DNA of 64,000 bases, taken from the NCBI RefSeq assembly GCF_011440275.1, contig NZ_JAAOIV010000006.1, positions 118,984 through 182,983 of the forward strand, given 5' to 3'. Shown here piece after piece: positions 1-64,000 of this stretch. Position 1 is the first letter of the stretch; the number at the start of each line of letters is the position of its first letter. The notes beneath the pieces were generated by a model that worked only from the letters and a program-made list of their open reading frames with translations, was not told where the DNA came from and made no database searches. Position numbers and translations under genes: made by a program. The DNA comes from Metallococcus carri. Its GTDB lineage: Bacteria > Actinomycetota > Actinomycetes > Actinomycetales > Dermatophilaceae.

Positions 1-1
1 C

Positions 2-316
2 ATACGGCCCCCGCCTGCCGCCTCACCGCGCGCGGCCGCCGAGCACTACCGGCGGGCGGCGCTGCTGGGCGGGTCCACCTCGGAGGCGCTGCGCCGGGCG
101 ACCGCGACCGTCGAGCGGGTGCGTTACGCCCCGCCCGGGGCGGCATACCGACGCCGACATCGCCGAGGACGGCGCGCGCGTGCTGCGCGGGGTGCAACAG
201 CACGCATCGCTCACGACCAAGCTGCGCGCGCGGGTGCTGCCGACCGTGGGCCGCTCCTATCTGCAGGAGGTATGGCGGCGCCTCACCTTCCGCGCTCCCT
301 CACGGGACCGACGGGA

Positions 317-329
<13 letters not shown>
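2..329 (+). pseudogene. C-terminal fragment of a transglutaminase-like (TgpA/DUF4129-type) protein, apparent frameshift
   Basis: Only the 3' end lies in the window. Frame 2 gives a plausible Ala/Arg-rich helical segment (AEHYRRAALLGGSTSEALRR, then VERVRYAPPGAAY) that breaks at about 147-150. Reading then makes sense only in the next frame (DADIAEDGARVLRGVQQHAS, then RVLPTVGRSYLQEVWRRLTF) up to a TAG at 327-329. This composition, with a conserved RYA segment and a basic amphipathic C-terminus, resembles the last residues of actinobacterial transglutaminase-like membrane proteins; that assignment is from memory of the family. Removing one C near 'catacc' would restore one frame, so this is either a real frameshift or a sequence error. 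The end overlaps the 3' end of sigA tail to tail by about 13 bp. Confidence 0.4.
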
Positions 330-1879
<1,550 letters not shown>

Positions 1880-2049
1880 GAGTTGCCTTCCGTGCGACGA
1901 GAGACCGTCGTCGCACGCAAGCGAGCGCGACGACTCGACCGCTGCGGGCGGCCGGAGGTCTCGGGTGGGGGTGGAGCGAGGGCGCAACGGTCGGTGTTCG
2001 GTTCTCGCCGGGGGGCTCGGAGCCGGGCGTCCGCTGCGTTCTGTCTTCC

Positions 2050-2055
2050 ATTATA
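2050..2055 (-). promoter_or_regulatory. sigA -10 element (TATAAT)
   Basis: A perfect TATAAT on the minus strand, inside an unusually A+T-rich patch (TTTTATAATGG), about 170 nt upstream of the proposed sigA GTG. No good TTGACA-like -35 is visible 16-19 bp upstream. The interval between it and the gene would be a long 5' leader. Confidence 0.6.
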
Positions 2056-2112
2056 AAACGAGATGCCCGGACGCACCGAGCGTGTCCCCGAGATGAGGCC
2101 GTATGCCGCCCG

Positions 2113-2466
2113 TCACTCGGCGGTGACGGTCAGCACCGGACAGCGCGCGTCGAGCAGGATGCGCTGCGCGCTGCCGCCCAGAATGAGCTTGCCGACGGCG
2201 GTGCGCTTGCGCAGCCCGATGACGATGAGTTCGGCACCGGCCTCGTCGGCCCGGGCGAACAGGCCGTCGACCACATCGCCGTCGTCCGGCAGCGAGACCA
2301 CGTCGGTGCCGGGGTGCTGCGCGGCGAACCGGTCGGCCCCTTCACGCGCCTCGGCGGTGAACGGGACGACGGTCAGGCCGATCCCGTGCGCGGACGCCTC
2401 GATGGCGCCGCGCTCCAGTGCGGCGTCTCCTTCGGCGTTTCCGGCATACCCGACAACGATCGACAT
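2113..2466 (-). CDS. Universal stress protein (UspA family), small single-domain
   Basis: 117 residues, one USP domain, cytoplasmic. It starts MSIVVGYAGNAEGDAAL; the beta1 strand (SIVVGYAG) and the C-terminal block IVIGLRKRTAVGKLILGGSA followed by QRILLDARCPVLTV are the nucleotide-binding core (G-2x-G-9x-G-S/T pattern, here ending GSAQ). The start at 2466 is supported by an AGGAGG site 8 nt upstream. Family members bind ATP or AMP and modulate stress or dormancy responses; the specific role here is unknown. It lies downstream of metX with only about 40 bp between and may be read from the same transcript. Confidence 0.85.
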   Translation of the reverse strand: MSIVVGYAGNAEGDAALERGAIEASAHGIGLTVVPFTAEAREGADRFAAQHPGTDVVSLPDDGDVVDGLFARADEAGAELIVIGLRKRTAVGKLILGGSAQRILLDARCPVLTVTAE

Positions 2467-2507
2467 ACTGCCCTCCTGCGCGGCCGTCGGCGACCGCAGG
2501 ACCGAAG

Positions 2508-3638
2508 CTACCCGACCCGGGCGATCCTGCGGTCGGCTAGTGGCCGACAGGCTGCGTCGGCGACGATCGCTTCGATCTGATCGGTCTCGACCAGGAAGCC
2601 GTCGTGGCCGCACCGCGAATGGATCAGCCGCAGCTCCCCGGCGGGGTGCGCCCGCACGATCTCGCGGGACAAGGCGGCCGGGAAGAGCCGGTCGCTGTCG
2701 ACACCGGCGACGACCAGTCGGCCGGTGAACGGCGCGAGCGCCTCGGCGAGTGACCCGCGGCCGCGGGTGACGTCGTGCGTCGCCATCGCCCGGGTGAGGG
2801 TGAGATAGGACCCCGCGTCGAAGCGCGCGGTGAGCTTGGCCGCCTGGTGGTCCAGATAGCTCTGCACCGCGAACCGGCCACCTGCCAGCGGGTCCTCCCC
2901 CTGCTGCGGCTCGGCACCGAAGCGGTCGGCCAGCTCGTCCGCGCTGCGGTAGGTCTGGTGCGCGATCCGCCGGGCGAGGCCGAGCCCGGCGGTGGGCGCG
3001 ACGCCGCGGGCGAGATAGTCGCCGCCGTGATAGGCCGGGTCGGACTCGATCGCCAGACATTGCGCGTGGCCCCACGCGATCTGGTCGGCGGTGGCGTGCG
3101 CTGCCGAGGCGATCACGAGGGCGGTGCGGGTGCGTTCGGGGTGGGTGGCGGCCCACTCGATCACCCGCATGCCGCCCATCGACCCACCGAGCACCAGGTG
3201 CCACGAGCGGATGCCGAGCAGGTCGGCGAGACGACGCTCGGCCGCGACCTGATCGCGGATGGTGATCTGCGGGAAGCCGCCGCCCCAGGGCCGGCCGTCG
3301 GCACGGGGTGAGGCCGGCCCGGTGGTGCCGCGGCAGCCGCCGAGCACATTCGGTGCGACCACGAACAGGTCACGGGTGTCGAGCGGTCGGCCCGGCCCGA
3401 TGATGCCCGGCCACCAGCCAGGGGTCGGCTGGCCGGGTCCGATCGGGCCGACGACATGGGCGTCACCGGTGAGGGCGTGCTCGACCAGCACGGCATTGGA
3501 GCCGTCGGGAGCCAGCGTCCCCCAGGTCTGGAAGGCCATCGTGACCTCGGGCAGCGTCACGCCGGATTCGAGTGGCAGGTCGCCGAGATCGGCGGCCCGC
3601 AGGGCGGGGTTGTCGAATGGATCGTCGGCGGCAGCCAT
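2508..3638 (-). CDS. metX: Homoserine O-acetyltransferase (MetX)
   Basis: Cytoplasmic alpha/beta-hydrolase-fold enzyme making O-acetyl-L-homoserine from homoserine and acetyl-CoA, the committed step toward methionine by direct sulfhydrylation. 376 residues, the usual length. The family signature GGSMGGM carries the nucleophile Ser; other marks are NVLGGCRGTTGPASP, and the acid/base end DSDRLFP and CGHDGFLVE with the catalytic Asp and His. The ATG at 3638 is immediately downstream of a SAM-IV-type riboswitch, so expression should fall when S-adenosylmethionine is plentiful. Its partner metY is about 14 kb away rather than adjacent. Homoserine O-succinyltransferase activity cannot be excluded from sequence alone, but acetyl specificity is usual in actinobacteria. 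Confidence 0.95.
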   Translation of the reverse strand: MAAADDPFDNPALRAADLGDLPLESGVTLPEVTMAFQTWGTLAPDGSNAVLVEHALTGDAHVVGPIGPGQPTPGWWPGIIGPGRPLDTRDLFVVAPNVLGGCRGTTGPASPRADGRPWGGGFPQITIRDQVAAERRLADLLGIRSWHLVLGGSMGGMRVIEWAATHPERTRTALVIASAAHATADQIAWGHAQCLAIESDPAYHGGDYLARGVAPTAGLGLARRIAHQTYRSADELADRFGAEPQQGEDPLAGGRFAVQSYLDHQAAKLTARFDAGSYLTLTRAMATHDVTRGRGSLAEALAPFTGRLVVAGVDSDRLFPAALSREIVRAHPAGELRLIHSRCGHDGFLVETDQIEAIVADAACRPLADRRIARVG

Positions 3639-3714
3639 GACATCTCTCCCGGTCGTTCCGGGGGCCCGTCGGCCACGAACCCCGCGCTTGCCGACGCGAG
3701 GTGCGCGCCGGCCT

Positions 3715-3795
3715 TGTCCTCACCCGGGGCACCCCACCGCGGTAGGAGGGTTGCCGGCCAGCGAGCCGGGGCTTGACGCTGGCGCTCTTGACCGG
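3715..3795 (-). promoter_or_regulatory. SAM-IV-type riboswitch upstream of metX
   Basis: On the minus strand the RNA reads GGTCAAGAGCGCCAGCG, AGCCCCGGCTCGCTGGCCGG, CAACCCTCCTACCGCGG and TGGGGTGCCCCGGGTGAGG. This matches the actinomycete SAM-IV aptamer pattern: GGTCA opening helix, AGCCCCGGCTngCTGGCCGG core, CAACCCTCC joining strand, and GGGGTGCCCCGGGTGA. A nearly identical element precedes metY. It binds S-adenosylmethionine, and control is probably at translation initiation because no clear intrinsic terminator sits between aptamer and start codon. Confidence 0.9.
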
Positions 3796-3799
3796 GTCG

Positions 3800-3805
3800 A
3801 GACTA
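3800..3805 (-). promoter_or_regulatory. metX -10 element (TAGTCT)
   Basis: TAGTCT on the minus strand lies 7 nt before the first GGTCA of the aptamer, so transcription would begin at the base of the first riboswitch helix, as for metY. Confidence 0.55.
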
Positions 3806-3825
3806 GCAACCGGGCGCAGCAGCGC

Positions 3826-4830
3826 CTACGCGGACGGCCGGCGCTCTCGCGGACTGGGACGCATGCCGCCCTGGATGGCGGTGAGCACCAGGAGCGCCAG
3901 GGAGTGGTCCGGGTCGGCCTCAAGCGCCTTCTCGATCGCGATGGAGGCGACGGCGCCTCCTTGGGTGAGCCAGGCGTAGGTCCCGAGCAGCGCCCACGCC
4001 CCGGCCCGTTCCGGCCCTTGCGTGCGCCGGGCCCATTCGGCGAGCCGGTGGCGCAGCGCGTGGTCGTGCTCGCCCTGCTCGCAGCCGTGCGGGCAGTCGG
4101 CTTCCTCCCAGTCGTCGCCGTCGTCGTCGTCATCTTCGTCGTCGAGCGGGTCGGCGCCCCAGGCCGGGACCAGCAGCCGCAAGATGATGTCGCGCCGCCC
4201 GCCATCCCCGAGCAGGACGGCCAGCCGGCGCACCCGTTCGGCGCCGAGCGAGCTGATCGGTGGGCCATGCGGGTCGATGAGGTCGAGCAGCAATGCCCAG
4301 TCCTCCTCGGGCCAGGTGGTGTCCCCCGGATCGACCACTTCGGCGGCCACCGGCGCGAGGCGCTCGTAGATCGCCCGGCGGGAACCGTCGAGGTGCACCC
4401 CGCGCGCGATCTGCTCGGTGACCATCGCGACCTGGTGGGCCTGGGGCAAGGGTCGTGGCGTCACCGGGCAGGTGCCGCAGGTGCAGCGGCGGGCCCACCA
4501 CTGCCCGTCGCGCACCTCGAGCAGGTGATCCAGCGCGACACCGGCCCGGCGATAGGAGGCGGCGATCAGGTCCATCGCCCGCCGGGACAGGTCCGGAGCG
4601 TTCCACCGGGTCAGCACCACGACATCGGCGTGCGGCGCGCCCGGCGCCCCTATGTCTTTGGCCCACTCGGTCTCGTGGTGGGGATGCGGCGGGTCCAGTC
4701 GCAGGTTGAACGCGACCGCGCCATCGCGCAAACCGGTGACAATCAGGCTGTTGTCCGGCACGAACTCGAAGGCCCACGGCAGATAGGTGAGCAGCTGCCC
4801 GAAGCCGCGTACAGAGGAAGTCGTCGTCAT
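3826..4830 (-). CDS. DUF4192 domain-containing protein
   Basis: 334 residues, cytoplasmic, function unknown. The N-terminal block matches DUF4192 as I remember it: LLTYLPWAFEFVPDNSLIVT, and later VVVLTRWNAPD. It contains two Cys-rich spots (RRCTCGTCP and CPHGCEQGEHDH), a very acidic linker (DDEDDDDDGDD), and a C-terminal TPR-like helical stretch (AWALLGTYAWLTQGGAVASIAIEKALEADPDH). The start ATG at 4830 gives MTTTSSVRG; the frame extends three codons further to a TTG. It sits alone between metX and ecsC-like genes on the same strand. DUF4192 proteins are common in actinobacteria, with no agreed role. Confidence 0.8.
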   Translation of the reverse strand: MTTTSSVRGFGQLLTYLPWAFEFVPDNSLIVTGLRDGAVAFNLRLDPPHPHHETEWAKDIGAPGAPHADVVVLTRWNAPDLSRRAMDLIAASYRRAGVALDHLLEVRDGQWWARRCTCGTCPVTPRPLPQAHQVAMVTEQIARGVHLDGSRRAIYERLAPVAAEVVDPGDTTWPEEDWALLLDLIDPHGPPISSLGAERVRRLAVLLGDGGRRDIILRLLVPAWGADPLDDEDDDDDGDDWEEADCPHGCEQGEHDHALRHRLAEWARRTQGPERAGAWALLGTYAWLTQGGAVASIAIEKALEADPDHSLALLVLTAIQGGMRPSPRERRPSA

Positions 4831-4884
4831 ACGACCCAAGCCAACGCGGGTCGGACGGCGAGCGACAGGGCGACCGGGCCCGGC

Positions 4885-4893
4885 TGTGGATAA
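4885..4893 (-). promoter_or_regulatory. DnaA-box-like 9-mer (TTATCCACA)
   Basis: A perfect match to the canonical DnaA box TTATCCACA on the minus strand, in the gap upstream of the DUF4192 gene. It is isolated and not near a dnaA/dnaN locus in this window, so it is not evidence of an origin. It may be a regulatory or titration site, or chance. Confidence 0.35.
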
Positions 4894-4925
4894 CCGGAAC
4901 TAGGCTCCGCGCGCCCCTGTGCAGA

Positions 4926-5618
4926 TCAGCGGGGCTGGTTGAGCACCTGGGTCGCCGGCGGGAACTGGGTCTTGGCGTTGTCGGCGATCTTGCGCAGCAG
5001 GTAGACATCCAGCCCGGCACCGATGAAGCCACCGGCGAGGGGGATCGCCTTGCCCAGCCGGGTGGCGAACTTCTCACCGAGCTGGCCGATGAGGCGGAAC
5101 CCGACGGCCTTGTTGACCACCATCAGCACCGGAGCCGGCAGCTGCTGGGTGGCCATGCTGGCCAGCCGGCCGGTGGCCACGACGCCGGCCTTGCGCAGCA
5201 CGTCGTCAGCGTCGGCGCCGACGAGGGTGAGCAGGACGGCGCTGCGCAGCTTGGGGTCACGCAGGTCGTAACCGCGGATCGCGGCCACCGCGGCGACCAT
5301 CCGGGTGGCGGCGACATAGAAGCCCGCGACATTCGCCGGGAGGGCGACGACCATGGTGACGAACCCGCCGAGGCCGGTGAGGAAGCCGTTGGCGGCCACC
5401 ATCTTGCGGTGATCGCCGATGACCTCCTCGATCGCCTTGTCGGCATTGCCGTTGTGCTTGGCCAAGGCGTCGCGCGCGACCTTCTCGGCCGGGTCGAAGC
5501 CGGCCTTGCCGCCGATGCCGACGTCGACGAGCTTTTGGGCCAGCGACATCGCCGAATTGCCGAGGGGACCGTTGTCGAGTTTGACGGGCGTCTGCGCGTC
5601 GCGCTTCTTACCGAACAT
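4926..5618 (-). CDS. EcsC family protein
   Basis: 230 residues from MFGKKRDAQTPVK. Family marks: VIGDHRKMVAANGFLTGLGG, a hydrophobic membrane-associating stretch around FVTMVVALPANVAGFYVAAT, AAIRGYDLRDPKLRSAVLL, VGADADDVLRKAG, and the conserved C-terminal GGFIGAGLDVYLLRKIADNA. EcsC-type proteins are membrane-associated and of uncertain function; in Bacillus, EcsC is encoded with the EcsAB ABC transporter, absent here. An in-frame ATG nine bases upstream (5627) is an alternative start. It is divergent from sufE with a gap of about 50 bp. Confidence 0.82.
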   Translation of the reverse strand: MFGKKRDAQTPVKLDNGPLGNSAMSLAQKLVDVGIGGKAGFDPAEKVARDALAKHNGNADKAIEEVIGDHRKMVAANGFLTGLGGFVTMVVALPANVAGFYVAATRMVAAVAAIRGYDLRDPKLRSAVLLTLVGADADDVLRKAGVVATGRLASMATQQLPAPVLMVVNKAVGFRLIGQLGEKFATRLGKAIPLAGGFIGAGLDVYLLRKIADNAKTQFPPATQVLNQPR

Positions 5619-5657
5619 GGGCCACATCCTGCCTGATCGACGACGCCCGCGGCGGCT

Positions 5658-5663
5658 TAGGGT
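5658..5663 (+). promoter_or_regulatory. -10 element (TAGGGT) of a predicted leaderless sufE transcript
   Basis: TAGGGT followed by exactly 7 nt and the GTG start. There is no room for a Shine-Dalgarno sequence in the mRNA. Confidence 0.55.
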
Positions 5664-5670
5664 GCAAGGC

Positions 5671-6075
5671 GTGACCACGGCCGGCTGGCAGGAGCTCGTC
5701 GCGCAGTTCGATGGGCTGGACGAACGCGCGCGCCTCCAGGTGCTGCTCGAGTTCGGGGAGGACTTGGCGCCGGTGTCGCCGGAGCCGGACTGGCGGCGGG
5801 TGACCGGTTGTCAGGTGCCGGTCTTCCTGCGCACCCGAGCGCTCGATGGCCGGGTCGAGTTGCGCATCTCGGTGTCCCCCTCGGCCCCCGTTGTGCGGGG
5901 GTATGCCGGTCTGTTGCAGGCCGGCGTCGACGGCGCCGTCCTCGGTCCCCCGGCATACCCGCCGCGGGATCTGCCCGAACGACTCGGACTGCCGCGGGCG
6001 GTCTCGCCCCTGCGCCTGCGCGGTCTGTACGCGCTGACCGAAGCGGTCACCGACGAACTGCGGCGACTGCGCTGA
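5671..6075 (+). CDS. sufE: SufE family sulfur-acceptor protein
   Basis: 134 residues. SufE receives persulfide sulfur from the cysteine desulfurase SufS on a conserved Cys and passes it to the Fe-S scaffold. The motif VTGCQVPVFLR (usual form V-x-G-C-x-S-x-V-W) carries that Cys at about residue 47. Also typical are the N-terminal helix block ELVAQFDGLDERARLQVLLEF and the C-terminal AVSPLRLRGLYAL. The start is GTG, with TAGGGT exactly 7 nt before it, predicting a leaderless transcript. No sufS is nearby; in actinobacteria stand-alone SufE-like genes often lie beside a sulfurtransferase, not seen here. Confidence 0.85.
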   Translation: MTTAGWQELVAQFDGLDERARLQVLLEFGEDLAPVSPEPDWRRVTGCQVPVFLRTRALDGRVELRISVSPSAPVVRGYAGLLQAGVDGAVLGPPAYPPRDLPERLGLPRAVSPLRLRGLYALTEAVTDELRRLR

Positions 6076-6120
6076 TCCGGCGCGCGGGCGCGGACCCGGC
6101 GGCCAGTGCCGTGCATGAGT

Positions 6121-6126
6121 TAGATT
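6121..6126 (+). promoter_or_regulatory. -10 element (TAGATT) of a predicted leaderless transcript
   Basis: TAGATT followed by 7 nt and the ATG of the YGQ-repeat gene. Confidence 0.55.
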
Positions 6127-6133
6127 TTGGCGC

Positions 6134-7177
6134 ATGTCAAACACTTCCGCCGGCCCGAAGAAGGCCCTGCTCGCCCTCCCGGCGGCGGTGGCGCTCATCG
6201 GCCTGGTCCTCGTCCTCGTCGCCCTGCTGTCCAGCTCTGCGGTGAAGCTGGCCGGGTTCACCGACCGCCAGACCATCCAGGCGAACGCGTCCGGCTTCTC
6301 GGTCTACAGCGCCGACCAGGGGGCTCGCACCACCGCGAACTGCCAGGCCGCGGCCGGTGGCAACAACGTCAGCCTCAACCAGCCGGCCTCCGACTTCTCG
6401 GTGTCCGCTGGGGGCTCGAAGTACTGGGAGATCGCCCGCACCCCCGACTCGCTCAGCGCCGGTGACTACCAGGTCACCTGCCAGGGAGCCAACGGCACGC
6501 TGTATGCCGGCCCGCGCGCCGACAAGATCGGCGGCGGCTGGAAGACCCCGGTGCTCATCCTCGGCCTGCTGATGCTGCTCGCCGGCATCATCGGCGCGGT
6601 GCTGATGTTCCTGCGCGGCAAGAAGGCCACGCCGCAGACCTCCGGTGGTTACCCCAACCAGTACGGCGGCGGTTACAACAACAACCAGTACGGCGGCGGT
6701 TACTCCGACGGCTACGGCACCCCGGGCTCGTATGGCGTGTCGACCGGCTCGGGCAGCAACACCCCGGCCTACGGCCAGGGCGGCTACGGCCAGCCGGCTC
6801 AGGGTCAGCCAGGCTACGGCCAGCAGCCCGGTCAGCAGGGTTATGGCCAGCCCCAGCAGGGTGGCTACGGCCAGCAGTCTGGTCAGCCTGGTCAGCCGGG
6901 TTACGGACAGCAGCCCGGCCAGGGTTACGGCCAGCCGCAGCAGGGTGGTTACGGCCAACAGGGTTATGGCCAGCCCCAGCAGGGTGGCTACGGCCAGCAG
7001 TCGGGCCAGGGTTACGGCCAGCCGCAGCAGGGTGGTTACGGCCAGCAGCCCGGCCAGGGTGACTCCGATGTCTCCGACGCGGCGACCCAGGCGGTGTCGG
7101 CCGACGACGTGCGCGACGCGGGCCGCAACAACTCCTCCGGTGGCTGGGAGCCGCCGAGCGAGGGCCGGCAGTCCTGA
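6134..7177 (+). CDS. Two-TM protein with long Tyr-Gly-Gln-rich repeat tail
   Basis: 347 residues, function unknown. A short cytoplasmic N-terminus is followed by TM1 (~10-32, [20 protein letters not shown]), a ~100-residue probably extracellular domain with two Cys (NCQAAAGG and VTCQGANG, a likely disulfide), TM2 (~138-158, [20 protein letters not shown]) and a basic stop (RGKK). The tail (~160-325) is nearly pure Gly/Gln/Tyr/Pro: [12 protein letters not shown], then many copies of [13 protein letters not shown]. It ends in a mixed acidic segment. The tail composition resembles prion-like, phase-separating low-complexity domains. The DNA is itself a chain of near-identical 39-60-bp repeats, so length variation between strains is likely. 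A strong hairpin follows the gene. Confidence 0.85.
6771..7060 (+). repeat. In-gene tandem repeats encoding [13 protein letters not shown]
   Basis: The core ggttaTGGCCAGCCCCAGCAGG and its variants recur at about 6838, 6922, 6964 and 7012, interleaved with TACGGCCAGCAG. Repeats are in multiples of three bases, keeping frame. Such DNA can expand or contract by slippage or recombination. Confidence 0.8.
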
Positions 7178-7196
7178 CGCCCGACCCGCACTCCCA

Positions 7197-7231
7197 CCGA
7201 GCCCCGCAGCGCCCAGCGTTGCGGGGCTCGG
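7197..7231 (+). terminator. Hairpin after the YGQ-repeat gene
   Basis: A perfect 12-bp stem, CCGAGCCCCGCA / TGCGGGGCTCGG, with an 11-nt loop, located 20 bp after the stop codon. There is no U-tract, as is common for actinobacterial terminators. It overlaps the start region of the next gene, so the polymerase gene probably begins beyond it at GTG 7231. Confidence 0.7.
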
Positions 7232-8859
7232 TGTGTGCGCTGGCGGTGGCGGGCGATCACGCGGCCGTGATCACGCCGCACACCGAGCAGGTGGTCGCGG
7301 TCAGCGAGTGGGCGAGCTTCGTGCGGGCCACGGACCCGGCGTGGCGCTGGACCTGGTGGTCTGCGCCGGCCGTCGCGCCCGCGCTGACCAGCCGGCCGGT
7401 CGCGCGCTGCTTCGACATCGCGGCGGTCCACCGCCTGCTGGCGGGCGGCGCCGCCGACGAACCCGCGCGGGCGTGGGCCTACGTGCGGGACCTGCCCGCG
7501 GACGGCATACCGGCCGATCGGCAGAGTGCGGACGACCTGTTCGCGGTGCAGACCGAGCCGGCCCTGGTGCGCAGCGACGGCCACCTCGACCCGCGCGCGG
7601 GCGGGCCGGGCTGGTCCCCCGATCCTTCGCAACTGCTGGAGTGGGCGCGGCTGGCGGCCGCGACCGCGACCGCGCAGGCCGACCGGCTGGCGGCACGCGA
7701 GCACGGCCTGGAGACGGCGGCCAGCGAATCGGCCGCCGCGCAACTGTGCCTGGAGTTGGAGCGGGACGGGCTGCCGGTCGACCGGGTGGCGCTGGAGCAG
7801 CTCCTCGGGGAGCTCATCGGGCCGCGGCCGCGCGACGAACAGGATGCGGCCGCCAACCGGCGCGCTCGCGACGCGATCGTCTGGCGGCACGCGCCGGCCG
7901 GCCGGCCGGTCGACCTGCGCAATCCGGCGGTCGTGCGCGATCTGCTGCGTTCGGCCGGCATCGTCGTGGACGACACGCGCGCCTGGCAGCTGGAGCCCTA
8001 TCGCGCGGTCTCACCGCTCGTCGACGCGCTGCTCACCTGGCGCAAGGCGGAGCGGATCGCGACGACCTACGGCTGGAGCTGGGTCGAGCGCTGCCTCGGG
8101 AGTGACGACCGGTTGCGCGGGCCATGGCACCCCAGCGACGGTGGCGCGGGACGGATGACGGCTGGCGCGGGATTGCACAGCCTGCCTGCTCCACTGCGGC
8201 CGGCGATTGCCGCTCCCCCGGGCCGGGTGCTCGTGCGTGCCGACCTCGGCCAGGTGGAGCCGCGAGTGCTCGCGGTGGTGAGCGGCGATCCCGCCTTCGC
8301 ACAAGCGACCCGCGCGGACGATCTGTATGCCGTGGTCGCGCGTCAGTTGGCGATCGAGCGGCCGGTCGCCAAGATCGCGGTGCTGGCGGCGATGTACGGC
8401 CAGACGAGCGGTTCGGCCGGCCAGGCCCTCGCCCGGCTCGAGCGCGCCTATCCGGTCGCGATGGACTATTTGCGCACCGCTGCCCGCCAGGGTGAATCGG
8501 GCGAGCCCGTCGAGACGTATGGCGGCCGGCTGGTCCCGGTGACCGGCGGCGGTGACCTCGCGACGACCCGCGCCCGCGGACGCTTCACCCGCAATGCGGT
8601 GGTGCAGGGCGCGGCCGCCGAACTGTTCAAGGCGTGGGCGCTCACCGTGCGGCACGAGATTGCACCGCTGGGGGGCCGGATCGTGATGTGCCTGCACGAC
8701 GAACTGCTCGTCGAGGTGCCGCAGGAGCACGCGACGGCCGCCGCCGAGGCGGTGGACCGCGCGTTGGCGGACGCCAGCCGGCGGTGGAGTCACGGCGCGC
8801 CGGTGCGTTTCGTCAGCGACACCCAGGTGGTGCGCCGCTGGTCGGAGGCGAAGGGTTAG
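7231..8859 (+). CDS. PolA-like (family A) DNA polymerase without 5' nuclease domain
   Basis: 542 residues from the GTG at 7231. Databases call this actinobacterial family 'bifunctional 3'-5' exonuclease/DNA polymerase'. The polymerase domain is clear. Motif A is RADLGQVEPRVLA (E. coli DYSQIELRIMA; catalytic Asp and the Glu steric gate kept). Motif B is RPVAKIAVLAAMYG, keeping the Lys and Tyr but with Leu-Ala for the usual Phe-Gly. Motif C is CLHDELLVEV with the second catalytic Asp. The N-terminal ~170 residues are weakly conserved and I do not see the DEDD exonuclease acidic residues, so proofreading is doubtful. It is probably an auxiliary repair polymerase, with the main polA elsewhere. 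A TTG at 7219 is an alternative start. It ends 4 bp into the PAC2 gene. Confidence 0.85.
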   Translation: MCALAVAGDHAAVITPHTEQVVAVSEWASFVRATDPAWRWTWWSAPAVAPALTSRPVARCFDIAAVHRLLAGGAADEPARAWAYVRDLPADGIPADRQSADDLFAVQTEPALVRSDGHLDPRAGGPGWSPDPSQLLEWARLAAATATAQADRLAAREHGLETAASESAAAQLCLELERDGLPVDRVALEQLLGELIGPRPRDEQDAAANRRARDAIVWRHAPAGRPVDLRNPAVVRDLLRSAGIVVDDTRAWQLEPYRAVSPLVDALLTWRKAERIATTYGWSWVERCLGSDDRLRGPWHPSDGGAGRMTAGAGLHSLPAPLRPAIAAPPGRVLVRADLGQVEPRVLAVVSGDPAFAQATRADDLYAVVARQLAIERPVAKIAVLAAMYGQTSGSAGQALARLERAYPVAMDYLRTAARQGESGEPVETYGGRLVPVTGGGDLATTRARGRFTRNAVVQGAAAELFKAWALTVRHEIAPLGGRIVMCLHDELLVEVPQEHATAAAEAVDRALADASRRWSHGAPVRFVSDTQVVRRWSEAKG

Positions 8860-9767
8860 GCCTCGTCGTCGGCGTCGCGCAGGAACTGCTCGAACTCCGC
8901 ACCGATCTCGTCGGCGCTCGGCAACTCGGCCAGCTCGGTGGCGAGCAGGCTCTCGCGGCGCCGGCCCTCGGCGAAGGCGTCATACTGCCGCTCGAGACCG
9001 CGCACGACCTCACCGACCTCTTCGCTCTCCCCGATCTGGGCATCGATCGCCATCCGGGTCTGCTCGGCCAGCGCGGCGAGTTCGCCGATGGACAGCTTCA
9101 GCCCGGTGCTCACCCGGATCGCCTCGAGGGCGGCCACCGCGCCGTCGGCGAAGTCGGCCTGCACCAGGTAGTGCGGCACGTGCACGCCGAAGCCGATCAC
9201 GTCATAGCCCGCTTCGCCGAGGCGGTAGTGCAGCAGCGTCTCCAGGCTGGAGGGCACCTGCACCAAGCCGAAGACGGGGGCGTTGCCGGGGATCAGGTCG
9301 GGGTCGTTGGCGTAGCGCGTCATCCCGACCGGCCGGGTGTGCGGCACCGCCATCGGTATGCCGTGCGCGCTCACCACCCGCTCCACGCCGAGCACTCGCA
9401 CGAGGTGGCGGACCGCCTCGATGACGCGCTCCCACTGGTAGTCCGGCTCGGGGCCGGTGAGCAGCAGGAATGGCGTGCCCTCGTCATCGACCAGCCGGTA
9501 GAGCAGCAGGCTCGGATCGGCATACGCGCTGAAGTGGTCGGAGTCGAAGGTCATGACCGGGCGACGGCCGCGGTAGTCGATCAGTTGGTCGACATCGAAG
9601 GACGCCACGACGGTGTGCTCGCAGGACGCGAGCAGGTGCGACACCAGCAGCCGCTGTGCGTTGCCGGCGTCGATGAAGCCGCCGAGCGCCACCATCAACG
9701 TGGGAGCGCCGAGAGCGGCGGGCGGGGTGTCCTGCTCGAAGCGGAACAGCTCCAGCGGATCGCGCAC
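8856..9767 (-). CDS. PAC2 family protein
   Basis: 303 residues; PAC2 (proteasome assembly chaperone 2-like) ATP-grasp-associated family, common and uncharacterised in actinobacteria. Marks: LMVALGGFIDAGNAQRLLVS, VASFDVDQLIDYRGRRPVMT, LLTGPEPDYQWERVIEAV, and GIPMAVPHTRPVGMTRYAND. The C-terminus is a long charged helix. The start is GTG at 9767, with GAGGAGAG upstream, so this one is leadered. Whether it assists the actinobacterial proteasome is inference; no proteasome gene is in the window. Confidence 0.85.
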   Translation of the reverse strand: MRDPLELFRFEQDTPPAALGAPTLMVALGGFIDAGNAQRLLVSHLLASCEHTVVASFDVDQLIDYRGRRPVMTFDSDHFSAYADPSLLLYRLVDDEGTPFLLLTGPEPDYQWERVIEAVRHLVRVLGVERVVSAHGIPMAVPHTRPVGMTRYANDPDLIPGNAPVFGLVQVPSSLETLLHYRLGEAGYDVIGFGVHVPHYLVQADFADGAVAALEAIRVSTGLKLSIGELAALAEQTRMAIDAQIGESEEVGEVVRGLERQYDAFAEGRRRESLLATELAELPSADEIGAEFEQFLRDADDEA

Positions 9768-9843
9768 GGGATCTCTCCTCAGTCGTTCTCAAAACGTGTC
9801 TGCGGGGTGCAACGGCCCCGGCCCCGAGGGCATTCCCGGCGGA

Positions 9844-10272
9844 TCAGTCCTGCGGGACCTGTGCTCCGGCGCCGTCGGTGCGCAGCTGGTCACGCAGCTT
9901 GGCGGCATTGGCGGCGAGGATCTGCTGGTCCTGCCCCCGGGTGACGTTGTGCACCTCGAAGTCGTCGAGCGAGTTCGCCGGCCAGGTGTGCAGGTGCAGG
10001 TGGGGCACCTCGAAGCCCTCGGCGAGCAGGCCGACGCGCTGGGAGCCCCATGCCGCCCGCTGCGCCCGCCCGATCGTGCGAGCCACCTGCACCAGATGGT
10101 TCAGCAGGTCGGGGTCGGCGTCGACCCACTGGTCGATCTCCTGCCGCGGCACGACGACGGTGTGCCCGTCGGTGATCGGGTCGATGACCAGGAAGGCGAC
10201 GCAGCGGTCGTCCTTCCAGACGAAGTGCGCGGGGATCTCCCCGTCGATGATCTTGGTGAAGAGGGTCGCCAT
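9844..10272 (-). CDS. HIT family hydrolase (Hint-like)
   Basis: 142 residues. Histidine-triad proteins hydrolyse nucleoside phosphoramidates and related substrates. The N-terminal TLFTKIIDGEIPAHFVWKDD, the central TDGHTVVVPRQEIDQW and the catalytic triad EVPHLHLHTWP are all present. The start ATG at 10272 is 10 bp after the hrpA stop on the same strand. TAGCCT, whose TAG is also the hrpA stop codon, lies exactly 7 nt upstream, so it may also have its own leaderless transcript. Confidence 0.93.
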   Translation of the reverse strand: MATLFTKIIDGEIPAHFVWKDDRCVAFLVIDPITDGHTVVVPRQEIDQWVDADPDLLNHLVQVARTIGRAQRAAWGSQRVGLLAEGFEVPHLHLHTWPANSLDDFEVHNVTRGQDQQILAANAAKLRDQLRTDGAGAQVPQD

Positions 10273-10282
10273 AAACCTCAGG

Positions 10283-13200
10283 CTAGCGAGCGGCCCGCGC
10301 CTCGGTCTCGTCCTCCACCGCATCCATCGCCTGGTAGATCCGCTTGGGTGACACCGGCCCGGCAGTGCCGAGCTTCTGCGCGAACAGGCTGACCTTGAGT
10401 TCCTCGATCATCCAGCGCAGGGCGACGACATCAGGGTCGGTATGCCGGGTGGGCGCAGTTTTCGCGAGCAGCGCCTGCCGCTCGGCCTCCACGGTGTCGA
10501 CCTCGGCCTGCCGCTGGGCGTCGCGCGCGAGGTTCTCCGGCGCCTTGGTGAGGCGCTCGGTGCCGGCCCGCACGTAGCGGTCCAGGGCGACCAGCCGCTC
10601 GGCGCCGGTCTCGCTGACGAAGCCGGGGTGCACCAGTGCGTCCTTGCCCTTTTGCACCTCCGCTCGCAGCGCCGCGACCGACGGGGCGGTCATGGCGTCG
10701 AGCCGCAGCTGCAACTCGCGCGCGTGCTCCAGCACCGGCCCGACCCGGTCGACGATCTCGATCACCCGCGGCACCACCTGCTGACGCACGAGGCGCAAGG
10801 CCTGGTCGAAGTCGGCCTCGGTGCGCACGCTGCCGCCGGGCAGCCCGTCGGCCACGATCGCGTCGATCGCGGCGGCGAGGATGTCGTCATACAGCGCCTG
10901 CTGGCTGGCGTAGGGGTGACTCGACAGCGCGAGTTTGCGCCGGGTGTCGAGCAGACCGAGGATCTGCTTCCACGGCACGGTGGTGTTGAGCAGCAACAGT
11001 TTTCGCAGCCCGGCGCGGGTCGCGTGGTCGCGCTCGGAGGCGGTCGGCAGCACCTTGAGGTCGACCGTGTCCCCGCTGTCGACGAGCGCCGGGAAGCCCT
11101 TCACCCGGTTGCCCTCGAAGGTCTCCGGCAGCGTGCCGAAACTCCAGGCACGCAGGCCGCTGCGCTCGAGGGAACCTGCCGCCTTGGACACGGTGCGCTG
11201 CACGTCACCGGCCAGATCCCGTTGCAGCACAGCGAGATCCTTGCCTTCGGCGAGTGTGCGACCACGGGCGCCCTCGACCCGGAAGGTCATCCGCAAGTGG
11301 TCGGGCACCCGGCTCCAGTCCCACTCCCCCGGATCGACGCCGGTGCCGGTGCGCTGCCGCAGCACCTCGCCGAGCACCTCGGTGATCGGCCGACTCGGGT
11401 CCGTGCCCATCACGACCAGGGCGGCGCGAGCGTGGTCAGGTGCCGGCACGAAGCTGCGCCGCGTCGCCTTGGGCAACGACCGGATCAGGGCAGTGACCAG
11501 TTCCTCGCGCAGTCCCGGCACCAGCCAGTCAAAACCGTTGTCCTGCAAGCGATTCAGCTGATCGACTGGCACATGCACGGTGACACCGTCGGCGTCAGCG
11601 CCGGGGTCGAACTGATAGGTCAGCGGCAGGGACAGGTCACCCTGGTGCCAGGTTTTCGGATAGTCCGCGACGTCGACGGCGGCGGCATCGTCGGAGAGCA
11701 GCAGGTCCTCGGTGAAGGTGAGCAGCCGCGGGTGCGCCTTGGAGTGCTTCTTCCACCAGCTGTCGAAGTGCGCGCCGGAGACGATATCGGCGGGCAGCCG
11801 CTCGTCGTAGAACTCGTAGAGCACGTCGTCACCGACGACAAGGTCGCGGCGCCGGGCGCGTGCCTCGAGTTCGGACAGGCGCTGCACGAGCTTGCGGTTG
11901 TCGTGGAAGAACCGGTGGTGGGTGTCCCAGTCGCCCTCCACCAGCGCGTGCCGGATGAACAGCTCGCGGGCGTATTCGGGGTCGACCGCGGCGAAGTTGG
12001 CCTGCCGCCCGGCCACCAGCGGTATGCCGTAGAGCGTCACCCGCTCGGCCGCCATCGCCGCAGCGCGCTTGCGACTCCAGTGCGGGTCGCTGTAGCTGCG
12101 CTTAACCAGGTGCTGCGCGGCCGCCTCCACCCAGGCCGGGTCGATCCGCGCGTTGTCGCGCGCCCACAGGCGGCTGGTCTCGACCATCTCGGCCGCCATC
12201 ACCCAGTCCGGCTGAGAGCGGAACAGCGCCGACCCCGGCTGGATGGCGAACCGTGCGTTGCGGGCCCCGAGATAGTCGCGGGTGTCCCGATCGCGCAGCC
12301 CCACCTGCGACAACAGGCCGGTCAGGATCGCCTGGTGGATCGTGTCGGGGGCGGCGGGGTTGTCCGAGGGCCGCAACCCCAGATCACGGCATACCTGACG
12401 CAGTTGGGCATGCAACTCCTGCCACTCGCGCACCCGCAGATAGTGCAGATATTCGTCGCGGCACATCCGGCGAAAAGCGCTGCCAGACAAGGCTTTCTGC
12501 TGCTCCCGCAGATAATCCCAGAGGGCGAGGTAACCGAGGAAGTCGCTGTCCTCGCGTTTGAAGCGCGCGTGCAACTGGTCGGCCTGGGCACGCTTGTCGA
12601 CCGGCCGCTCCCGCGGGTCCTGGATCGACAGGGCGGCCACGATGACCAGCACCTCGCGCAGGGCGCCGGTCTCGGCGGCAGCGACCAGCATCCGCGCCAT
12701 TCGCGGGTCGACCGGCAGCGCGGCGATCGAGCGACCGGTGCGGGTGAGCCGGCGGCGCCGATCGGTGGCACCGGAGTCGATGGCGTCGAGTTCGTGCAGC
12801 AGTCGCAGCCCGTCGGTGATCTGCCGCCGGTCCGGTGCGTCGACGAAGGGGAACCGGGTGATGTCGCCCAGGCCGAGCGAGGTCATCGCGAGGATCACCG
12901 ACGCCAGGCCGGTGCGCTGGATCTCGGGATCGGTGAACTCCGGGCGGGCCTCAAAGTCCTCCTGCGAGTAGAGCCGGATGCAGACACCTTCGGCGACGCG
13001 GCCGCACCGGCCGGTGCGCTGCAGGGCGCTGGCCTGCGAGATCGGTTCGATCGGCAGCCGCTGCACCTTGGTGCGCTGGCTGTACCGGGAGATCCGCGCG
13101 GTGCCGGTGTCGACGACATACCGGATGCCGGGGACTGTGAGCGAGGTCTCGGCGACATTAGTGGCGATGACGATGCGGCGCCCCTGGTGCGGGGTGAAGA

Positions 13201-14137
13201 CGCGGTGCTGCTCGGCCGCGGACAGCCGCGCGTAAAGCGGCACGATCTCGGTGTCAGGCAGCTTCAGCCCGGCCAGCGCGTCGGCTGCGTCGCGGATCTC
13301 GCGCTCGCCGGAGCAGAAGACGAGCACGTCGTGCGGGCCGCCGGTGTCCGGCTCGGTGGCGAGCTCTTCGATGGCGTCGACGATGCCGGTCACCTGGTCG
13401 ACGTCGACCGTGGTCGGGGTGCCGTCGGCGCCCTTGCCGGGGATCTCGCGCACGAGCGGTCGGTAGCGCACCTCGACCGGGTAGGTGCGTCCCGAGACCT
13501 CGATGATCGGCGCTGGAACCCCTTGTGTCGCAAAGTGTTCGGCGAATTTCTCGGGGTCGATGGTCGCCGAGGTGATGATGACCTTGAGGTCGGGGCGGCG
13601 CGGGAGCAGTTGCTTGAGGTAGCCGAGGATGAAGTCGATATTGAGTGACCGCTCGTGCGCCTCGTCGACGATGATCGTGTCGAACTGCCGCAGGTCGCGA
13701 TCGGCCTGCATCGCCGACAGCAGGATGCCGTCGGTCATCACCTTGATCAGGGTGTCGCGGGTGGAGTGGTCGCTGAACCGCACCTGGTAACCGACCGTAG
13801 CCCCGAGCTCCACGTCCAGCTCTTCGGCGAGGCGCTCGGCGACCGCGCGGGCCGCGATCCGGCGCGGCTGGGTGTGGGCGATCATGCCGCCGAGCCCGCG
13901 ACCGATCTCCAGGCACATCTTGGGCAGCTGGGTGGTCTTGCCCGAGCCGGTCTCACCGGCGACCACGACCACCTGGTGCTCGCGCAAGGCGGCGACGATC
14001 TCGTCCTTGGCCTCGACGACCGGCAGCTGCTGCGGGTAGTTCAACGCCGGGACGAGGGCCCTGCGTTTGTCCTCATCGAAGGACCACCGGGGCGTATGCC
14101 GCTTCGGCCGGCGCCGGCGGGTGGGAGTGGAAGGCAT
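10283..14137 (-). CDS. hrpA: ATP-dependent RNA helicase HrpA (DEAH box)
   Basis: About 1284 residues, the full bacterial HrpA length. After a basic N-terminus (TPTRRRRPKRHTP) come Walker A GETGSGKTT, motif Ia TQPRRIAARAVAERLA, the DEAH box IIVDEAHERSLNIDF, SATI (TSATID), motif IV-VI including VLVFCSGEREI, IVIATNVAETSLTVPGI and QRTGRCGRV. These are followed by HA2/winged helix, OB-fold and the long DUF3418 C-terminal domain typical of HrpA. It unwinds structured RNA, and in E. coli it rescues stalled ribosomes on collided messages. The ATG at 14137 is used; the frame opens a little further upstream. It is followed directly by the HIT gene. Confidence 0.97.
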   Translation of the reverse strand: MPSTPTRRRRPKRHTPRWSFDEDKRRALVPALNYPQQLPVVEAKDEIVAALREHQVVVVAGETGSGKTTQLPKMCLEIGRGLGGMIAHTQPRRIAARAVAERLAEELDVELGATVGYQVRFSDHSTRDTLIKVMTDGILLSAMQADRDLRQFDTIIVDEAHERSLNIDFILGYLKQLLPRRPDLKVIITSATIDPEKFAEHFATQGVPAPIIEVSGRTYPVEVRYRPLVREIPGKGADGTPTTVDVDQVTGIVDAIEELATEPDTGGPHDVLVFCSGEREIRDAADALAGLKLPDTEIVPLYARLSAAEQHRVFTPHQGRRIVIATNVAETSLTVPGIRYVVDTGTARISRYSQRTKVQRLPIEPISQASALQRTGRCGRVAEGVCIRLYSQEDFEARPEFTDPEIQRTGLASVILAMTSLGLGDITRFPFVDAPDRRQITDGLRLLHELDAIDSGATDRRRRLTRTGRSIAALPVDPRMARMLVAAAETGALREVLVIVAALSIQDPRERPVDKRAQADQLHARFKREDSDFLGYLALWDYLREQQKALSGSAFRRMCRDEYLHYLRVREWQELHAQLRQVCRDLGLRPSDNPAAPDTIHQAILTGLLSQVGLRDRDTRDYLGARNARFAIQPGSALFRSQPDWVMAAEMVETSRLWARDNARIDPAWVEAAAQHLVKRSYSDPHWSRKRAAAMAAERVTLYGIPLVAGRQANFAAVDPEYARELFIRHALVEGDWDTHHRFFHDNRKLVQRLSELEARARRRDLVVGDDVLYEFYDERLPADIVSGAHFDSWWKKHSKAHPRLLTFTEDLLLSDDAAAVDVADYPKTWHQGDLSLPLTYQFDPGADADGVTVHVPVDQLNRLQDNGFDWLVPGLREELVTALIRSLPKATRRSFVPAPDHARAALVVMGTDPSRPITEVLGEVLRQRTGTGVDPGEWDWSRVPDHLRMTFRVEGARGRTLAEGKDLAVLQRDLAGDVQRTVSKAAGSLERSGLRAWSFGTLPETFEGNRVKGFPALVDSGDTVDLKVLPTASERDHATRAGLRKLLLLNTTVPWKQILGLLDTRRKLALSSHPYASQQALYDDILAAAIDAIVADGLPGGSVRTEADFDQALRLVRQQVVPRVIEIVDRVGPVLEHARELQLRLDAMTAPSVAALRAEVQKGKDALVHPGFVSETGAERLVALDRYVRAGTERLTKAPENLARDAQRQAEVDTVEAERQALLAKTAPTRHTDPDVVALRWMIEELKVSLFAQKLGTAGPVSPKRIYQAMDAVEDETEARAAR

Positions 14138-14228
14138 GACGGGGATCCATTCTCCCAGACCCGTGGTCGGTGGCGCGCGGGCGTTTGCTGCCGCGACGTC
14201 GGAGTGCGGCTGCACGCCGAGTCGGACC

Positions 14229-14726
14229 TCAGATGCGGTGCGCGGGGGTGAAGTACTTCGCGCAGTTGTCCTTGCCGACTCCCTTGATCTCCCGGCAGAC
14301 CTTCATCTCCATCCGGACCTTGGTCGCGACGCGTCGCTGGTACCAGGTGAAGTGCTTGGGGATGTTGATGCTCGCAACTCCGCGCACCTCCCGGTTGACA
14401 CCTTTGCGGTTGTTGTAGCGCTCCGAATAGCCCACCGTCGGGTAACCCACCGAGTGCCACTCACCCCAGTCGCCGTCGTAGTACTGCGGCACGAACCGCA
14501 CGTAGACGTCATGACCGTCCTTGCGCGTGTCCCGCAACACGTAGGACATCGTGTAGGTCGACCCTGAGCGGGTCCAGGTGCCGATGGCGTAGGCGCCCGT
14601 GGTGCGCCCGCTCCAGCCGGTGGCGGCTGCGGCGTGCGGCATGGTGGTGAGCGCGACGATCGGCACGATCGCACCGGCGATGAGGCTGCCGCGGATGGCG
14701 TATTTCTTCGTGGTGGAGCGTTTCAT
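14229..14726 (-). CDS. Small secreted protein, unknown function
   Basis: 165 residues with a Sec signal peptide (MKRSTTKKYAIRGSLIAGAI, hydrophobic core, cleavage near PHAAAATG). The mature part is rich in Tyr, Trp and Arg with short beta-like stretches (STYTMSYVLRDTRKDGHDVY, FTWYQRRVATKVRMEMKVC), and its only two Cys (KVCREIKGVGKDNC) are near the C-terminus and likely disulfide-bonded. I do not recognise the family. GGAGGG 8-13 nt upstream supports the start. A possible beta-sandwich extracellular protein. Confidence 0.75.
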   Translation of the reverse strand: MKRSTTKKYAIRGSLIAGAIVPIVALTTMPHAAAATGWSGRTTGAYAIGTWTRSGSTYTMSYVLRDTRKDGHDVYVRFVPQYYDGDWGEWHSVGYPTVGYSERYNNRKGVNREVRGVASINIPKHFTWYQRRVATKVRMEMKVCREIKGVGKDNCAKYFTPAHRI

Positions 14727-14834
14727 GATGAGCCCTCCCTGGCTCGTCCGGGGGATGGCCGGGCGTCTTGAAGCCCGACGCAAAGACTCGGACGTGATCG
14801 CGGCGCGAGGGGATCCGTCGGATCGACAGGTCCT

Positions 14835-16022
14835 TCAGGGGCGGGGCACCTCGAGGAAGAACGGCCGGCCGCGCCGGGGGTCGGCGAACAGATCCGAAAG
14901 CTTGGCCGGGTTGCGCGACACGGACACGAGCAAGTTCCCTGAGCTCAGGACGATCTCGGGGTGCGCCAGCGGCTGGTAGACCACGTCGCCACCAGCCGCA
15001 GCCGGCACCGCGGCTCGGGACGCCAGGGTCCACGGGCCGGTGGGAGCGGGAGCCCGCCATACCGCCACGGAGCGCGCGAGGTCACCGCCCTGGGTGGAGA
15101 CCGCGACAACTCCCCCACCCCACGGGATCACGCTGAAGGCTTGGGAGACACCGAAACTCGAGGGCAGCACGGCACGCGCCGCGGACGGGTCGTCGGTCCA
15201 CCCGGAGCCGTCGAAATAGCGCCATGCGGCCCGGTCGGTGGCGCTCGCCGGTGGCACCCGGGCCAGATACGCAGCACGCGTGCCGGCCGACCCCTGCAGC
15301 GCGGTGCCGTAGATGTACAGCTCACCGTCGCGCACGATCATCGCCGCGCCCCAGTTGACCTGGCCGGGGTTCTCGTCGTCCGGTGTCACTTTCGCAACCC
15401 CGGTCACCTGCGGAGCACCGCCGCGGGGCACCTTCAGCGTCGCCAAGCTCAGACCCAGATAGGTGAAGGCCAGCAGGCCGCCGGGCTGCCGCTTCACCCG
15501 CGAACAGGCGACGAGCAGCCGGTCCTCCCCAGGCGCCGGCACGCTCGCCATCGACGTGGGCCAGCAGGCTGTCCGCGCCGCGGGGTCGGGCACCAAGGCA
15601 CCATGGCTGCGCGGCACCGCGGGCTGGGCGCACAGACCGGTGGTGACGAAGGCCGAGTTCGACACGATGCGCGGACTGCGCGAAGCGGCGCGCAGGGTGT
15701 CGCCGAAGACCCACAGCACCCGCCCGTCCAGCAGCGACGCGGTCAGACCCACATCGGCCGACTGCCAGTCCGGCAGGCCGTTCAGCCGGCCCATCCAGGC
15801 GTTCATGTCGTTCACCGTCGTCGGTGTGCCCCCCGCCGCCGGGCACTTCGCGCCGCTGCTCGTGCGCAGCGTCGTCGGCGGTTCCGACCTTGTGGCGGCC
15901 CGCGACGAGGGCAAGGGCGACTCGGCATACGTCGGGGGCGCGACATCGCGGCCACCGCAGCCGGCGGTCACCGCGAAGGCGACCACCGCCACCAGGGCTT
16001 GCGGGATCGCGGCGCGGCGCAC
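14835..16022 (-). CDS. Lipoprotein with DUF4185/DUF5005-like beta-propeller
   Basis: 395 residues with a lipoprotein signal (VAFAVTAGC lipobox, Cys ~22) and a Ser/Pro/Thr linker. The rest reads like a five-bladed-propeller glycosidase-like domain: WQSADVGLTASLLDGRVLWV, then FGDTL; later NWGAAMIVRDGELYIYGT, YLARVP, FSVIPWGGGVVAVST, and VYQPLAHPEIVLSSGN. The FGDT motif and repeated W-x-F/Y blades are typical of the DUF4185/DUF5005 group, which is probably carbohydrate-related; the assignment is by memory. GTG start with TAGGGT 6 nt before it, predicting a leaderless transcript. It follows the RIO kinase gene on the same strand. Confidence 0.72.
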   Translation of the reverse strand: MRRAAIPQALVAVVAFAVTAGCGGRDVAPPTYAESPLPSSRAATRSEPPTTLRTSSGAKCPAAGGTPTTVNDMNAWMGRLNGLPDWQSADVGLTASLLDGRVLWVFGDTLRAASRSPRIVSNSAFVTTGLCAQPAVPRSHGALVPDPAARTACWPTSMASVPAPGEDRLLVACSRVKRQPGGLLAFTYLGLSLATLKVPRGGAPQVTGVAKVTPDDENPGQVNWGAAMIVRDGELYIYGTALQGSAGTRAAYLARVPPASATDRAAWRYFDGSGWTDDPSAARAVLPSSFGVSQAFSVIPWGGGVVAVSTQGGDLARSVAVWRAPAPTGPWTLASRAAVPAAAGGDVVYQPLAHPEIVLSSGNLLVSVSRNPAKLSDLFADPRRGRPFFLEVPRP

Positions 16023-16041
16023 GCGGCAACCCTAACGAGGC

Positions 16042-16878
16042 TCACCACAGCGCACCCAGCAGTTCGGCGAAGAGCAGGTCACCGTCGACGTCCAGGCCCT
16101 TGCTCGCAAACCAGGTGCACACGTTGACGCAATCGCGGTGCAGGAAGTCCGGTCCGTTGACATTGGCGATCAGGTCGACCGCTTGCGGAACGTCGATGAT
16201 CACCAGCCGGTCCCCGCTCGTCAGCAGGTTGTATGCCGACAGGTCCCCGTGCGCGATTCCCTTGCCGGCCAAGGTGATCAGCGCATCGCGCAGCTGGTCA
16301 TACCACCCCTGCAGTTGCGCCCGGGTGCCCCGCGAGGCGGCCAGGCGCGGTGCGGGATAACCGTCCTCGTCGGTAATCAGCTCCAGGCACAGCTCGGTGC
16401 CGTCGATCTGCACTGGATAGGGCACGGGTAGCCCCTCGCGCCACCAGTCGACAAGGACACCCCATTCGGCCTGGGCCCAGACGCCCGAGGCGACCTCCCG
16501 GCCGAACCGGCTGCCCTTGGCCACCGCGCGGCGCTCCCGGGAGTCCTTGATATGCCGGCCCTCGGTGTAGCTGTCGTTGCGCCGGAAGGTGCGGTGCTCG
16601 GCGGTGCGATAGCGCTTGGCCACCATCCGGGTCGAGCGGGTGGGATCGGAGGCGGCGGTGCGTTCGATGAGGAAGACATCGGCTTCCTTGCCGGTCTTGA
16701 GGACACCGAGTTCGGTGTCGATGGACTCGTCGTCGGTGATGACGAAGTCCGGTCGCGGCTCGGGTCCACGTTGTAGGCGTTCGAGCGAGGACCAGCTCGA
16801 CCAGCGTTGGCCGGGTGCGAGCTCGTCGTCGATCGGGCGGAAGTCGAAGGGGTCAGGTGATGCGGCCTCGAAGGGCAT
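16042..16878 (-). CDS. RIO-type serine protein kinase
   Basis: 278 residues from MPFEAASPDPFDF. RIO family marks: the phosphate-binding loop LKTGKEADVFLIER, lysine-bearing strand MVAKRYR, the catalytic loop IAHGDLSAYNLL (HGDxxxxN) and the metal-binding IIDVPQAVD (in place of DFG). The family is found in archaea, eukaryotes and scattered bacteria; the bacterial function is unknown, with roles in ribosome maturation only shown elsewhere. A short ORF of 28 codons (16853-16939) in another frame, with GGAAGGAGC before its ATG, overlaps the start; I consider it doubtful. Stop is 19 bp from the next gene's start. Confidence 0.88.
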   Translation of the reverse strand: MPFEAASPDPFDFRPIDDELAPGQRWSSWSSLERLQRGPEPRPDFVITDDESIDTELGVLKTGKEADVFLIERTAASDPTRSTRMVAKRYRTAEHRTFRRNDSYTEGRHIKDSRERRAVAKGSRFGREVASGVWAQAEWGVLVDWWREGLPVPYPVQIDGTELCLELITDEDGYPAPRLAASRGTRAQLQGWYDQLRDALITLAGKGIAHGDLSAYNLLTSGDRLVIIDVPQAVDLIANVNGPDFLHRDCVNVCTWFASKGLDVDGDLLFAELLGALW

Positions 16879-16976
16879 GGGCGGTGCTCCAGCTGATGGA
16901 AGGGAAGGACCGGTTGCGGTCCAGGACCGTCGTCGACATGTCACTGCTCCTTCCATCGGTGCACCGCGAACGCAGT

Positions 16977-17009
16977 GCTGGGCGCCCACCACGATGGCGG
17001 ACGCCCAGC
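16977..17009 (-). terminator. Hairpin after metY
   Basis: GCTGGGCGTCCGCC / GGTGGGCGCCCAGC (12 of 14 paired) around a 5-nt loop, 17 bp after the metY stop codon. Confidence 0.65.
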
Positions 17010-17025
17010 ACCAGCGGCAACCGAT

Positions 17026-18345
17026 TTACTTCGCGGCGCGGAAGCCCTGCTCGAGGTCGGCGAGGATGTCGTCGATGTGCTCGGTGCCCACCGACAGCCG
17101 CACCAACCCGGGCGTCACGCCGGCCGCGAGCCGCGCGGCATCCGAGCCCTGGGAGTGGGTGGTCGAGGCGGGGTGGATCACCAGCGAGCGCACATCGCCG
17201 ATATTGGCGACATGCGAGTGCAGGGTGAGGCCCTCGACGAACCGCCGCCCGGCGTCGGCACCACCGGTGATCTCGAAGGAGATCACCGAGCCGGCGCCCT
17301 TCGGCGCGTACTTCTGCGCGAGCGGGTAGTAGCGGCTGTCGGGCAGCGAGGCCCAGAAGATCTCCTCGACCTGCTCCTGCCCCTGCAGGAAGTCGGCGAC
17401 CGTACGGGCGTTGTCCAGGTGCTTGTCGATGCGCAGGCTGAGCGTCTCCAGCCCTTGTGCGATCAGGAAAGCATTGAAGGGCGCGATCGCCGAGCCGAGG
17501 TCGCGCAGCAGCTGCACCCGCGCCTTGAGGATGAACGCGAGGTTGGCACCGAGGGGGCTGCCGACGCCGAGATCCTTGGCGTAGACCAGCCCGTGGTAGC
17601 TCTCCTCCGGCGTGTTGAAACCGGGGAACCGCTGCGGGTCCTGCGCGTAGTCGAACCGGCCGGCGTCGACGATCACGCCGGCGATCGCGGTGCCGTGGCC
17701 GCCGAGATATTTGGTCGCCGAGTGCACGACCACGTCGGCCCCGTGTTCGAACGGCCGCGTGACGTATGGCGTGGCCACCGTGTTGTCCACGATGAGCGGC
17801 ACGCCCACCTCGTGCGCGACATCCGCGACGGCCTGGATGTCCAGCACCTCGGAGCTGGGGTTGGAGATCGTCTCGCCGAAGAAGGCGGCGGTGTTGGGCC
17901 GGGCGGCGGCACGCCACTGCTCGGGGTCGCTGGCATCCTCCACGAAGGTGACCTCGATGCCGAACTTCGGCAGCGTGTACTTCAGCAGGTTGGCGGTGCC
18001 GCCGTAGAGCGCGGGGCTGGTCACCACGTGACTGCCGGCCTCAGCGACGTTGAGGATGGCGAGGGTCTCGGCGGCCTGCCCGGAGCTGACGAGCAGCGCG
18101 CCGACGCCGCCCTCGAGGGAGGCGATGCGCTGCTCCACGACGTCGGTCGTGGGGTTCATCAACCGGGTGTAGATATTGCCGAATTCCTTGAGCCCGAACA
18201 GGTTTGCCGCCTGTTCGGTCGACTCGAAGACGTAGGACGTGGTCTGGTGGATCGGCAACGCCCGGGCGCCGGTGCCGTCGATCGGCTGGCCGGCGTGGAT
18301 CTGCCGGGTCTCGAAGGACCAGTTGGGTGCGGTGGTGTCGGTCAT
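17026..18345 (-). CDS. metY: O-acetylhomoserine sulfhydrylase (MetY)
   Basis: 439 residues, PLP-dependent Cys/Met metabolism family. It converts O-acetylhomoserine plus sulfide to homocysteine. It begins MTDTTAPNWSFETRQIHAGQ; PLP contacts include YTRLMNPTTDVVEQRIASLE, SSGQAAETLAILN, and the Schiff-base Lys in HSATKYLGGHGT. Full-length C-terminal domain (SLVIHPASTTHSQ, VRLSVGTEHIDDI). GGAGGG precedes the ATG. Upstream is a SAM-IV-type riboswitch nearly identical to that of metX, so both enzymes of the direct sulfhydrylation route respond to the same signal although they are 14 kb apart. Confidence 0.96.
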   Translation of the reverse strand: MTDTTAPNWSFETRQIHAGQPIDGTGARALPIHQTTSYVFESTEQAANLFGLKEFGNIYTRLMNPTTDVVEQRIASLEGGVGALLVSSGQAAETLAILNVAEAGSHVVTSPALYGGTANLLKYTLPKFGIEVTFVEDASDPEQWRAAARPNTAAFFGETISNPSSEVLDIQAVADVAHEVGVPLIVDNTVATPYVTRPFEHGADVVVHSATKYLGGHGTAIAGVIVDAGRFDYAQDPQRFPGFNTPEESYHGLVYAKDLGVGSPLGANLAFILKARVQLLRDLGSAIAPFNAFLIAQGLETLSLRIDKHLDNARTVADFLQGQEQVEEIFWASLPDSRYYPLAQKYAPKGAGSVISFEITGGADAGRRFVEGLTLHSHVANIGDVRSLVIHPASTTHSQGSDAARLAAGVTPGLVRLSVGTEHIDDILADLEQGFRAAK

Positions 18346-18431
18346 CGCTGGTCGCCCTCCCGAGGCGACAATGCGGGCCTTCGCCTCGAAGGATCCCGCG
18401 CTTGCGCACCGGCGATCCGCGCCGGCGGCCC

Positions 18432-18509
18432 GGTCATCACCCGGGGCACCCCACCGCGGTGGAGGGTTGCCGGCCAGCAAGCCGGGGCTACGCGCTGGCA
18501 CTCGTGACC
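18432..18509 (-). promoter_or_regulatory. SAM-IV-type riboswitch upstream of metY
   Basis: Minus strand: GGTCACGAGTGCCAGCG, AGCCCCGGCTTGCTGGCCGG, CAACCCTCCACCGCGG, TGGGGTGCCCCGGGTGATGA then CC. The GGTCA opening strand pairs with the final TGACC. It differs from the metX copy at only a few loop and stem positions, several compensatory. About 85 nt then separate it from the ATG, including a G+C-rich hairpin. Confidence 0.92.
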
Positions 18510-18516
18510 TGATCCG

Positions 18517-18522
18517 ACGATA
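18517..18522 (-). promoter_or_regulatory. metY -10 element (TATCGT)
   Basis: TATCGT on the minus strand, 7 nt before AGGTCACG, so the transcript would begin at the riboswitch. Confidence 0.5.
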
Positions 18523-18587
18523 GAACACCGATCTCGCCCGCCGGGCGGGGTGTCTCTGCATCCGGACACCACGAGGGGCGCCGCGGT

Positions 18588-19847
18588 TCAGAGCAGTTGG
18601 GCGAGGGTGTAGATGAGCAGGCCCACCAGCCCGCCGACGACGGTGCCGTTGATGCGGATGAACTGCAGGTCGCGCCCGACGTGCAATTCGATCCGTTGCG
18701 AGGCCTCCCGGCCGTCCCAGCGGTCGATCGTCTGTGAGATGACCGTCGACAACTCCCGGCCGTAGGTCGTGACCATATAGACCACCGCGTCGGCGAGGCG
18801 CCGGTCGAGGGAAGCGCGGAAGGACGCATCGGTAACGATGCGACCGCCCAGGTCGCCCAGCGCACGCGCCATACGGGCTCGCAGTTCGCCGTCCTCGTCC
18901 CCGAGGGCTTCGACAAGCGCGCGCCGCACCGATCCCCACAGGGACACGAGCGACCCCGCAACGGATGGGTGCTCGAGCACGGTGAGCTTGAGCGCTTCGG
19001 CCTTCGCCTGGGTGTCGGGGTCGGTCTGCAGACGGCCGGCGAGTTCGCGCAGGAACTCGTCCAGGGCCTCGCGCACCCGGTGGTCGGGGTTGTCGCGCAC
19101 ATCCGCCAGCCAGGTGACCATCTCGGCGTGGACGCGGCGAATCACGATGTCGTCCAACGACTTTGGCGACCACCACGGTGCTCTGGTCGCGAGGATCTGG
19201 GAGACGGTCTCCTCGTTGGCGATCACCCAGTCGTGCAGCTGGGTGACACCGAGGTCGACCAGTCCGCGGTGCGATCCGTCGCGCACCACTCCCTCGAGCA
19301 GCGAACCGGCGAGCGGTGCGATGGGTTCACGGCCGAGGCGCGGCAGCAGGATGCGATCGAGCAGCTCGGCGACCTCGGAGTCCTTGACCGAGGACACGCC
19401 GCGGGCGAGCGCCGGCGAGGCCTCCGCGACGGCGCGGCGGGCATTGGCCGGCTCCTGCAGCCAGCGGCCCACCCGCAGCATCACCTCGGCCGACTGCAAC
19501 CGGGTGCGCACGTTGTCGGCGGTGAGGAAGTTGTCGGTGACGAAATCCTCGAGGCTGCGCGCGATGGTCTGCTTGCGCTCGGGGATGATCGCGGTGTGCG
19601 GGATCGGCAGCCCGAGCGGGCGGCGGAAGAGCGCGGTCACGGCGAACCAGTCGGCGACCGCACCGACCATCGCCGCCTCGGAGGCGGCATTGACATAACC
19701 CCACACTCCCCCGCGACCGTGGGTCAGCACGAAGATCACGGCGGCCAGCAGCAGCAGCGACAGGGCGACCGCGCGCATCCGGCGGAGCCCGGCGCGGCGG
19801 CTCTCATCGGCGGCCGACAGGATCGGCCCGGAGGAGACCTCGGACAT
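18588..19847 (-). CDS. DUF445 family membrane protein (YjiN-like)
   Basis: 419 residues. N-terminal TM helix (~25-42, VALSLLLLAAVIFVLTH), then the DUF445 signature GYVNAASEAAMVGAVADWFA and VTALFRRPLGLPIPHTAIIP, a long coiled helical central part, and a C-terminal membrane hairpin (FIRINGTVVGGLVGLLIYTL). Function unknown. TACGCT lies 8 nt before the ATG. It lies upstream of metY on the same strand but the metY riboswitch promoter intervenes. Confidence 0.88.
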   Translation of the reverse strand: MSEVSSGPILSAADESRRAGLRRMRAVALSLLLLAAVIFVLTHGRGGVWGYVNAASEAAMVGAVADWFAVTALFRRPLGLPIPHTAIIPERKQTIARSLEDFVTDNFLTADNVRTRLQSAEVMLRVGRWLQEPANARRAVAEASPALARGVSSVKDSEVAELLDRILLPRLGREPIAPLAGSLLEGVVRDGSHRGLVDLGVTQLHDWVIANEETVSQILATRAPWWSPKSLDDIVIRRVHAEMVTWLADVRDNPDHRVREALDEFLRELAGRLQTDPDTQAKAEALKLTVLEHPSVAGSLVSLWGSVRRALVEALGDEDGELRARMARALGDLGGRIVTDASFRASLDRRLADAVVYMVTTYGRELSTVISQTIDRWDGREASQRIELHVGRDLQFIRINGTVVGGLVGLLIYTLAQLL

Positions 19848-19867
19848 GGGGCCTTAGCGTAGGCGGC

Positions 19868-20596
19868 TCAGCCGCGCCAGCCGAGGTCGGCGTCGGCGCC
19901 GGGAATCGCGTTGGAGCTGTAGAGCAGTGTCCACTTGGTGTAGTCGCCGCCCCCGCGCACGACATAGACGAGCTTGCCGCCGGTGGACGCCTGGCCGGCG
20001 GACAGGTTGGCGGACACCAGCAGGTCGTTGGACGGCACCGCGCCGGAAGTGGAGTCGCGGCTGCAGGCATTGCCCTGGGGGTCGCGCAACGCGAAATCGG
20101 TGAAACCCACCCGCGGCTTGATCGAGGAGCCGGTGTCCTTGAGCGTCACCGAGACCTCGAAGACGAGCGCGACATCGTCCGTGGCGTAGGTCGAGGAGTC
20201 CGGCCGCTTGACGACCGTCGGACCGGAGGTCTTCACCTCCACCAGCGGCTGGTCGGCGACCAGACCGAAGCCGGACTTGTAGTTGGTCTGCTGCGCCGTG
20301 CCGTATGCCGCGATCTTGGTCGCGCCGCCGGACCGGGTCGCCAGTCCGAGGATGTCGGCCCGGCAGCTTCCGGCGGCGGCAGCGGTGCTCGAGCCGGAGG
20401 ACGGTGCGGCCGTGGGCGGAGTCGTGGTGGGCGCGGCCGCAGTGGTGCCGGAGCCACTGGTGGATGTGCCGGTGGGTCTCGCGGTGGCGGTTGATGGCAC
20501 CACCGTCAGGGGCGCGTCGCTCGCGCAGCCCGCCACTGACGCGCCGACGGCGCTCGCCGCACCTGCAGCGAGCGCCCGTCGACGCCATCCGGTCAA
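19868..20596 (-). CDS. Lipoprotein, paralogue of its upstream neighbour
   Basis: 242 residues with a lipobox (GASVAGC, Cys ~24) followed by a Thr/Ser/Pro/Ala linker and a globular domain. Its C-terminus (YTKWTLLYSSNAIPGADADL, then GWRG) parallels that of the upstream gene (YSKYTLMFSSNSDTGATAQV, then GWSG), as does the middle (ALVFEVSVTLKDTGSS / ALVFEITAKLKDASGY). The two are tandem duplicates, probably DUF4352-like extracellular beta domains. The start appears to be TTG, 2 bp after the upstream stop; the ribosome site GGAGCGG lies inside the previous gene's end, so translation is probably coupled. Confidence 0.72.
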   Translation of the reverse strand: MTGWRRRALAAGAASAVGASVAGCASDAPLTVVPSTATARPTGTSTSGSGTTAAAPTTTPPTAAPSSGSSTAAAAGSCRADILGLATRSGGATKIAAYGTAQQTNYKSGFGLVADQPLVEVKTSGPTVVKRPDSSTYATDDVALVFEVSVTLKDTGSSIKPRVGFTDFALRDPQGNACSRDSTSGAVPSNDLLVSANLSAGQASTGGKLVYVVRGGGDYTKWTLLYSSNAIPGADADLGWRG

Positions 20597-20598
20597 GG

Positions 20599-21357
20599 TC
20601 AGCCGCTCCAGCCCACCTGCGCGGTCGCGCCGGTGTCGGAGTTGGAGCTGAACATCAGGGTGTACTTGCTGTAGTCCTGACCCTTGGGCACCACGAACGC
20701 GATCTGCCCCTTGATCTCGTCACCGCTCATGCGGCCCTCCGGGAGCTTGTCCTGCACCTTGATCACCGGGCTGGAGCTGTCGCGCTGGCAGACATTCTGC
20801 TGGCCGTCCATCAGGGTGAAGTTCAGGTAGCTCATGTAGCCATACCCGCTCGCGTCCTTGAGCTTGGCGGTGATCTCGAAGACCAGCGCCTGCTGACCAC
20901 TCTCGTACAGATAGGAGTCACCGGCCGGCGCCTTGGCCTGCGGCTTGCCGGACGAGATCGACATCGGGGTCTTGTCGCTGCCGATCGAACTGATGTATTC
21001 GGTGTCGAACTTGGTGCCGAAGGGCTTGATCTGGGTGGAGCTGCCCTTCTTGGAGAAGTAGTTGGTCGACGACACCGTGCACACCGCGCCGGAGTTGCCG
21101 CCGTCGCTCGCGGAGCTGGTGTCACTGCTGGCCGAGCTGGAGTCACTGCTCGTGGAGCTGGAGTCGCTGCTCGAACTGCTCGAGTCGCTCGAGCTGCTGG
21201 AATCGCTGGTGCTGGACGAGTCGCCCGCCCCCTGCGTGGTGCCACTCGTGGAGCTCGGTGCGACGGCCTTCGGCGCCTCCTGCTGGCAGGCCGTGGTGCC
21301 GACGGCGATCATGGCAACGGATGCGGCCACGGCCACCGAGCGACTGATGCGGTTCAT
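20599..21357 (-). CDS. Ser-rich-linker lipoprotein (DUF4352-like domain)
   Basis: 252 residues: signal peptide with lipobox VGTTAC (Cys ~24), then a ~60-residue linker almost entirely Ser with Asp, Thr and Ala, then a ~150-residue domain carrying two Cys (AVCTVSST and QNVCQRDS). Surface-anchored; function unknown. GGGAGGA precedes the ATG. It forms an operon with the following paralogue. A third Ser-rich lipoprotein with an unrelated domain lies at 51833-52675, and all three may share the same wall-spanning linker design. Confidence 0.8.
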   Translation of the reverse strand: MNRISRSVAVAASVAMIAVGTTACQQEAPKAVAPSSTSGTTQGAGDSSSTSDSSSSSDSSSSSSDSSSTSSDSSSASSDTSSASDGGNSGAVCTVSSTNYFSKKGSSTQIKPFGTKFDTEYISSIGSDKTPMSISSGKPQAKAPAGDSYLYESGQQALVFEITAKLKDASGYGYMSYLNFTLMDGQQNVCQRDSSSPVIKVQDKLPEGRMSGDEIKGQIAFVVPKGQDYSKYTLMFSSNSDTGATAQVGWSG

Positions 21358-21376
21358 GGTTTCCTCCCACTGAAAC

Positions 21377-21396
21377 CAGCGCGCCCTCACGCGCTG
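21377..21396 (-). terminator. Short hairpin between serA and the lipoprotein operon
   Basis: Minus-strand CAGCGCG / CGCGCTG with a 6-nt loop followed by GTTT. A weak candidate terminator for serA. Confidence 0.4.
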
Positions 21397-21448
21397 TGCG
21401 TTTTCCGGGCATGAGACTACGCGGTCAGCCGACTGGTTCCCGGCACCT

Positions 21449-22642
21449 CTATTCGACGACGCGCAACCGGATCGTCTCCGGCAGCGCCCGCAACTCCTCG
21501 ATGGCGGCGGCGGGGACATCGCGCACGTCGCTCACGACATACCCGATGTCGGCCTTGGTGGCGAGCAGCTGACCCTCGATGTTGACGCCGTGGTTGGCCA
21601 GGATGCTGTTGACCTTGGCCAGCACGCCGGGCGTGTTGGTGTGCAGGTGCAGGATCCGGCGGTCGCCCGGGTGGCCGTCGAGGGTGAGCGCGGGCAGGTT
21701 GACGGTGAGGGTGGTGGTGCCGCGCTCGACGAAATCGCGCAGCTTGGTCGCCACGAACCGGCCGATATCCTCCTGCGCCTCCTCGGTCGAGCCGCCGATG
21801 TGCGGGGTGAGCACGACATTGGGGATGCGCTGCAGCGGCGAGACGAATTCGTCCCCGCGCTTCTTGGGCTCGGAGGGGAAGACGTCGACGGCGGCGCCGG
21901 CGATATGCCCGGACTCGAGGTTGTCCCGCAGCGCGTCGTAGTCGACGACGAAACCGCGCGAGAGGTTGAGGAAGAGCGAGCGGTGGCGCATCCGCTCGAA
22001 TTGTGCGGCGCCGAAGAAGCCGGCGTTGCCGGGGCGGCCGTCGACATGCAAGGTGATGACCTCGGCGGTCTCCAGCAGCTCCTCGAGGCTGTCGCAGCGC
22101 TTGGCGTTGCCGAGCGCGAGTTTGTCCTCGACGTCGTAGAAGTAGACCTGCAGCCCGAGCATCTCGGCGACCACCGACAGCTGGCTGCCGATATTTCCGT
22201 AGCCGACGATGCCGAGCTTGCGGCCGCGGATCTCGTGACTGCCCTTGGCGTTCTTGTCCCACACCCCGCTGTGCAGGGCGCCGTCCTTCTCGGTGAGGCG
22301 GCGCGCCATCACGATGATCTCGGCGATGGCGAGTTCGACGACGCTGCGGGTGTTGGAGAACGGCGCGTTGAACACCACGACACCGCGCTCGGCGGCCTCG
22401 GCGAGGGCCACCTGGTTGGTGCCGATGCAGAAGCAACCGATGGCCTCGAGGTCGGTGGCCGCCGTCAGCACCCGCGGGGTCACCTCGGTCTTGGACCGTA
22501 TGCCGAGCAGGTGCACGCCTTCCAGCGCGGCGATCAGCTCGTCCTCGTCGAGCGCGCCGGGGCGGGTCTCGACCTCGAAGCCGGCGTCGCGCAGCAGCGA
22601 TTCGGCGAGGGGGTGGACGCTTTCGAGCAGCAGTGCCTTCAC
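21449..22642 (-). CDS. serA: D-3-phosphoglycerate dehydrogenase, E. coli-type with ACT domain
   Basis: Catalyses the first step of serine synthesis, oxidation of 3-phosphoglycerate with NAD. About 397 residues from the GTG at 22642 (VKALLLESVHPLAESLL), matching where homologues begin; ATGs at 22693 and 22705 extend it without homology. Marks: IGCFCIGTNQV, FNAPFSNTRSVVELAIAE, the Rossmann loop GIVGYGNIGSQLSVVAEMLG, catalytic Arg/Glu/His in NLSRGFVVD, IAGAAVDVFPSEP and LTPHIGGSTEEAQ. A C-terminal ACT domain (HLHTNTPGVLAKVNSIL) mediates serine feedback. This is the shorter E. coli architecture, not the ~530-residue form with the intervening domain found in M. tuberculosis. Confidence 0.93.
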   Translation of the reverse strand: MKALLLESVHPLAESLLRDAGFEVETRPGALDEDELIAALEGVHLLGIRSKTEVTPRVLTAATDLEAIGCFCIGTNQVALAEAAERGVVVFNAPFSNTRSVVELAIAEIIVMARRLTEKDGALHSGVWDKNAKGSHEIRGRKLGIVGYGNIGSQLSVVAEMLGLQVYFYDVEDKLALGNAKRCDSLEELLETAEVITLHVDGRPGNAGFFGAAQFERMRHRSLFLNLSRGFVVDYDALRDNLESGHIAGAAVDVFPSEPKKRGDEFVSPLQRIPNVVLTPHIGGSTEEAQEDIGRFVATKLRDFVERGTTTLTVNLPALTLDGHPGDRRILHLHTNTPGVLAKVNSILANHGVNIEGQLLATKADIGYVVSDVRDVPAAAIEELRALPETIRLRVVE

Positions 22643-22713
22643 GCGTTCTATCGTCTCAGTGCCACCTGGGAGCGCGCGGAGGCGGTCCGTCATACGGGCT
22701 GGCAAAGGTGCGC

Positions 22714-23025
22714 TCAGGGCGGGTCGAGCGGACGGTCCTCGAACGGCCAGCCGCCCCGCTCCAGGTGCGCGCGCACCCTGGCGATATCGGCTTCGGTCGG
22801 CAATTCGTCGATCACCTTGGTGATGTGGACCACGGCATCGATCCGGCTCACCGGCTCGCCCTCAGGCGTGCGCTCGGCGAGCCGTGCGGCGATCTGGGCG
22901 GCCTCGTCCTCGCTGACCTGACGACGCAGCAGCGCGAACAGCGGCACGTAGTCGCGCTCCGGGACGCCTTCGGGATAACCGGCCCGGATCCAGTCCAGGA
23001 TCCGGGCGAGGCGGCTGGCAGCCAT
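22714..23025 (-). CDS. DUF3349 domain protein
   Basis: 103 residues, two similar short helical halves: LARILDWIRAGYPEGVPERD, VPLFALLRRQVSEDEAAQIA, then ITKVIDELPTEADIARVRAH. It resembles Mycobacterium Rv0543c, whose small helical fold has been solved but whose role is unknown. Its ATG overlaps the TGA of the gene before it (TGATG), so the two are translationally coupled, and the gene order with the membrane protein and pit is the same as Rv0543c-Rv0545c. Confidence 0.85.
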   Translation of the reverse strand: MAASRLARILDWIRAGYPEGVPERDYVPLFALLRRQVSEDEAAQIAARLAERTPEGEPVSRIDAVVHITKVIDELPTEADIARVRAHLERGGWPFEDRPLDPP

Positions 23026-23345
23026 CACCCCAGCCCCGGGAACACGGTCCAACCGGTGTAGTGGGCGATCGTCTTCTTCATCACCAGCAGCAGGCCGCAC
23101 ACCACGGCGGCGACGATCAGCACGAAGGCCAGCGCGGCGCCGGCCAGGGCCAGCGGGTTGGCCTTGGTGACGGTGCCGTCCTTGGCCACCCCGCCGGTGC
23201 CGGCATCCCACAGGCGCAGGCCGACGGCATACAGCGCGGGCAGACCGGCACCGAAGACCAGGCCGACGAGCAGCACCTTGATCGCGGACTGCCCGATGCC
23301 CGGCCAGTCGATGCTGCCTGCGCTTTTGACGACGAGTGACTTCAT
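23025..23345 (-). CDS. Small membrane protein (Rv0544c-like)
   Basis: 106 residues with two TM helices (~20-42, SAIKVLLVGLVFGAGLPALY; ~67-89, LAGAALAFVLIVAAVVCGLL) and short soluble ends. It matches in place and size the predicted membrane protein between DUF3349 and PitA in Mycobacterium. GGGAGG precedes the ATG, which is 11 bp after the pit stop. It may be an accessory of the phosphate carrier; that is inferred from conserved neighbourhood only. Confidence 0.8.
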   Translation of the reverse strand: MKSLVVKSAGSIDWPGIGQSAIKVLLVGLVFGAGLPALYAVGLRLWDAGTGGVAKDGTVTKANPLALAGAALAFVLIVAAVVCGLLLVMKKTIAHYTGWTVFPGLG

Positions 23346-23356
23346 GACGACCTCCC

Positions 23357-24568
23357 TCAGGCGACCGGTTCGGACACCCGGTCGGCCGGGGTCGGCGAGT
23401 GGGTCTGCTCATCCCACGCGTGGTTGACGTTGGTGTGATCGACCTTCTGGGCCCGGCTACGCAGATACATCCAGGAGGCGAGCGCCACGAGGATCGCGAA
23501 GATGGTGAGGGCCCCGGGCAGCCCGCCGATGAGGTGGGCCACGGCGTAACAGGCGGCGCCCACGACGCCGGCGGCGGGCAGCGTGGTCAGCCAGGCGAGC
23601 ACCATCCGGCCGGCGACACCCCAGCGCACGGTGGCGCCGGGCTTGCCGACGCCGGAGCCGAGGATCGAGCCGGTCGCCACGTGGGTGGTCGACAGGGCCA
23701 TCCCGAGGTGGGAGGAGGTGAGGATGATCGCGGCCGAGGACGCTTCGGCGGCCATGCCCTGCGGCGACTCGATCTCGACCAGGCCCTTGCCGAGCGTGCG
23801 GATGATGCGCCACCCGCCGAGATAGGTGCCGAGTGCGATCGCGAGCGCGCAGGTGAGGATGATCCACACCGGCAGGCCGTCGTTCTTGACGCTGTCGGCG
23901 GTGAGCGAGCCGTGCGCGATCAGCGCCAGCGCGATCACGCCCATCGTCTTTTGCGCATCGCCGGTGCCGTGCGCGAGGGAGACCAGCGACGCGGTGCCGA
24001 CCTGACCCCAGCGGAAGCCCTGCTCGCGACGGCGAGGCCGCACGCGCTTGCTCACGGCATACACCACGAAGGTGCCGATCGCCGCGATCAGCCCGGCGAT
24101 GAACGGCGACAGGACCGCGGGCACGAGGACCTTGCCGACGATGCCGTTCCAGTTGACGCCGCCGGTGCCGAGCGCGGCGAGGCCGGCGCCGATCAGGCCG
24201 CCGAAGAGGGCGTGCGAGGAGCTGCTCGGCAGGCCGAGCAGCCAGGTGAACAGGTTCCACAGGATGCCGCCGATGAGGCCGGCGAAGATGATCGTCATCG
24301 CGTCCGCACCGGTCAGCCCGGCGGTGAGCGCACCGGTGGCGGACTGGATCTTCAGCACGTCCTTGGTGATGGTCGCGGCGACCTCGACCGACAAGAACGC
24401 ACCGACCAGGTTGAGGATCGCCGACACCAGCACGGCGACCTTGGGCTTGAGTGCGCCGGTGGCGATGGAGGTGGCCATCGCGTTGCCGGTGTCGTGGAAG
24501 CCGTTGGTGAAATCGAAGCCGAGGGCGGTGATCACGACGAGCGTGAGGATCACCAGATCAGCGCTCAT
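23357..24568 (-). CDS. pit: PiT-family low-affinity inorganic phosphate transporter
   Basis: 403 residues, about 10 TM helices; H+- or metal-phosphate symport across the cytoplasmic membrane. The PHO4/PiT signatures are seen twice: N-terminal GFDFTNGFHDTGNAMATSIA and C-terminal-half SLAHGTGDAQKTMGVIALAL. GLPSSSSHALFGGLIG and SSHLGMALSTTHVATGSILG are the paired substrate-site repeats. Start ATG 24568 (MSADLVILTLVV). A CACACT box lies 7 nt upstream. Heads the pit-membrane protein-DUF3349 operon. Confidence 0.95.
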   Translation of the reverse strand: MSADLVILTLVVITALGFDFTNGFHDTGNAMATSIATGALKPKVAVLVSAILNLVGAFLSVEVAATITKDVLKIQSATGALTAGLTGADAMTIIFAGLIGGILWNLFTWLLGLPSSSSHALFGGLIGAGLAALGTGGVNWNGIVGKVLVPAVLSPFIAGLIAAIGTFVVYAVSKRVRPRRREQGFRWGQVGTASLVSLAHGTGDAQKTMGVIALALIAHGSLTADSVKNDGLPVWIILTCALAIALGTYLGGWRIIRTLGKGLVEIESPQGMAAEASSAAIILTSSHLGMALSTTHVATGSILGSGVGKPGATVRWGVAGRMVLAWLTTLPAAGVVGAACYAVAHLIGGLPGALTIFAILVALASWMYLRSRAQKVDHTNVNHAWDEQTHSPTPADRVSEPVA

Positions 24569-24679
24569 GGATGTCAGTGTGGGGCCGCCGGGCCGCCCGG
24601 CGCCAACCCGGGGTCCCGCCACTGCGGGGCGGTTCACCAGATGTTCATCTTCACCGGCCTGCCTGTCGGTGCCGTCCCC

Positions 24680-24685
24680 TAGATT
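24680..24685 (+). promoter_or_regulatory. -10 element (TAGATT) of a predicted leaderless transcript
   Basis: TAGATT, then exactly 7 nt, then the GTG of the nuclease-helicase gene. Confidence 0.55.
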
Positions 24686-24692
24686 TCGTGAC

Positions 24693-27600
24693 GTGAGACA
24701 TGTCGGAGACCGCTGGGTGGTGAGCGCGACCGATATCGCCGCGGCCGCTCACTGCGAGTTCGCACTGTTGCGCCGGCTGGACACGGCGCTTGGCCGGCTG
24801 CCCGGGCCGCAGGTGGCCGAGGACCCGTTGCTGGCCCGGCTGTCGCAGTTGGGCACGGTGCACGAGGAGCGCGAGACCGAGCGGCTGCGGGCCGAGCGCG
24901 GGCTGGACGGTGTGCTCGCGATCGGCCGGCCGGCGCACACCCACGCCGCCCTCACCGCGGCGGCGCAGCAGACCGCGCGGGCCCTGCACGAGGGCGTACC
25001 GGTCGTCACCCAGGCCTGTCTGTATGACGGCGATGTCGTCGGCTTCGCCGACTTCCTGGTGCGCTCACCGGAGTGGACACCGCAGCAGCCGGTCTATGAG
25101 GTGGTCGACACCAAGCTGGCCCGTCACGCGCGCGCCGAGGCCCTGTTGCAGCTCGGGACATATGCCGGTCTGCTCCGGTCCGCGGGCATCTGCCCCGACC
25201 GTGAGGTGCGGCTGGTGCTGGGCGACCGCACCCGGCCGGGGTATGCCACCCAGGAGGTCGAACTCGTTGCGGCACAAGCCCGTTCGCGCCTGCTGGCCGC
25301 CGTCGCGGAACGTCTGGCCGCCACCGCTCCGGTCGGTTGGGAGGAGGTCATGGCCTGTGGCCGGTGCGAGACCTGTCAGGCGGAGGTCGAGTCGACACGG
25401 GACCTGCTGCTGGTCGCCCGGCTCAGGTTGTCCCAGCGGGTCCTGTTGCGTGAGCAGGGGATCCACACGATCGATGAGCTCGCGCACTCGACCGGACCGG
25501 TGGCCGGCATACCGGAGTCGACGCTGGCGACGCTGCGGGCGCAGGCGGCCCTCCAACTCGAGGGTGAGGCGGCCGGTGAGGTCGTGGCCGAGGTGTTTGA
25601 CCCCGGTCAGCTGGCGCGGCTGCCGCAACCCGATCCCGGCGATGTGTTCTTCGACTTCGAGGGCGACCCGCTGTGGACCGACGGCACCGAGGACCAGGGG
25701 CTGGAATACCTCTTCGGCGCGATGACGACCGACGGGCAGTTCCGGCCGTTCTGGGCGCACGACCGCGGCGAGGAGCGGCAGGCGCTGATCGACTTCGTCG
25801 ACTGGGTGCACGAGCGGCGCGCGGAGCACCCCGGCATGCACGTCTACCACTACGCCGATTACGAGCGGGCCGCGCTGCTGCGGCTGGCAGCCCGGCATGG
25901 CGTCTACGAGGAGGAGGTCGACGCGCTGCTGCGGGCCAATGTGCTGGTCGACCTGTATGCCGTGGTGCGCGCCGGGGTGCGGGTGTCGACCCGGTCCTAC
26001 TCGATCAAGAAGCTCGAGCCGCTCTATATGGGTGCGGACCTGCGCGAAAGCACGGTCGCCGACGGCGCGGCCTCGATCGTCGAATACCACCGTTACGCGA
26101 CCGCGGTCGCGCTCGGTGACTCCACCCAGGCGGCGGAGATCCTGGAGCAGATCCGCGACTACAACGAATACGACTGCCGGTCCACGCTGCGGCTGCGCGA
26201 CTGGTTGTGGGACCGGCGCGACCCCGCGGCGACCACGGACGACGCCGAGGTCGAGGTGCGTGAGGTCAGCGAGAAGACCGCCGAGCGGCTGGCGCTGGCG
26301 GCCCGGCTGATGGACGGGCTGCCCGACGCCCTCGACCGCACCCCCGAGCAGCGGGCGATCGCGCTCGTCGCAGCCGCGGTCAACTACTTCTCGCGTGAGG
26401 CAAAACCCTTCTGGCACAAGCACTTTGACCGGCTCAACTCCCCCATCGGGGATTGGGAGGACTCACCCGAGGTGCTGCGCCTGACCCAGGCCGAGGTGGT
26501 GACCGACTGGGCCAAGCCGACCGCCCGGGCGCGCACCCTGGCCCGCGCGCTGCGGGTGATCACGACGCCGGTCGGTGGCCAGCTCCCCCCGGCCAAGATG
26601 TGGCCGGTCTACGCCATGCCAGCGCCGGCGGTGACCGAGTCGCCCGGCCTCGGCGGCTACGGCTGGCTGAACAAGGCGGCTGAGGTCACCGTTGTGGAGG
26701 AGTTCGAGGACGGCCGCATCGTGGTCGATCTCGTCGAGGCCCTGCCGCAAAAGGCCGACGGGCATGCCCAACTGCCGCTCGCCGCGGTGATCGCCGACCA
26801 GGACTACAGCGACCCGCTGGCCGCCTCGCTCACCGCGCTCGCCCAGCGGGTCGAAGCCGAGGGACTGCCGCAGGATCACCCCGGCGTGCAACTGCTGCTG
26901 CGCGCCGCGCCACGGTTCACCACCGGTGGCCTCGCGCCGGTCACCGGCACGACGGCCGACGCCATCACCGATGCGGTGCGGCGGCTGGACCGATCCGTGC
27001 TGGCGGTGCAGGGGCCGCCCGGCACCGGCAAGACCTTCGTCGCGGCGACCGTGATCGAGCGACTCGTCGCCGAGGGCTGGCGGATCGGCGTCGTCGCCCA
27101 GTCGCATGCGGTGGTCGAAAACGTCCTGGAGACCGCGATCGGGCGCGGCATCCCGGCCGACCGGGTCGTGAAGAAGATCGATCCGGGTGCTGCCGACGGT
27201 GGCGCCGACCGGTCGTGGACCGTGGTGACCGACAAGAAGCAGATCCCGGGCCTGCTGCCCTCCGGTGGTGCGCTCGTCGGTGGCACCGCCTGGGATTTCG
27301 TCGGCGACACCTTCGGTGAGAAGTTCTTCGACCTGCTGATCGTGGACGAGGCCGGCCAATTCAGCCTCGCGCACACCCTCGCGGCCAGCCGCGCCGCCCA
27401 GCGCCTGCTGCTGCTCGGCGACCCGCGTCAGCTGCCGCAAGTCACCCAGGCCCGGCACCCCGAGCCGATCGATTCCTCCGCGCTCGGGTGGGTCATGGGC
27501 GACGAGCCGGTGCTGCCAGCCGACCGCGGTTACTTCCTGGCCGAGTCCTGGCGGATGCACCCGGCGGTCTGCGCCGCCGTCAGCGAGTTGTCGTATGCCG

Positions 27601-28148
27601 GGCAGCTGCACTCGCGTGCCGACGTGACCGCCGCGCGGTCGCTCGAGGGGACCACGGCCGGCATACGGCTGGAGCTGGTCGAGCACGAGGGGCGTGACCT
27701 GGCCAGTCCCGAGGAGGCCGACCGGATCGTCACGGTGATCCAAGACCTGCTCGGTCGGGACTGGACGGCGGATGCGGGTGCGGCTTCGCGGCCGCTGGCG
27801 CAGACCGACGTGCTGGTCGTGGCGCCCTACAACGCTCAGGTGGATCTGGTGCGCTCGAGGTTGCGCGCGGCCGGGCTCGGAGCGGTGCAGGTGGGCACGG
27901 TCGACAAATTCCAGGGCCGTGAGGCGGCAGTGGCGATCGTGTCGATGACCGCATCCTCGCTTGCCGAGCTGCCGCGGGGCGCGGACTTCCTGCTGTCGCG
28001 CAATCGTCTCAATGTCGCGATCAGCCGGGCCAAGTGGCAGGCGATCATCGTGCGATCAGCCGGCTTGACCGATGTGGTGCCAAGGACGCCGGAGGAGGTG
28101 GTGCAGCTGGGGGCCTTCCTGCGGCTGTGCGCGCAGGCGGTGGCTTAG
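24693..28148 (+). CDS. RecB-like nuclease (TM0106 family) fused to SF1 DNA2/UPF1-type helicase
   Basis: 1151 residues. The N-terminal half is a TM0106-type PD-(D/E)XK nuclease: VSATDIAAAAHCEFALLRRL, then DFLVRSP and the catalytic-looking VYEVVDTKLARHARAEALLQL, with a Cys cluster (CGRCETC, ~222-228) near the end of that module. A DnaQ/RNase H-like segment follows (VFFDFEGDPLWTDG, YHYADYERAAL, YNEYDCRST). The C-terminal third is an SF1B helicase: Walker A QGPPGTGKTFVA (~773), DLLIVDEAGQFSLAH (~883), LGDPRQLPQV, FLAESWRMHPAV, GTVDKFQGREAAVAIVSMT and NVAISRAKWQ. It probably processes DNA or RNA ends in repair. GTG start, leaderless promoter. No partner genes suggest a defence island. Confidence 0.88.
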   Translation: MRHVGDRWVVSATDIAAAAHCEFALLRRLDTALGRLPGPQVAEDPLLARLSQLGTVHEERETERLRAERGLDGVLAIGRPAHTHAALTAAAQQTARALHEGVPVVTQACLYDGDVVGFADFLVRSPEWTPQQPVYEVVDTKLARHARAEALLQLGTYAGLLRSAGICPDREVRLVLGDRTRPGYATQEVELVAAQARSRLLAAVAERLAATAPVGWEEVMACGRCETCQAEVESTRDLLLVARLRLSQRVLLREQGIHTIDELAHSTGPVAGIPESTLATLRAQAALQLEGEAAGEVVAEVFDPGQLARLPQPDPGDVFFDFEGDPLWTDGTEDQGLEYLFGAMTTDGQFRPFWAHDRGEERQALIDFVDWVHERRAEHPGMHVYHYADYERAALLRLAARHGVYEEEVDALLRANVLVDLYAVVRAGVRVSTRSYSIKKLEPLYMGADLRESTVADGAASIVEYHRYATAVALGDSTQAAEILEQIRDYNEYDCRSTLRLRDWLWDRRDPAATTDDAEVEVREVSEKTAERLALAARLMDGLPDALDRTPEQRAIALVAAAVNYFSREAKPFWHKHFDRLNSPIGDWEDSPEVLRLTQAEVVTDWAKPTARARTLARALRVITTPVGGQLPPAKMWPVYAMPAPAVTESPGLGGYGWLNKAAEVTVVEEFEDGRIVVDLVEALPQKADGHAQLPLAAVIADQDYSDPLAASLTALAQRVEAEGLPQDHPGVQLLLRAAPRFTTGGLAPVTGTTADAITDAVRRLDRSVLAVQGPPGTGKTFVAATVIERLVAEGWRIGVVAQSHAVVENVLETAIGRGIPADRVVKKIDPGAADGGADRSWTVVTDKKQIPGLLPSGGALVGGTAWDFVGDTFGEKFFDLLIVDEAGQFSLAHTLAASRAAQRLLLLGDPRQLPQVTQARHPEPIDSSALGWVMGDEPVLPADRGYFLAESWRMHPAVCAAVSELSYAGQLHSRADVTAARSLEGTTAGIRLELVEHEGRDLASPEEADRIVTVIQDLLGRDWTADAGAASRPLAQTDVLVVAPYNAQVDLVRSRLRAAGLGAVQVGTVDKFQGREAAVAIVSMTASSLAELPRGADFLLSRNRLNVAISRAKWQAIIVRSAGLTDVVPRTPEEVVQLGAFLRLCAQAVA

Positions 28149-29590
28149 CCCGCTGTGTTCGCGGCGATCGCCGCCTCGATCGCGGGCAGGTCCTCCTCGG
28201 GGATCCGCCCACCTGGATAGCTGCTCGCCACCTGTTCCAGGCTCGTGACCGGAATGTCGCCGGCGCCCTCGGGCAGCAGCTCGACGATGGCGTTGAGGAT
28301 CCGCCGGGTGTCAGCGACCTCCGAGCGATACTTCAGCTCGACCGGGGTGCCGATGTTCACCGTCACCGTCGGCGGATCGGTCACATTCCAGACATGCGGC
28401 AGGCTCGAGCTGCGCGGCCACACCTGCTCGGTGCCGCCGAGGGCGAAGGGGATGACCGGTGCCCGGCTGAGTGCTGCCAACCGGGCGACACCGGTGAAAC
28501 CTTCGAGGGTGGCGGAGAAGAAGTCGAGGCCACGCGGAATCGTGCCCTCCGGCAGAATCCCGACGAGCTCGCCGCCCGCAAGCACCTTGACCGCCGCGGC
28601 CAGCGGGTCCGGCCCGTCGCCGTCGGTGCGGTCGCGGTCGACTCGGATGCCGCCGATGCCGCGCATCACGTGTCCGAGCACCGGCAGGTCGAACATCTCG
28701 CGCTTGGCGAGGAAACCCCCGGTGCGTCCCGAGGTGCGCAGCACCAACATCATCGTGGGCATGTCGAAATAGCTGCGGTGGTTGCCCGCGAGGATCGCCG
28801 GGCCCTCGGCCGGGATGTTCTCGATGTCGTTGATCTGGAAGCGTGCGTAGCGCATCGTCTCCGGCCGCGCGAGCTCCATCACCAGCTTGCGCACCTGCAC
28901 ATCGAGCAGCGGCACCTTCATCGTGCCCGGCGCGACGTCGAGGTGCAGCACCGGCCACCGCTTGGCGGTCGCGAGCAGGTGCAGGCGCGGGTCGGGGTTG
29001 ACCGCGTGCGGGTGGCCGACCGCCGACAGCAGCGGCGCGTCGAAGACCGAGTCGGAGTAGGCGTGCGATTCCTTGAGGTCGACGTCGTGCTCGGCGGCCC
29101 ACTCGCGCACCGAGGCCAGCTTGTTCCACGACCAGACGAACCGGCCGTCATGCTGACCGTTGTAGCGGCCGTGCTCGTCGACGGCATACCGCGTGGCGAT
29201 GACGTCGTCGAGCCCGAGCCGGTCGGCCAGCGGCTTGATCAGGTGGTATGGCGTCGTGGTCGCCAGCACGACCGGCCGCCCGGCGTCCTGGTGGTCCTTG
29301 ATCAACCCGTGCGCATAGGGCTCGACCATGTCGTAGAGCGCCTCCGCGGCGATCTCGGCCGCCTCGTGGTAGCCGTCGGCCGGCTTGCCCATCGCGGTGA
29401 GCACGGCCTGCCGGGCCAGAGCGATCGCCGGCAGCGACTCACCGAACCGGTTGAACCACCAGAAGATCGCCGACTCCGCGGGCACCCGGCCGCGCACCAA
29501 ACCGGCGTCTCGCAGGGTCTGGGCGATCACCGGACCCGACGCCTTGCGGATCAGGGTGCGATCGAGGTCGAAGAACGCGGCGCCGGGCAT
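28145..29590 (-). CDS. HAD-IB phosphatase / 1-acylglycerol-3-phosphate acyltransferase fusion (PlsC-type)
   Basis: 481 residues. The N-terminal SerB-like HAD domain has motif I FFDLDRTLIRK, motif II ATTTPYHLIKP, and motif III/IV YSDSVFDAPLL. The C-terminal PlsC domain has the acyltransferase H-x4-D box AGNHRSYFDMPTM, GIRVDRDR, and the PEGTIPRG block. This architecture matches M. tuberculosis Rv2483c (annotated PlsC). It probably makes phosphatidic acid from lysophosphatidic acid at the membrane, with a phosphatase of unknown substrate attached. It is 10 bp downstream of the lipase-like gene; TAAGGT, whose TAA is that gene's stop codon, lies exactly 7 nt before the ATG. The end overlaps the helicase gene by 4 bp. 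Confidence 0.9.
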   Translation of the reverse strand: MPGAAFFDLDRTLIRKASGPVIAQTLRDAGLVRGRVPAESAIFWWFNRFGESLPAIALARQAVLTAMGKPADGYHEAAEIAAEALYDMVEPYAHGLIKDHQDAGRPVVLATTTPYHLIKPLADRLGLDDVIATRYAVDEHGRYNGQHDGRFVWSWNKLASVREWAAEHDVDLKESHAYSDSVFDAPLLSAVGHPHAVNPDPRLHLLATAKRWPVLHLDVAPGTMKVPLLDVQVRKLVMELARPETMRYARFQINDIENIPAEGPAILAGNHRSYFDMPTMMLVLRTSGRTGGFLAKREMFDLPVLGHVMRGIGGIRVDRDRTDGDGPDPLAAAVKVLAGGELVGILPEGTIPRGLDFFSATLEGFTGVARLAALSRAPVIPFALGGTEQVWPRSSSLPHVWNVTDPPTVTVNIGTPVELKYRSEVADTRRILNAIVELLPEGAGDIPVTSLEQVASSYPGGRIPEEDLPAIEAAIAANTAG

Positions 29591-29600
29591 GGGCCAGACC

Positions 29601-30893
29601 TTAGCCGCGCGGATGCCGCAGCGGCAGCGCTTCCACCCCGAGACGGTCGGCGAGGACGGCATACACCCGCGGGTGGTTGAGCAGGTCCATGTGGTTGACG
29701 CCGCCGAGCAGCAGCGAATCCCATTTGGTGGCGTCCAGGCCGCGGGCGCTGCGGCGCGAGACGACGAGGTCGCCGAGCAGCCGGCTGCGGGCCGAGTGCG
29801 GGTCGCCGGTGACCGTGCCCGCGATCGCCAGATGCCGGATGTGCTGGGGGTGCGCGCGGGCGACCTGCCGCCAGTCGGCCGGGTCGTCGGGGTCGTGGCC
29901 GGCCCAGTCGTCCTCCAGCAGGTTGCCGTGCCGCAGGTCTTTGACGCCGCCGCTGCGATAGCGCAGGATCTCGGCCGCCCAGCGGGTCGCCAGATGCCGG
30001 TCGAACTCCTTGGTGAGCTTGGTGACGCCACGCTCGAGCAGGGCGCCGTGGTAGGGCGTGCCGAGGGTGACGGTGTCGGTCACCAGCTCACCCCAGCGCG
30101 CGCCCGGCGGGATCTGCAGCAGGCTGCTGTGCACCACCAGGCCGCCCATGGAGTGACCGACGAGCACGATGCGCTCGACCGGTTCGGGCCAAGCGTCGAC
30201 GACCTTGCCGATGAGATTGCCGAGCTCGCGGCCGTTGGTGGAGACCCGCTGGCCGGTGTTGTACCGCACCCACAGGGCCGACCAGTCTCCGGCGGCTTCC
30301 ATCCGGCGGCCGTAGCTGAGCCGTCGCCCGTCGTCGTCGCGGGCCGCGCGCCGCTTCCACATCTGCTCGGTGCCGACGAACCCGTGCACGAAGAACACCA
30401 GGGATTTCGCATGATCTGGGTAAGCCTGTTCGAGTGCGGCCCGGGTGACCGGGACATCGCGCCCGGAGCGCCGCAGTGTCATCCGGTAGGCCATCGGCGA
30501 GTTGGCGATGTGGTCACCGCCCAGTCCTTGCACGAAGGCGGAGGTCGCTCCGAGACGGCGGGCCACCTGCCGGGAGGCGGGCAGCCGGGTGCCGAGCGTG
30601 GACGCCGCCGACTCGAACAGGTCGGACCCGTGGTCGAGCACCCGCCCGGCGACGCCATACGCGTTGTGGGCGATGAAATCGTGGGTGACCTCGACCGGGG
30701 TGACCAGCGGACCGGCATACCGCCGGGCGATCCCGAAGCCGAGGTTGGCGAGCGCACCGTGCGCATCGCGCAACGAACCGGTCAGGGCGCGCACGGCGGT
30801 GCCCGCCTCCTGCGCCTCCTGTGCAGCAGTCAGCTCGGCGTCGCTCACCAGGCCCCGTCCCTTGTCGTCGTGTCGCGTCGTTGAGGCTTCCAT
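29601..30893 (-). CDS. Alpha/beta hydrolase, PGAP1/lipase-like
   Basis: 430 residues. The catalytic domain (~165 onward) has the oxyanion segment VFFVHGFVGTEQMW, nucleophile elbow LVGHSMGGLVVHSSL, VTLGTPYHGALLERG and the His-bearing LLLGGVNHMDLLNH. The N-terminal ~150 residues are helical, Ala-rich and unrecognised. These features place it with esterases/lipases of the PGAP1 or triacylglycerol lipase type. No signal peptide, so probably cytoplasmic or membrane-associated. It forms an operon with the acyltransferase fusion, suggesting a shared part in lipid turnover; this is inferred from context. Confidence 0.85.
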   Translation of the reverse strand: MEASTTRHDDKGRGLVSDAELTAAQEAQEAGTAVRALTGSLRDAHGALANLGFGIARRYAGPLVTPVEVTHDFIAHNAYGVAGRVLDHGSDLFESAASTLGTRLPASRQVARRLGATSAFVQGLGGDHIANSPMAYRMTLRRSGRDVPVTRAALEQAYPDHAKSLVFFVHGFVGTEQMWKRRAARDDDGRRLSYGRRMEAAGDWSALWVRYNTGQRVSTNGRELGNLIGKVVDAWPEPVERIVLVGHSMGGLVVHSSLLQIPPGARWGELVTDTVTLGTPYHGALLERGVTKLTKEFDRHLATRWAAEILRYRSGGVKDLRHGNLLEDDWAGHDPDDPADWRQVARAHPQHIRHLAIAGTVTGDPHSARSRLLGDLVVSRRSARGLDATKWDSLLLGGVNHMDLLNHPRVYAVLADRLGVEALPLRHPRG

Positions 30894-30952
30894 GACCGCC
30901 CGTCAGGCTAGCTTTCCCAGGGCGGGCGCGTGGGGAGGTTCGCGGCACTCCC

Positions 30953-30958
30953 TAGGGT
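30953..30958 (+). promoter_or_regulatory. -10 element (TAGGGT) of a predicted leaderless transcript
   Basis: TAGGGT, 7 nt, then ATG of the beta-lactamase-fold lipoprotein. Confidence 0.55.
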
Positions 30959-30965
30959 GGGATGT

Positions 30966-32069
30966 ATGCCGCGCCGCCTCGCCTTCGCGTGCTGCGCCGC
31001 CGTCGCGATCGCCGGGTGCTCGACCCCGTCCGCGCCGCCGCCCCACTCGACGAGGGCGGTCACGAGCTCCGCGCCCGGCTCACCCTCGACCACCGTGCGG
31101 CCGTCGGCCTCCCCCACAGGGGGCGTGCGGGTGCTGCCGCCCCGGCCCCCGGTGTCAGCGGCGTGGCAGCAGCTCGACCGGCAGGCCGCGTCGCTCGCCC
31201 CGTCGGTGGCTGTGGTGGCGGGCCAGGTGTTGCCCGACGGACGGTTGCAGCTGGTGCACCGGTCGGGGCCGACCGATGCCCGGCCGCTCGCGTCCGTGGT
31301 CAAGCTCTATGTGCTGCTGGCGGTCGCCGACCAGGTCCGCTCCGGAGCGCTGCGGTGGGACAGCCCGCTCCGGCTGCAGGACGTCGACCGCGCGGGCGGC
31401 AGTGGGTCGTTGGGCGGTCGTGCGACCGGCTCGACGGTCACCGTGCAGGAGGCTGCGCGGTTGATGATTCACATCTCCGACAACACCGCGACCGACCTGC
31501 TCATGCGCACCGTCGGGCAGCCCGCGCTCGCGAAAGCCGTTGCGGCATCTGGACATTCAGACCCCACCCGGTTGTCGCCGTTTCCGACGATCCGGCAGGA
31601 CCTGTGGCTGGAGTGGTCCTCCTCGCCGGCGGCGGTCGCGGCGCGGCGGTCGTGGGCGGGAGCGTCTCCCTCGCAGCGGGCGGGGTTGCTCCGCACCGCC
31701 GACACCTCTCCCCCGGCCGATCTGTCCGCCGCGGTGCCGCGGTGGCAGCAGGGCTTCGGTTACTTCGCCACCGCCACCGACATTGCCGTGGCGCACGTGC
31801 TGTTGCACCGCGCTTCGAAGGAACGCGGTCTGGCGCCGTTGCGCGCCATCCTGCACAACCCCGATGTGGCCATTGTGCAGCCGCCGAGCTGGCGGTACAC
31901 GGCATACAAATCCGGCGCGGTCGCCGGGGTGCAGAACGGCAGTTGGTATGCCGAAACCGCCCGCGGCGACCAGGTGCTGGTCGTGCTCGCCTCATCCCCC
32001 GGTTCGGTCAGCCCGGCCAGGTTCACCGCGCTCGCTTCCAACGCGGCGGGCGTTCTGTCGCGCAGCTGA
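30966..32069 (+). CDS. Class A beta-lactamase-fold serine hydrolase, lipoprotein
   Basis: 367 residues. Signal with lipobox AVAIAGC (Cys ~18) and a Pro/Ser/Thr linker to ~60. The catalytic domain shows the three penicillin-recognising motifs in order: SVVK (S-x-x-K with nucleophile Ser) in LASVVKLYVLLAVAD, SDN in MIHISDNTATDLLMRTVG, and KSG in TAYKSGAVAGVQNGSWYAET. An obvious class A omega-loop E-x-x-L-N is not seen, so beta-lactam hydrolysis is uncertain; it may be a peptidoglycan or ester hydrolase. It is attached to the outer face of the membrane. Its 3' end leads into a tandem palindrome array. Confidence 0.85.
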   Translation: MPRRLAFACCAAVAIAGCSTPSAPPPHSTRAVTSSAPGSPSTTVRPSASPTGGVRVLPPRPPVSAAWQQLDRQAASLAPSVAVVAGQVLPDGRLQLVHRSGPTDARPLASVVKLYVLLAVADQVRSGALRWDSPLRLQDVDRAGGSGSLGGRATGSTVTVQEAARLMIHISDNTATDLLMRTVGQPALAKAVAASGHSDPTRLSPFPTIRQDLWLEWSSSPAAVAARRSWAGASPSQRAGLLRTADTSPPADLSAAVPRWQQGFGYFATATDIAVAHVLLHRASKERGLAPLRAILHNPDVAIVQPPSWRYTAYKSGAVAGVQNGSWYAETARGDQVLVVLASSPGSVSPARFTALASNAAGVLSRS

Positions 32070-32087
32070 CGCTCGCTCCGCGGCAGC

Positions 32088-32378
32088 GTCCGCACTGCCG
32101 CACCAACGGTCGTGCAGATCCGCGGACACTAGCCGCCTCCAACCGCAGCGTCCGCATTAACGCACGACCCCTCGTGCGCATCCGCGGACACTCGCACGCG
32201 CTCCGCCGCAGTGTCCGCATTAACGCACGACCCCTCGTGCGCATCCGCGGACACTCGCACGCGCTCCGCCGCAGTGTCCGCACTGACGCACGACCCCTCG
32301 TGCGCATCCGCGGACACCCGCACGCGCTCCGCGGCAGTGTCCACATTAACGCACGACCCCTCGTGCGCATCCGCGGAC
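32088..32378 (+). repeat. Array of five 40-bp imperfect palindromes at 62-63-bp period
   Basis: Units start at 32088, 32150, 32213, 32276 and 32339, each 40 bp: left arm GTCCGCATTAACGCACGA, loop CCCC, right arm TCGTGCGCATCCGCGGAC. Outer GTCCGC/GCGGAC and inner CGCACGA/TCGTGCG pair, with an internal loop between. The first copy is diverged. The 22-23-bp spacers are also repeated (near ACTCGCACGCGCTCCGCCGC), so this is a tandem repeat rather than CRISPR. It fills most of the 335-bp gap before the DinB gene; the rest holds that gene's -10 box. Confidence 0.92.
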
Positions 32379-32403
32379 ACCCGACCGTGGCTTCCCGACT
32401 GGG

Positions 32404-32409
32404 TATGTT
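32404..32409 (+). promoter_or_regulatory. -10 element (TATGTT) of a predicted leaderless transcript
   Basis: TATGTT followed by exactly 7 nt and the ATG at 32417; favours that start over the in-frame ATG at 32405, which would lie inside the promoter. Confidence 0.5.
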
Positions 32410-32416
32410 CGCATCC

Positions 32417-32926
32417 ATGGCGAGAACTGGGGCGAAGCGTGCCGAGCAGCCGGGCGACGGCGATGAGCGGGCGATCGGCCTCGGGTGGTTGGCGTTCCAT
32501 CGAGATGCCCTCAAGGCGAAGTGCGCCGGGCTCAGCCCCGAACAGTTGGTCGAGCGCAGTGCCGACCCGTCGCATTTGTCGCTGCTCGGCCTGGTGCGGC
32601 ACATGGCCGAGATGGAGCACGCCTACGGATCGTGGCCGCTGGGCACGGACCCGGTGTTCCGGTGGATCTGGGGCGACTACGAGAACGACGCCGAGGACGA
32701 CATCGACTGCACTCTCGCGGACGTCGGGATCTCGTTCGAGACGTGGGACGCGGAGATGGACAAGACCGACATGGCCCTCGGTGAGGTGTCGGACTGGTCA
32801 ACGCTCAGCCCGGCGAACAACCGCAGCGTCCGCTGGAACGTCGCCAAGCTCGTCGGTGAATACGCCCGCCACAACGGGCACGCCGACATCATCCGCGAAC
32901 GGATCGACGGCCAGACCGGCGAGTGA
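32417..32926 (+). CDS. DinB superfamily protein (DUF664)
   Basis: 169 residues, four-helix-bundle DinB/YfiT type: FHRDALKAKCAGLSPEQLVE, LSLLGLVRHMAEMEHAYGSW, and the C-terminal WNVAKLVGEYARHNGHADII with a conserved E-x2-RH-x2-H metal site (EYARHNGHAD). Members act as thiol transferases or metal-dependent enzymes in mycothiol organisms, so a mycothiol or bacillithiol S-transferase is possible; the substrate is unknown. Flanked on both sides by palindromic elements. Confidence 0.87.
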   Translation: MARTGAKRAEQPGDGDERAIGLGWLAFHRDALKAKCAGLSPEQLVERSADPSHLSLLGLVRHMAEMEHAYGSWPLGTDPVFRWIWGDYENDAEDDIDCTLADVGISFETWDAEMDKTDMALGEVSDWSTLSPANNRSVRWNVAKLVGEYARHNGHADIIRERIDGQTGE

Positions 32927-32936
32927 CCACCGACGT

Positions 32937-32976
32937 GTCCGCGTTTGGGCACGGCCCACCGTGCCCAAACGCGGAC
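32937..32976. repeat. Single 40-bp perfect palindrome after the DinB gene
   Basis: An 18-bp perfect stem GTCCGCGTTTGGGCACGG / CCGTGCCCAAACGCGGAC with loop CCCA, total 40 bp. It has the same GTCCGC...GCGGAC ends and 18-4-18 layout as the array before the gene, but a different stem. It may serve as a terminator for the DinB gene. Confidence 0.85.
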
Positions 32977-33009
32977 AACTCGGTGAGCGTCGGTCGCCGG
33001 AAACGCAAA

Positions 33010-33043
33010 GGTCTGCCCGGGAGCATTCGCTCCCGGGCAGACC
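33010..33043 (-). terminator. Intrinsic-type hairpin after nrdJ
   Basis: A perfect 15-bp stem GGTCTGCCCGGGAGC / GCTCCCGGGCAGACC around ATTC, 15 bp downstream of the nrdJ stop codon on the minus strand. Confidence 0.8.
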
Positions 33044-33058
33044 CTTGTTCGCGGTGGC

Positions 33059-35935
33059 TCAGCTGCAGCCGGAGGTGCTGCCGCAGCCCTCGCAGACATA
33101 GCAGCTGCCGGCTGGGCGCATCTTGGTGCCGCAGGTCATGCAGATCGGCGCGTCCGCTGCCTTGCCCTGGAAGCGCTCCATCAGCTCGGCCGAAGAGTGG
33201 ATCTCCGGGGAGACCTTGCGAGCGTCCGCCGCACCGGACCCGGACTGGTCCTCCGCGGCCGGCTCCGGCTGCGACTTCTTCGCCGCCGGCGCCGCCGACT
33301 GCGAGAAGGACTCCAGCTCGCCTTCGAGGTCCTCGTCAGACTCGTTGGTCGGCTCGGCATACGACCCGGTCTCCAGCTGGCGGGCGCGCTCGTCGGCACT
33401 GTGGATGCCCATGAACGACCGGGTCTCGAAGTCCAGGTGGTCCAGCGCCAGGCGACGGAAGACGTAGTCCATGATCGACTGCGCCATCCGCACGTCCGGG
33501 TCGTCGGTCATGCCGGCCGGCTCGAAGCGCATGTTGGTGAACTTCTCGACGTAGGTGTCGAGCGGCACGCCATACTGCAGCGCCACCGAGATCGCGATCG
33601 AGAAGGCGTCCATCATCCCGGCCAGGGTCGAGCCCTGCTTGCCGAACTTCAGGAAGATCTCGCCTAGCTCGCCGTCGTCATAGCTGCTGGCGGTGAGATA
33701 ACCCTCGGCGCCGCCCACGGCGAAGGACGTGGTCTGGGAGTTGCGCCGCTTCGGCATCCGCTTGCGGATCGGGCGGTACTCCACGACCTTCTCCACCGGC
33801 GCGTCCTGCGCGGCGTCCTTCTTCTCCGCCTTCGCGTCAGACAGGGGCTGGCCGACCTTGCAGTTGTCGCGGTAGACCGCCAGGGCCTTCAGGCCGAGCT
33901 TCCAGCCCTCGAGGTGCACCTCGGCGATGTCCTCGATCGTCGCCGACTCCGGCAGGTTGACCGTCTTGGAGATCGCGCCGGACAGGAACGGCTGGCAGGC
34001 CGCCATCATCCGCACGTGGCCCATCGGGGTGATGGCCCGCTTGCCCATCGCGCAGTCGAAGACCTCGTAGTGCTCCTGCTTCAGCCCGGGCGCGTCGACG
34101 ACGTGGCCGTGCTCGGCGATGTACTCCACGATCGCCTCGATCTGCTCCTCGAGGTAACCGAGCTTCTTCAGCGCCCGCGGGATCGTGTTGTTGACGATCT
34201 GCATCGAACCGCCGCCGACGAGCTTCTTGAACTTCACCAGCGAGAAGTCCGGTTCGATGCCGGTGGTGTCGCAGTCCATCATGAAGCCGATGGTGCCGGT
34301 CGGCGCGAGCACGGACGCCTGCGCGTTGCGGTAGCCGTTCTTCTCACCGAGCTCGATCACCTGGGCCCACGCCTTGGTCGCGTAGCGGTGGATGTCACCG
34401 TCCATCGAGTCCAGGGTGCGCACCTGGTCGTTGGCGGCCTGGTGCTTGCGCATCACGCGCTTGTGCGCCTCGGCGTTGCGGGCGTACCCGGCATACGGCC
34501 CGACGATCCCGGCGAGTTCGGCAGACCGCTTGTATGCCGCGCCGGTGAGCAGCGAGGTGATCGAAGCGGCGAGACTGCGGCCACCCTCGGACTCATACCC
34601 GTGGCCGGTGGCCATCAGCAGCGCACCGAGGTTGGCGTAGCCGATGCCGAGCTGGCGGTAGTCCACCGTGGTCTTGCCGATCGCCTCGGTCGGGAAGTCG
34701 GCGAAGCAGATCGAGATGTCCATCGCGGTGATGACCAGCTCAACGACCTTCTGGAAGGTGGCGGCGTCGAAGGTGTCGTCCTCGCGCAGGAACTTCAGCA
34801 GGTTGAGGCTCGCCAGGTTGCAGGAGGAGTTGTCGAGCGACATGTACTCCGAGCACGGGTTGGACGCGGTGATCCGGCCGGTCTCGGGGTTGGTGTGCCA
34901 GGCGTTGATCGTGTCGTCGTACTGCACGCCCGGGTCGGCGCACTCCCACGCGGCCTGGTTGAGCTTGTTGAACAGCTCGCGGGCGTCGACGGTCTCGATG
35001 ACCTCGCCGGTGCCGCGGGCGCGCAGGCCGAACTCCTTGCCCTCCTCGACCGCGCGCATGAACTCGTCACTGACGCGCACGGAGTTGTTGGCGTTCTGGT
35101 ACTGGACCGAGGTGATGTCCTTGCCGCCGAGGTCCATGTCGAAGCCGGCGTCGCGCAGCGCGCGGATCTTGTCCTCTTCGCGCGCCTTGGTTTCGATGAA
35201 CTCCTCGATGTCGGGGTGGTCCACGTCGAGCACGACCATCTTGGCCGCGCGGCGGGTCGCGCCACCGGACTTGATGGTGCCGGCGGAGGCGTCGGCGCCG
35301 CGCATGAAGGAGACCGGGCCGCTCGCGGTGCCGCCGGAGGACAGCAGCTCCTTGGAGGAGCGGATGCGCGAGAGGTTCAGGCCGGCGCCCGAGCCGCCCT
35401 TGAAGATGAAGCCCTCTTCCTTGTACCAGTTGAGGATCGAGTCCATCGAGTCGTCGACCGACAGGATGAAGCAGGCCGACACCTGCTGCGGGCTCTTGGT
35501 CCCGACGTTGAACCACACCGGGGAGTTGAAGCTGAAGACCTGGTGCAGCAGTGCCCAGGTGAGCTCGTGCTCGAAGATCTCCGCGTCCTGCTCGGTGGCG
35601 AAGTAGCCGTGCTCCTTGCCCGCCTTGACGTAGGTGAGCACGACTCGGTCGATGAGCTGCTTGAGCGACTGCTCCCGCGCCGGCGTCCCGAGTGCACCGC
35701 GGAAGTACTTGGTGGTCACGATGGTGGAGGCGTTCAGCGACCAGAAGTCGGGGAACTCCACGCCGCGCTGCTCGAAGATCGTCTCGCCGGACTTCCAGTT
35801 GGTCTGGACGACGTCGCGCCGCTCCCAGGTCACCTCGTCGTAGGGGTGCACGCCGGGCGTGGTGAAGATCCGCTCGATCTTCAGGCCCTTGCCGGCGCGA
35901 CCCGTCCTCGACGGTGCGCTGCTGGTGTCGGTCAT
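33059..35935 (-). CDS. nrdJ: Adenosylcobalamin-dependent (class II) ribonucleotide reductase
   Basis: 958 residues. Reduces ribonucleotides to deoxyribonucleotides using vitamin B12 radical chemistry, independent of oxygen. Marks: substrate-site Cys in SACFILSVDDSMDSIL, FKGGSGAGLNLSRIRSS, GAT RRAAKMVVLDVDHPDIEEF region, NPCSEYMSLDNSSCNLASLN with the radical Cys and Glu, and LAPTGTIGFMMDCDTTGIEP. The C-terminus has a Cys-rich tail, CMTCGTKMRPAGSCYVCEGC then GSTSGCS, a zinc-binding and redox-relay end typical of the family. GGAGGAG precedes the ATG. Transcribed after nrdR and expected to be repressed by it. Confidence 0.97.
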   Translation of the reverse strand: MTDTSSAPSRTGRAGKGLKIERIFTTPGVHPYDEVTWERRDVVQTNWKSGETIFEQRGVEFPDFWSLNASTIVTTKYFRGALGTPAREQSLKQLIDRVVLTYVKAGKEHGYFATEQDAEIFEHELTWALLHQVFSFNSPVWFNVGTKSPQQVSACFILSVDDSMDSILNWYKEEGFIFKGGSGAGLNLSRIRSSKELLSSGGTASGPVSFMRGADASAGTIKSGGATRRAAKMVVLDVDHPDIEEFIETKAREEDKIRALRDAGFDMDLGGKDITSVQYQNANNSVRVSDEFMRAVEEGKEFGLRARGTGEVIETVDARELFNKLNQAAWECADPGVQYDDTINAWHTNPETGRITASNPCSEYMSLDNSSCNLASLNLLKFLREDDTFDAATFQKVVELVITAMDISICFADFPTEAIGKTTVDYRQLGIGYANLGALLMATGHGYESEGGRSLAASITSLLTGAAYKRSAELAGIVGPYAGYARNAEAHKRVMRKHQAANDQVRTLDSMDGDIHRYATKAWAQVIELGEKNGYRNAQASVLAPTGTIGFMMDCDTTGIEPDFSLVKFKKLVGGGSMQIVNNTIPRALKKLGYLEEQIEAIVEYIAEHGHVVDAPGLKQEHYEVFDCAMGKRAITPMGHVRMMAACQPFLSGAISKTVNLPESATIEDIAEVHLEGWKLGLKALAVYRDNCKVGQPLSDAKAEKKDAAQDAPVEKVVEYRPIRKRMPKRRNSQTTSFAVGGAEGYLTASSYDDGELGEIFLKFGKQGSTLAGMMDAFSIAISVALQYGVPLDTYVEKFTNMRFEPAGMTDDPDVRMAQSIMDYVFRRLALDHLDFETRSFMGIHSADERARQLETGSYAEPTNESDEDLEGELESFSQSAAPAAKKSQPEPAAEDQSGSGAADARKVSPEIHSSAELMERFQGKAADAPICMTCGTKMRPAGSCYVCEGCGSTSGCS

Positions 35936-35984
35936 GTCTGCTCCTCCGTGCAGGGTGGGAAATGGATGAGTCGTGCGGTGTGCG

Positions 35985-36446
35985 TCAGGGATGCGTCGCG
36001 TCACGTTCGGCGCGCAGCAAGGTGATGGCGGACTCGAAGTCCTCCAGACCTTCGAACGCCTGGTAGACCGAGGCGAAACGCAGGTAGGCGACCTCGTCGA
36101 GCGATCGCAATGGTCCAAGGATCGCCAGGCCGACGTCATGGGCGTCGACCTCGGCCGCGCCCTGAGCGCGGATGGCCTCCTCGACCTCTTGAGCCAGCAG
36201 TGCCAGCTGGTCCTCGGACACCGGCCGGCCCTGGCAGGCCTTGCGGACACCCGAGGCGACCTTGGCCCGTGAGAACGGTTCGCTTACGCCGGAGCGCTTC
36301 ACGACCGTCAGGCTCGCGGTCTCCATCGTCGAGAACCGCTTGCCGCAGTTCGGGCACTGGCGTCGCCGCTTGATGCAGGTGCCGTCCTCGCTGGTGCGGC
36401 TGTCGACGACGCGGGAGTCGTCGTGACGGCAGAACGGACAGTGCAC
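35985..36446 (-). CDS. nrdR: Transcriptional repressor NrdR
   Basis: 153 residues. N-terminal zinc ribbon ([17 protein letters not shown], then [17 protein letters not shown]: four Cys) and an ATP-cone ([30 protein letters not shown]) that senses (d)ATP. It represses ribonucleotide reductase genes. GTG start with AAAGGAGC upstream. It lies 49 bp upstream of nrdJ on the same strand, and tandem NrdR boxes lie about 150-200 bp in front of it, so the operon should be autoregulated. Confidence 0.97.
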
Positions 36447-36595
36447 GGCGCGCTCCTTTCGTGCTCGAGCCGGTCGGCTCGTCGGCCCTCATGGCTGCCT
36501 GCACACGCCCCGGTTCCGGGCATAGGAATGCCCGGGATCAGGACCCAGCGGCCCCGTCCTGTGGATGGTTCTGTGGGGAACCGGTGGAGAAGGTG

Positions 36596-36611
36596 GGGAC
36601 TAGATGTGCAT
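36596..36611 (-). promoter_or_regulatory. NrdR box 2
   Basis: Minus strand ATGCACATCTAGTCCC; shares ATCTAGT with box 1 and is offset by exactly 32 bp (three helical turns), the arrangement expected for NrdR. Confidence 0.7.
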
Positions 36612-36627
36612 GAACCACAACGGTGTA

Positions 36628-36643
36628 ACTACTAGATATAGGG
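36628..36643 (-). promoter_or_regulatory. NrdR box 1
   Basis: Minus strand CCCTATATCTAGTAGT, close to the 16-bp palindromic NrdR consensus (acaCwAtATcTAGtgt type). With box 2 it lies in the A+T-rich centre of the 326-bp gap between the LysM gene and nrdR; the remainder of the gap shows no gene. Confidence 0.75.
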
Positions 36644-36772
36644 ATAGTAGGCACCTTCGACCCCATGACGCAAGGCCTGCGCGTGTCGCGTCCGATGGCC
36701 TGCCATCGGCGCAGGTCAGCGACCTCTGCTCGGCGTGTCACGGCCATCGCACTCACCCGCTCGCAGGACGCT

Positions 36773-37162
36773 TCAGCGCGGGATGCGCAGCTGCTGACCG
36801 GGCTGGATCTGCAGCGAGTTGAGACTATTGGCCAGCTGGATCCGCACCACGGCCTCGCGCAGCGGCAGGCCCGGCAACTGCTGAGCCGCGATCTGGTCGA
36901 GCGTCTGCCCCTGCTGCACAGTGACCGTCGGCGTGGCCACCGGTCCACCGGTCACGGCACGGGCGACGCCGAAGGATCCGGTGGCCGCGAGCAGCGCCAG
37001 CGCGCCGGCGGCGATCACCCGGCGGCCGCGGACGGTCAGCGACCACTGGCTGGCGGCGGGACGTTCCACCGGCGCACCAACCAGGTGCAGGTGGCGCGGC
37101 CGCTGCGCAGCGGTGCGCTGCTGCGGTCGACTCGGCCGGGACTCGATGGTGACGGCGCTCAT
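36773..37162 (-). CDS. LysM membrane protein, candidate SOS-induced cell division inhibitor
   Basis: 129 residues: cytoplasmic Arg-rich N-terminus (~45 aa), one TM helix (~47-66, VIAAGALALLAATGSFGVAR), and an extracytoplasmic LysM-like domain (VTVQQGQTLDQIAAQQLPGL ... LQIQPGQQLRIPR). It is divergent from lexA. The same arrangement holds for Mycobacterium Rv2719c (ChiZ), Corynebacterium DivS and Bacillus YneA, which delay septation during DNA damage. Three LexA-like boxes in the shared interval support SOS control. Activity as a division inhibitor is inferred from position and architecture, not sequence identity. Confidence 0.85.
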   Translation of the reverse strand: MSAVTIESRPSRPQQRTAAQRPRHLHLVGAPVERPAASQWSLTVRGRRVIAAGALALLAATGSFGVARAVTGGPVATPTVTVQQGQTLDQIAAQQLPGLPLREAVVRIQLANSLNSLQIQPGQQLRIPR

Positions 37163-37191
37163 GATGTCCTCCCGTTCCGGACTCGTGACCT

Positions 37192-37207
37192 TCGCACGAA
37201 TGTCCGA
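37192..37207. promoter_or_regulatory. LexA (SOS) box 1
   Basis: TCGCACGAATGTCCGA; fits C-G-n-A-C-N4-G-T-n-C-G of the actinobacterial/Bacillus SOS box. Abuts box 2. Confidence 0.65.
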
Positions 37208-37223
37208 TAGAACCTTTGTACGA
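37208..37223. promoter_or_regulatory. LexA (SOS) box 2
   Basis: TAGAACCTTTGTACGA; AGAAC-N4-GTACG, directly adjacent to box 1 in the divergent lexA/LysM interval. Confidence 0.6.
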
Positions 37224-37260
37224 TTTGTAGCACAGACGTTCGAAGAAATCGAGACACGCG

Positions 37261-37276
37261 TCGTACACATGTTTGG
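37261..37276. promoter_or_regulatory. LexA (SOS) box 3
   Basis: TCGTACACATGTTTGG; differs from the mycobacterial box TCGAACACATGTTTGA at two positions. Nearest to lexA. Confidence 0.75.
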
Positions 37277-37407
37277 AAACTGTGTCCGAACGGCATACCC
37301 TCGTTTCATGGTTCGAAGCCTTGCACCGACCACCGACAGACCTTCGTGGTCAGTGGTCGCGCTCGGCCTCGAAGCGCCCCTGACCTGCGACGACGTGAGG
37401 TAACCCG

Positions 37408-38127
37408 ATGGCCAAGATCCACCAGATGCCCGACGCCGAAGGCAGCGGCCTGACCACCCGTCAGCGCAAGGTGCTCGAGGTGATCCGCAATTCGGTCGAC
37501 CGGCGCGGTTATCCGCCGAGCCTGCGCGAGATCGGCGAGGCGGTCGGGCTCACCAGCCCCAGCTCGGTCGCCCACCAGTTGTCGATGCTCGAGCGCAAGG
37601 GCTACCTGCGCCGCGATCCCAACCGGCCGCGCGCGATCGAGGTGATCTCCCCCGATGCCGACAAGGACACCCGCGGCTATCGCGGAGGCGCCAGCGTGTC
37701 GAGCATGACCGACACCTCGATCGACGAAACCCTCATCGCCGACAACCGGCCGAGCCCCTCCTATGTTCCGCTCGTCGGCCGGATCGCCGCGGGCGGGCCG
37801 ATCCTCGCCGAGGAGCTGGTCGAGGACGTCTTCCCGCTCCCCCGCCAGATCGTCGGCGAGGGCGACCTGTTCCTGCTCACCGTCGTCGGCGACTCGATGA
37901 TCGACGCGGGCATCTGCGACGGCGACTGGGTCGTGGTGCGCCAGCAGCCCACCGCCGAGAACGGTGAGATCGTCGCGGCGATGCTCGACAACGAGGCCAC
38001 CGTCAAGACCTTCAAGCGCAGCCACGGCAAGCTGTGGCTGCTGCCGCAGAACCCCAACTACGACCCGATCGACGGCACCGACGCGGTGATCCTCGGCAAG
38101 GTCACCGCGGTGCTGCGGCGGCTCTGA
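37408..38127 (+). CDS. lexA: SOS repressor LexA
   Basis: 239 residues. N-terminal winged helix ([40 protein letters not shown]), linker, and C-terminal S24 autoprotease with the Ala-Gly cleavage site in [13 protein letters not shown], catalytic Ser in [10 protein letters not shown] and Lys in ATVKTFKR. RecA filaments trigger its self-cleavage. GAGG lies before the ATG and three LexA-like boxes precede it, indicating autorepression. The last 26 bp overlap the 3' end of the sirtuin gene on the other strand. Confidence 0.97.
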
Positions 38128-38989
38128 GGGCCGACTCGAGCGCCACCGTCGCCTGTGGGAGTGCGCGCGTGAGGTCTTCGTCGATCTTGAATGGCGTGAG
38201 TTCGGCCGCGCGCGACCAGCCCCGGTTGGCCAGGATCAGCGGTATGCCGTGCGCTGCCGCCCTTCGCGCGAACCGCAAGCCGGACATCACCCCCAGCGAG
38301 GAGCCCAGCACCACCAGGGCGCGGGCCTGATCCACCAGCTCGAAGCAGCGGTCCACCACCGGCCGATCGACCGACTCCCCGAACATCACCACGTGCGCCT
38401 TGAGCAGGTCGCTGCCACACGTTGGGCATGGGGGCACCTGCCAGCGCTCGAACCAGGCTGGGTCGACGTCGACATCGCCGTCCGGACGCAGCGGTGCCTG
38501 GCTCGCCGACTGCAGCACCGCGGCGGCCTGCGGGTTGAGCGCGGTCATCCAGGACTGCAGGTCGGCTCGGGCGAAGATGGTGCGGCAGTGCAGGCACACC
38601 ACCTCCGCGAGCGAGCCGTGCAGCTCGACCACGCGGCGGCTGCCGGCCTGTTGATGCAGCCCGTCGACGTTCTGGGTGATGACCGCGTCCACCACGCCGA
38701 GCCGCTCCCAGGCGGCCACCGCGGCGTGCCCAGCGTTCGGGGCGGCGGCCGCGAAACGGGACCACCCGACATACGACCTGGCCCAATAGCGCTGTCGCGC
38801 AAGGTGATTGGCGCGAAACTGGGCGATGGTCATCGGCTCGACCCGGCGTTCGCCATTCGGTCCGCGATAGTCGGGCAGCCCACTGGCGGTCGAGAGGCCG
38901 GCGCCGGAGAGCACGACGACACCGCCGGTGGTCAGGGCATCCAGCAGTGCCCGGCCCGGCGCCGAGGTCAGCCACGAGGGCTCGGGCAT
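38102..38989 (-). CDS. Sir2-family NAD-dependent protein deacylase
   Basis: 295 residues. NAD site [34 protein letters not shown], catalytic His in [13 protein letters not shown], zinc ligands CLHC and CPTC, and VVMFGESV. It removes acyl groups from lysines. AAGGAGC precedes the ATG. A class II (SIRT4-like) sirtuin is suggested by the GERRVEP segment after the NAD site; this subclass call is tentative. Confidence 0.93.
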
Positions 38990-39034
38990 CGTGCTCCTTC
39001 TCACGCGGTGAAGCAGTCCTGCAGCGAGGTTATA

Positions 39035-39040
39035 TACGCT
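39035..39040 (+). promoter_or_regulatory. -10 element (TACGCT) of the LysR-type gene
   Basis: TATATACGCT ends 6 nt before the ATG; the mRNA would be nearly leaderless. Confidence 0.45.
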
Positions 39041-39046
39041 AGGTGA

Positions 39047-39997
39047 ATGATCGACGCCGCCGGCCTGCGCGTGATGCGAGCCATTTCCGAAGAGGGCAGC
39101 TTCACCGCCGCCGCGGCCTCCCTTGGTTACTCCCAGCCCGCGATCTCGCAAATGGTGCGCCGGCTGGAGGAACGTCTCGGCACCCCACTGGTCGAACGGC
39201 TCGGCCGCAATGTGCGCCTGACCGAGGCCGGCCAGGTGCTCGCGCGGCATGCCGGCGCGGTGCTCACCGCGATCGACACCGCCGAGTCCGAGGTCGCCGC
39301 GATCGCCGGGCTGCGCTCGGGGCGGGTGCGACTGATGGCCTTCCCGTCCTCGTCCTCCTCGCTGGTGCCGCGCGCGTTGGCGCTGGTGCGCGAGCGTTTC
39401 CCCGACGTGCGGGTGAGCTTCGCCGAGGGTGAACCGCCGGAGTCGTTGGCCGCGTTGCGGGCGGGTGACTGCGATGTTGCGGTGGCGTTCAGTTATGAGG
39501 ATGTCGACGTCAGCCGCGGCGAGGACGATCTGGACGCCTTCGAGATCAAGCCGCTGCTGGAGGACCAGGTCCGGCTGGCGCTGCCGCTCGATCACCCGCT
39601 CGCGGCCGGTGACAGCGTGAAGTTGTCCGAATTCGCCGACGAGCCGTGGATCGCCGGCTGTCCGCGCTGTCGAGGTCACCTGCTCACGCTGGCCGGCAAC
39701 TCCGGTTTCGCCCCGAATGTCGCCTTCGAGACCGAGGACTATGTCGCCGTGCTCGGCCTGGTCGCCGAAGGGCTCGGCGTCGCGCTCGTGCCGGACCTGA
39801 TCCTGCGGTCCGCGCCCAACTCCGGCATCCGCGCGCTGCCGATCGACCCGCCGTCGCGCCGCACGGTGTATGCCGTCACCACGCCCGACCTCACCAAGGT
39901 GCCGGCGGTGGCCGCGACGGTGCAGGCGCTGGTGGACGCAGCCGACTGCCTCGAGGGCGCTGCGCCGGGCACGCTGCCGCCGACGCGCACCGCCTGA
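39047..39997 (+). CDS. LysR-type transcriptional regulator
   Basis: 316 residues. N-terminal winged helix-turn-helix (LRVMRAISEEGSFTAAAASL, GYSQPAISQMVRRLEERLGT) and a periplasmic-binding-like effector domain (VRLMAFPSSSSSLVPRALAL ... AGCPRCRGHLLTLAGNSGF). Target and ligand are unknown. It is divergent from the sirtuin gene with a 57-bp gap, so it may regulate that gene in the usual LysR manner; this is inference. It converges on comEC. Confidence 0.92.
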   Translation: MIDAAGLRVMRAISEEGSFTAAAASLGYSQPAISQMVRRLEERLGTPLVERLGRNVRLTEAGQVLARHAGAVLTAIDTAESEVAAIAGLRSGRVRLMAFPSSSSSLVPRALALVRERFPDVRVSFAEGEPPESLAALRAGDCDVAVAFSYEDVDVSRGEDDLDAFEIKPLLEDQVRLALPLDHPLAAGDSVKLSEFADEPWIAGCPRCRGHLLTLAGNSGFAPNVAFETEDYVAVLGLVAEGLGVALVPDLILRSAPNSGIRALPIDPPSRRTVYAVTTPDLTKVPAVAATVQALVDAADCLEGAAPGTLPPTRTA

Positions 39998-40018
39998 GCG
40001 CCTCGCGCGCGAACAGCT

Positions 40019-42496
40019 TCACGGCCGGGCCACCCAGGCCCGGCCACCCCGCGCCACGACGGCGATGTCGCCACCGCGGTCGGTGCGGTAGACCGCCGAA
40101 CCCGCCGATGCCAGCAGCGCCAGGGTGCGCGCAGCCGGGTGTCCGTAGTCATTGCCCGCGCCGACGCTGACCAGGGCGACCGGGGCTCCGACCGCGCGCA
40201 CCAGGTCGGGGTCCTGGTTGGAGGATCCGTGATGGGCGACCTTCAGCACATCGAACCTGCTGCCCTGTCCGAGCGACTGCAACTCGCGCAGCACGGCGGC
40301 CGCGCCTTCCCGCTCGAGGTCGCCGGTGAGCAGCAGCCGCAGGCCGCCGGCACGGACATCCAGCGCGACGCTGCCGTTGTTCTGCACCGAGCCGGCGTGC
40401 AGGGTCCGGCCCGGCCACAGCACGCGTGCCTCGACCCCAGGCCAGCGCAGCAGATCGCCCTGCCGCAGCGGGGTCACCCGCCATCGGTAGTTGCGCGCGA
40501 CCCGCTCGACTTCTGCCGCCCGCCCAGCTTCGTCACGGCTGCCGGAGCCACCGGTGCCGGAGTCACTGGTGCCGGAGCCACCGGTCCTGGCATCGCTGTT
40601 GCTGGACTGGCTGGACTCGGCGTTGCTGGGGGCGTCGGCGCCGGAGCTGACCGAGGTGACGAAGAGTTCTCCGACCGGTCGGCCGGCGGCCACCCCTGCC
40701 AGCCCGGTCACGTGATCGGCATGGAAGTGGCTGAGCACGATGGCGTCGATGCTGGTGACCTTGAGGCGGTCCAGGCAGCCGGTCATCGCCTGCGGGTCGG
40801 GACCGGTGTCGACCACCACCGCGCGCCCAGCAGCGGTGCGCAGCACGAGCCCATCACCCTGCCCGACGTCACAGGCCACGATCACCCAGTCCGCCGGTGG
40901 CCATCCGCCCCCGGGCAGGGGCACGACCACTGCGGCGGCGACGACGACCGAACTGACGGCCGCCCAGGGCCGACGCCGGGCAGTGGCGGCCACCCAGGGA
41001 CCGGTGAGCAGAGCGGCGAGGGTCAAAGCGGCCAGCAACAATGCTCCGAACGCGCCGCCTGGCCACGGCAGGGAACCCCAGGGCACCGCGGCGCAGACAT
41101 GCGCGATCGTCGCGATCCCCCAGGCGGGCAGCCCGGCGGCCCACGACGGCAGCCAGGCGACGCTCGGACCGAAGGGCGCGAGCAGCACCGTCATCACGCC
41201 GCCGAGCGTGGCGGGTGCGACCAGCGGCGCCGCCAGCACGTTGGCGGGCAGGCCGACCAGGCTGACCGAGCTCTGCAGCAGGACGATCACCGGTGCACAC
41301 ATCGCCTGTGCCGCCAGCGGTATGACGATCGCGTCGGCGAGTGGGTGCGCACGTGGCGGCAGGTGCCGGGCCAGTGCGTCGCCCCAGGGGCGGGCGAAGA
41401 ACAGCAGCCCGGCGGTGGCGAGCGCGGAGAGCGCGAAGCCGAAGGACCGGGCCAACGATGGGTCGATGACGAGCAACACCAAGATCGCCGCCGCGAGAGC
41501 GGAAGGGCCGGCGCTGCGGCGCGAGGCAGACATGCCGAGCAGACCCACGGCGCCCATCACGGCCGCCCGGATGACGCTCGGTTCCGGCCGGCATAGGAAG
41601 ACGAAGGCGGCCAGCACCGCGAGGCTGGCGGGCAGCCTGGCCCGTCGGGGCACCCGCAGCCAGCCTGCAACCCAGCCGGTGGCCATCAGCACGAAGGTGA
41701 CATTGGAGCCGCTCACGGCATTGAGGTGGGTCATGCCGGTGGCGCGCATGTCGTCGTCGAGGTCGGGAGGCAGCCGGCTGGTGTCGCCGATGACGAGCGC
41801 GGGCACCAGGCCGCGGGCGTCCGCGGGCAGGTGGTCGGTGGCCGCGCGCAGGTCGGCGCGCAGGGCCTCGGCCACGCGCTCGACTGGTCCGGCGCGGGCA
41901 AAGACCTGCGGCTGGCCCCGGGCACTCGCGGTGGCGACGGCATCGTCACCGGGCCGGGCAGCCTGCAGGCGCACGGTGACGCGCACGCGCTCGTGCCAGC
42001 GGACGGTCAACCAGGATTCGTCACCGAAGACGACGATCGGCGTGCGCACCCTGGTCGCTGCGCCCCGGCCCTCGACCCGCAGGACGAGCAGGCGGATGAC
42101 CACCAGGGTTCGGCCACGCAAGGTGGTCGAGGTCAGGCGACGCGGGTCGGAGCTCACGCTGCCCTCCACCGTGACGATGGCCCTGCGCTGGGCGAGCTGA
42201 TCGATGGGCCCGGTCGTGGCGACCAACCGATGCCCGATGACCGCGGTGAGCGTGCCGGCCACCGCGACCAGCACCAGCTGTCCGAGCACCAGCCGCTGCC
42301 GACCGACGCGCCCGACACCGGCCCGGTGCAGCACCACGGCCAGGGCCGTCGCGGCCAGCAACGCCGACGCGGTGACCGACACCGCCACGACGACAACCCG
42401 AGCCGCCGGCATACCGAGCACCAGCGCGACCACCGCCCAGGCCGCCCCGGCGGGCAGCAGCAGCCGCAGATCCAAGCCGCGCCGCTCGGGCGTCAT
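40019..42496 (-). CDS. comEC: ComEC/Rec2 competence DNA channel protein
   Basis: 825 residues. N-terminal membrane region and DUF4131-like segment, the Competence domain with many TM helices (GMTHLNAVSGSNVTFVLMAT, and following), and a C-terminal metallo-beta-lactamase-like domain (IVACDVGQGDGLVLRTAAG, DAIVLSHFHADHVTGLAG, LLLTGDLEREGAAAVLREL, KVAHHGSSNQDPDLVR) that may degrade one DNA strand. A Ser/Gly-rich insert interrupts that domain. It forms the inner-membrane channel for incoming single-stranded DNA. Its ATG overlaps the comEA stop (ATGA), so the pair is coupled. No pilus genes are in the window. Confidence 0.94.
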   Translation of the reverse strand: MTPERRGLDLRLLLPAGAAWAVVALVLGMPAARVVVVAVSVTASALLAATALAVVLHRAGVGRVGRQRLVLGQLVLVAVAGTLTAVIGHRLVATTGPIDQLAQRRAIVTVEGSVSSDPRRLTSTTLRGRTLVVIRLLVLRVEGRGAATRVRTPIVVFGDESWLTVRWHERVRVTVRLQAARPGDDAVATASARGQPQVFARAGPVERVAEALRADLRAATDHLPADARGLVPALVIGDTSRLPPDLDDDMRATGMTHLNAVSGSNVTFVLMATGWVAGWLRVPRRARLPASLAVLAAFVFLCRPEPSVIRAAVMGAVGLLGMSASRRSAGPSALAAAILVLLVIDPSLARSFGFALSALATAGLLFFARPWGDALARHLPPRAHPLADAIVIPLAAQAMCAPVIVLLQSSVSLVGLPANVLAAPLVAPATLGGVMTVLLAPFGPSVAWLPSWAAGLPAWGIATIAHVCAAVPWGSLPWPGGAFGALLLAALTLAALLTGPWVAATARRRPWAAVSSVVVAAAVVVPLPGGGWPPADWVIVACDVGQGDGLVLRTAAGRAVVVDTGPDPQAMTGCLDRLKVTSIDAIVLSHFHADHVTGLAGVAAGRPVGELFVTSVSSGADAPSNAESSQSSNSDARTGGSGTSDSGTGGSGSRDEAGRAAEVERVARNYRWRVTPLRQGDLLRWPGVEARVLWPGRTLHAGSVQNNGSVALDVRAGGLRLLLTGDLEREGAAAVLRELQSLGQGSRFDVLKVAHHGSSNQDPDLVRAVGAPVALVSVGAGNDYGHPAARTLALLASAGSAVYRTDRGGDIAVVARGGRAWVARP

Positions 42497-43506
42497 ACCG
42501 TCACCAGCGGACGCAACTGCTCCAGCAACTTGTCGCCGATGCCACTCACCTCCCCCAGCTCGTCCACGCTGGTGAAGCGGCCATTGGCGGTGCGCCACTG
42601 CACGATGCGGGACGCGAGCACCGGGCCGACCCCGGGCAAGGTGTCCAGGGCGGTTTCATCGGCGGTGTTGAGGTTGACCGGCGCCGTGGGACCGGCCGAT
42701 CCACCGGAGCCGGCACCCGCCCCGCCTCCCCCGGCCCCGGCTCCGGCACCCGCGCCGCCACCCGGCACGGGTGGCGGCGTGACGACCTCGCCCGGTTTGG
42801 GCACCCGAATCTGCTCGCCGTCGGTGAGCACCCGCGCGAGGTTGAGATTGGTCAGGTCGGCGGACGGGAGCGCGCCACCCGCCGCTTGCACCGCATCGCT
42901 CACCCGCGCACCGACCCGCAGCGACACCACACCGGGACGACGCACCTGACCGACCACGTGCACCACGACGGTCGTCGGGGCAGAGGATGCGCCTCCCGCG
43001 GGTGACCGCGCGGTCGCACCCGCCAGGCCGGACCCCGGTGCGCCCGCGGTGGTCGCCGTGACACCCGGACCGGTGCCACCGACAGCCGAGGTGCGCAATC
43101 CCGTTGGGGCAGTGACGGGTTGGGGTCGGGCCTGGTCACGGGCCCACGACACCCGCACCGCCAACACCGCCGCAACGGCCACGACCAGCGCCACCAGGCC
43201 CAGCACGGCCATCTGGGCGGGCGTGGTGCGTGCTCCCGAGAAGGACGCCGGCGCCCGGATGAGCGGCTCACGCGGTCGCACCGTCTCCTGCTCGGCCCGC
43301 CCACGCCCCTCCGGCCGTCCGCGCCGCTCGGCCCGGGTCGCGAACCGCTGCATCGGCGTCGGCCGGTCGAAGACGGCGGCCTCCTCCGGCACCCAGCCGG
43401 GAGTGCGCCGCGACTGCTCCACCTCGGCAAGGATCGCGGCCAACCGGTCGGCGGGTTCAGCGCCGGGTGACCTGCCCGGTGACCTGCCCGTTGACGTGCG
43501 TGCCAT
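42493..43506 (-). CDS. comEA: ComEA DNA-binding competence protein
   Basis: 337 residues, longer than typical ComEA because of a ~120-residue cytoplasmic N-terminus. One TM helix (~115-135, AVLGLVALVVAVAAVLAVRV), an SLBB domain (VVVHVVGQVRRPGVVSLRVG, LPSADLTNLNLARVLTDGEQ), a Gly/Ala linker and two helix-hairpin-helix motifs (NLNTADETALDTLPGVGPVL, VDELGEVSGIGDKLLEQLRP) for binding DNA at the cell surface. TAACGT lies exactly 7 nt before the ATG, predicting a leaderless mRNA. Two DnaA-box-like 9-mers lie upstream. Confidence 0.93.
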   Translation of the reverse strand: MARTSTGRSPGRSPGAEPADRLAAILAEVEQSRRTPGWVPEEAAVFDRPTPMQRFATRAERRGRPEGRGRAEQETVRPREPLIRAPASFSGARTTPAQMAVLGLVALVVAVAAVLAVRVSWARDQARPQPVTAPTGLRTSAVGGTGPGVTATTAGAPGSGLAGATARSPAGGASSAPTTVVVHVVGQVRRPGVVSLRVGARVSDAVQAAGGALPSADLTNLNLARVLTDGEQIRVPKPGEVVTPPPVPGGGAGAGAGAGGGGAGAGSGGSAGPTAPVNLNTADETALDTLPGVGPVLASRIVQWRTANGRFTSVDELGEVSGIGDKLLEQLRPLVTV

Positions 43507-43559
43507 ATCCGGCACGTTAGGTCGCCCGAACCGGCCGGCGCCGGTCCTGCCACCTCCCC

Positions 43560-43601
43560 TGTGGACAACCGGCTGTCCGCCCGGAGCCGGCCTGTGGACA
43601 A
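43560..43601. promoter_or_regulatory. Pair of DnaA-box-like sites 33 bp apart
   Basis: TGTGGACAA at 43560-43568 and 43593-43601 (reverse strand TTGTCCACA, the high-G+C DnaA consensus), in the same orientation within a 12-bp direct repeat CTGTGGACAACC. They lie about 55-95 bp upstream of comEA, in the gap to degV. Confidence 0.5.
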
Positions 43602-43671
43602 CCCGCTCCGAGCGCCGGGTGCGCCGTCGCCGGGCTGAGTCGGCGTCGCCTACCCGGCCGCCATCGCCCAG

Positions 43672-44550
43672 CTAGTCGCCGGCGCCCACCACGGCTCGTC
43701 GGCCCGGCGAACGCGGCGACAGGCTCACCGCAATCGTCCCCGGACCAGCGTGTGCGCCGACGGCGGCGCCCAGCTCGACCAGGTGCACCCGCCGGGCCTG
43801 GTCCACCTCGCCTGCCAGCCGTTCGGCCAGCTGCTCGGCCCGGTCCCGAGCGGCCAAATGCTGCACGGCCAGATCCACCCCGGCGTCGCACGCCGCGGCC
43901 GCCTCCACGGTCAGCGCCACCAGCCGGCTCATCGCCCGCGTGGAGGTGCGCACCCGCTCCAGCGGTTCGATGTGCCCGCCACTGACCTGCAGCAACGGCT
44001 TGATCGCCAGCGCCGAACCGAAGAAGGCCGAGGCCTTCCCGACCCGGCCGCCCTTGCGCAGATACTCCAGGGTGTCGACATAGACGAAGGTCCGCGACGC
44101 AGCCGCGGTGTCAGCGGCGACCTGCGCCACCGAGGACAGGTCGGCACCGGCTTCGGCGGCCTCGACCGCGGTGAGCACGGCATACCCCATCGCCATCCCG
44201 ACGGTGCCGCTGTCGACGACCCGCACCCGAGCGGGCGACTGCTCGGCCGCGATCTCCGCGGACGACAGCGTGGCCGACATCTGCGCGGACAGGTGCACCG
44301 AGACAATCTCTCGCTCGCCGCGAGCGGCGAGTTCTTCGTAGACCTGCAAGAAGGCACCGGGCGAGGGCCGCGAGGTGGTTACGGCGCCGCCGTCCCGCAA
44401 GGCGCGGGCGACCTCGTCCGCCGTGACGTCCACACCCTCGTCGTAGGACGTGCCGTCGATCGCGACGTGCAGCGGCACGATCGCCACCCGGTGCGACCCG
44501 ACCAGCTGCGCCGGGAGGGACGCGCTCGAGTCGGTGACGATCGCGACCAC
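43672..44550 (-). CDS. DegV family fatty-acid-binding protein
   Basis: 292 residues. VAIVTDSSASLPAQLVGSHR, VTTSRPSPGAFLQVYEELAA, SVHLSAQMSATLSSAEIAAE, VVDSGTVGMAMG and TLEYLRKGGRVGKASAFFGS are the DegV signatures. Family members bind fatty acids and, in Firmicutes, present them to the fatty acid kinase FakA; no DhaK-like partner is nearby. GTG start, 13 bp after the leuS stop, so probably co-transcribed with leuS. Confidence 0.92.
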   Translation of the reverse strand: MVAIVTDSSASLPAQLVGSHRVAIVPLHVAIDGTSYDEGVDVTADEVARALRDGGAVTTSRPSPGAFLQVYEELAARGEREIVSVHLSAQMSATLSSAEIAAEQSPARVRVVDSGTVGMAMGYAVLTAVEAAEAGADLSSVAQVAADTAAASRTFVYVDTLEYLRKGGRVGKASAFFGSALAIKPLLQVSGGHIEPLERVRTSTRAMSRLVALTVEAAAACDAGVDLAVQHLAARDRAEQLAERLAGEVDQARRVHLVELGAAVGAHAGPGTIAVSLSPRSPGRRAVVGAGD

Positions 44551-44563
44551 GCTCGGACCTCGC

Positions 44564-47425
44564 TCAGACGACGATATTGACCAGTTTGGGCGCGCGCACG
44601 ATCACCTTGCGGATCACCTGATCGCCCACGGCCGCCTTGATCTTCTCAGTCGCCAGTGCCTGCGTCTCCAGATCGGCGGCACTGATGTCGGCCGCCACCT
44701 CGAGGCGGTCGCGCACCTTGCCCTTGATCTGGATCACGCAGGTGACGGTGTCGTCCGCCAGGAGTGCCGGGTCGGCTTCGGGGAAGGGCTCGTAGGCGAT
44801 GGATCCGTTGTGGCCCAAGCGTTCCCAGAGTTCTTCGGCCAGGTGCGGCGCCAGCGGCGAGACCATCTGCACCAGCGGTTCCACCACCGCACGCGGCGGC
44901 GCCTCGGACCGGGTCAGCGCGTTGTTGAGCTCGATCAATTTGGCGACCGCGGTGTTGAACCCGAGCGACTCGAAGTCGCGGCGCACCCCGTCGATCGTCT
45001 TGTGCAGCAGCCGCAGGGTCGCCTCGTCCGGCGCCGCGTCGGACACCCGCAGCGCGCCGGTCTCCTCGTCGATCACGTTGCGCCACAGGCGTTGCAGGAA
45101 GCGTTGCGACCCGACCACGGCCCGGGTCTCCCACGGGCGCGACTGGTCCAGCGGGCCCATCGACATCTCGTAGACCCGGAAGGTGTCCGCGCCATACTCC
45201 TCGCACATCTCGTCGGGAGTGACGACATTCTTCAGGGACTTGCCCATCTTGCCGTATTCGCGGGTGACCGGCTGGCCCTGCCAGGTGTATGCCGTCCGCC
45301 CCGCCTCCTCGTGCTCCTGCACCTCAGCGGCGGGCACCGGCTGGCCGCGGTCGTCGCGGAAGGCATAGGCCTGCACATAACCGTGGATGAACAGCCGACG
45401 GAAGGGTTCCTCGCTGGAGACATAGCCCAGGTCGAAGAGGACCTTGTGCCAGAACCGGGCATAGAGCAGGTGCAGCACGGCGTGTTCGGCGCCACCGATG
45501 TAGAGGTCGACGCCGCCGGTGTCATTGGCGCGCCCCTCCCCCTCACCGCGGCCCGGACCCATCCAGTAGCGCTCGACCTCGGGGTCGACGAAGACCTCGT
45601 GGTTACCGGCGTCGGTGTAGCGGATCTCATACCAGCACGACCCGGCCCAGTTGGGCATGGTGTCGGTCTCGCGGCGGTACTTCTTCGGCCCGTCGCCCAG
45701 GTCCAGCTCCACCTCGACCCAGTCCTCGGCCCGCGACAACGGCGCCTGCGGGGTCGAGGCGGCATCGCGCGGGTCGTAGGTCTTGGGCGAATAGTCGGCC
45801 ACCTCGGGCAGCTCGACCGGCAGCATGCTGGCGGGCACAGCGTGCGCCACGCCGTCCTCGTCATACACGATCGGGAAGGGTTCGCCCCAGTAACGCTGGC
45901 GGGAGAACAGCCAGTCGCGCAGCTTGTAGGTGATCGTGCCGCGGCCGGTGCCCTCGCGCTCCAGCAGCGCGATGACGTCTGCCTTCGCCTGGTCGATTTC
46001 CTTGCCGTTCAACGAGATTCGCTCGTTGTCGGAGTTGATCATCACGCCCGGTCCGGTGTAAGCCCGGTCCTCGTCGTGCCCCTCGGCCGGCTGCACAGTG
46101 CGCAGATAAGGCAGGTCGTAGGCCTTGGCGAAATCCCAGTCGCGGGGGTCCTCGGCGGGCACCGCCATGATCGCGCCGGTGCCATAACCCATCAGCACGT
46201 AGTCGGCGACGAAGACCGGCACCTGCGCGCCGGAGACCGGGTTGGTGGCGAAGACACCGGTGAACACACCGGTCTTGGCCTTGTCGTCGGTCTGCCGCTC
46301 CAGGTCGGACTTGCGGGAGGCCTGCAAGCGGTATGCCGACACCGCCTCCTTCGGCGACGCCGCACCACCGGTCCAGGCGTCCTTGGTGCCCTCGGGCCAC
46401 TCCTGCGGCACCACCTGATCCAGCAGCGGGTGCTCCGGCGCCACGACCATAAAGGTCGCTCCGAAGATGGTGTCCGGCCGGGTGGTGAAGACCTCGATCT
46501 CGTTGTCCCCCAACGGGAATCGGATCGCCGCACCGTGGCTGCGACCGATCCAGTTGCGCTGCATCGTCTTGATCGACTCCGGCCACTCGACCCGGTCCAG
46601 GTCGTCGGCCAGCCGGTCGGCATACGCGGTGATCCGCATCATCCACTGGGCCAGGTTGCGGCGGAAGACCGGCATATCGCCGCGCTCGGTCAACCCCTCG
46701 TTGGTGACCTCCTCGTTGGCGACCACGGTGCCCAGGCCCGGCGCCCAGTTGACCGGCACCTCACGCTTGTAGGCCAGCCGTCGCTGGTCGACCGCATCCG
46801 CCTGCTCGACGCGCGACAGTTCGGCCCACGGGCGCCCGTCGGGGGTCGGCAGCTCGCCGCTGGCGTAGGCGGCGACCAGGTCGTCGATGTGGCGCGCGCG
46901 ACCGGTGCGCTCGTCATACCAGGCATCGAAGATCTTGGTGAAGATCCACTGGGTCCAGCGGTAGTACGACGGGTCGATCGTGGAGATCCGGCGGCGCTGG
47001 TCGTAGGACAGGCCGAGCCGGCGCAGCTGCCGCTTGAAGACCGCGATGTTCTCCTCGGTGGTCTTGCGCGGGTGCTGGCCGGTCTTGACCGCGAATTGCT
47101 CGGCGGGCAGGCCGAAGGCGTCGAAGCCCTGGGTGAACAGCACATTCGCGCCCGTGGTGCGCAGATAGCGCGCGTAGGTGTCGGTGGCGATATAGGGCAG
47201 CGGGTGGCCGACGTGCAGACCGGCGCCGGAGGGATAGGAGAACATGTCCTGCACCATCCGCTTGGGCCGCTCGGCCACGCCCGGCTCACCCCACGGCCCG
47301 GCCGGGTTGGGCACCTCGAAGGTGCCCTCCTCCTCCCACCGGTCCTGCCAGCGCTGCTCGATCTGCCCGGCCAGCGCCGCGGTGTACCGGTGCGGTGGGA
47401 TCGCGTCGTTGTGCTGCGTGCTCAT
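44564..47425 (-). CDS. leuS: Leucyl-tRNA synthetase
   Basis: 953 residues, class I enzyme charging tRNA-Leu. The HIGH equivalent is [17 protein letters not shown], and the KMSKS loop is [20 protein letters not shown] (~728). The CP1 editing domain ([40 protein letters not shown]) and the leucine-specific domain are complete, as is the C-terminal tRNA-binding domain ([20 protein letters not shown]). It is preceded by a leader peptide and terminator structure. Confidence 0.97.
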
Positions 47426-47482
47426 GCGTTCGTCAGGTTCTTTCGCGTCGTATGGCGTCGGTCGGGCACCGGACGTGCCAAC

Positions 47483-47541
47483 AAAAAACCCCTCGCATCA
47501 GCAAGGGGCAGCCGCGCTGAGGTCCGGTCGGTCAGCGCGGC
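47483..47541 (-). promoter_or_regulatory. leuS attenuator: leader-stop hairpin and U-tract terminator
   Basis: On the minus strand: GCCGCGCTGA / TCAGCGCGGC (10-bp stem, 47511-47541, containing the leader stop codon), followed by CCCCTTGC-TGAT-GCGAGGGG (47489-47508) and TTTTTT (47483-47488). The second is a textbook intrinsic terminator, about 60 nt upstream of the leuS ATG, and the only clear U-tract terminator I see in the window. Confidence 0.85.
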
Positions 47542-47573
47542 GGGCTAAGGAGCGAGGGTGCGCGATACGGCAT
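47532..47573 (-). CDS. leuS leader peptide (MPYRAPSLLSPPR)
   Basis: Thirteen codons, ATG at 47573 to TGA at 47532, with adjacent Leu codons CTC CTT just before the stop-proximal hairpin. TACCCT lies exactly 7 nt before the ATG, so the leader mRNA would begin at the start codon. Stalling at the Leu codons when charged tRNA-Leu is scarce could prevent the downstream terminator from stopping transcription. Codons 6-8 (CCCTCGC) could also pair with GCGAGGG of the terminator. The mechanism is inferred. Confidence 0.7.
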   Translation of the reverse strand: MPYRAPSLLSPPR

Positions 47574-47580
47574 ACGGGTC

Positions 47581-47586
47581 AGGGTA
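47581..47586 (-). promoter_or_regulatory. -10 element (TACCCT) of the leuS leader transcript
   Basis: TACCCT on the minus strand, 7 nt before the leader-peptide ATG. Confidence 0.55.
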
Positions 47587-47616
47587 GCGCACGGGCCGGG
47601 CGGACCCACAGACGTT

Positions 47617-47653
47617 TCGAGGCCGCCACCCCGGCACGGGACGGCGGCCTCGA
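47617..47653 (-). terminator. Hairpin after rpsT
   Basis: TCGAGGCCGCC / GGCGGCCTCGA, 11-bp perfect stem with a 15-nt loop, about 11 bp after the rpsT stop. Confidence 0.75.
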
Positions 47654-47663
47654 GGAGCCGTGG

Positions 47664-47924
47664 TCAGAGTCCGTTGACCTGCTTGGCCAGCGCGGACTTC
47701 TTGTTGGCAGCCTGGTTCTTGTGGATGACGCCCTTGGAGACGGCCTTGTCCAGCTTGCGACCGGCGGTGCGCAGGTGCTCCTGCGCCTTCTCGGCGTCAC
47801 CGGCGGCGACGGCCTCGCGGGTCTTGCGGATCCAGGTGCGCAACTCCGACTTGTACGCCTTGTTGCGCTCGGTGCGGACCGCGTTGGTCTTGATCCGCTT
47901 CATCTGCGACTTGATATTTGCCAC
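47664..47924 (-). CDS. rpsT: 30S ribosomal protein S20
   Basis: 86 residues, beginning (GTG) [20 protein letters not shown] and ending [12 protein letters not shown]; binds 16S rRNA early in 30S assembly. AAGGAAG precedes the start. Promoter TTGGGC-18-TAACTT lies about 155 bp upstream, giving a long leader. In many actinobacteria rpsT and holA converge; here both are on the minus strand. Confidence 0.96.
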
Positions 47925-48077
47925 GAAGTTCTTCCTTGGTCGGTCTGTTGGTTGTCGTAGAGGGCGACGACGCGCCGGAACGGATGAGGCGTGGGGACAC
48001 CTTGGCGAGTTCGACGCGTTTTCCTGCTTGAGGTCCTGCTGCGAGCGCGCACGACCAGAGCGCGCACGCGAGGAACA

Positions 48078-48107
48078 AAGTTACCGCACCCGCGCAATCG
48101 CGCCCAA
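48078..48107 (-). promoter_or_regulatory. rpsT promoter (TTGGGC, 18 bp, TAACTT)
   Basis: Minus strand -35 TTGGGC (48107-48102), spacer 18 bp, -10 TAACTT (48083-48078). Confidence 0.55.
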
Positions 48108-48147
48108 ATCGCGCTCTCGCCACCTGACCCGCCGGGCCAGCACCGTC

Positions 48148-48382
48148 TCAGGCGCTCCGGCCCCTGGTGCGCCGCTGCCCCTGACACCACACCCGCCCGA
48201 CCACCACCGTCAGGCACTCCGGCCCCTGGTGCGCCGCTGCCCCTGACACCACACCCGCCAAGCCACCACCGTCAGGCGCTCCGGCCGGTCGTGTGCCGCT
48301 GCCCCTGACACCACACCCGCCCGACCACCACCGTCAGCAGCGTCAGCGGCTCCGGCCGGTCGTGCGCCGCTGCCCCCGGTCA
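48148..48382. repeat. Array of four ~39-bp imperfect palindromes at 62-bp period
   Basis: Units at about 48148, 48209, 48271 and 48333/48342; each runs GTCAGGCGCTCCGGCCCC ... GGTGCGCCGCTGCCCCTGAC, so GTCAGG pairs with CCTGAC and the interior pairs imperfectly. Spacers (ACCACACCCGCCCGACCACC) are repeated too. The fourth unit has a 9-bp internal duplication and runs into the holA stop codon. The sequence is unlike the 32088 array, but unit size, palindromy and period are alike. It fills most of the 455-bp gap between rpsT and holA; the rest is the rpsT leader. Confidence 0.88.
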
Positions 48383-49336
48383 GCCCTGGCGCTCGCGGCA
48401 GATGGTGAGCACCGCGCGTTCGACGGCATACACCGGGTCGCGGCCGCCGCCCTTGACTTCGAAGTCCGCCGCGGCGACCGCCTGGATGGCCCGCCCGAGC
48501 CGTATGCCGTCCCACCCGGCCGCCGCTCGGCGCGCGCGGTCGATCTGCCACGGGGCCATGCCGAGCTCCTTGGCGAGCGAGGCCGACGAGCCGCGCCCGG
48601 CGGCCGCGACCCGGGCCACCTGGCGCAGCTGAGAGGCGAGCACCGCGACGACCGGGACCGGATCGAGGCCACCGGACAGCGCGTGCCGCAGCAGCCGCAG
48701 CGCCTCAGAGGCATTGCCGGCGACCGCGGCGTCGGCCACCCGGAAGCCGGTCGCCTCCACCCGGCCGCCGTAGTAGCGCTCGACGGTCTCCACCTCGACC
48801 GTGCCGGTGGTGTCGGCGATCAGCTGAGCGCAGGCGGCGGCGAGTTCGCGCAGATCCTTGCCGACCGCCTCAAGCAGGGCGTGCACGGCATCGGGCGCGA
48901 TCCGCCGCCGCGCGACGCGGAACTCCCCAGTGACGAAGGTGCCCTTGTCGCGGTCAGATTTCACCGCCGGCGCCTCGATCACGCGCGCCTTGGCCTTCTT
49001 GAGCGCATCGAGGGCACGCTTGCCGCGATTGCCGCCCTTGTGCACCAGCACCACATGAGCATCCATCGGCGGGTCGGCCGCGAGCGCCACGACCTCCTCC
49101 AGCAGGTCGTCGGTGCCCTCGTCGAGGTCGCGGACCACGACCACGGTCGTGCCGCCGAACAGCGAAGGACTGGTGTGCAGCGCGAGCGCACCCGGCTCGT
49201 AGGCCGGACCGTCCAGGCGCACCACCTCGGCGCCAGCGTCCACCTCGCGGATCAGCGCCAGCGTCGACTCCACGGCGCGTTCGGCCAGCACCTGCTCCGG
49301 GCCGGCGATGAGCACGAGGGGCGGGACGGACGTCAT
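48380..49336 (-). CDS. holA: DNA polymerase III delta subunit
   Basis: 318 residues from MTSVPPLVLIAGPEQVLAER. Clamp-loader subunit that opens the beta clamp. LVLIAGPEQVLAERAV at the N-terminus, FGGTTVVVVRDLDE, and the C-terminal helical collar (VAVLASQLRQVARVAAAGRG, AKELGMAPWQIDRARRAA) fit HolA. An alternative GTG start is 9 bp upstream. A GAGAGT box lies 7 nt before the ATG. It usually follows comEC in actinobacteria; here leuS, degV and rpsT are placed between. Confidence 0.92.
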   Translation of the reverse strand: MTSVPPLVLIAGPEQVLAERAVESTLALIREVDAGAEVVRLDGPAYEPGALALHTSPSLFGGTTVVVVRDLDEGTDDLLEEVVALAADPPMDAHVVLVHKGGNRGKRALDALKKAKARVIEAPAVKSDRDKGTFVTGEFRVARRRIAPDAVHALLEAVGKDLRELAAACAQLIADTTGTVEVETVERYYGGRVEATGFRVADAAVAGNASEALRLLRHALSGGLDPVPVVAVLASQLRQVARVAAAGRGSSASLAKELGMAPWQIDRARRAAAGWDGIRLGRAIQAVAAADFEVKGGGRDPVYAVERAVLTICRERQG

Positions 49337-49357
49337 ACGGGACACTCTCGCATCAGG

Positions 49358-51754
49358 TCAGGACACTCCGAGCTGGTCCAGCCGGGCGCGTACCTGCTCG
49401 ACCGGACGGTCCAGATGCTCGGCGAGTTCGTCGGCGTCGAGACCGAGCGAGTGGCCGTCGCGCAGCTCCTCGTCGTCCTCGTCCGACCAGTTCGCCGGCT
49501 CGGCGCCGGCGTCGATCGGCTCGGCGCCAGCGTCAGTCGGCTCGGCGCCAGCATCGGCCTGCTCGCCGCCGACCTCGCCGACCTCGCCCGGCGGGTCGGA
49601 CGCCAGCCCCAGCGACGGCTCGACCGGCGCCGGGTGCTGCACCGGCTCGTCCGGATCCTCCACGACCGTGCCGTATGCCGTGTCGCTGCTCGCGCTGATC
49701 GTCGCGGCTTGCGCCGCGAGTCGATCGGTGGCGGTGCGCGTCGGCGCGGCGATGGCGGTGGTGGAGGCAGTGGTTGCGGCCACCACGCGCTCCCCTGGCC
49801 CCGACACCGGCAGCGGGTCGGGCGCGATCTGGTCCAGGCGCCGCAGCGCGCCGAGCACCAGCGCCCGGTCGGTGGTGGGCCAGAAGGGAGGCAGCGAGCG
49901 CTGCAGGAATCCGGCATACCGCGCAGTCATCAGGCGCGAGTCGAGGAAGGCGACGACGCCGCGGTCGTCACCGCGCCGGATCAGCCGGCCGGCGCCCTGG
50001 GCCAGACGCAGCGCCGCGTGCGTCGCTGACACGGCCATGAACCCGTTGCCGCCGCGTTCGGCGATGGCCTGCGACCGGGCCGAGGAGATCGGGTCGTCCG
50101 GCCGCGGGAAGGGGATGCGGTCGATCAGCACCAGCTGGCAGGCCGAACCGGGCACGTCGACGCCCTGCCAGAGCGACAACGTGCCGAACAGGCAGGTGCG
50201 CGCGTCCGCGGCGAACTCACGCACCAGCGTCGGGGTGCGGTCCTCGCCCTGACACAGCACCGGATACTCGTCGCCCAACCGGTCACGCATCGCCTCGGCA
50301 GCGGCCGTCGCCGCCCGCATCGAGGAGAACAGCCCGAGCGTGCGGCCGCCGGCGGCGCGGATGAGCTGCTCGATCTCCGCCATGGTCTCCTCGGCGGTGC
50401 CATCCCGGCCGGGCGGCGGCAGGTGGCGGGCGACATACGCGATCGCCTGGCCCGGGTAGTCGAAGGGCGACCCGACGTCGAGACCATCCCACGGCGGCGC
50501 GCCGTCGCCGCGCAGGCCGATGGTGCCCGCGACCGCGTCGAAGGTGCCACCGAGTTCGAGGGTGGCCGAGGTCAGCACCACCGACCGGCCCTCGAAGATC
50601 TTGTCGCGCACCAGCATCGCCACCGTCATCGGCGCGACGCGCACCACCGGCCCACGGCGTGGGTCCTGCGAGATCCAGGCGACGTCGACCTCGCGATCCT
50701 CGAGCAACCGCGCGGAGGTGTCGAAGACCTCGTCGACGGCGGCGCGGGCCCGCTGCCGGGCGCCGTCGTTGTCCTGGGCGTTCGCCGGCTTGATCTCGGT
50801 GGACACCTCGCGCGCGGCGTCATGCACCTGCTGCACCGCGAGCGCGAGGGTGTCCGGCACGCCGAGCAGCCGCCCCTCTTTGAGAGGTTGCAAGGCCTGC
50901 TCGAGCACGGTTCCGGCGGCGGCCAGCGCGTCGGTGTCCGCGAGCCGAGCAGCCGCCCGGGCGGCCGCGGCCACCAGTCCTGGCGTGAGCTCGTCGGTGA
51001 TCGTGGAGGTGATCCGGTCGACAAGCTCGTGGGCCTCGTCGACGATCAGCAGGTCGTGCTCGGGCAGCATCTGGCGCCCCTCGAAGGCGTCGATCGCCAT
51101 GAAGCTGTGGTTGGTGACCACCACATCGACATCGGCGGCCTCGGCGCGGGACTGCTCGACGAAGCATTCGCTGGCCAGGGGGCACCGCGACCCGAGGCAC
51201 TCCTTGGCCGACACCGACACCTGCCGCCACGCGCGTTCGCTCACGCCGGGCACGAGCGTGTCGCGGTCGCCGGAGTCGGTCTCCTCGGCCCATTCGCGCA
51301 ACCGCACGACCTCGCGTTCGAGCCGGCCGAGTTGCTGGTCGACCTCACCGACCCCGAGCAGGGTGTCGCCGTCGTCGTCGGGATAACCGCCGAGCAGTTT
51401 GTGCTTGCACAGGTAGTTGCGCCGGCCCTTCACCAGCCCGAAGGTCGGGCGGCGCTGCAGCAGCGGCGCGAGGGCGTCGGCGATCCGGGGCAGGTCACGA
51501 TCGACGATCTGCGCCTGCAGCGCGAGCGTTGCGGTGGCGACCACGACCGGCTTACCGGTCGCCTGGGCGTGCGCGATCGCCGGGACGAGATAGGCGAGCG
51601 ATTTACCGGTGCCGGTGCCGGCCTGCACCAGCAGGTGCCGCTTGCGCTCGACCGCCTCGGCGACGGCGTGCGCCATCCGTTGCTGTCCCGGTCGCGGCGA
51701 GCCGCCGACACCACCGACCGCGGCGTCGAGCAGGGCGTCGAGAGTGGGCGGCAT
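49358..51754 (-). CDS. dinG: DinG/XPD-like ATP-dependent DNA helicase with C-terminal extension
   Basis: 798 residues. Walker A VQAGTGTGKSLAYLVP, four-Cys iron-sulfur region (NYLCKHKLL and KECLGSRCPLASECF), DEAH LLIVDEAHELVDR, SATL LTSATLELGGTF, and C-terminal motifs LFSSMRAATAAAEAM, LFGTLSLWQGVDVPG, QGAGRLIRRGDDRG. It unwinds DNA 5'-3', including R-loops and G-quadruplexes. A ~130-residue tail follows: Pro/Ala/Thr-rich, then three DAGAEP repeats, then a Myb/GcrA-like helix-turn-helix (NWSDEDDEELRDG, LDADELAEHLDRPVEQVRAR). TACGCT lies 6 nt before the ATG. 21 bp upstream of holA. Confidence 0.93.
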   Translation of the reverse strand: MPPTLDALLDAAVGGVGGSPRPGQQRMAHAVAEAVERKRHLLVQAGTGTGKSLAYLVPAIAHAQATGKPVVVATATLALQAQIVDRDLPRIADALAPLLQRRPTFGLVKGRRNYLCKHKLLGGYPDDDGDTLLGVGEVDQQLGRLEREVVRLREWAEETDSGDRDTLVPGVSERAWRQVSVSAKECLGSRCPLASECFVEQSRAEAADVDVVVTNHSFMAIDAFEGRQMLPEHDLLIVDEAHELVDRITSTITDELTPGLVAAAARAAARLADTDALAAAGTVLEQALQPLKEGRLLGVPDTLALAVQQVHDAAREVSTEIKPANAQDNDGARQRARAAVDEVFDTSARLLEDREVDVAWISQDPRRGPVVRVAPMTVAMLVRDKIFEGRSVVLTSATLELGGTFDAVAGTIGLRGDGAPPWDGLDVGSPFDYPGQAIAYVARHLPPPGRDGTAEETMAEIEQLIRAAGGRTLGLFSSMRAATAAAEAMRDRLGDEYPVLCQGEDRTPTLVREFAADARTCLFGTLSLWQGVDVPGSACQLVLIDRIPFPRPDDPISSARSQAIAERGGNGFMAVSATHAALRLAQGAGRLIRRGDDRGVVAFLDSRLMTARYAGFLQRSLPPFWPTTDRALVLGALRRLDQIAPDPLPVSGPGERVVAATTASTTAIAAPTRTATDRLAAQAATISASSDTAYGTVVEDPDEPVQHPAPVEPSLGLASDPPGEVGEVGGEQADAGAEPTDAGAEPIDAGAEPANWSDEDDEELRDGHSLGLDADELAEHLDRPVEQVRARLDQLGVS

Positions 51755-51832
51755 TGGGCCAGCGTATGCCGTCCGCGGTCATCGCCCGCACGCTCTCCAC
51801 AGCGGGGCGGGCGACCGGTGCCGGACGACGAA

Positions 51833-52675
51833 TTACTGCCAGGTGGCGTCGAACGACCGCACCTTCACCACCGCGTCCGAGGTGGCCTTCGGGTTGCCCC
51901 AGATCTCCATCCGGAACTTGCCGGGCGACAGCGGGCTGCTGCTGTCGGTCGTCGAGACCACCTGCTTGCCGTTGATGCTTCCGGTGATCGTCACCGATGA
52001 GCCGTTCTTCACGCACGACGCGCTGATCTCGTTGGTGCCATTGGGATCGAAGCCGGACACGGAGTTGGACGCGAGCGAGACGATCTTGCCGCCGCCGTCA
52101 GCGGTCTTGTAGATGACCAGCTTGCCCTTGTTGTTGACCAGCACCTCGTAGAGCGATTGCACGTCCTGGTCGATGATCAGGGCGAAGCAGCCGATGCCGA
52201 CGAGGGGGTCACCGGTGAACCCCGAGACCGTCATCTTCGCGGTGACATTGCCGCTGCTCTCGGACTTGAACCGCCCGTTGGACAGGATGAACACGCCCTT
52301 GGGTTTCACCGTCACGACATAGGTGTCGCTGTCGAACTTCAGCGTGCCCTTCTTGGCGTCGCTGCCGGTCGACCAGTTGTCCTGGTCGGTGGTGGAGCTG
52401 AAATCGGAGGTATAGCTCTTGCCACCGCCGCTCGACGACGAGCTGTCGCTGGAGGTGTCGGAGGAGGACGAGCTGTCACTCGAGGTCGAGCTCTCGCTCG
52501 AACTGCTGCTCGAGCTGTCACTACTCGAGCTGCTTGAACTGCTCGAGGAGGACGAGGTGGTCGTGCTCGTGCTCGACACCGCATTGACCGACGGACCGGC
52601 GGTTTCGCTGCCGCACGCCGCCAGTCCCAACACTCCCGCTGCGACGACGACTGCCGTCATCTTGGTCCGCACCAT
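51833..52675 (-). CDS. Lipoprotein with poly-Ser linker and beta-sandwich domain
   Basis: 280 residues: lipobox VLGLAAC (Cys ~21), then ~65 residues that are almost all Ser with Asp, Glu and Thr, then a ~190-residue domain (SYTSDFSSTTDQDNWSTGSD, YVVTVKPKGVFILSNGRFKS, IGCFALIIDQDVQSLYEVLV, INGKQVVSTTDSS, KFRMEIWGNP). This pattern suggests a concanavalin-like/lectin-type (DUF1080-like) beta sandwich; tentative. Cell-surface protein of unknown function. GGAGGAG precedes the ATG. Confidence 0.75.
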   Translation of the reverse strand: MVRTKMTAVVVAAGVLGLAACGSETAGPSVNAVSSTSTTTSSSSSSSSSSSSDSSSSSSSESSTSSDSSSSSDTSSDSSSSSGGGKSYTSDFSSTTDQDNWSTGSDAKKGTLKFDSDTYVVTVKPKGVFILSNGRFKSESSGNVTAKMTVSGFTGDPLVGIGCFALIIDQDVQSLYEVLVNNKGKLVIYKTADGGGKIVSLASNSVSGFDPNGTNEISASCVKNGSSVTITGSINGKQVVSTTDSSSPLSPGKFRMEIWGNPKATSDAVVKVRSFDATWQ

Positions 52676-52707
52676 GGTCTCCTCCTGCTCGGAACGCTCC
52701 CCGATCC

Positions 52708-55377
52708 CTAAGACCCAGAGCCTATTGCGTTGGTTCCCTGCGGTCCGGCAACCGGGCGGTCGCACAGCAGGTGGGCGACCATCGCGGTCCAGCCGGTCTG
52801 GTGGGTCGCGCCGAGCCCGGCGCCGGTGTCGCCGTCGAAATATTCGCTGAAGGTCACCTGGTCGTCCCACAGCGGCCCGGAGGGATACCACCGCGGGGTG
52901 CCCGGTCGCCGCCCGTCGGCGCCGGGGCGGAAGAGCGAGGTCAGCCGGTCCTCGAGCGCGTCCGCGACCTGCCCGAGCGTATGGCGGGTGCTCGCCCCCG
53001 CGGGGAAGGGCACGTCCTCGGCCGGCGACCCCGCGGCATACGCCCGCAGCGCGTCGACCAGCAGCACATTGATCGGCAGCCACACCGGGCCGCGCCAGTT
53101 GGAATTGCCGCCGAAGAGGTTGCTGCGCGACTCGGCCGGGTCGTATTCGATGGTGAAGCTGACGCCGTCGACGGTGACCTCGCGACCGCCACGGTAGGTC
53201 GCACTGAGCGAGCGAATCCCGAAGGGCGACAACAGTTCTGACTCATTCAGCAGATGATCGAGCAGTCGTGCCCGGCGGTTCTTGTCGGTGAGCGCGATGG
53301 TGATCCGGCCGCCGTTGTCGCTCTCGTGCTGCACGAGGATGCCGCTGAGCTCGGGATTGCGCCGGGCGATCCAGGCGACCTCGTCCAGCAGCCCGGGCAA
53401 CCGGTCCACCACCTCCGGGGGCACGGCTTCGACGGCGATCAGCGGCAGCATCCCGACCAGCGACAGGACCGGCAGCTGGCTGGCGGTGCCGTCGCGGTGC
53501 ACGATCACGTCGTAGTAGCAGCCGTCCTGCTCCGACCACAGCGAGATGCCGCTGGAGCCGAAGTCGTCCATCGCCCCGGCCAGCCGCAGGAAGTACTCGA
53601 AGAAGGTGCGCGCGGTCGACTCGAAACCAGGCAGGTCGTGCCGGGTGAGCTGCACCGCGATCCGCAGCATCGACAGCGCGTAGAACGCCATCCAGCTCGT
53701 CGCGTCGGACTGCTCGAGGCGCATCCCGTCCGGCAGCGGCTTGGAGCGGTCGAAGAAGCCGATGTTGTCCATCCCGAGGAAGCCGCCTTCGAACAAATAG
53801 GACCCGTCGGCGTCCTTGCGGTTGATCCACCAGCTGAAGTTCATCAGCAGCTTGGTGAAGACGCGCACCAGGAAGCCGGTGTCGCGGCCGCCGTCGAGCA
53901 GGAACACCTTCCAGGTCGCCCACGCGTGCACCGGCGGGTTGACGTCGTCGAAGTTCCACTCGTAGGCCGGCAGCTGACCGTTCGGGTGTTGCGCCCACTC
54001 CCAGCACATGAGTTCGAGCTGGCGTTTGGCGAACTCGGGGTCGACATGCGCGAGCGCGACCGCGTGGAAGGCGAGGTCCCAGGTGGCGAACCACGGGTAC
54101 TCCCATTCGTCCGGCATCGAGATCACGTCGGCGAGGTCCAGGTGGTCCCAGCGGGCATTCCGTCCGGTATGCCGGACCGCTGGTGGCGTGGGCTGCGCGG
54201 GGTCACCTGCCAGCCACTCGGTGATGCTGTAGCGGTACAGCTGCTTGCCCCACAGCAGTCCGGCGAAAGCCCGGCGAGCGATGAACCGGTCGGCGTCGGA
54301 GACCTCGGCCGGGATCACCGCAGCGTAGAACTCGTCCGCCTCGGCACGCCGCGTCGCGAGCGTCTGCTCGCTGTCGCCGCCGGCCTCGGCGATCGGCGCG
54401 ACCTGGGCGGTGCGGTCACTCGGGGTGGCGGCCTGCACTCCGGTGAGGCGCACCCGCACGGTCTGGGTCTGGCCGGGGTCGAGTTGCAGCCGCCAGCACA
54501 GCCCGGCCTTGGTGCCCTTGTCGTCGCGCACCCCGGTTTCGTCGCCCTGCACGATCGCGCGGTCCAGCCCGTTCTTGGGGCAGCCGGTGACCGCCTCGCC
54601 ATACAGGCTGCGGTCGGTTTCGTTGTCGCAGAAGAGGATTCGCGCGCCGGGCGTCTCGGGGACGAGGCGGTAGGTCCCGAGCCAGGCATGCTGGACGAGC
54701 ACCCCGTCGCCGTCGCGGGTCAGGCTGGGTGTGCGGTCATCGCGGCCCCAGGACCAGGTGTTGCGGAACCAGCCCTGCACGATCAGGTCGAGTGGCACGG
54801 CGTCCGGGCCGCGGTTGGTGGCGGCGACCTGCAGCACCAGGTCGGTCGGTCCGGCCTTGGCCCAGGTGACCTCGACATCGGTGAACCGGTCCTGCGCCAG
54901 CACCCCGGTGTCGGTCAGTTCGTATTCGTCGTCGGCCTTGCCGCGAGCGGCGTTGGTGGCCAGCAGGTCGGCATACGGGAAGGCGGCCTGCGGGTAGCGG
55001 TAGAGCCACTGGGCGTAGGAGTGGGTGGGGGTGCCGTCGGTGACCCACCAGACCTCCTTGACGTCCTCGCCGTGGTTGCCCTGGGCGTTGGTGAGCCCGA
55101 AGAGCCGCTCCTTGAGCCGGTCGTCCTGGCCGTTCCACAGGGCGATGCCGAGGTTGAAGAAGCCGTAGCGATCGCAGAAGGCACCGAGGCCGTCCTCGCC
55201 CCAGCGGTAGGCGCGGCGGTGGGCGTGGTCGAAGGGGAAGGACGCCCACGCGTCGCCGTCGGCGGAATAGTCCTCCCGGACCGTGCCCCACTGCCGCCCG
55301 GCGACATAGGGACCCCAGAGTTTCCAGGGGTCGTCGTCGTTGGGGGCCTGCGCGAGTCGGTCCTGCTCAGCGGTCAC
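52708..55377 (-). CDS. GH63-like glucosidase (MGH1-type, (alpha/alpha)6 barrel)
   Basis: 889 residues, no signal peptide, cytoplasmic. N-terminal beta domain (WGTVREDYSADGDAWASFPF, HAHRRAYRWGEDG) and a C-terminal barrel with EWEYPWFATWDLAFHAVALA, GQLPAYEWNFDDVNPPVHAW, FEGGFLGMDNIGFFDRS, SDATSWMAFYALSM, NWRGPVWLPINVLLVDALRA and TFSEYFDGDTGAGLGATHQT. These are characteristic of the bacterial GH63 / mannosylglycerate-hydrolase-like group. The Asp in TWDLAF and Glu in FSEYFDG are likely catalytic. Probable substrate is a glucosylated compatible solute or alpha-glucoside; unproven. TACTCT lies 7 nt before the GTG start. Confidence 0.87.
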   Translation of the reverse strand: MTAEQDRLAQAPNDDDPWKLWGPYVAGRQWGTVREDYSADGDAWASFPFDHAHRRAYRWGEDGLGAFCDRYGFFNLGIALWNGQDDRLKERLFGLTNAQGNHGEDVKEVWWVTDGTPTHSYAQWLYRYPQAAFPYADLLATNAARGKADDEYELTDTGVLAQDRFTDVEVTWAKAGPTDLVLQVAATNRGPDAVPLDLIVQGWFRNTWSWGRDDRTPSLTRDGDGVLVQHAWLGTYRLVPETPGARILFCDNETDRSLYGEAVTGCPKNGLDRAIVQGDETGVRDDKGTKAGLCWRLQLDPGQTQTVRVRLTGVQAATPSDRTAQVAPIAEAGGDSEQTLATRRAEADEFYAAVIPAEVSDADRFIARRAFAGLLWGKQLYRYSITEWLAGDPAQPTPPAVRHTGRNARWDHLDLADVISMPDEWEYPWFATWDLAFHAVALAHVDPEFAKRQLELMCWEWAQHPNGQLPAYEWNFDDVNPPVHAWATWKVFLLDGGRDTGFLVRVFTKLLMNFSWWINRKDADGSYLFEGGFLGMDNIGFFDRSKPLPDGMRLEQSDATSWMAFYALSMLRIAVQLTRHDLPGFESTARTFFEYFLRLAGAMDDFGSSGISLWSEQDGCYYDVIVHRDGTASQLPVLSLVGMLPLIAVEAVPPEVVDRLPGLLDEVAWIARRNPELSGILVQHESDNGGRITIALTDKNRRARLLDHLLNESELLSPFGIRSLSATYRGGREVTVDGVSFTIEYDPAESRSNLFGGNSNWRGPVWLPINVLLVDALRAYAAGSPAEDVPFPAGASTRHTLGQVADALEDRLTSLFRPGADGRRPGTPRWYPSGPLWDDQVTFSEYFDGDTGAGLGATHQTGWTAMVAHLLCDRPVAGPQGTNAIGSGS

Positions 55378-55384
55378 GCCGGCC

Positions 55385-55390
55385 AGAGTA
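55385..55390 (-). promoter_or_regulatory. -10 element (TACTCT) of a predicted leaderless GH63 transcript
   Basis: TACTCT, 7 nt, GTG on the minus strand. Confidence 0.5.
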
Positions 55391-55396
55391 CGGCGC

Positions 55397-55822
55397 CTAG
55401 ACGTGGGCGCGGTGGGTCACCGCGGATGTCTTCAGACCGAAGCCGTCCGGCACGTCACCGGCGTCGTGGTCGATCTGCACGATCTTGTTGTCCTTGTCCA
55501 CGAAGACCACCTGGGGCTCGAAGCTGCGCGCCTCGGCGTCGTCCATCGCGGCGTAGGCGATGACGATCACGGTGTCGCCCGGGCTGATCAGCCGCGCCGC
55601 GGCGCCGTTGATGCACAGGATGCCGGTGCCGCGCTCGCCCTCGATCGCGTAGGTCGTGAGGCGGTTGCCGTTGTCGACATCGACGACATCGACCTGCTGG
55701 CCCGGCAGCAGATCCGCCGCGTCCATCAGGTCGCGGTCGATCGTCAGCGACCCCACATAGTGCAGGTCGGCCTGGGTGACCGTGGCGCGGTGGATCTTGC
55801 TGTGGAGCATGAAGCGCTGCAT
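55397..55822 (-). CDS. panD: Aspartate 1-decarboxylase
   Basis: 141 residues. Pyruvoyl enzyme making beta-alanine for pantothenate. [20 protein letters not shown] then [12 protein letters not shown]: the self-processing Gly-Ser bond is in YVGS (~25). [20 protein letters not shown] is the C-terminal signature. Complete. Stands alone without panBC. Confidence 0.96.
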
Positions 55823-55867
55823 GGCATCAGTCTCCCGCACCCGGGCGGCACGACGGCGCGGCCCCCG

Positions 55868-57334
55868 TCATACGGCATAGGAGGTGAGTTCGGCGGCCAG
55901 CCGCTGACCGACCTTCGCGTGCACGCGGGTGCCTTCGCCGGTGTGCTCGGTGGAGAGCACCTCGGCCTCGTCGTGCATCCGCGACAGCAGGTCGCCGCGG
56001 TCGTAGGGCAGCAGGACGTCGACCCGGATCTCGGGCTTGGGCAGCTCGCGCGAGATCAGCTCGCGCAACTGCTCGAAACCCTGGCCGGTGCGCGCGGACA
56101 CCACCAGGCAGTGCTGCTCGGTGCGCTGCAGCCGCTCCAGCACCTCCGGGTCGGCCACATCGGCCTTGTTGACGATGACGATCTCCTTGACATCGGTCGC
56201 GCCGACATCGGCCAGGACCGAACGCACCGCGGTGATCTGCGCCTCGGGGTCGGGGTGGGAGCCGTCGACCACGTGCAGCAACAGGTCGGAGTCGGCCACC
56301 TCCTCCAGCGTGGAGCGGAAGGCCTCGACCAGCTGGTGCGGCAGGTCGCGCACGAAACCGACGGTGTCGGCGATCGTGTAGAGCCGACCCTCCGGGGTCT
56401 CCGCGCGGCGCACGGTCGGGTCAAGGGTGGCGAACAGCTGGTTTTGCACCAGCACACCGGCGCCGGTGAGCCGGTTGAGGATCGAGGACTTGCCGGCGTT
56501 GGTGTAACCGGCGATGGCCACGGCGGGCACCTGGCGCTCGCGACGGCCGCTGCGCTTGGTGTCGCGGACCGTCTTCATCGAGACGATCTCGCGCTTGAGC
56601 TTGGCGATGCGGGAGTTGATCCGGCGGCGGTCCAGCTCGATCTTGGTCTCACCGGGGCCACGCGAACCCATGCCCTGACCACCGGCGGCCTGGCCACCGG
56701 CCTGCCGCGACATCGACTCACCCCAGCCACGCAGGCGCGGCAGGAGGTATTGCAGCTGGGCCAGCTCGACCTGCGCCTTGCCCTCCTTGGACTTGGCGTG
56801 CTGGGCGAAGATGTCCAGGATCAGCGCGGTCCGGTCGATGACCTTGACCTTGACGACGTCCTCCAGCGCGCGGCGCTGGCTGGGGGCCAGTTCGCTGTCG
56901 CAGATCACGGTGTCCGCGCCCTCGGCGATCACGACCTCGCGCAGCTCGGCAGCCTTGCCGGAGCCCAGCCAGGTGCCGGGGTCGGGCCGGTTGCGCCGCT
57001 GGACGACGCCGGCGAGCACGGTCGAGCCGGCGGTCTCGGCGAGCGCGGCGAGCTCGCGCAGGGAGTTTTCGGCGTCCTCGACGGTGCCTTCGGACCAGAT
57101 GCCGGCGAGCACGACGCGCTCCAGCCGCAGCTGGCGGTATTCGACCTCGGAGACGTCCTGCAGCTCGGTCGACAGGCCTTCGACGCGGCGCAGCGCGGCT
57201 CGCTCGGAGCGGTCGAGCTGGTCACCGTCGGGGTCGTCGACGAGGAAACCGTCGTCGTCATAGCGCGGGTCGAGGTCGATGTCGGCGGCCAGCGCCTCGG
57301 CGCGGGCGGCCAGGATGTCGTTGCGTGCAGTCAT
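55868..57334 (-). CDS. hflX: GTPase HflX
   Basis: 488 residues. Ribosome-splitting GTPase of the heat-shock response. HflX N-domain (VVLAGIWSEGTVEDAENSLR, GTWLGSGKAAELREVV, DTVICDSELAPSQRRALED), glycine-rich linker (GGQGMGSRGPGETKIELDRR), G1 AGYTNAGKSSILNRLTGAGV, G3 DTVGFVRDLPHQLVEAFRST, G4 NKAD, and the C-terminal domain. AGGAGAAC precedes the ATG. Near miaA-dapF as in many actinobacteria. Confidence 0.96.
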   Translation of the reverse strand: MTARNDILAARAEALAADIDLDPRYDDDGFLVDDPDGDQLDRSERAALRRVEGLSTELQDVSEVEYRQLRLERVVLAGIWSEGTVEDAENSLRELAALAETAGSTVLAGVVQRRNRPDPGTWLGSGKAAELREVVIAEGADTVICDSELAPSQRRALEDVVKVKVIDRTALILDIFAQHAKSKEGKAQVELAQLQYLLPRLRGWGESMSRQAGGQAAGGQGMGSRGPGETKIELDRRRINSRIAKLKREIVSMKTVRDTKRSGRRERQVPAVAIAGYTNAGKSSILNRLTGAGVLVQNQLFATLDPTVRRAETPEGRLYTIADTVGFVRDLPHQLVEAFRSTLEEVADSDLLLHVVDGSHPDPEAQITAVRSVLADVGATDVKEIVIVNKADVADPEVLERLQRTEQHCLVVSARTGQGFEQLRELISRELPKPEIRVDVLLPYDRGDLLSRMHDEAEVLSTEHTGEGTRVHAKVGQRLAAELTSYAV

Positions 57335-57374
57335 GTTCTCCTCAGGATCGCACTTGGGGAACGCGCGCGGCGAG

Positions 57375-57426
57375 TTCTTTATGCCTCGGTGTGCGTCGCT
57401 TTCTTTATGCCTCGGTGTGCGTCGCT
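57375..57426. repeat. Perfect 26-bp tandem duplication
   Basis: TTCTTTATGCCTCGGTGTGC+GTCGCT occurs twice head to tail (57375-57400 and 57401-57426), in the gap upstream of the methyltransferase. The second copy ends at the T of its TACCGT -10 box, so the duplication brings two copies of the sequence just upstream of the promoter. Confidence 0.9.
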
Positions 57427-57439
57427 ACCGTTCGGTGTC

Positions 57440-58045
57440 GTGAGCGACCACTACTTCACCGCCGAGCCCGCGAGCCCGGACGAACGCCGCGAGATCGAGG
57501 TCTCGCTCGCCGGATCGAGGTATGCCGTGCAGGTCGCCTCCGGGGTCTTCTCCCCCGGCCATGTGGATGCGGGCACGCAGGTGCTGCTCAAGGAGGCGCC
57601 CCAGCCCCCTGCCGCCGGGACCTTCCTGGACCTCGGCTGCGGCTGGGGGCCGATCGCGCTCTCGCTCGCGCTGCAGTCACCCGCGGCGACGGTCTATGCC
57701 GTCGACGTCAACGAGCGCGCCCTGGATCTCACCCGCCGCAACGCCGAACGCTTGGGCTGCAAGGGGATTCGTGCCGCGCTGCCGGATGAGGTGCCGGCCG
57801 ACGTGACCTTCGACCTGATCTGGTCCAACCCGCCGATCCGGGTCGGCAAGGGGGCCCTGCACGAACTGATGCAGACCTGGCTGACCCGGCTGGCGCCGGG
57901 CGGATCGGCATACCTCGTGGTGCAGAAGAACCTCGGCGCGGACTCGCTCGCGAAGTGGATCGACGCGACGCTCGACGGTGTGGTGACCCGGCGGCACGCG
58001 GTCGGCAAGGGGTTCCGGGTGCTGCACGTCAGCCGGGCAGAGTGA
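57440..58045 (+). CDS. Class I SAM-dependent methyltransferase (RsmC/RlmG-like)
   Basis: 201 residues from a GTG. Begins DHYFTAEPASP; SAM site TFLDLGCGWGPIALSLALQS, VYAVDVNERALDLTRRNAER, and the catalytic NPP motif LIWSNPPIRVGKGALHELMQ. NPP methyltransferases of this small-subunit type (MTS domain) methylate guanine N2 in rRNA; substrate here is not determined. TACCGT lies 8 nt before the start. Sits between hflX and dapF, converging on dapF with a 17-bp overlap. Confidence 0.9.
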   Translation: MSDHYFTAEPASPDERREIEVSLAGSRYAVQVASGVFSPGHVDAGTQVLLKEAPQPPAAGTFLDLGCGWGPIALSLALQSPAATVYAVDVNERALDLTRRNAERLGCKGIRAALPDEVPADVTFDLIWSNPPIRVGKGALHELMQTWLTRLAPGGSAYLVVQKNLGADSLAKWIDATLDGVVTRRHAVGKGFRVLHVSRAE

Positions 58046-58904
58046 CCCGGCCGGTCGCGACGATCGCGGCCGGACCGGAGAGCGCGACGCGCTCGGCATC
58101 CAAGTGCACGCCGAGGCGGCCGCCCGGCAGGTCGACGGTCCAGCTGGTCTGGTCAGCCGGCCGGCCGGCCCACCACCAGGTCGCCAGCGCAGCCGCGGCG
58201 GCACCGGTGCCGCAGCTGAGCGTCTCCCCCACCCCGCGTTCGTGCACCCGCATGCTGATGTGGCCCGGCTCAAGCGCGCGGACGAATTCGACATTGGTGC
58301 CGTGCTCGGGGTGCGGGTCGACATGGGGCGCCTGGGCCAGGTCGAGGGCGTCCAGGTCCACCTTGAGCGGGAGTGCGACCACGGTGTGCGGGTTGCCGAG
58401 GTCGAGGCTGAGGGCCGGGAGCGCGTCGGCGAAGCCGTGCACCTGCACGACGCTGTCCATGCCGCGTTGCTCGGCCTCGTCGCCGCGCGCCAGCCGCCAG
58501 CCGCCGAGGTCGGTGCGATAGCTGTCGTCGGCGAGCACGGTGATCCGCTTGGTGCCGGCGCGGGTGGCGATGTCGTAGGACTGCGCGGTCTCGAGGCCGT
58601 GGGTGCGCAGGTAGTGGGCGAAGACGCGGGTGCCGTTGCCGCACATCTCAGCGGCGCTGCCGTCGGCGTTGCGGTAGTCCATGAACCAGCGGGTGCCGGG
58701 GTTGAGCTGTTGCACATCCTGCGGGGCCAGCTGCGTCGGGACGATCCGGATCACGCCGTCGCCGCCGATCCCCGCGCGGCGGTCGGCGAGGAAGCGCACG
58801 TCGGTGTCGGCGAGGTCGAGGCGCCCCTCCACGTCCTCGACGAGCACGAAGTCGTTGAGCGTGCCGTGGCCCTTGCTGAACTCGATGGTGGTCACGGGTC
58901 TCAT
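58029..58904 (-). CDS. dapF: Diaminopimelate epimerase
   Basis: 291 residues. Converts LL- to meso-diaminopimelate for lysine and peptidoglycan. Two catalytic Cys are in AEMCGNGTRVFAHYL (~89) and LSCGTGAAAAALA (~230). Also FSKGHGTLNDFVLVED and WFMDYRNADGS. Its ATG overlaps the miaA stop (ATGA), so translation is coupled. Confidence 0.96.
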   Translation of the reverse strand: MRPVTTIEFSKGHGTLNDFVLVEDVEGRLDLADTDVRFLADRRAGIGGDGVIRIVPTQLAPQDVQQLNPGTRWFMDYRNADGSAAEMCGNGTRVFAHYLRTHGLETAQSYDIATRAGTKRITVLADDSYRTDLGGWRLARGDEAEQRGMDSVVQVHGFADALPALSLDLGNPHTVVALPLKVDLDALDLAQAPHVDPHPEHGTNVEFVRALEPGHISMRVHERGVGETLSCGTGAAAAALATWWWAGRPADQTSWTVDLPGGRLGVHLDAERVALSGPAAIVATGRVTLPG

Positions 58905-59818
58905 TGTCGCTGCTCTTGGCGCACGATCGCGAGGGCGAGCTCACGCAGGTCTGCCGCGCCGGCCGGCAGCCAGTGGATGCGCGGGTCCGGCCGGAACCAC
59001 GATCCCTGCCGCCGGACCAGCCTGCGGGTGGCCGCGGTGGTCTGCTCGATGGCCTCCCGCTCGGTGAAGTCACCGTCGAGTTGCTGGAGGGCTTGCTGGT
59101 AGCCGATCGCCCGGCTGGCGGTGCGCCCTGCGCGAAGTCCTTGCGGGACAAGGGATTTCACTTCGTCCAGGAGTCCGTCGCGCCACATCTGCTCGGTGCG
59201 GGCGGCGATGCGTTGGTCGAGTGCGGCCGGGTCCGCGGTGAGGCCGATGGTGACGGTGGGTTCGGCATACTCCCGCCGAGGCATCGTCGCGCTGAACGGG
59301 CGCCCGGTGAGTTCGATGACCTCGAGCGCGCGCACGATGCGGCGGCCGTTGGTGGGCAGGATCGCGGCGGCGGCCTGCGGGTCCTGCTGCTCGAGCCGGG
59401 CGTGCAGGGCCTGGCTGCCGCGCTCGTCGAGCTCCTGCTCGAGCCGGCCCCGGACGGCCGGGTCGGTCGGTGGGATCTCGAGCACGTCCAGGGCGGCCCG
59501 CAGGTAGAGGCCCGAACCGCCGACGAGGATCGGGACGCGGCCGCGCTCGCGGATCGCAGTCAGGTCGGCACGCGAATCCCGTTGGTATGCCGCGACGCTC
59601 GCCTCCTGGGTCACGTCCAGCACGTCGAGTTGATGGTGCGGTATGCCGCGCCGCTGCTTGGGCTTGAGCTTCGCAGTGCCGATGTCCATGCCCCGATAGA
59701 GCTGGCTCGCGTCGGCGTTGACGATCTCGCCGTCGAGGGCCTCGGCGAGCTCCAGCGCGAGGTCGGACTTGCCGGTCGCCGTCGCGCCGACGACGGCGAC
59801 GATCGGGTGGGACGGCAT
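58901..59818 (-). CDS. miaA: tRNA dimethylallyltransferase
   Basis: 305 residues. Adds dimethylallyl to A37 of tRNAs reading UNN codons. P-loop VAVVGATATGKSDLALELAE, DASQLYRGMDIGTAK, catalytic GIPHHQLDVLDV, VGGSGLYLRAALDVLE, and RAIGYQQALQQL. Start ATG 59818; the frame continues upstream without homology. First gene of miaA-dapF. Confidence 0.96.
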   Translation of the reverse strand: MPSHPIVAVVGATATGKSDLALELAEALDGEIVNADASQLYRGMDIGTAKLKPKQRRGIPHHQLDVLDVTQEASVAAYQRDSRADLTAIRERGRVPILVGGSGLYLRAALDVLEIPPTDPAVRGRLEQELDERGSQALHARLEQQDPQAAAAILPTNGRRIVRALEVIELTGRPFSATMPRREYAEPTVTIGLTADPAALDQRIAARTEQMWRDGLLDEVKSLVPQGLRAGRTASRAIGYQQALQQLDGDFTEREAIEQTTAATRRLVRRQGSWFRPDPRIHWLPAGAADLRELALAIVRQEQRQ

Positions 59819-59840
59819 ACGCCCAGTATCCCGCCCCCTA

Positions 59841-59912
59841 TCGCTGGTTGAGGGCTGGCCTTCTTCGCTGGTAGAGCGTTGTCCTTCTTCGCTGGTTGAG
59901 CGAGGGCCGAGG
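59841..59912. repeat. Three 24-bp tandem repeats (TCGCTGGTTGAG...)
   Basis: TCGCTGGT begins at 59841, 59865 and 59889, exactly 24 bp apart, with diverged remainder. The last copy runs into GGTTGAGCGAGGGCCGAGG and AACGAGGCCCGAGTCGAACC, a partly palindromic element I recall as common between genes in Micrococcales. This occupies the gap upstream of miaA. Confidence 0.75.
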
Positions 59913-59995
59913 AACGAGGCCCGAGTCGAACCACCCTCACCACCGAAATTCGTTGGCGCGCAGCACCCTTCGTCGCGCACACTCTCCGGGTGGAC

Positions 59996-60097
59996 ATGAC
60001 TTCGGTGCCGACCAGCCCGCAGCGCAAGGACCCCCGCAGCTACCGCTGCGAGGGCACCTTGCCCTGCGCGGACGCCGGCATACCGAAGGAGGAGTGA
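59996..60097 (+). CDS. Possible 33-residue small protein
   Basis: ATG at 59996 (or GTG 59990) to TGA 60095-60097. Begins MTSVPTSPQRKDPRSYRCEG and ends CADAGIPKEE. Third codon positions are almost all G or C, as in the real genes here, and two Cys are spaced by five residues. A weak GGGTGG precedes it and a perfect hairpin follows 27 bp downstream. No homologue is known to me. It could be a small protein or the body of a small RNA. Confidence 0.4.
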   Translation: MTSVPTSPQRKDPRSYRCEGTLPCADAGIPKEE

Positions 60098-60124
60098 ACG
60101 CTCGACCCGTTCACGACCACCCAG

Positions 60125-60152
60125 ACGCCCGGCGATCGTTCGCCGGGCGTTT
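60125..60152 (+). terminator. Hairpin between the small ORF and rtcB
   Basis: Perfect 11-bp stem ACGCCCGGCGA / TCGCCGGGCGT, loop TCGT, then TT. Terminates the short transcript upstream of rtcB or acts in its leader. Confidence 0.65.
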
Positions 60153-60188
60153 CGCATGTCCGCGACCCACCGAAGGAGGATGAAGGAG

Positions 60189-61358
60189 ATGGAGAGAATC
60201 AATGACCGGCTGCTGAACTGGGCCAGCATCCTGGAGGACAACACTCGCGCGCAGGCGGAGCTGACGGCGTCGATGCCGTTCATCCACCCGCACGTCGCGC
60301 TGATGCCGGACGCTCACCTCGGCCGCGGCGCGACCGTGGGTTCGGTGATCCCGACGCTCGGCGCGATCATCCCGGCCGCGGTCGGCGTGGACATCGGCTG
60401 CGGCATGATCGCGGTGCGGACCCAGTTCGCGGCCGGTCAGCTGAGGGACGACCTCGGCACGCTCCGGCAGCAGATCGAGCGGTCGATCCCGTTGTCGGCC
60501 GGCGGTTTCAACCGCAAGGTCAGCCGGCAGCACACGCAGGATCGGCTGGACGAGTTGAGCACCCTCGCTCGCGAGGCGGGCTTCGACCCGGCGGCCTACG
60601 CCAAGCGGTGGGACCTGCAGCTGGGCACGCTCGGCTCCGGCAACCACTTCATCGAGGTCAGCCTCGACGAGCAGGACCGGGTGTGGCTGTTCCTGCATTC
60701 CGGCTCGCGGGGCGTGGGCAACCGGATCGCCGGACACCACATCAAGGTCGCCCAGGAGCAGGTCAGCAAGTGGTGGATCTCGTTGCCGGACAACGACCTT
60801 GCCTACTTGGTCGAGGGCACGGACGAGTTCGATCACTACCTGCGCGAGCTGCAGTGGGCGCAGCACTACGCCCTGCTCAACCGGGAGGAGATGATGGACC
60901 GCGTCGTCACCCAGGTGGAGCACTGGATGGGTGCGCCGGTGCAGCAGCAGGAGCGGATCAACTGCCACCACAACTACACCGCGAGGGAGCGGCACTTCGG
61001 CAAGGAGGTGTGGCTGTCGCGCAAGGGCGCGATCAACGCCGAGCTCGGCCGTCCGGGGCTGATCCCGGGGTCGATGGGCACCGCGTCGTATGTCGTGGTC
61101 GGCAAGGGAAATCCGTTGTCGCTCAACAGCTCTCCGCACGGTGCGGGTCGTGAGTACTCGCGGAGCCGGGCTCGCAAGACCTTCACGCAGGACCAGCTGC
61201 GGGAGGCCATGCACGGCATCGAGTACCGAGACACGGCGGCCTTCATCGACGAGATCCCGCAGGCGTACAAGGACATCGACGTGGTGATGCGGGACGCCGC
61301 GGACCTGGTCGAGGTCCGGCATACGCTCCGGCAGATCGTCAACGTGAAGGGCGACTGA
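60189..61358 (+). CDS. rtcB: RNA-splicing ligase RtcB
   Basis: 389 residues. Joins 2',3'-cyclic phosphate or 3'-phosphate RNA ends to 5'-OH ends with GTP and Mn2+. Metal and GMP residues are seen in AAVGVDIGCGMIAVRT, LGTLGSGNHFIEVSL, LHSGSRGVGNRIAGHH, INCHHNYTARERHFG, LIPGSMGTASYVVVGKG and SSPHGAGREYSRSRA. The ATG at 60189 is favoured because AAGGAGG lies 9 nt before it; in-frame ATGs occur at 60156 and 60180. No RtcA, archease or prfH is adjacent. It may repair tRNAs or rRNA cut by toxins. Confidence 0.95.
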   Translation: MERINDRLLNWASILEDNTRAQAELTASMPFIHPHVALMPDAHLGRGATVGSVIPTLGAIIPAAVGVDIGCGMIAVRTQFAAGQLRDDLGTLRQQIERSIPLSAGGFNRKVSRQHTQDRLDELSTLAREAGFDPAAYAKRWDLQLGTLGSGNHFIEVSLDEQDRVWLFLHSGSRGVGNRIAGHHIKVAQEQVSKWWISLPDNDLAYLVEGTDEFDHYLRELQWAQHYALLNREEMMDRVVTQVEHWMGAPVQQQERINCHHNYTARERHFGKEVWLSRKGAINAELGRPGLIPGSMGTASYVVVGKGNPLSLNSSPHGAGREYSRSRARKTFTQDQLREAMHGIEYRDTAAFIDEIPQAYKDIDVVMRDAADLVEVRHTLRQIVNVKGD

Positions 61359-61360
61359 CG

Positions 61361-61399
61361 ACGGGCGGCGAACCTCTGCTGAGGAGATTCGCCGCCCGT
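61361..61399 (+). terminator. Hairpin after rtcB
   Basis: Perfect 12-bp stem ACGGGCGGCGAA / TTCGCCGCCCGT with a 15-nt loop, 2 bp after the stop codon. Confidence 0.75.
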
Positions 61400-61438
61400 T
61401 CGGCTCGCCTCGGCCGAGCTGCTGAATGACTGACCGGC

Positions 61439-61469
61439 TTGACCCTGGACCAGGTCGAGGGTCTTAGCT
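61439..61469 (+). promoter_or_regulatory. MerR-type promoter/operator with 19-bp spacer
   Basis: -35 TTGACC (61439-61444), 19-bp spacer, -10 TTAGCT (61464-61469). An inverted repeat GACCCT...AGGGTC lies between and overlaps the -35. Overlong 19-20-bp spacers with a dyad are the hallmark of promoters activated by MerR-family twisting. The GTG of the MerR fusion follows 7 nt after the -10, so autoregulation and a leaderless mRNA are expected. Confidence 0.8.
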
Positions 61470-61476
61470 GTGCGAC

Positions 61477-62412
61477 GTGACGGACCTGTTGTCGATCGGG
61501 GAGCTGGCGCGCCGCTCCGGGCTGACCGTGAGCGCGCTGCGCTTCTATGACCGGGAGGGCGTGCTCGAGCCAGCCTTCGTCGATCCGAGCACCGGTTATC
61601 GACGGTATGCCGCGGCGCAGATCCGCGTCGCCACCGTCGTTGCGTCGCTGCGCCGAATCGCGTTGCCGCTCAGCGAGATTCGCGCCGTCGTCGAAAACAT
61701 CACCGACCACGATCTTGTGCGCGACGTCGTTGCTCAGCACCTCGACCGGCTCGCCGACGGCCTGCGCGACGCGCAGCGCGAGGCGGCCCGACTGGACGGC
61801 ATACTCGCTCCTCCGGGCGACGGCAGCGCGACCGTCGCGGCAGCCGACCTGCGCCGCCTGCTCGATGCCGTCACCTTCGCCGCCGCCACCGACCCCGAGC
61901 ATCCGGTGCTCTGCGGCGTCCTGCTCGAAGCCGAACCCGGCCGCCTGCGTGCCGTCGCGACCGACCGTTACCGGCTCGCCGTGCACGAGGTGCCCGCCGA
62001 CGTCGACGGGGTATGGCGGTGCGTCGCGCCCGCCGCGTGGGTCAGCGGCCTCCGCGAGCTCTCCGCGGCCACCACGATCAGCCTGACTGGCGAGACCGTC
62101 CGAGCCGTCAGCAACGGCGAAACCCGTTGGGCGACAACGATTGACGGTGACTTCCCCGACTACGCACGGATCCTGCCGACGGACGACCGCGCCGGGCAGC
62201 CGCTGGGCCAAATCACCACCACTCCCGCGGTCGACGGGCTGGTGCGGATCGACGATCACGACGTCACGGTGCAGCGCGCGTTCCTGCTCGAGGCGACCGA
62301 GGCAGCCGACGGACAGGCCACTCTTGCGCTCGACGGCCCCATCACCCCCCTGGTGATCCGCAGCTCCGACGGCGCGGTCAGCCTGCTCATGCCGGTGCGG
62401 ACCGACCCATGA
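61477..62412 (+). CDS. MerR-family regulator fused to a DNA polymerase III beta-clamp-like domain
   Basis: 311 residues, GTG start. Residues ~3-72 are a MerR winged helix (LLSIGELARRSGLTVSALRF, YDREGVLEPAFV, STGYRRYAAAQI), then a helical linker (~75-112). Residues ~120-235 match domain II of DnaN: DLRRLLDAVTFAAATDPEHP, VLCGVLLEAEPGRLRAVATD, RYRLAVHEVP and the signature DGDFPDYARILP. The last ~60 residues resemble the end of domain III (ITPLVIRSSDGAVSLLMPVR). A single polypeptide thus holds about half a clamp protomer. It could sense a clamp-binding ligand or replication partners and control transcription. The stop overlaps the next gene's ATG. Confidence 0.88.
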   Translation: MTDLLSIGELARRSGLTVSALRFYDREGVLEPAFVDPSTGYRRYAAAQIRVATVVASLRRIALPLSEIRAVVENITDHDLVRDVVAQHLDRLADGLRDAQREAARLDGILAPPGDGSATVAAADLRRLLDAVTFAAATDPEHPVLCGVLLEAEPGRLRAVATDRYRLAVHEVPADVDGVWRCVAPAAWVSGLRELSAATTISLTGETVRAVSNGETRWATTIDGDFPDYARILPTDDRAGQPLGQITTTPAVDGLVRIDDHDVTVQRAFLLEATEAADGQATLALDGPITPLVIRSSDGAVSLLMPVRTDP

Positions 62413-62690
62413 GTGTGCTGGTGCACGAATGCCGCACCTGCGGCCACAACGCGACCTGGCACGAGTCGCGCGAACGCGCCTACACCGCGTGCCGCTGCTG
62501 CATCGCCGGCACGGCCGATCCGGACCCGGAGCCCACGCTGCGCCCGACCTGGACCTCCCCTGGCGGCCGACTGGAGCCCCTCGCGCCCCCAGGAACGGTC
62601 CGCAACGAGCGAACCATGCACCAGACCGTCACCTGTGACTGCGAGGCGTGCCGGGCGGCATACGACCACCACTCGACGCGCTCCCCCTGA
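62409..62690 (+). CDS. Cys-rich miniprotein (putative zinc-binding), coupled to the MerR-clamp gene
   Basis: 93 residues, ATGA overlap with the preceding gene. Cys8, Cys11 with His13/His18, then Cys28/Cys30/Cys31 (ECRTCGHNATWH, TACRCCIAG) form one likely zinc knuckle; a second set, CDCEAC (76-81) with nearby HH, sits at the C-terminus. The central part is Pro-rich and probably disordered. I do not recognise the family. Co-translation with the regulator suggests a partner role. Confidence 0.75.
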   Translation: MSVLVHECRTCGHNATWHESRERAYTACRCCIAGTADPDPEPTLRPTWTSPGGRLEPLAPPGTVRNERTMHQTVTCDCEACRAAYDHHSTRSP

Positions 62691-62709
62691 GCGGTGATCT
62701 ACTAGAGGC

Positions 62710-63660
62710 GTGAGCATCTTTCGCCGCAAGCGGACCGCTCTGCCCGAGCCCGACCCGGAGGGTCCCCGCGACGAGCACCTGCCGATGCTGTCGGTCGACG
62801 AGGCCGCCGCGGTCGCCCGGCTCGTGCGCGAACGGCTCGCCATGCGCGGCCGCGAAGGAGTCGTCGGCGCCGGAGCATTGCGCCTGGACGACGGCACCGT
62901 GCTCGGGCTGCACAATCTCGCCACCGCCCTCGTCGGCCGCCCGTATGCCGAATGGCCGGCCGCCGTGGACCGTCACCTGCGGGTGCTGATGGACTCCTTC
63001 GACCGCTCGGTGACCACCGCGGCCGATCCCCGCTCGGTCTACGTGCGGCTGCGCGCCACCTCGGACCTGCCCGCCCCGGTGACCTACGACCCAGCCGAAC
63101 CCCTGCCCGGCATTGTCGCGATCCTCGCGGTCGACGAGCCCCATGTCGTGCGCGAACTGCTGAGCGGCGATCTCACCGAGGTGGGCGGCGACCGCGACAC
63201 GGCTTATCGCAACGCGTGGGCCAATCTGGCTGCGCTCCCCGTGCCTGCGCATGACACGATCACACCGGACACCGATGCGCCCAACTCGATGATCCACGTC
63301 TTCACCGCCGAGGATTTCTTCGGCGCGAGCCGGCTGGTGGTGCTGCCCTCGCTGCTCGAACGGGCGATGGGTGCGGCGATTCCGCCGCACGGCGTGCTCG
63401 TCGCGGTGCCCAACCGGCACCTGCTGCTCGTCCATTTCCCCCAGGACGAATCCGTGCTCCTGGCCGCCCACGCGATGATCGCGATCTCCCGCACCGAATC
63501 GAGCGGCCGGCCCGGGCCGATCAGCAGCGAGCTCTTCCACGTCACCCCGGATCTGGTCGGCACCCGCCTCAGCAGCACGACCGACGACGGCGTCAGCTTC
63601 GAGGTCACCGGCCCGGTGGAGGACATGTTCCGCTCCCTCGGGCTACTCGACGATCAGTAG
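62710..63660 (+). CDS. Unknown protein downstream of the MerR-clamp operon
   Basis: 316 residues, GTG at 62710, 19 bp after the miniprotein. No signal peptide or TM helix. Soluble alpha/beta look: LSVDEAAAVARLVRERLAMR, LGLHNLATALVGRPYAEWPA, MIHVFTAEDFFGASRLVVLP, VLVAVPNRHLLLVHFPQDES, and LSSTTDDGVSFEVTGPVEDM. The VPNRHLLLVHF and helix-rich front slightly recall DUF1444, but I cannot assign it. TGATCT and TACTAG lie just upstream, so it may have a weak promoter of its own. Its end overlaps trpS by 7 bp. Confidence 0.75.
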   Translation: MSIFRRKRTALPEPDPEGPRDEHLPMLSVDEAAAVARLVRERLAMRGREGVVGAGALRLDDGTVLGLHNLATALVGRPYAEWPAAVDRHLRVLMDSFDRSVTTAADPRSVYVRLRATSDLPAPVTYDPAEPLPGIVAILAVDEPHVVRELLSGDLTEVGGDRDTAYRNAWANLAALPVPAHDTITPDTDAPNSMIHVFTAEDFFGASRLVVLPSLLERAMGAAIPPHGVLVAVPNRHLLLVHFPQDESVLLAAHAMIAISRTESSGRPGPISSELFHVTPDLVGTRLSSTTDDGVSFEVTGPVEDMFRSLGLLDDQ

Positions 63661-64000
63661 GCCATCCCCATCACCGCCCGCACGGTCGCGAGCGTGGCCT
63701 CGGCGATCGCAGTGGCGCGCTCGTTGCCCTCGCGCAGCACTGCATGCAGGTATGCCGGGTCGCGCGCGAGATCCGCACGTCGACGCCGGTGCTCGGCCAG
63801 ACCGTCGTTGATCGCTTGTGTCACAACGGCTTTCAGCTTCGCCGCGCCACCGTCACCGATCTCGTCGGCGAGTGCGGCGGGGTCCTGGTCACGGAAGCCC
63901 GCGGCGATGGTGAGCAGGTTGGCGACCTCGGGACGCCGGTCAGGCTCGAAGGTGATTCGGCGCTCACTGTCCGTGCGAGCTCCGCGAATCAGCATCGCGG
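63654..64000 (-). CDS. trpS: Tryptophanyl-tRNA synthetase, C-terminal part
   Basis: Partial; continues beyond the window. The ~115 residues visible are the end of a class I TrpRS: GARTDSERRITFEPDRRPEV, ANLLTIAAGF, EIGDGGAAKLKAVVTQAIND and a C-terminal helix (ERATAIAEATLATVRAVMGM). The K-M-S-K-S loop is outside. Confidence 0.88.
   Translation of the reverse strand, partial: AMLIRGARTDSERRITFEPDRRPEVANLLTIAAGFRDQDPAALADEIGDGGAAKLKAVVTQAINDGLAEHRRRRADLARDPAYLHAVLREGNERATAIAEATLATVRAVMGMAY

Follow-up and report, generated by a model that had tools for sequence, protein, structure and literature searches.

A Widespread Family of Actinobacterial MerR-Type Regulators With a Sliding-Clamp Effector Domain and Its Possible Role as a Target-Mimic Drug Sensor

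Introduction

BmrR, a MerR activator of an MFS exporter, acts at a promoter with a 19-bp spacer and carries a GyrI-like effector domain. In the TipA/SkgA class, the regulator itself is able to sequester the drug, and the class has been described as a minimal system of multidrug resistance (PMC7762955). For the beta sliding clamp (DnaN), the pocket for clamp-binding motifs comprises 18 residues in E. coli; it is the general binding site for clamp partners, and its subsite I can bind small molecules (PMC11139829). Griselimycin and mycoplanecin, the latter produced by an Actinoplanes, occupy this same pocket (PMC10817943), and resistance to griselimycin arises through amplification of dnaN segments (PMC8765428). 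MerR drug sensors and clamps are both already known; what appears to be new here is their combination in one regulator, since we found neither a MerR-clamp fusion nor a MerR protein with a clamp effector and a clamp-gene regulon in the open-access literature. Here we describe such a fusion, encoded in a stretch of 64,000 nucleotides from Metallococcus carri (the window), and its relatives in other actinobacteria.

Domain Structure of the MerR-Clamp Fusion

The fusion gene (61477-62412, + strand) starts with GTG and encodes a protein of 311 residues. Its N-terminus is a MerR winged-helix DNA-binding domain (residues 6-73, 61492-61695; MerR_1, E 4.7e-13), for which the Pfam family MerR also scores above the cut-off, followed in the structural model by a long coiled-coil or dimerisation helix (residues 78-110, 61708-61806; DSSP). 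Residues 120-228 (61834-62160) represent clamp domain II (DNA_pol3_beta_2, E 1.1e-12) and carry the pocket segments VATDRYRLA and FPDY; this match and that to MerR_1 both exceed the Pfam gathering cut-off. The C-terminal residues 259-311 (62251-62409) align with the second half of clamp domain III, the LLMPVR of the fusion corresponding to VVMPMR of the E. coli clamp. Clamps and MerR regulators from the PDB were recovered by phmmer over these same two parts. The initial annotation, which had read the protein as a MerR regulator joined to DnaN domain II and the clamp C-terminus, is thus borne out by Pfam, alignment and model, and the clamp similarity on which it depended was found by profile search in the same protein as MerR_1.

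The AlphaFold2 model, run on an alignment of 59 relatives, has an overall pLDDT of 88 and is less confident toward the C-terminus, where, from residue 231, the means over ten residues range between 56 and 82. Residues 115-309 of the model superpose on the Mycobacterium tuberculosis clamp (Z 21.1, rmsd 2.6, 194 residues), cover residues 125-366 of the E. coli clamp and adopt a clamp fold instead of a TipAS effector domain, for which the fusion has no Pfam match. With 311 residues, no domain I and the dimer-interface residues lost, the fusion lacks the three tandem domains of a clamp and is not expected to form its ring dimer. Between the equivalents of P242 and N320 the window protein has 38 residues, compared with 76 in DnaN and a median of 70 in most relatives. 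The earlier description as "half a clamp" therefore holds for the window protein and some close kin, but not for most relatives, because these keep a nearly full-length domain III.

All 18 E. coli pocket residues have equivalents in the window fusion, i.e., H142, L145, T162, R164, Y165, R166, L167, P227, R231, I232, L303, and M305 in subsite I, and Q266, F269, I289, P306, V307, and R308 in subsite II. Retention of the pocket is selective: among 59 fusions, agreement with the consensus of actinobacterial DnaN is 0.76 in the pocket columns vs. 0.21 in the other clamp columns (permutation p=5e-5), and 0.84 vs. 0.25 among columns with a conservation of at least 80% in DnaN. A few non-pocket positions are also retained (e.g., D173 and the equivalent of S346), and the dimer-interface residues I272/L273 are lost. 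This pattern indicates that selection maintains the peptide/griselimycin pocket of the clamp in the fusions, with the dimer interface given up. However, a protein or peptide ligand would preserve the pocket as well, which counts against a reading specific for drugs, and a sensor of clamp-partner peptides is the main rival to the drug sensor that we propose below.

Distribution and Gene Neighborhood

At least 536 relatives of the fusion occur in GTDB species genomes, 80 of which were kept; these derive from Micromonospora, Actinoplanes, Asanoa, Streptomyces, Kitasatospora, Pseudonocardia, Nocardia, Blastococcus, Ornithinimicrobium, and other genera. In a quick tree their clamp parts group apart from actinobacterial DnaN (support for the DnaN clade 0.998), although the node that unites all fusions is not itself supported. 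The window fusion is a member of a widespread actinobacterial family that apparently has been undescribed so far; annotated plasmid records name such fusions simply "MerR family transcriptional regulator".

Gene neighborhood was rejected as a functional guide, being lineage-specific and uninformative: the fusion adjoins a saccharopine-dehydrogenase-like gene and serS in Micromonospora, and LysE and LysR-type genes in Actinoplanes. In most genomes the fusion has no conserved exporter next to it, which counts against a role in drug sensing. In Streptomyces sp. VRA16 an MFS exporter that resembles the predicted MFS targets (see below) directly follows the fusion, at a distance of 4 bp. In the window an RtcB-family gene (60156-61358) lies upstream, and RtcB homologs also occur within a few genes of the fusion at two other loci (L031 and L032).

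The fusion is followed by a gene for a Cys-rich miniprotein of 93 residues (62409-62690, + strand), whose start overlaps the fusion stop in an ATGA (62409-62412), i.e., the two are translationally coupled. Homologs of the miniprotein were found at six loci, with the same coupling and with eight invariant Cys residues. It is present in 4 out of 396 genomes of the order, in all four adjoining a fusion, and is a fixed partner of the fusion within a limited lineage. It matches nothing in the PDB and no Pfam family convincingly, and its AlphaFold model is unreliable (pLDDT 46). The results gave no sign of the metal or redox sensing that the initial annotation had suggested for it. A second neighbor, the 316-residue protein encoded at 62710-63660 (+ strand), is possibly co-transcribed and has no Pfam family above the cut-off. 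Its relatives occur in four other genomes, none of them beside a fusion, so it was rejected as a fusion partner and is a chance neighbor. Of the two companions originally assigned to the fusion, the coupled Cys-rich protein has been upheld, as its coupling and all eight Cys recur in relatives, whereas the 316-residue protein does exist as an orphan but its association with the fusion is not conserved.

Promoter and Predicted Operator

The fusion is preceded by a MerR-type promoter (61439-61469, + strand) consisting of a -35 TTGACC (61439-61444), a spacer of 19 bp with the dyad GACCCTGGACC-A-GGTCGAGGGTC, and a -10 TTAGCT (61464-61469). A dyad inside a promoter spacer of 19-20 bp is a trait of the MerR family. 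The GTG start at 61477 lies 38 bases past the first base of the -35, and the transcript is apparently leaderless, starting at the GTG. The operator is shared across the family: the consensus TTGACCCTCGACC-N-GGTCGAGG-N3-CAGGNT, with the core dyad CCTCGACC-N-GGTCGAGG, stands ahead of 79 of the 83 fusions. In a phylum sample of 396 genomes, five sites match with no more than one mismatch, and each of them stands before a fusion. Five more distant fusions in this sample have no match to the operator consensus; therefore, a second subfamily with another operator probably exists.

In the genome from which the window derives, the fusion promoter is the only site with two or fewer mismatches. The self-operator was likewise the only one in most of the scanned genomes of Streptomyces, Kitasatospora, and Pseudonocardia, and outside the Micromonosporaceae this is the usual situation, which counts against a drug sensor. 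In Actinoplanes sp. RD1 the operator-promoter ahead of the fusion gene is present as three near-identical copies in tandem (L121, about 9878-9988).

Predicted Regulon in Micromonosporaceae

A scan of 50 fusion-holding genomes with the promoter pattern, allowing three mismatches, yielded about 100 matches, vs. 1 for the backward pattern used as a control. The same target genes recur: 49 of the 51 extra (i.e., non-self) sites precede genes for dnaN (16 sites in 16 genomes), a small TPR protein (15), MFS exporters (13), or YunG-like proteins (5), as checked by Pfam and NCBIfam, and 2 are unassigned. The position of the start codon, +37 to +39, matches that in the fusion for most MFS and YunG targets and for several TPR targets. 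It is very unlikely that a different MerR regulator with a shared motif owns the dnaN, MFS, and TPR operators. MerR operators can resemble one another and binding by the fusion is a prediction, but the strong operators in the phylum sample are all on fusion promoters and none of the 51 extra sites targets another MerR gene.

The dnaN site is located about 85 bp past the dnaA stop and about 690 bp ahead of dnaN, toward which it is oriented (loci L228, L232, L233, L235, L239, L240, L242, L244, L248, L249, L250, L256, L260, L262, L263, and L304). The block that it forms before the DnaA boxes is conserved (84% vs. a median of 55%), which is partly a selection effect because the sites were chosen by pattern. 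In Micromonospora this MerR-type promoter, with dnaA on one side and the DnaA boxes on the other, reads through oriC toward dnaN. No dnaN operator above shuffles was found in any other genus tested, and the restriction of this site to Micromonospora, its distance from dnaN and its position beside oriC count against a drug sensor. This position at the edge of oriC and the retained pocket would also suit a fusion that acts on oriC or sequesters clamp partners as a decoy rather than controlling transcription. We regard this as extremely improbable, however, as the sites show full -35/-10 promoter geometry and most of the extra ones precede genes other than dnaN.

Second DnaN paralogs were rejected as targets, as they are not linked to the operator. 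Two such divergent genes, with 34-36% identity, occur in Streptomyces amritsarensis (L305:9545-10657) and Pseudonocardia nigra (L306:9921-11108), apparently in integrative elements with integrase-like and replication-like genes rather than in a biosynthetic cluster.

Proposed Function

We consider the fusion to be, with fair probability, an autoregulated MerR activator in which the sliding-clamp effector domain serves as a target-mimic drug sensor. We infer from the sequences that it binds the predicted operator, that it activates rather than represses, and that a ligand in the pocket is the activator. The retained pocket would be occupied by a clamp-binding antibiotic, such as those of the griselimycin/mycoplanecin type, or by some other cleft ligand, upon which the ligand-bound MerR dimer would distort the promoter with its 19-bp spacer and thereby activate it. 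The fusion would induce itself and, as TipA does, the extra protein could also soak up the drug. In Micromonosporaceae, dnaN (leading to overproduction of the target), MFS exporters, the small TPR protein, and YunG-like proteins would also be induced. In the genome from which the window derives, where the only strong operator is that of the regulator itself, the system would be minimal and autoregulated, with the Cys-rich protein as its coupled partner.

The suggestion of an alarm for clamp-attacking antibiotics comes from Micromonospora, because there the operator also precedes the clamp gene and drug pumps; the target gene, an exporter and the regulator itself are what a response conferring resistance to clamp inhibitors would require. 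Actinoplanes, the genus of the mycoplanecin producer, also holds the fusion family. The broader proposal, that these proteins form a previously undescribed MerR class, which detects sliding-clamp antibiotics by means of a fragment of an essential drug target and responds by raising target dosage and efflux, appears to us about evenly balanced. The main rival holds that the fusion is a sensor of clamp homeostasis, whose cleft binds the motifs of partners such as DnaE, DinB, and the clamp loader and which, by reading free partners vs. free clamp, adjusts dnaN and itself. It accounts for the retention in the fusions of what is a general partner-binding site (PMC11139829) and for dnaN among the predicted targets, yet leaves unexplained the MFS exporters at 13 of the 51 extra sites and the genomes with the operator on the fusion alone, and we judge it unlikely. 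Somewhat more doubtful still is re-use of the clamp fold, unconnected with the replication clamp, as a generic domain that binds some unrelated small molecule. Such re-use would agree with the binding of small molecules to subsite I of the clamp (PMC11139829), with the MFS targets, and with TPR and YunG targets that give no pointer to replication, but not with dnaN as a predicted target nor with both subsites staying DnaN-like, which is needless for a new ligand. The initial annotation had envisaged sensing of replication proteins, among others, through the clamp part; an autoregulated MerR-type regulator with a clamp-derived sensor and a retained peptide pocket stands, but clamp-binding antibiotics are favored over replication proteins as the ligand because the predicted regulon contains dnaN and MFS exporters.

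If the target-mimic sensor is real, it would be a one-component sensor built from a copy of the drug's own target, and it would reveal a built-in response to inhibitors of the sliding clamp, which are in development as a drug class against tuberculosis. This would imply that actinobacterial communities contain clamp-targeting natural products often enough for a dedicated alarm to be selected, and the fusion with its promoter would be a ready reporter for new ones. In Micromonospora, dnaN would also gain a predicted transcriptional input located at oriC.

Comparison With Known Systems

The fusion resembles the beta sliding clamp in the fold of domains II and III and in its peptide/griselimycin pocket, but has a MerR HTH in place of domain I and has lost the dimer-interface residues, so a ring is not expected; the window fusion also lacks half of domain III. 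The self-resistance clamps GriR and MypR (PMC10817943) are likewise extra clamp-derived proteins tied to clamp-targeting antibiotics, a tie that is predicted for the fusion, but they are second DnaN genes inside producer gene clusters, whereas the fusion is a regulator present in many strains. With BmrR the fusion shares the promoter with a 19-bp spacer and, by prediction, an MFS exporter as target; it differs in having a clamp instead of a GyrI-like effector and in a predicted regulon that includes the gene of the drug target. The TipA/SkgA class (PMC7762955) combines a MerR N-terminus with an antibiotic-binding C-terminal domain and is autoregulated, as is predicted for the fusion. The effector of the fusion is, however, a fragment of the sliding clamp rather than TipAS, and would mimic the drug's own target. 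For genomes with only the self-promoter site, TipA is, by analogy, the closest working analog.
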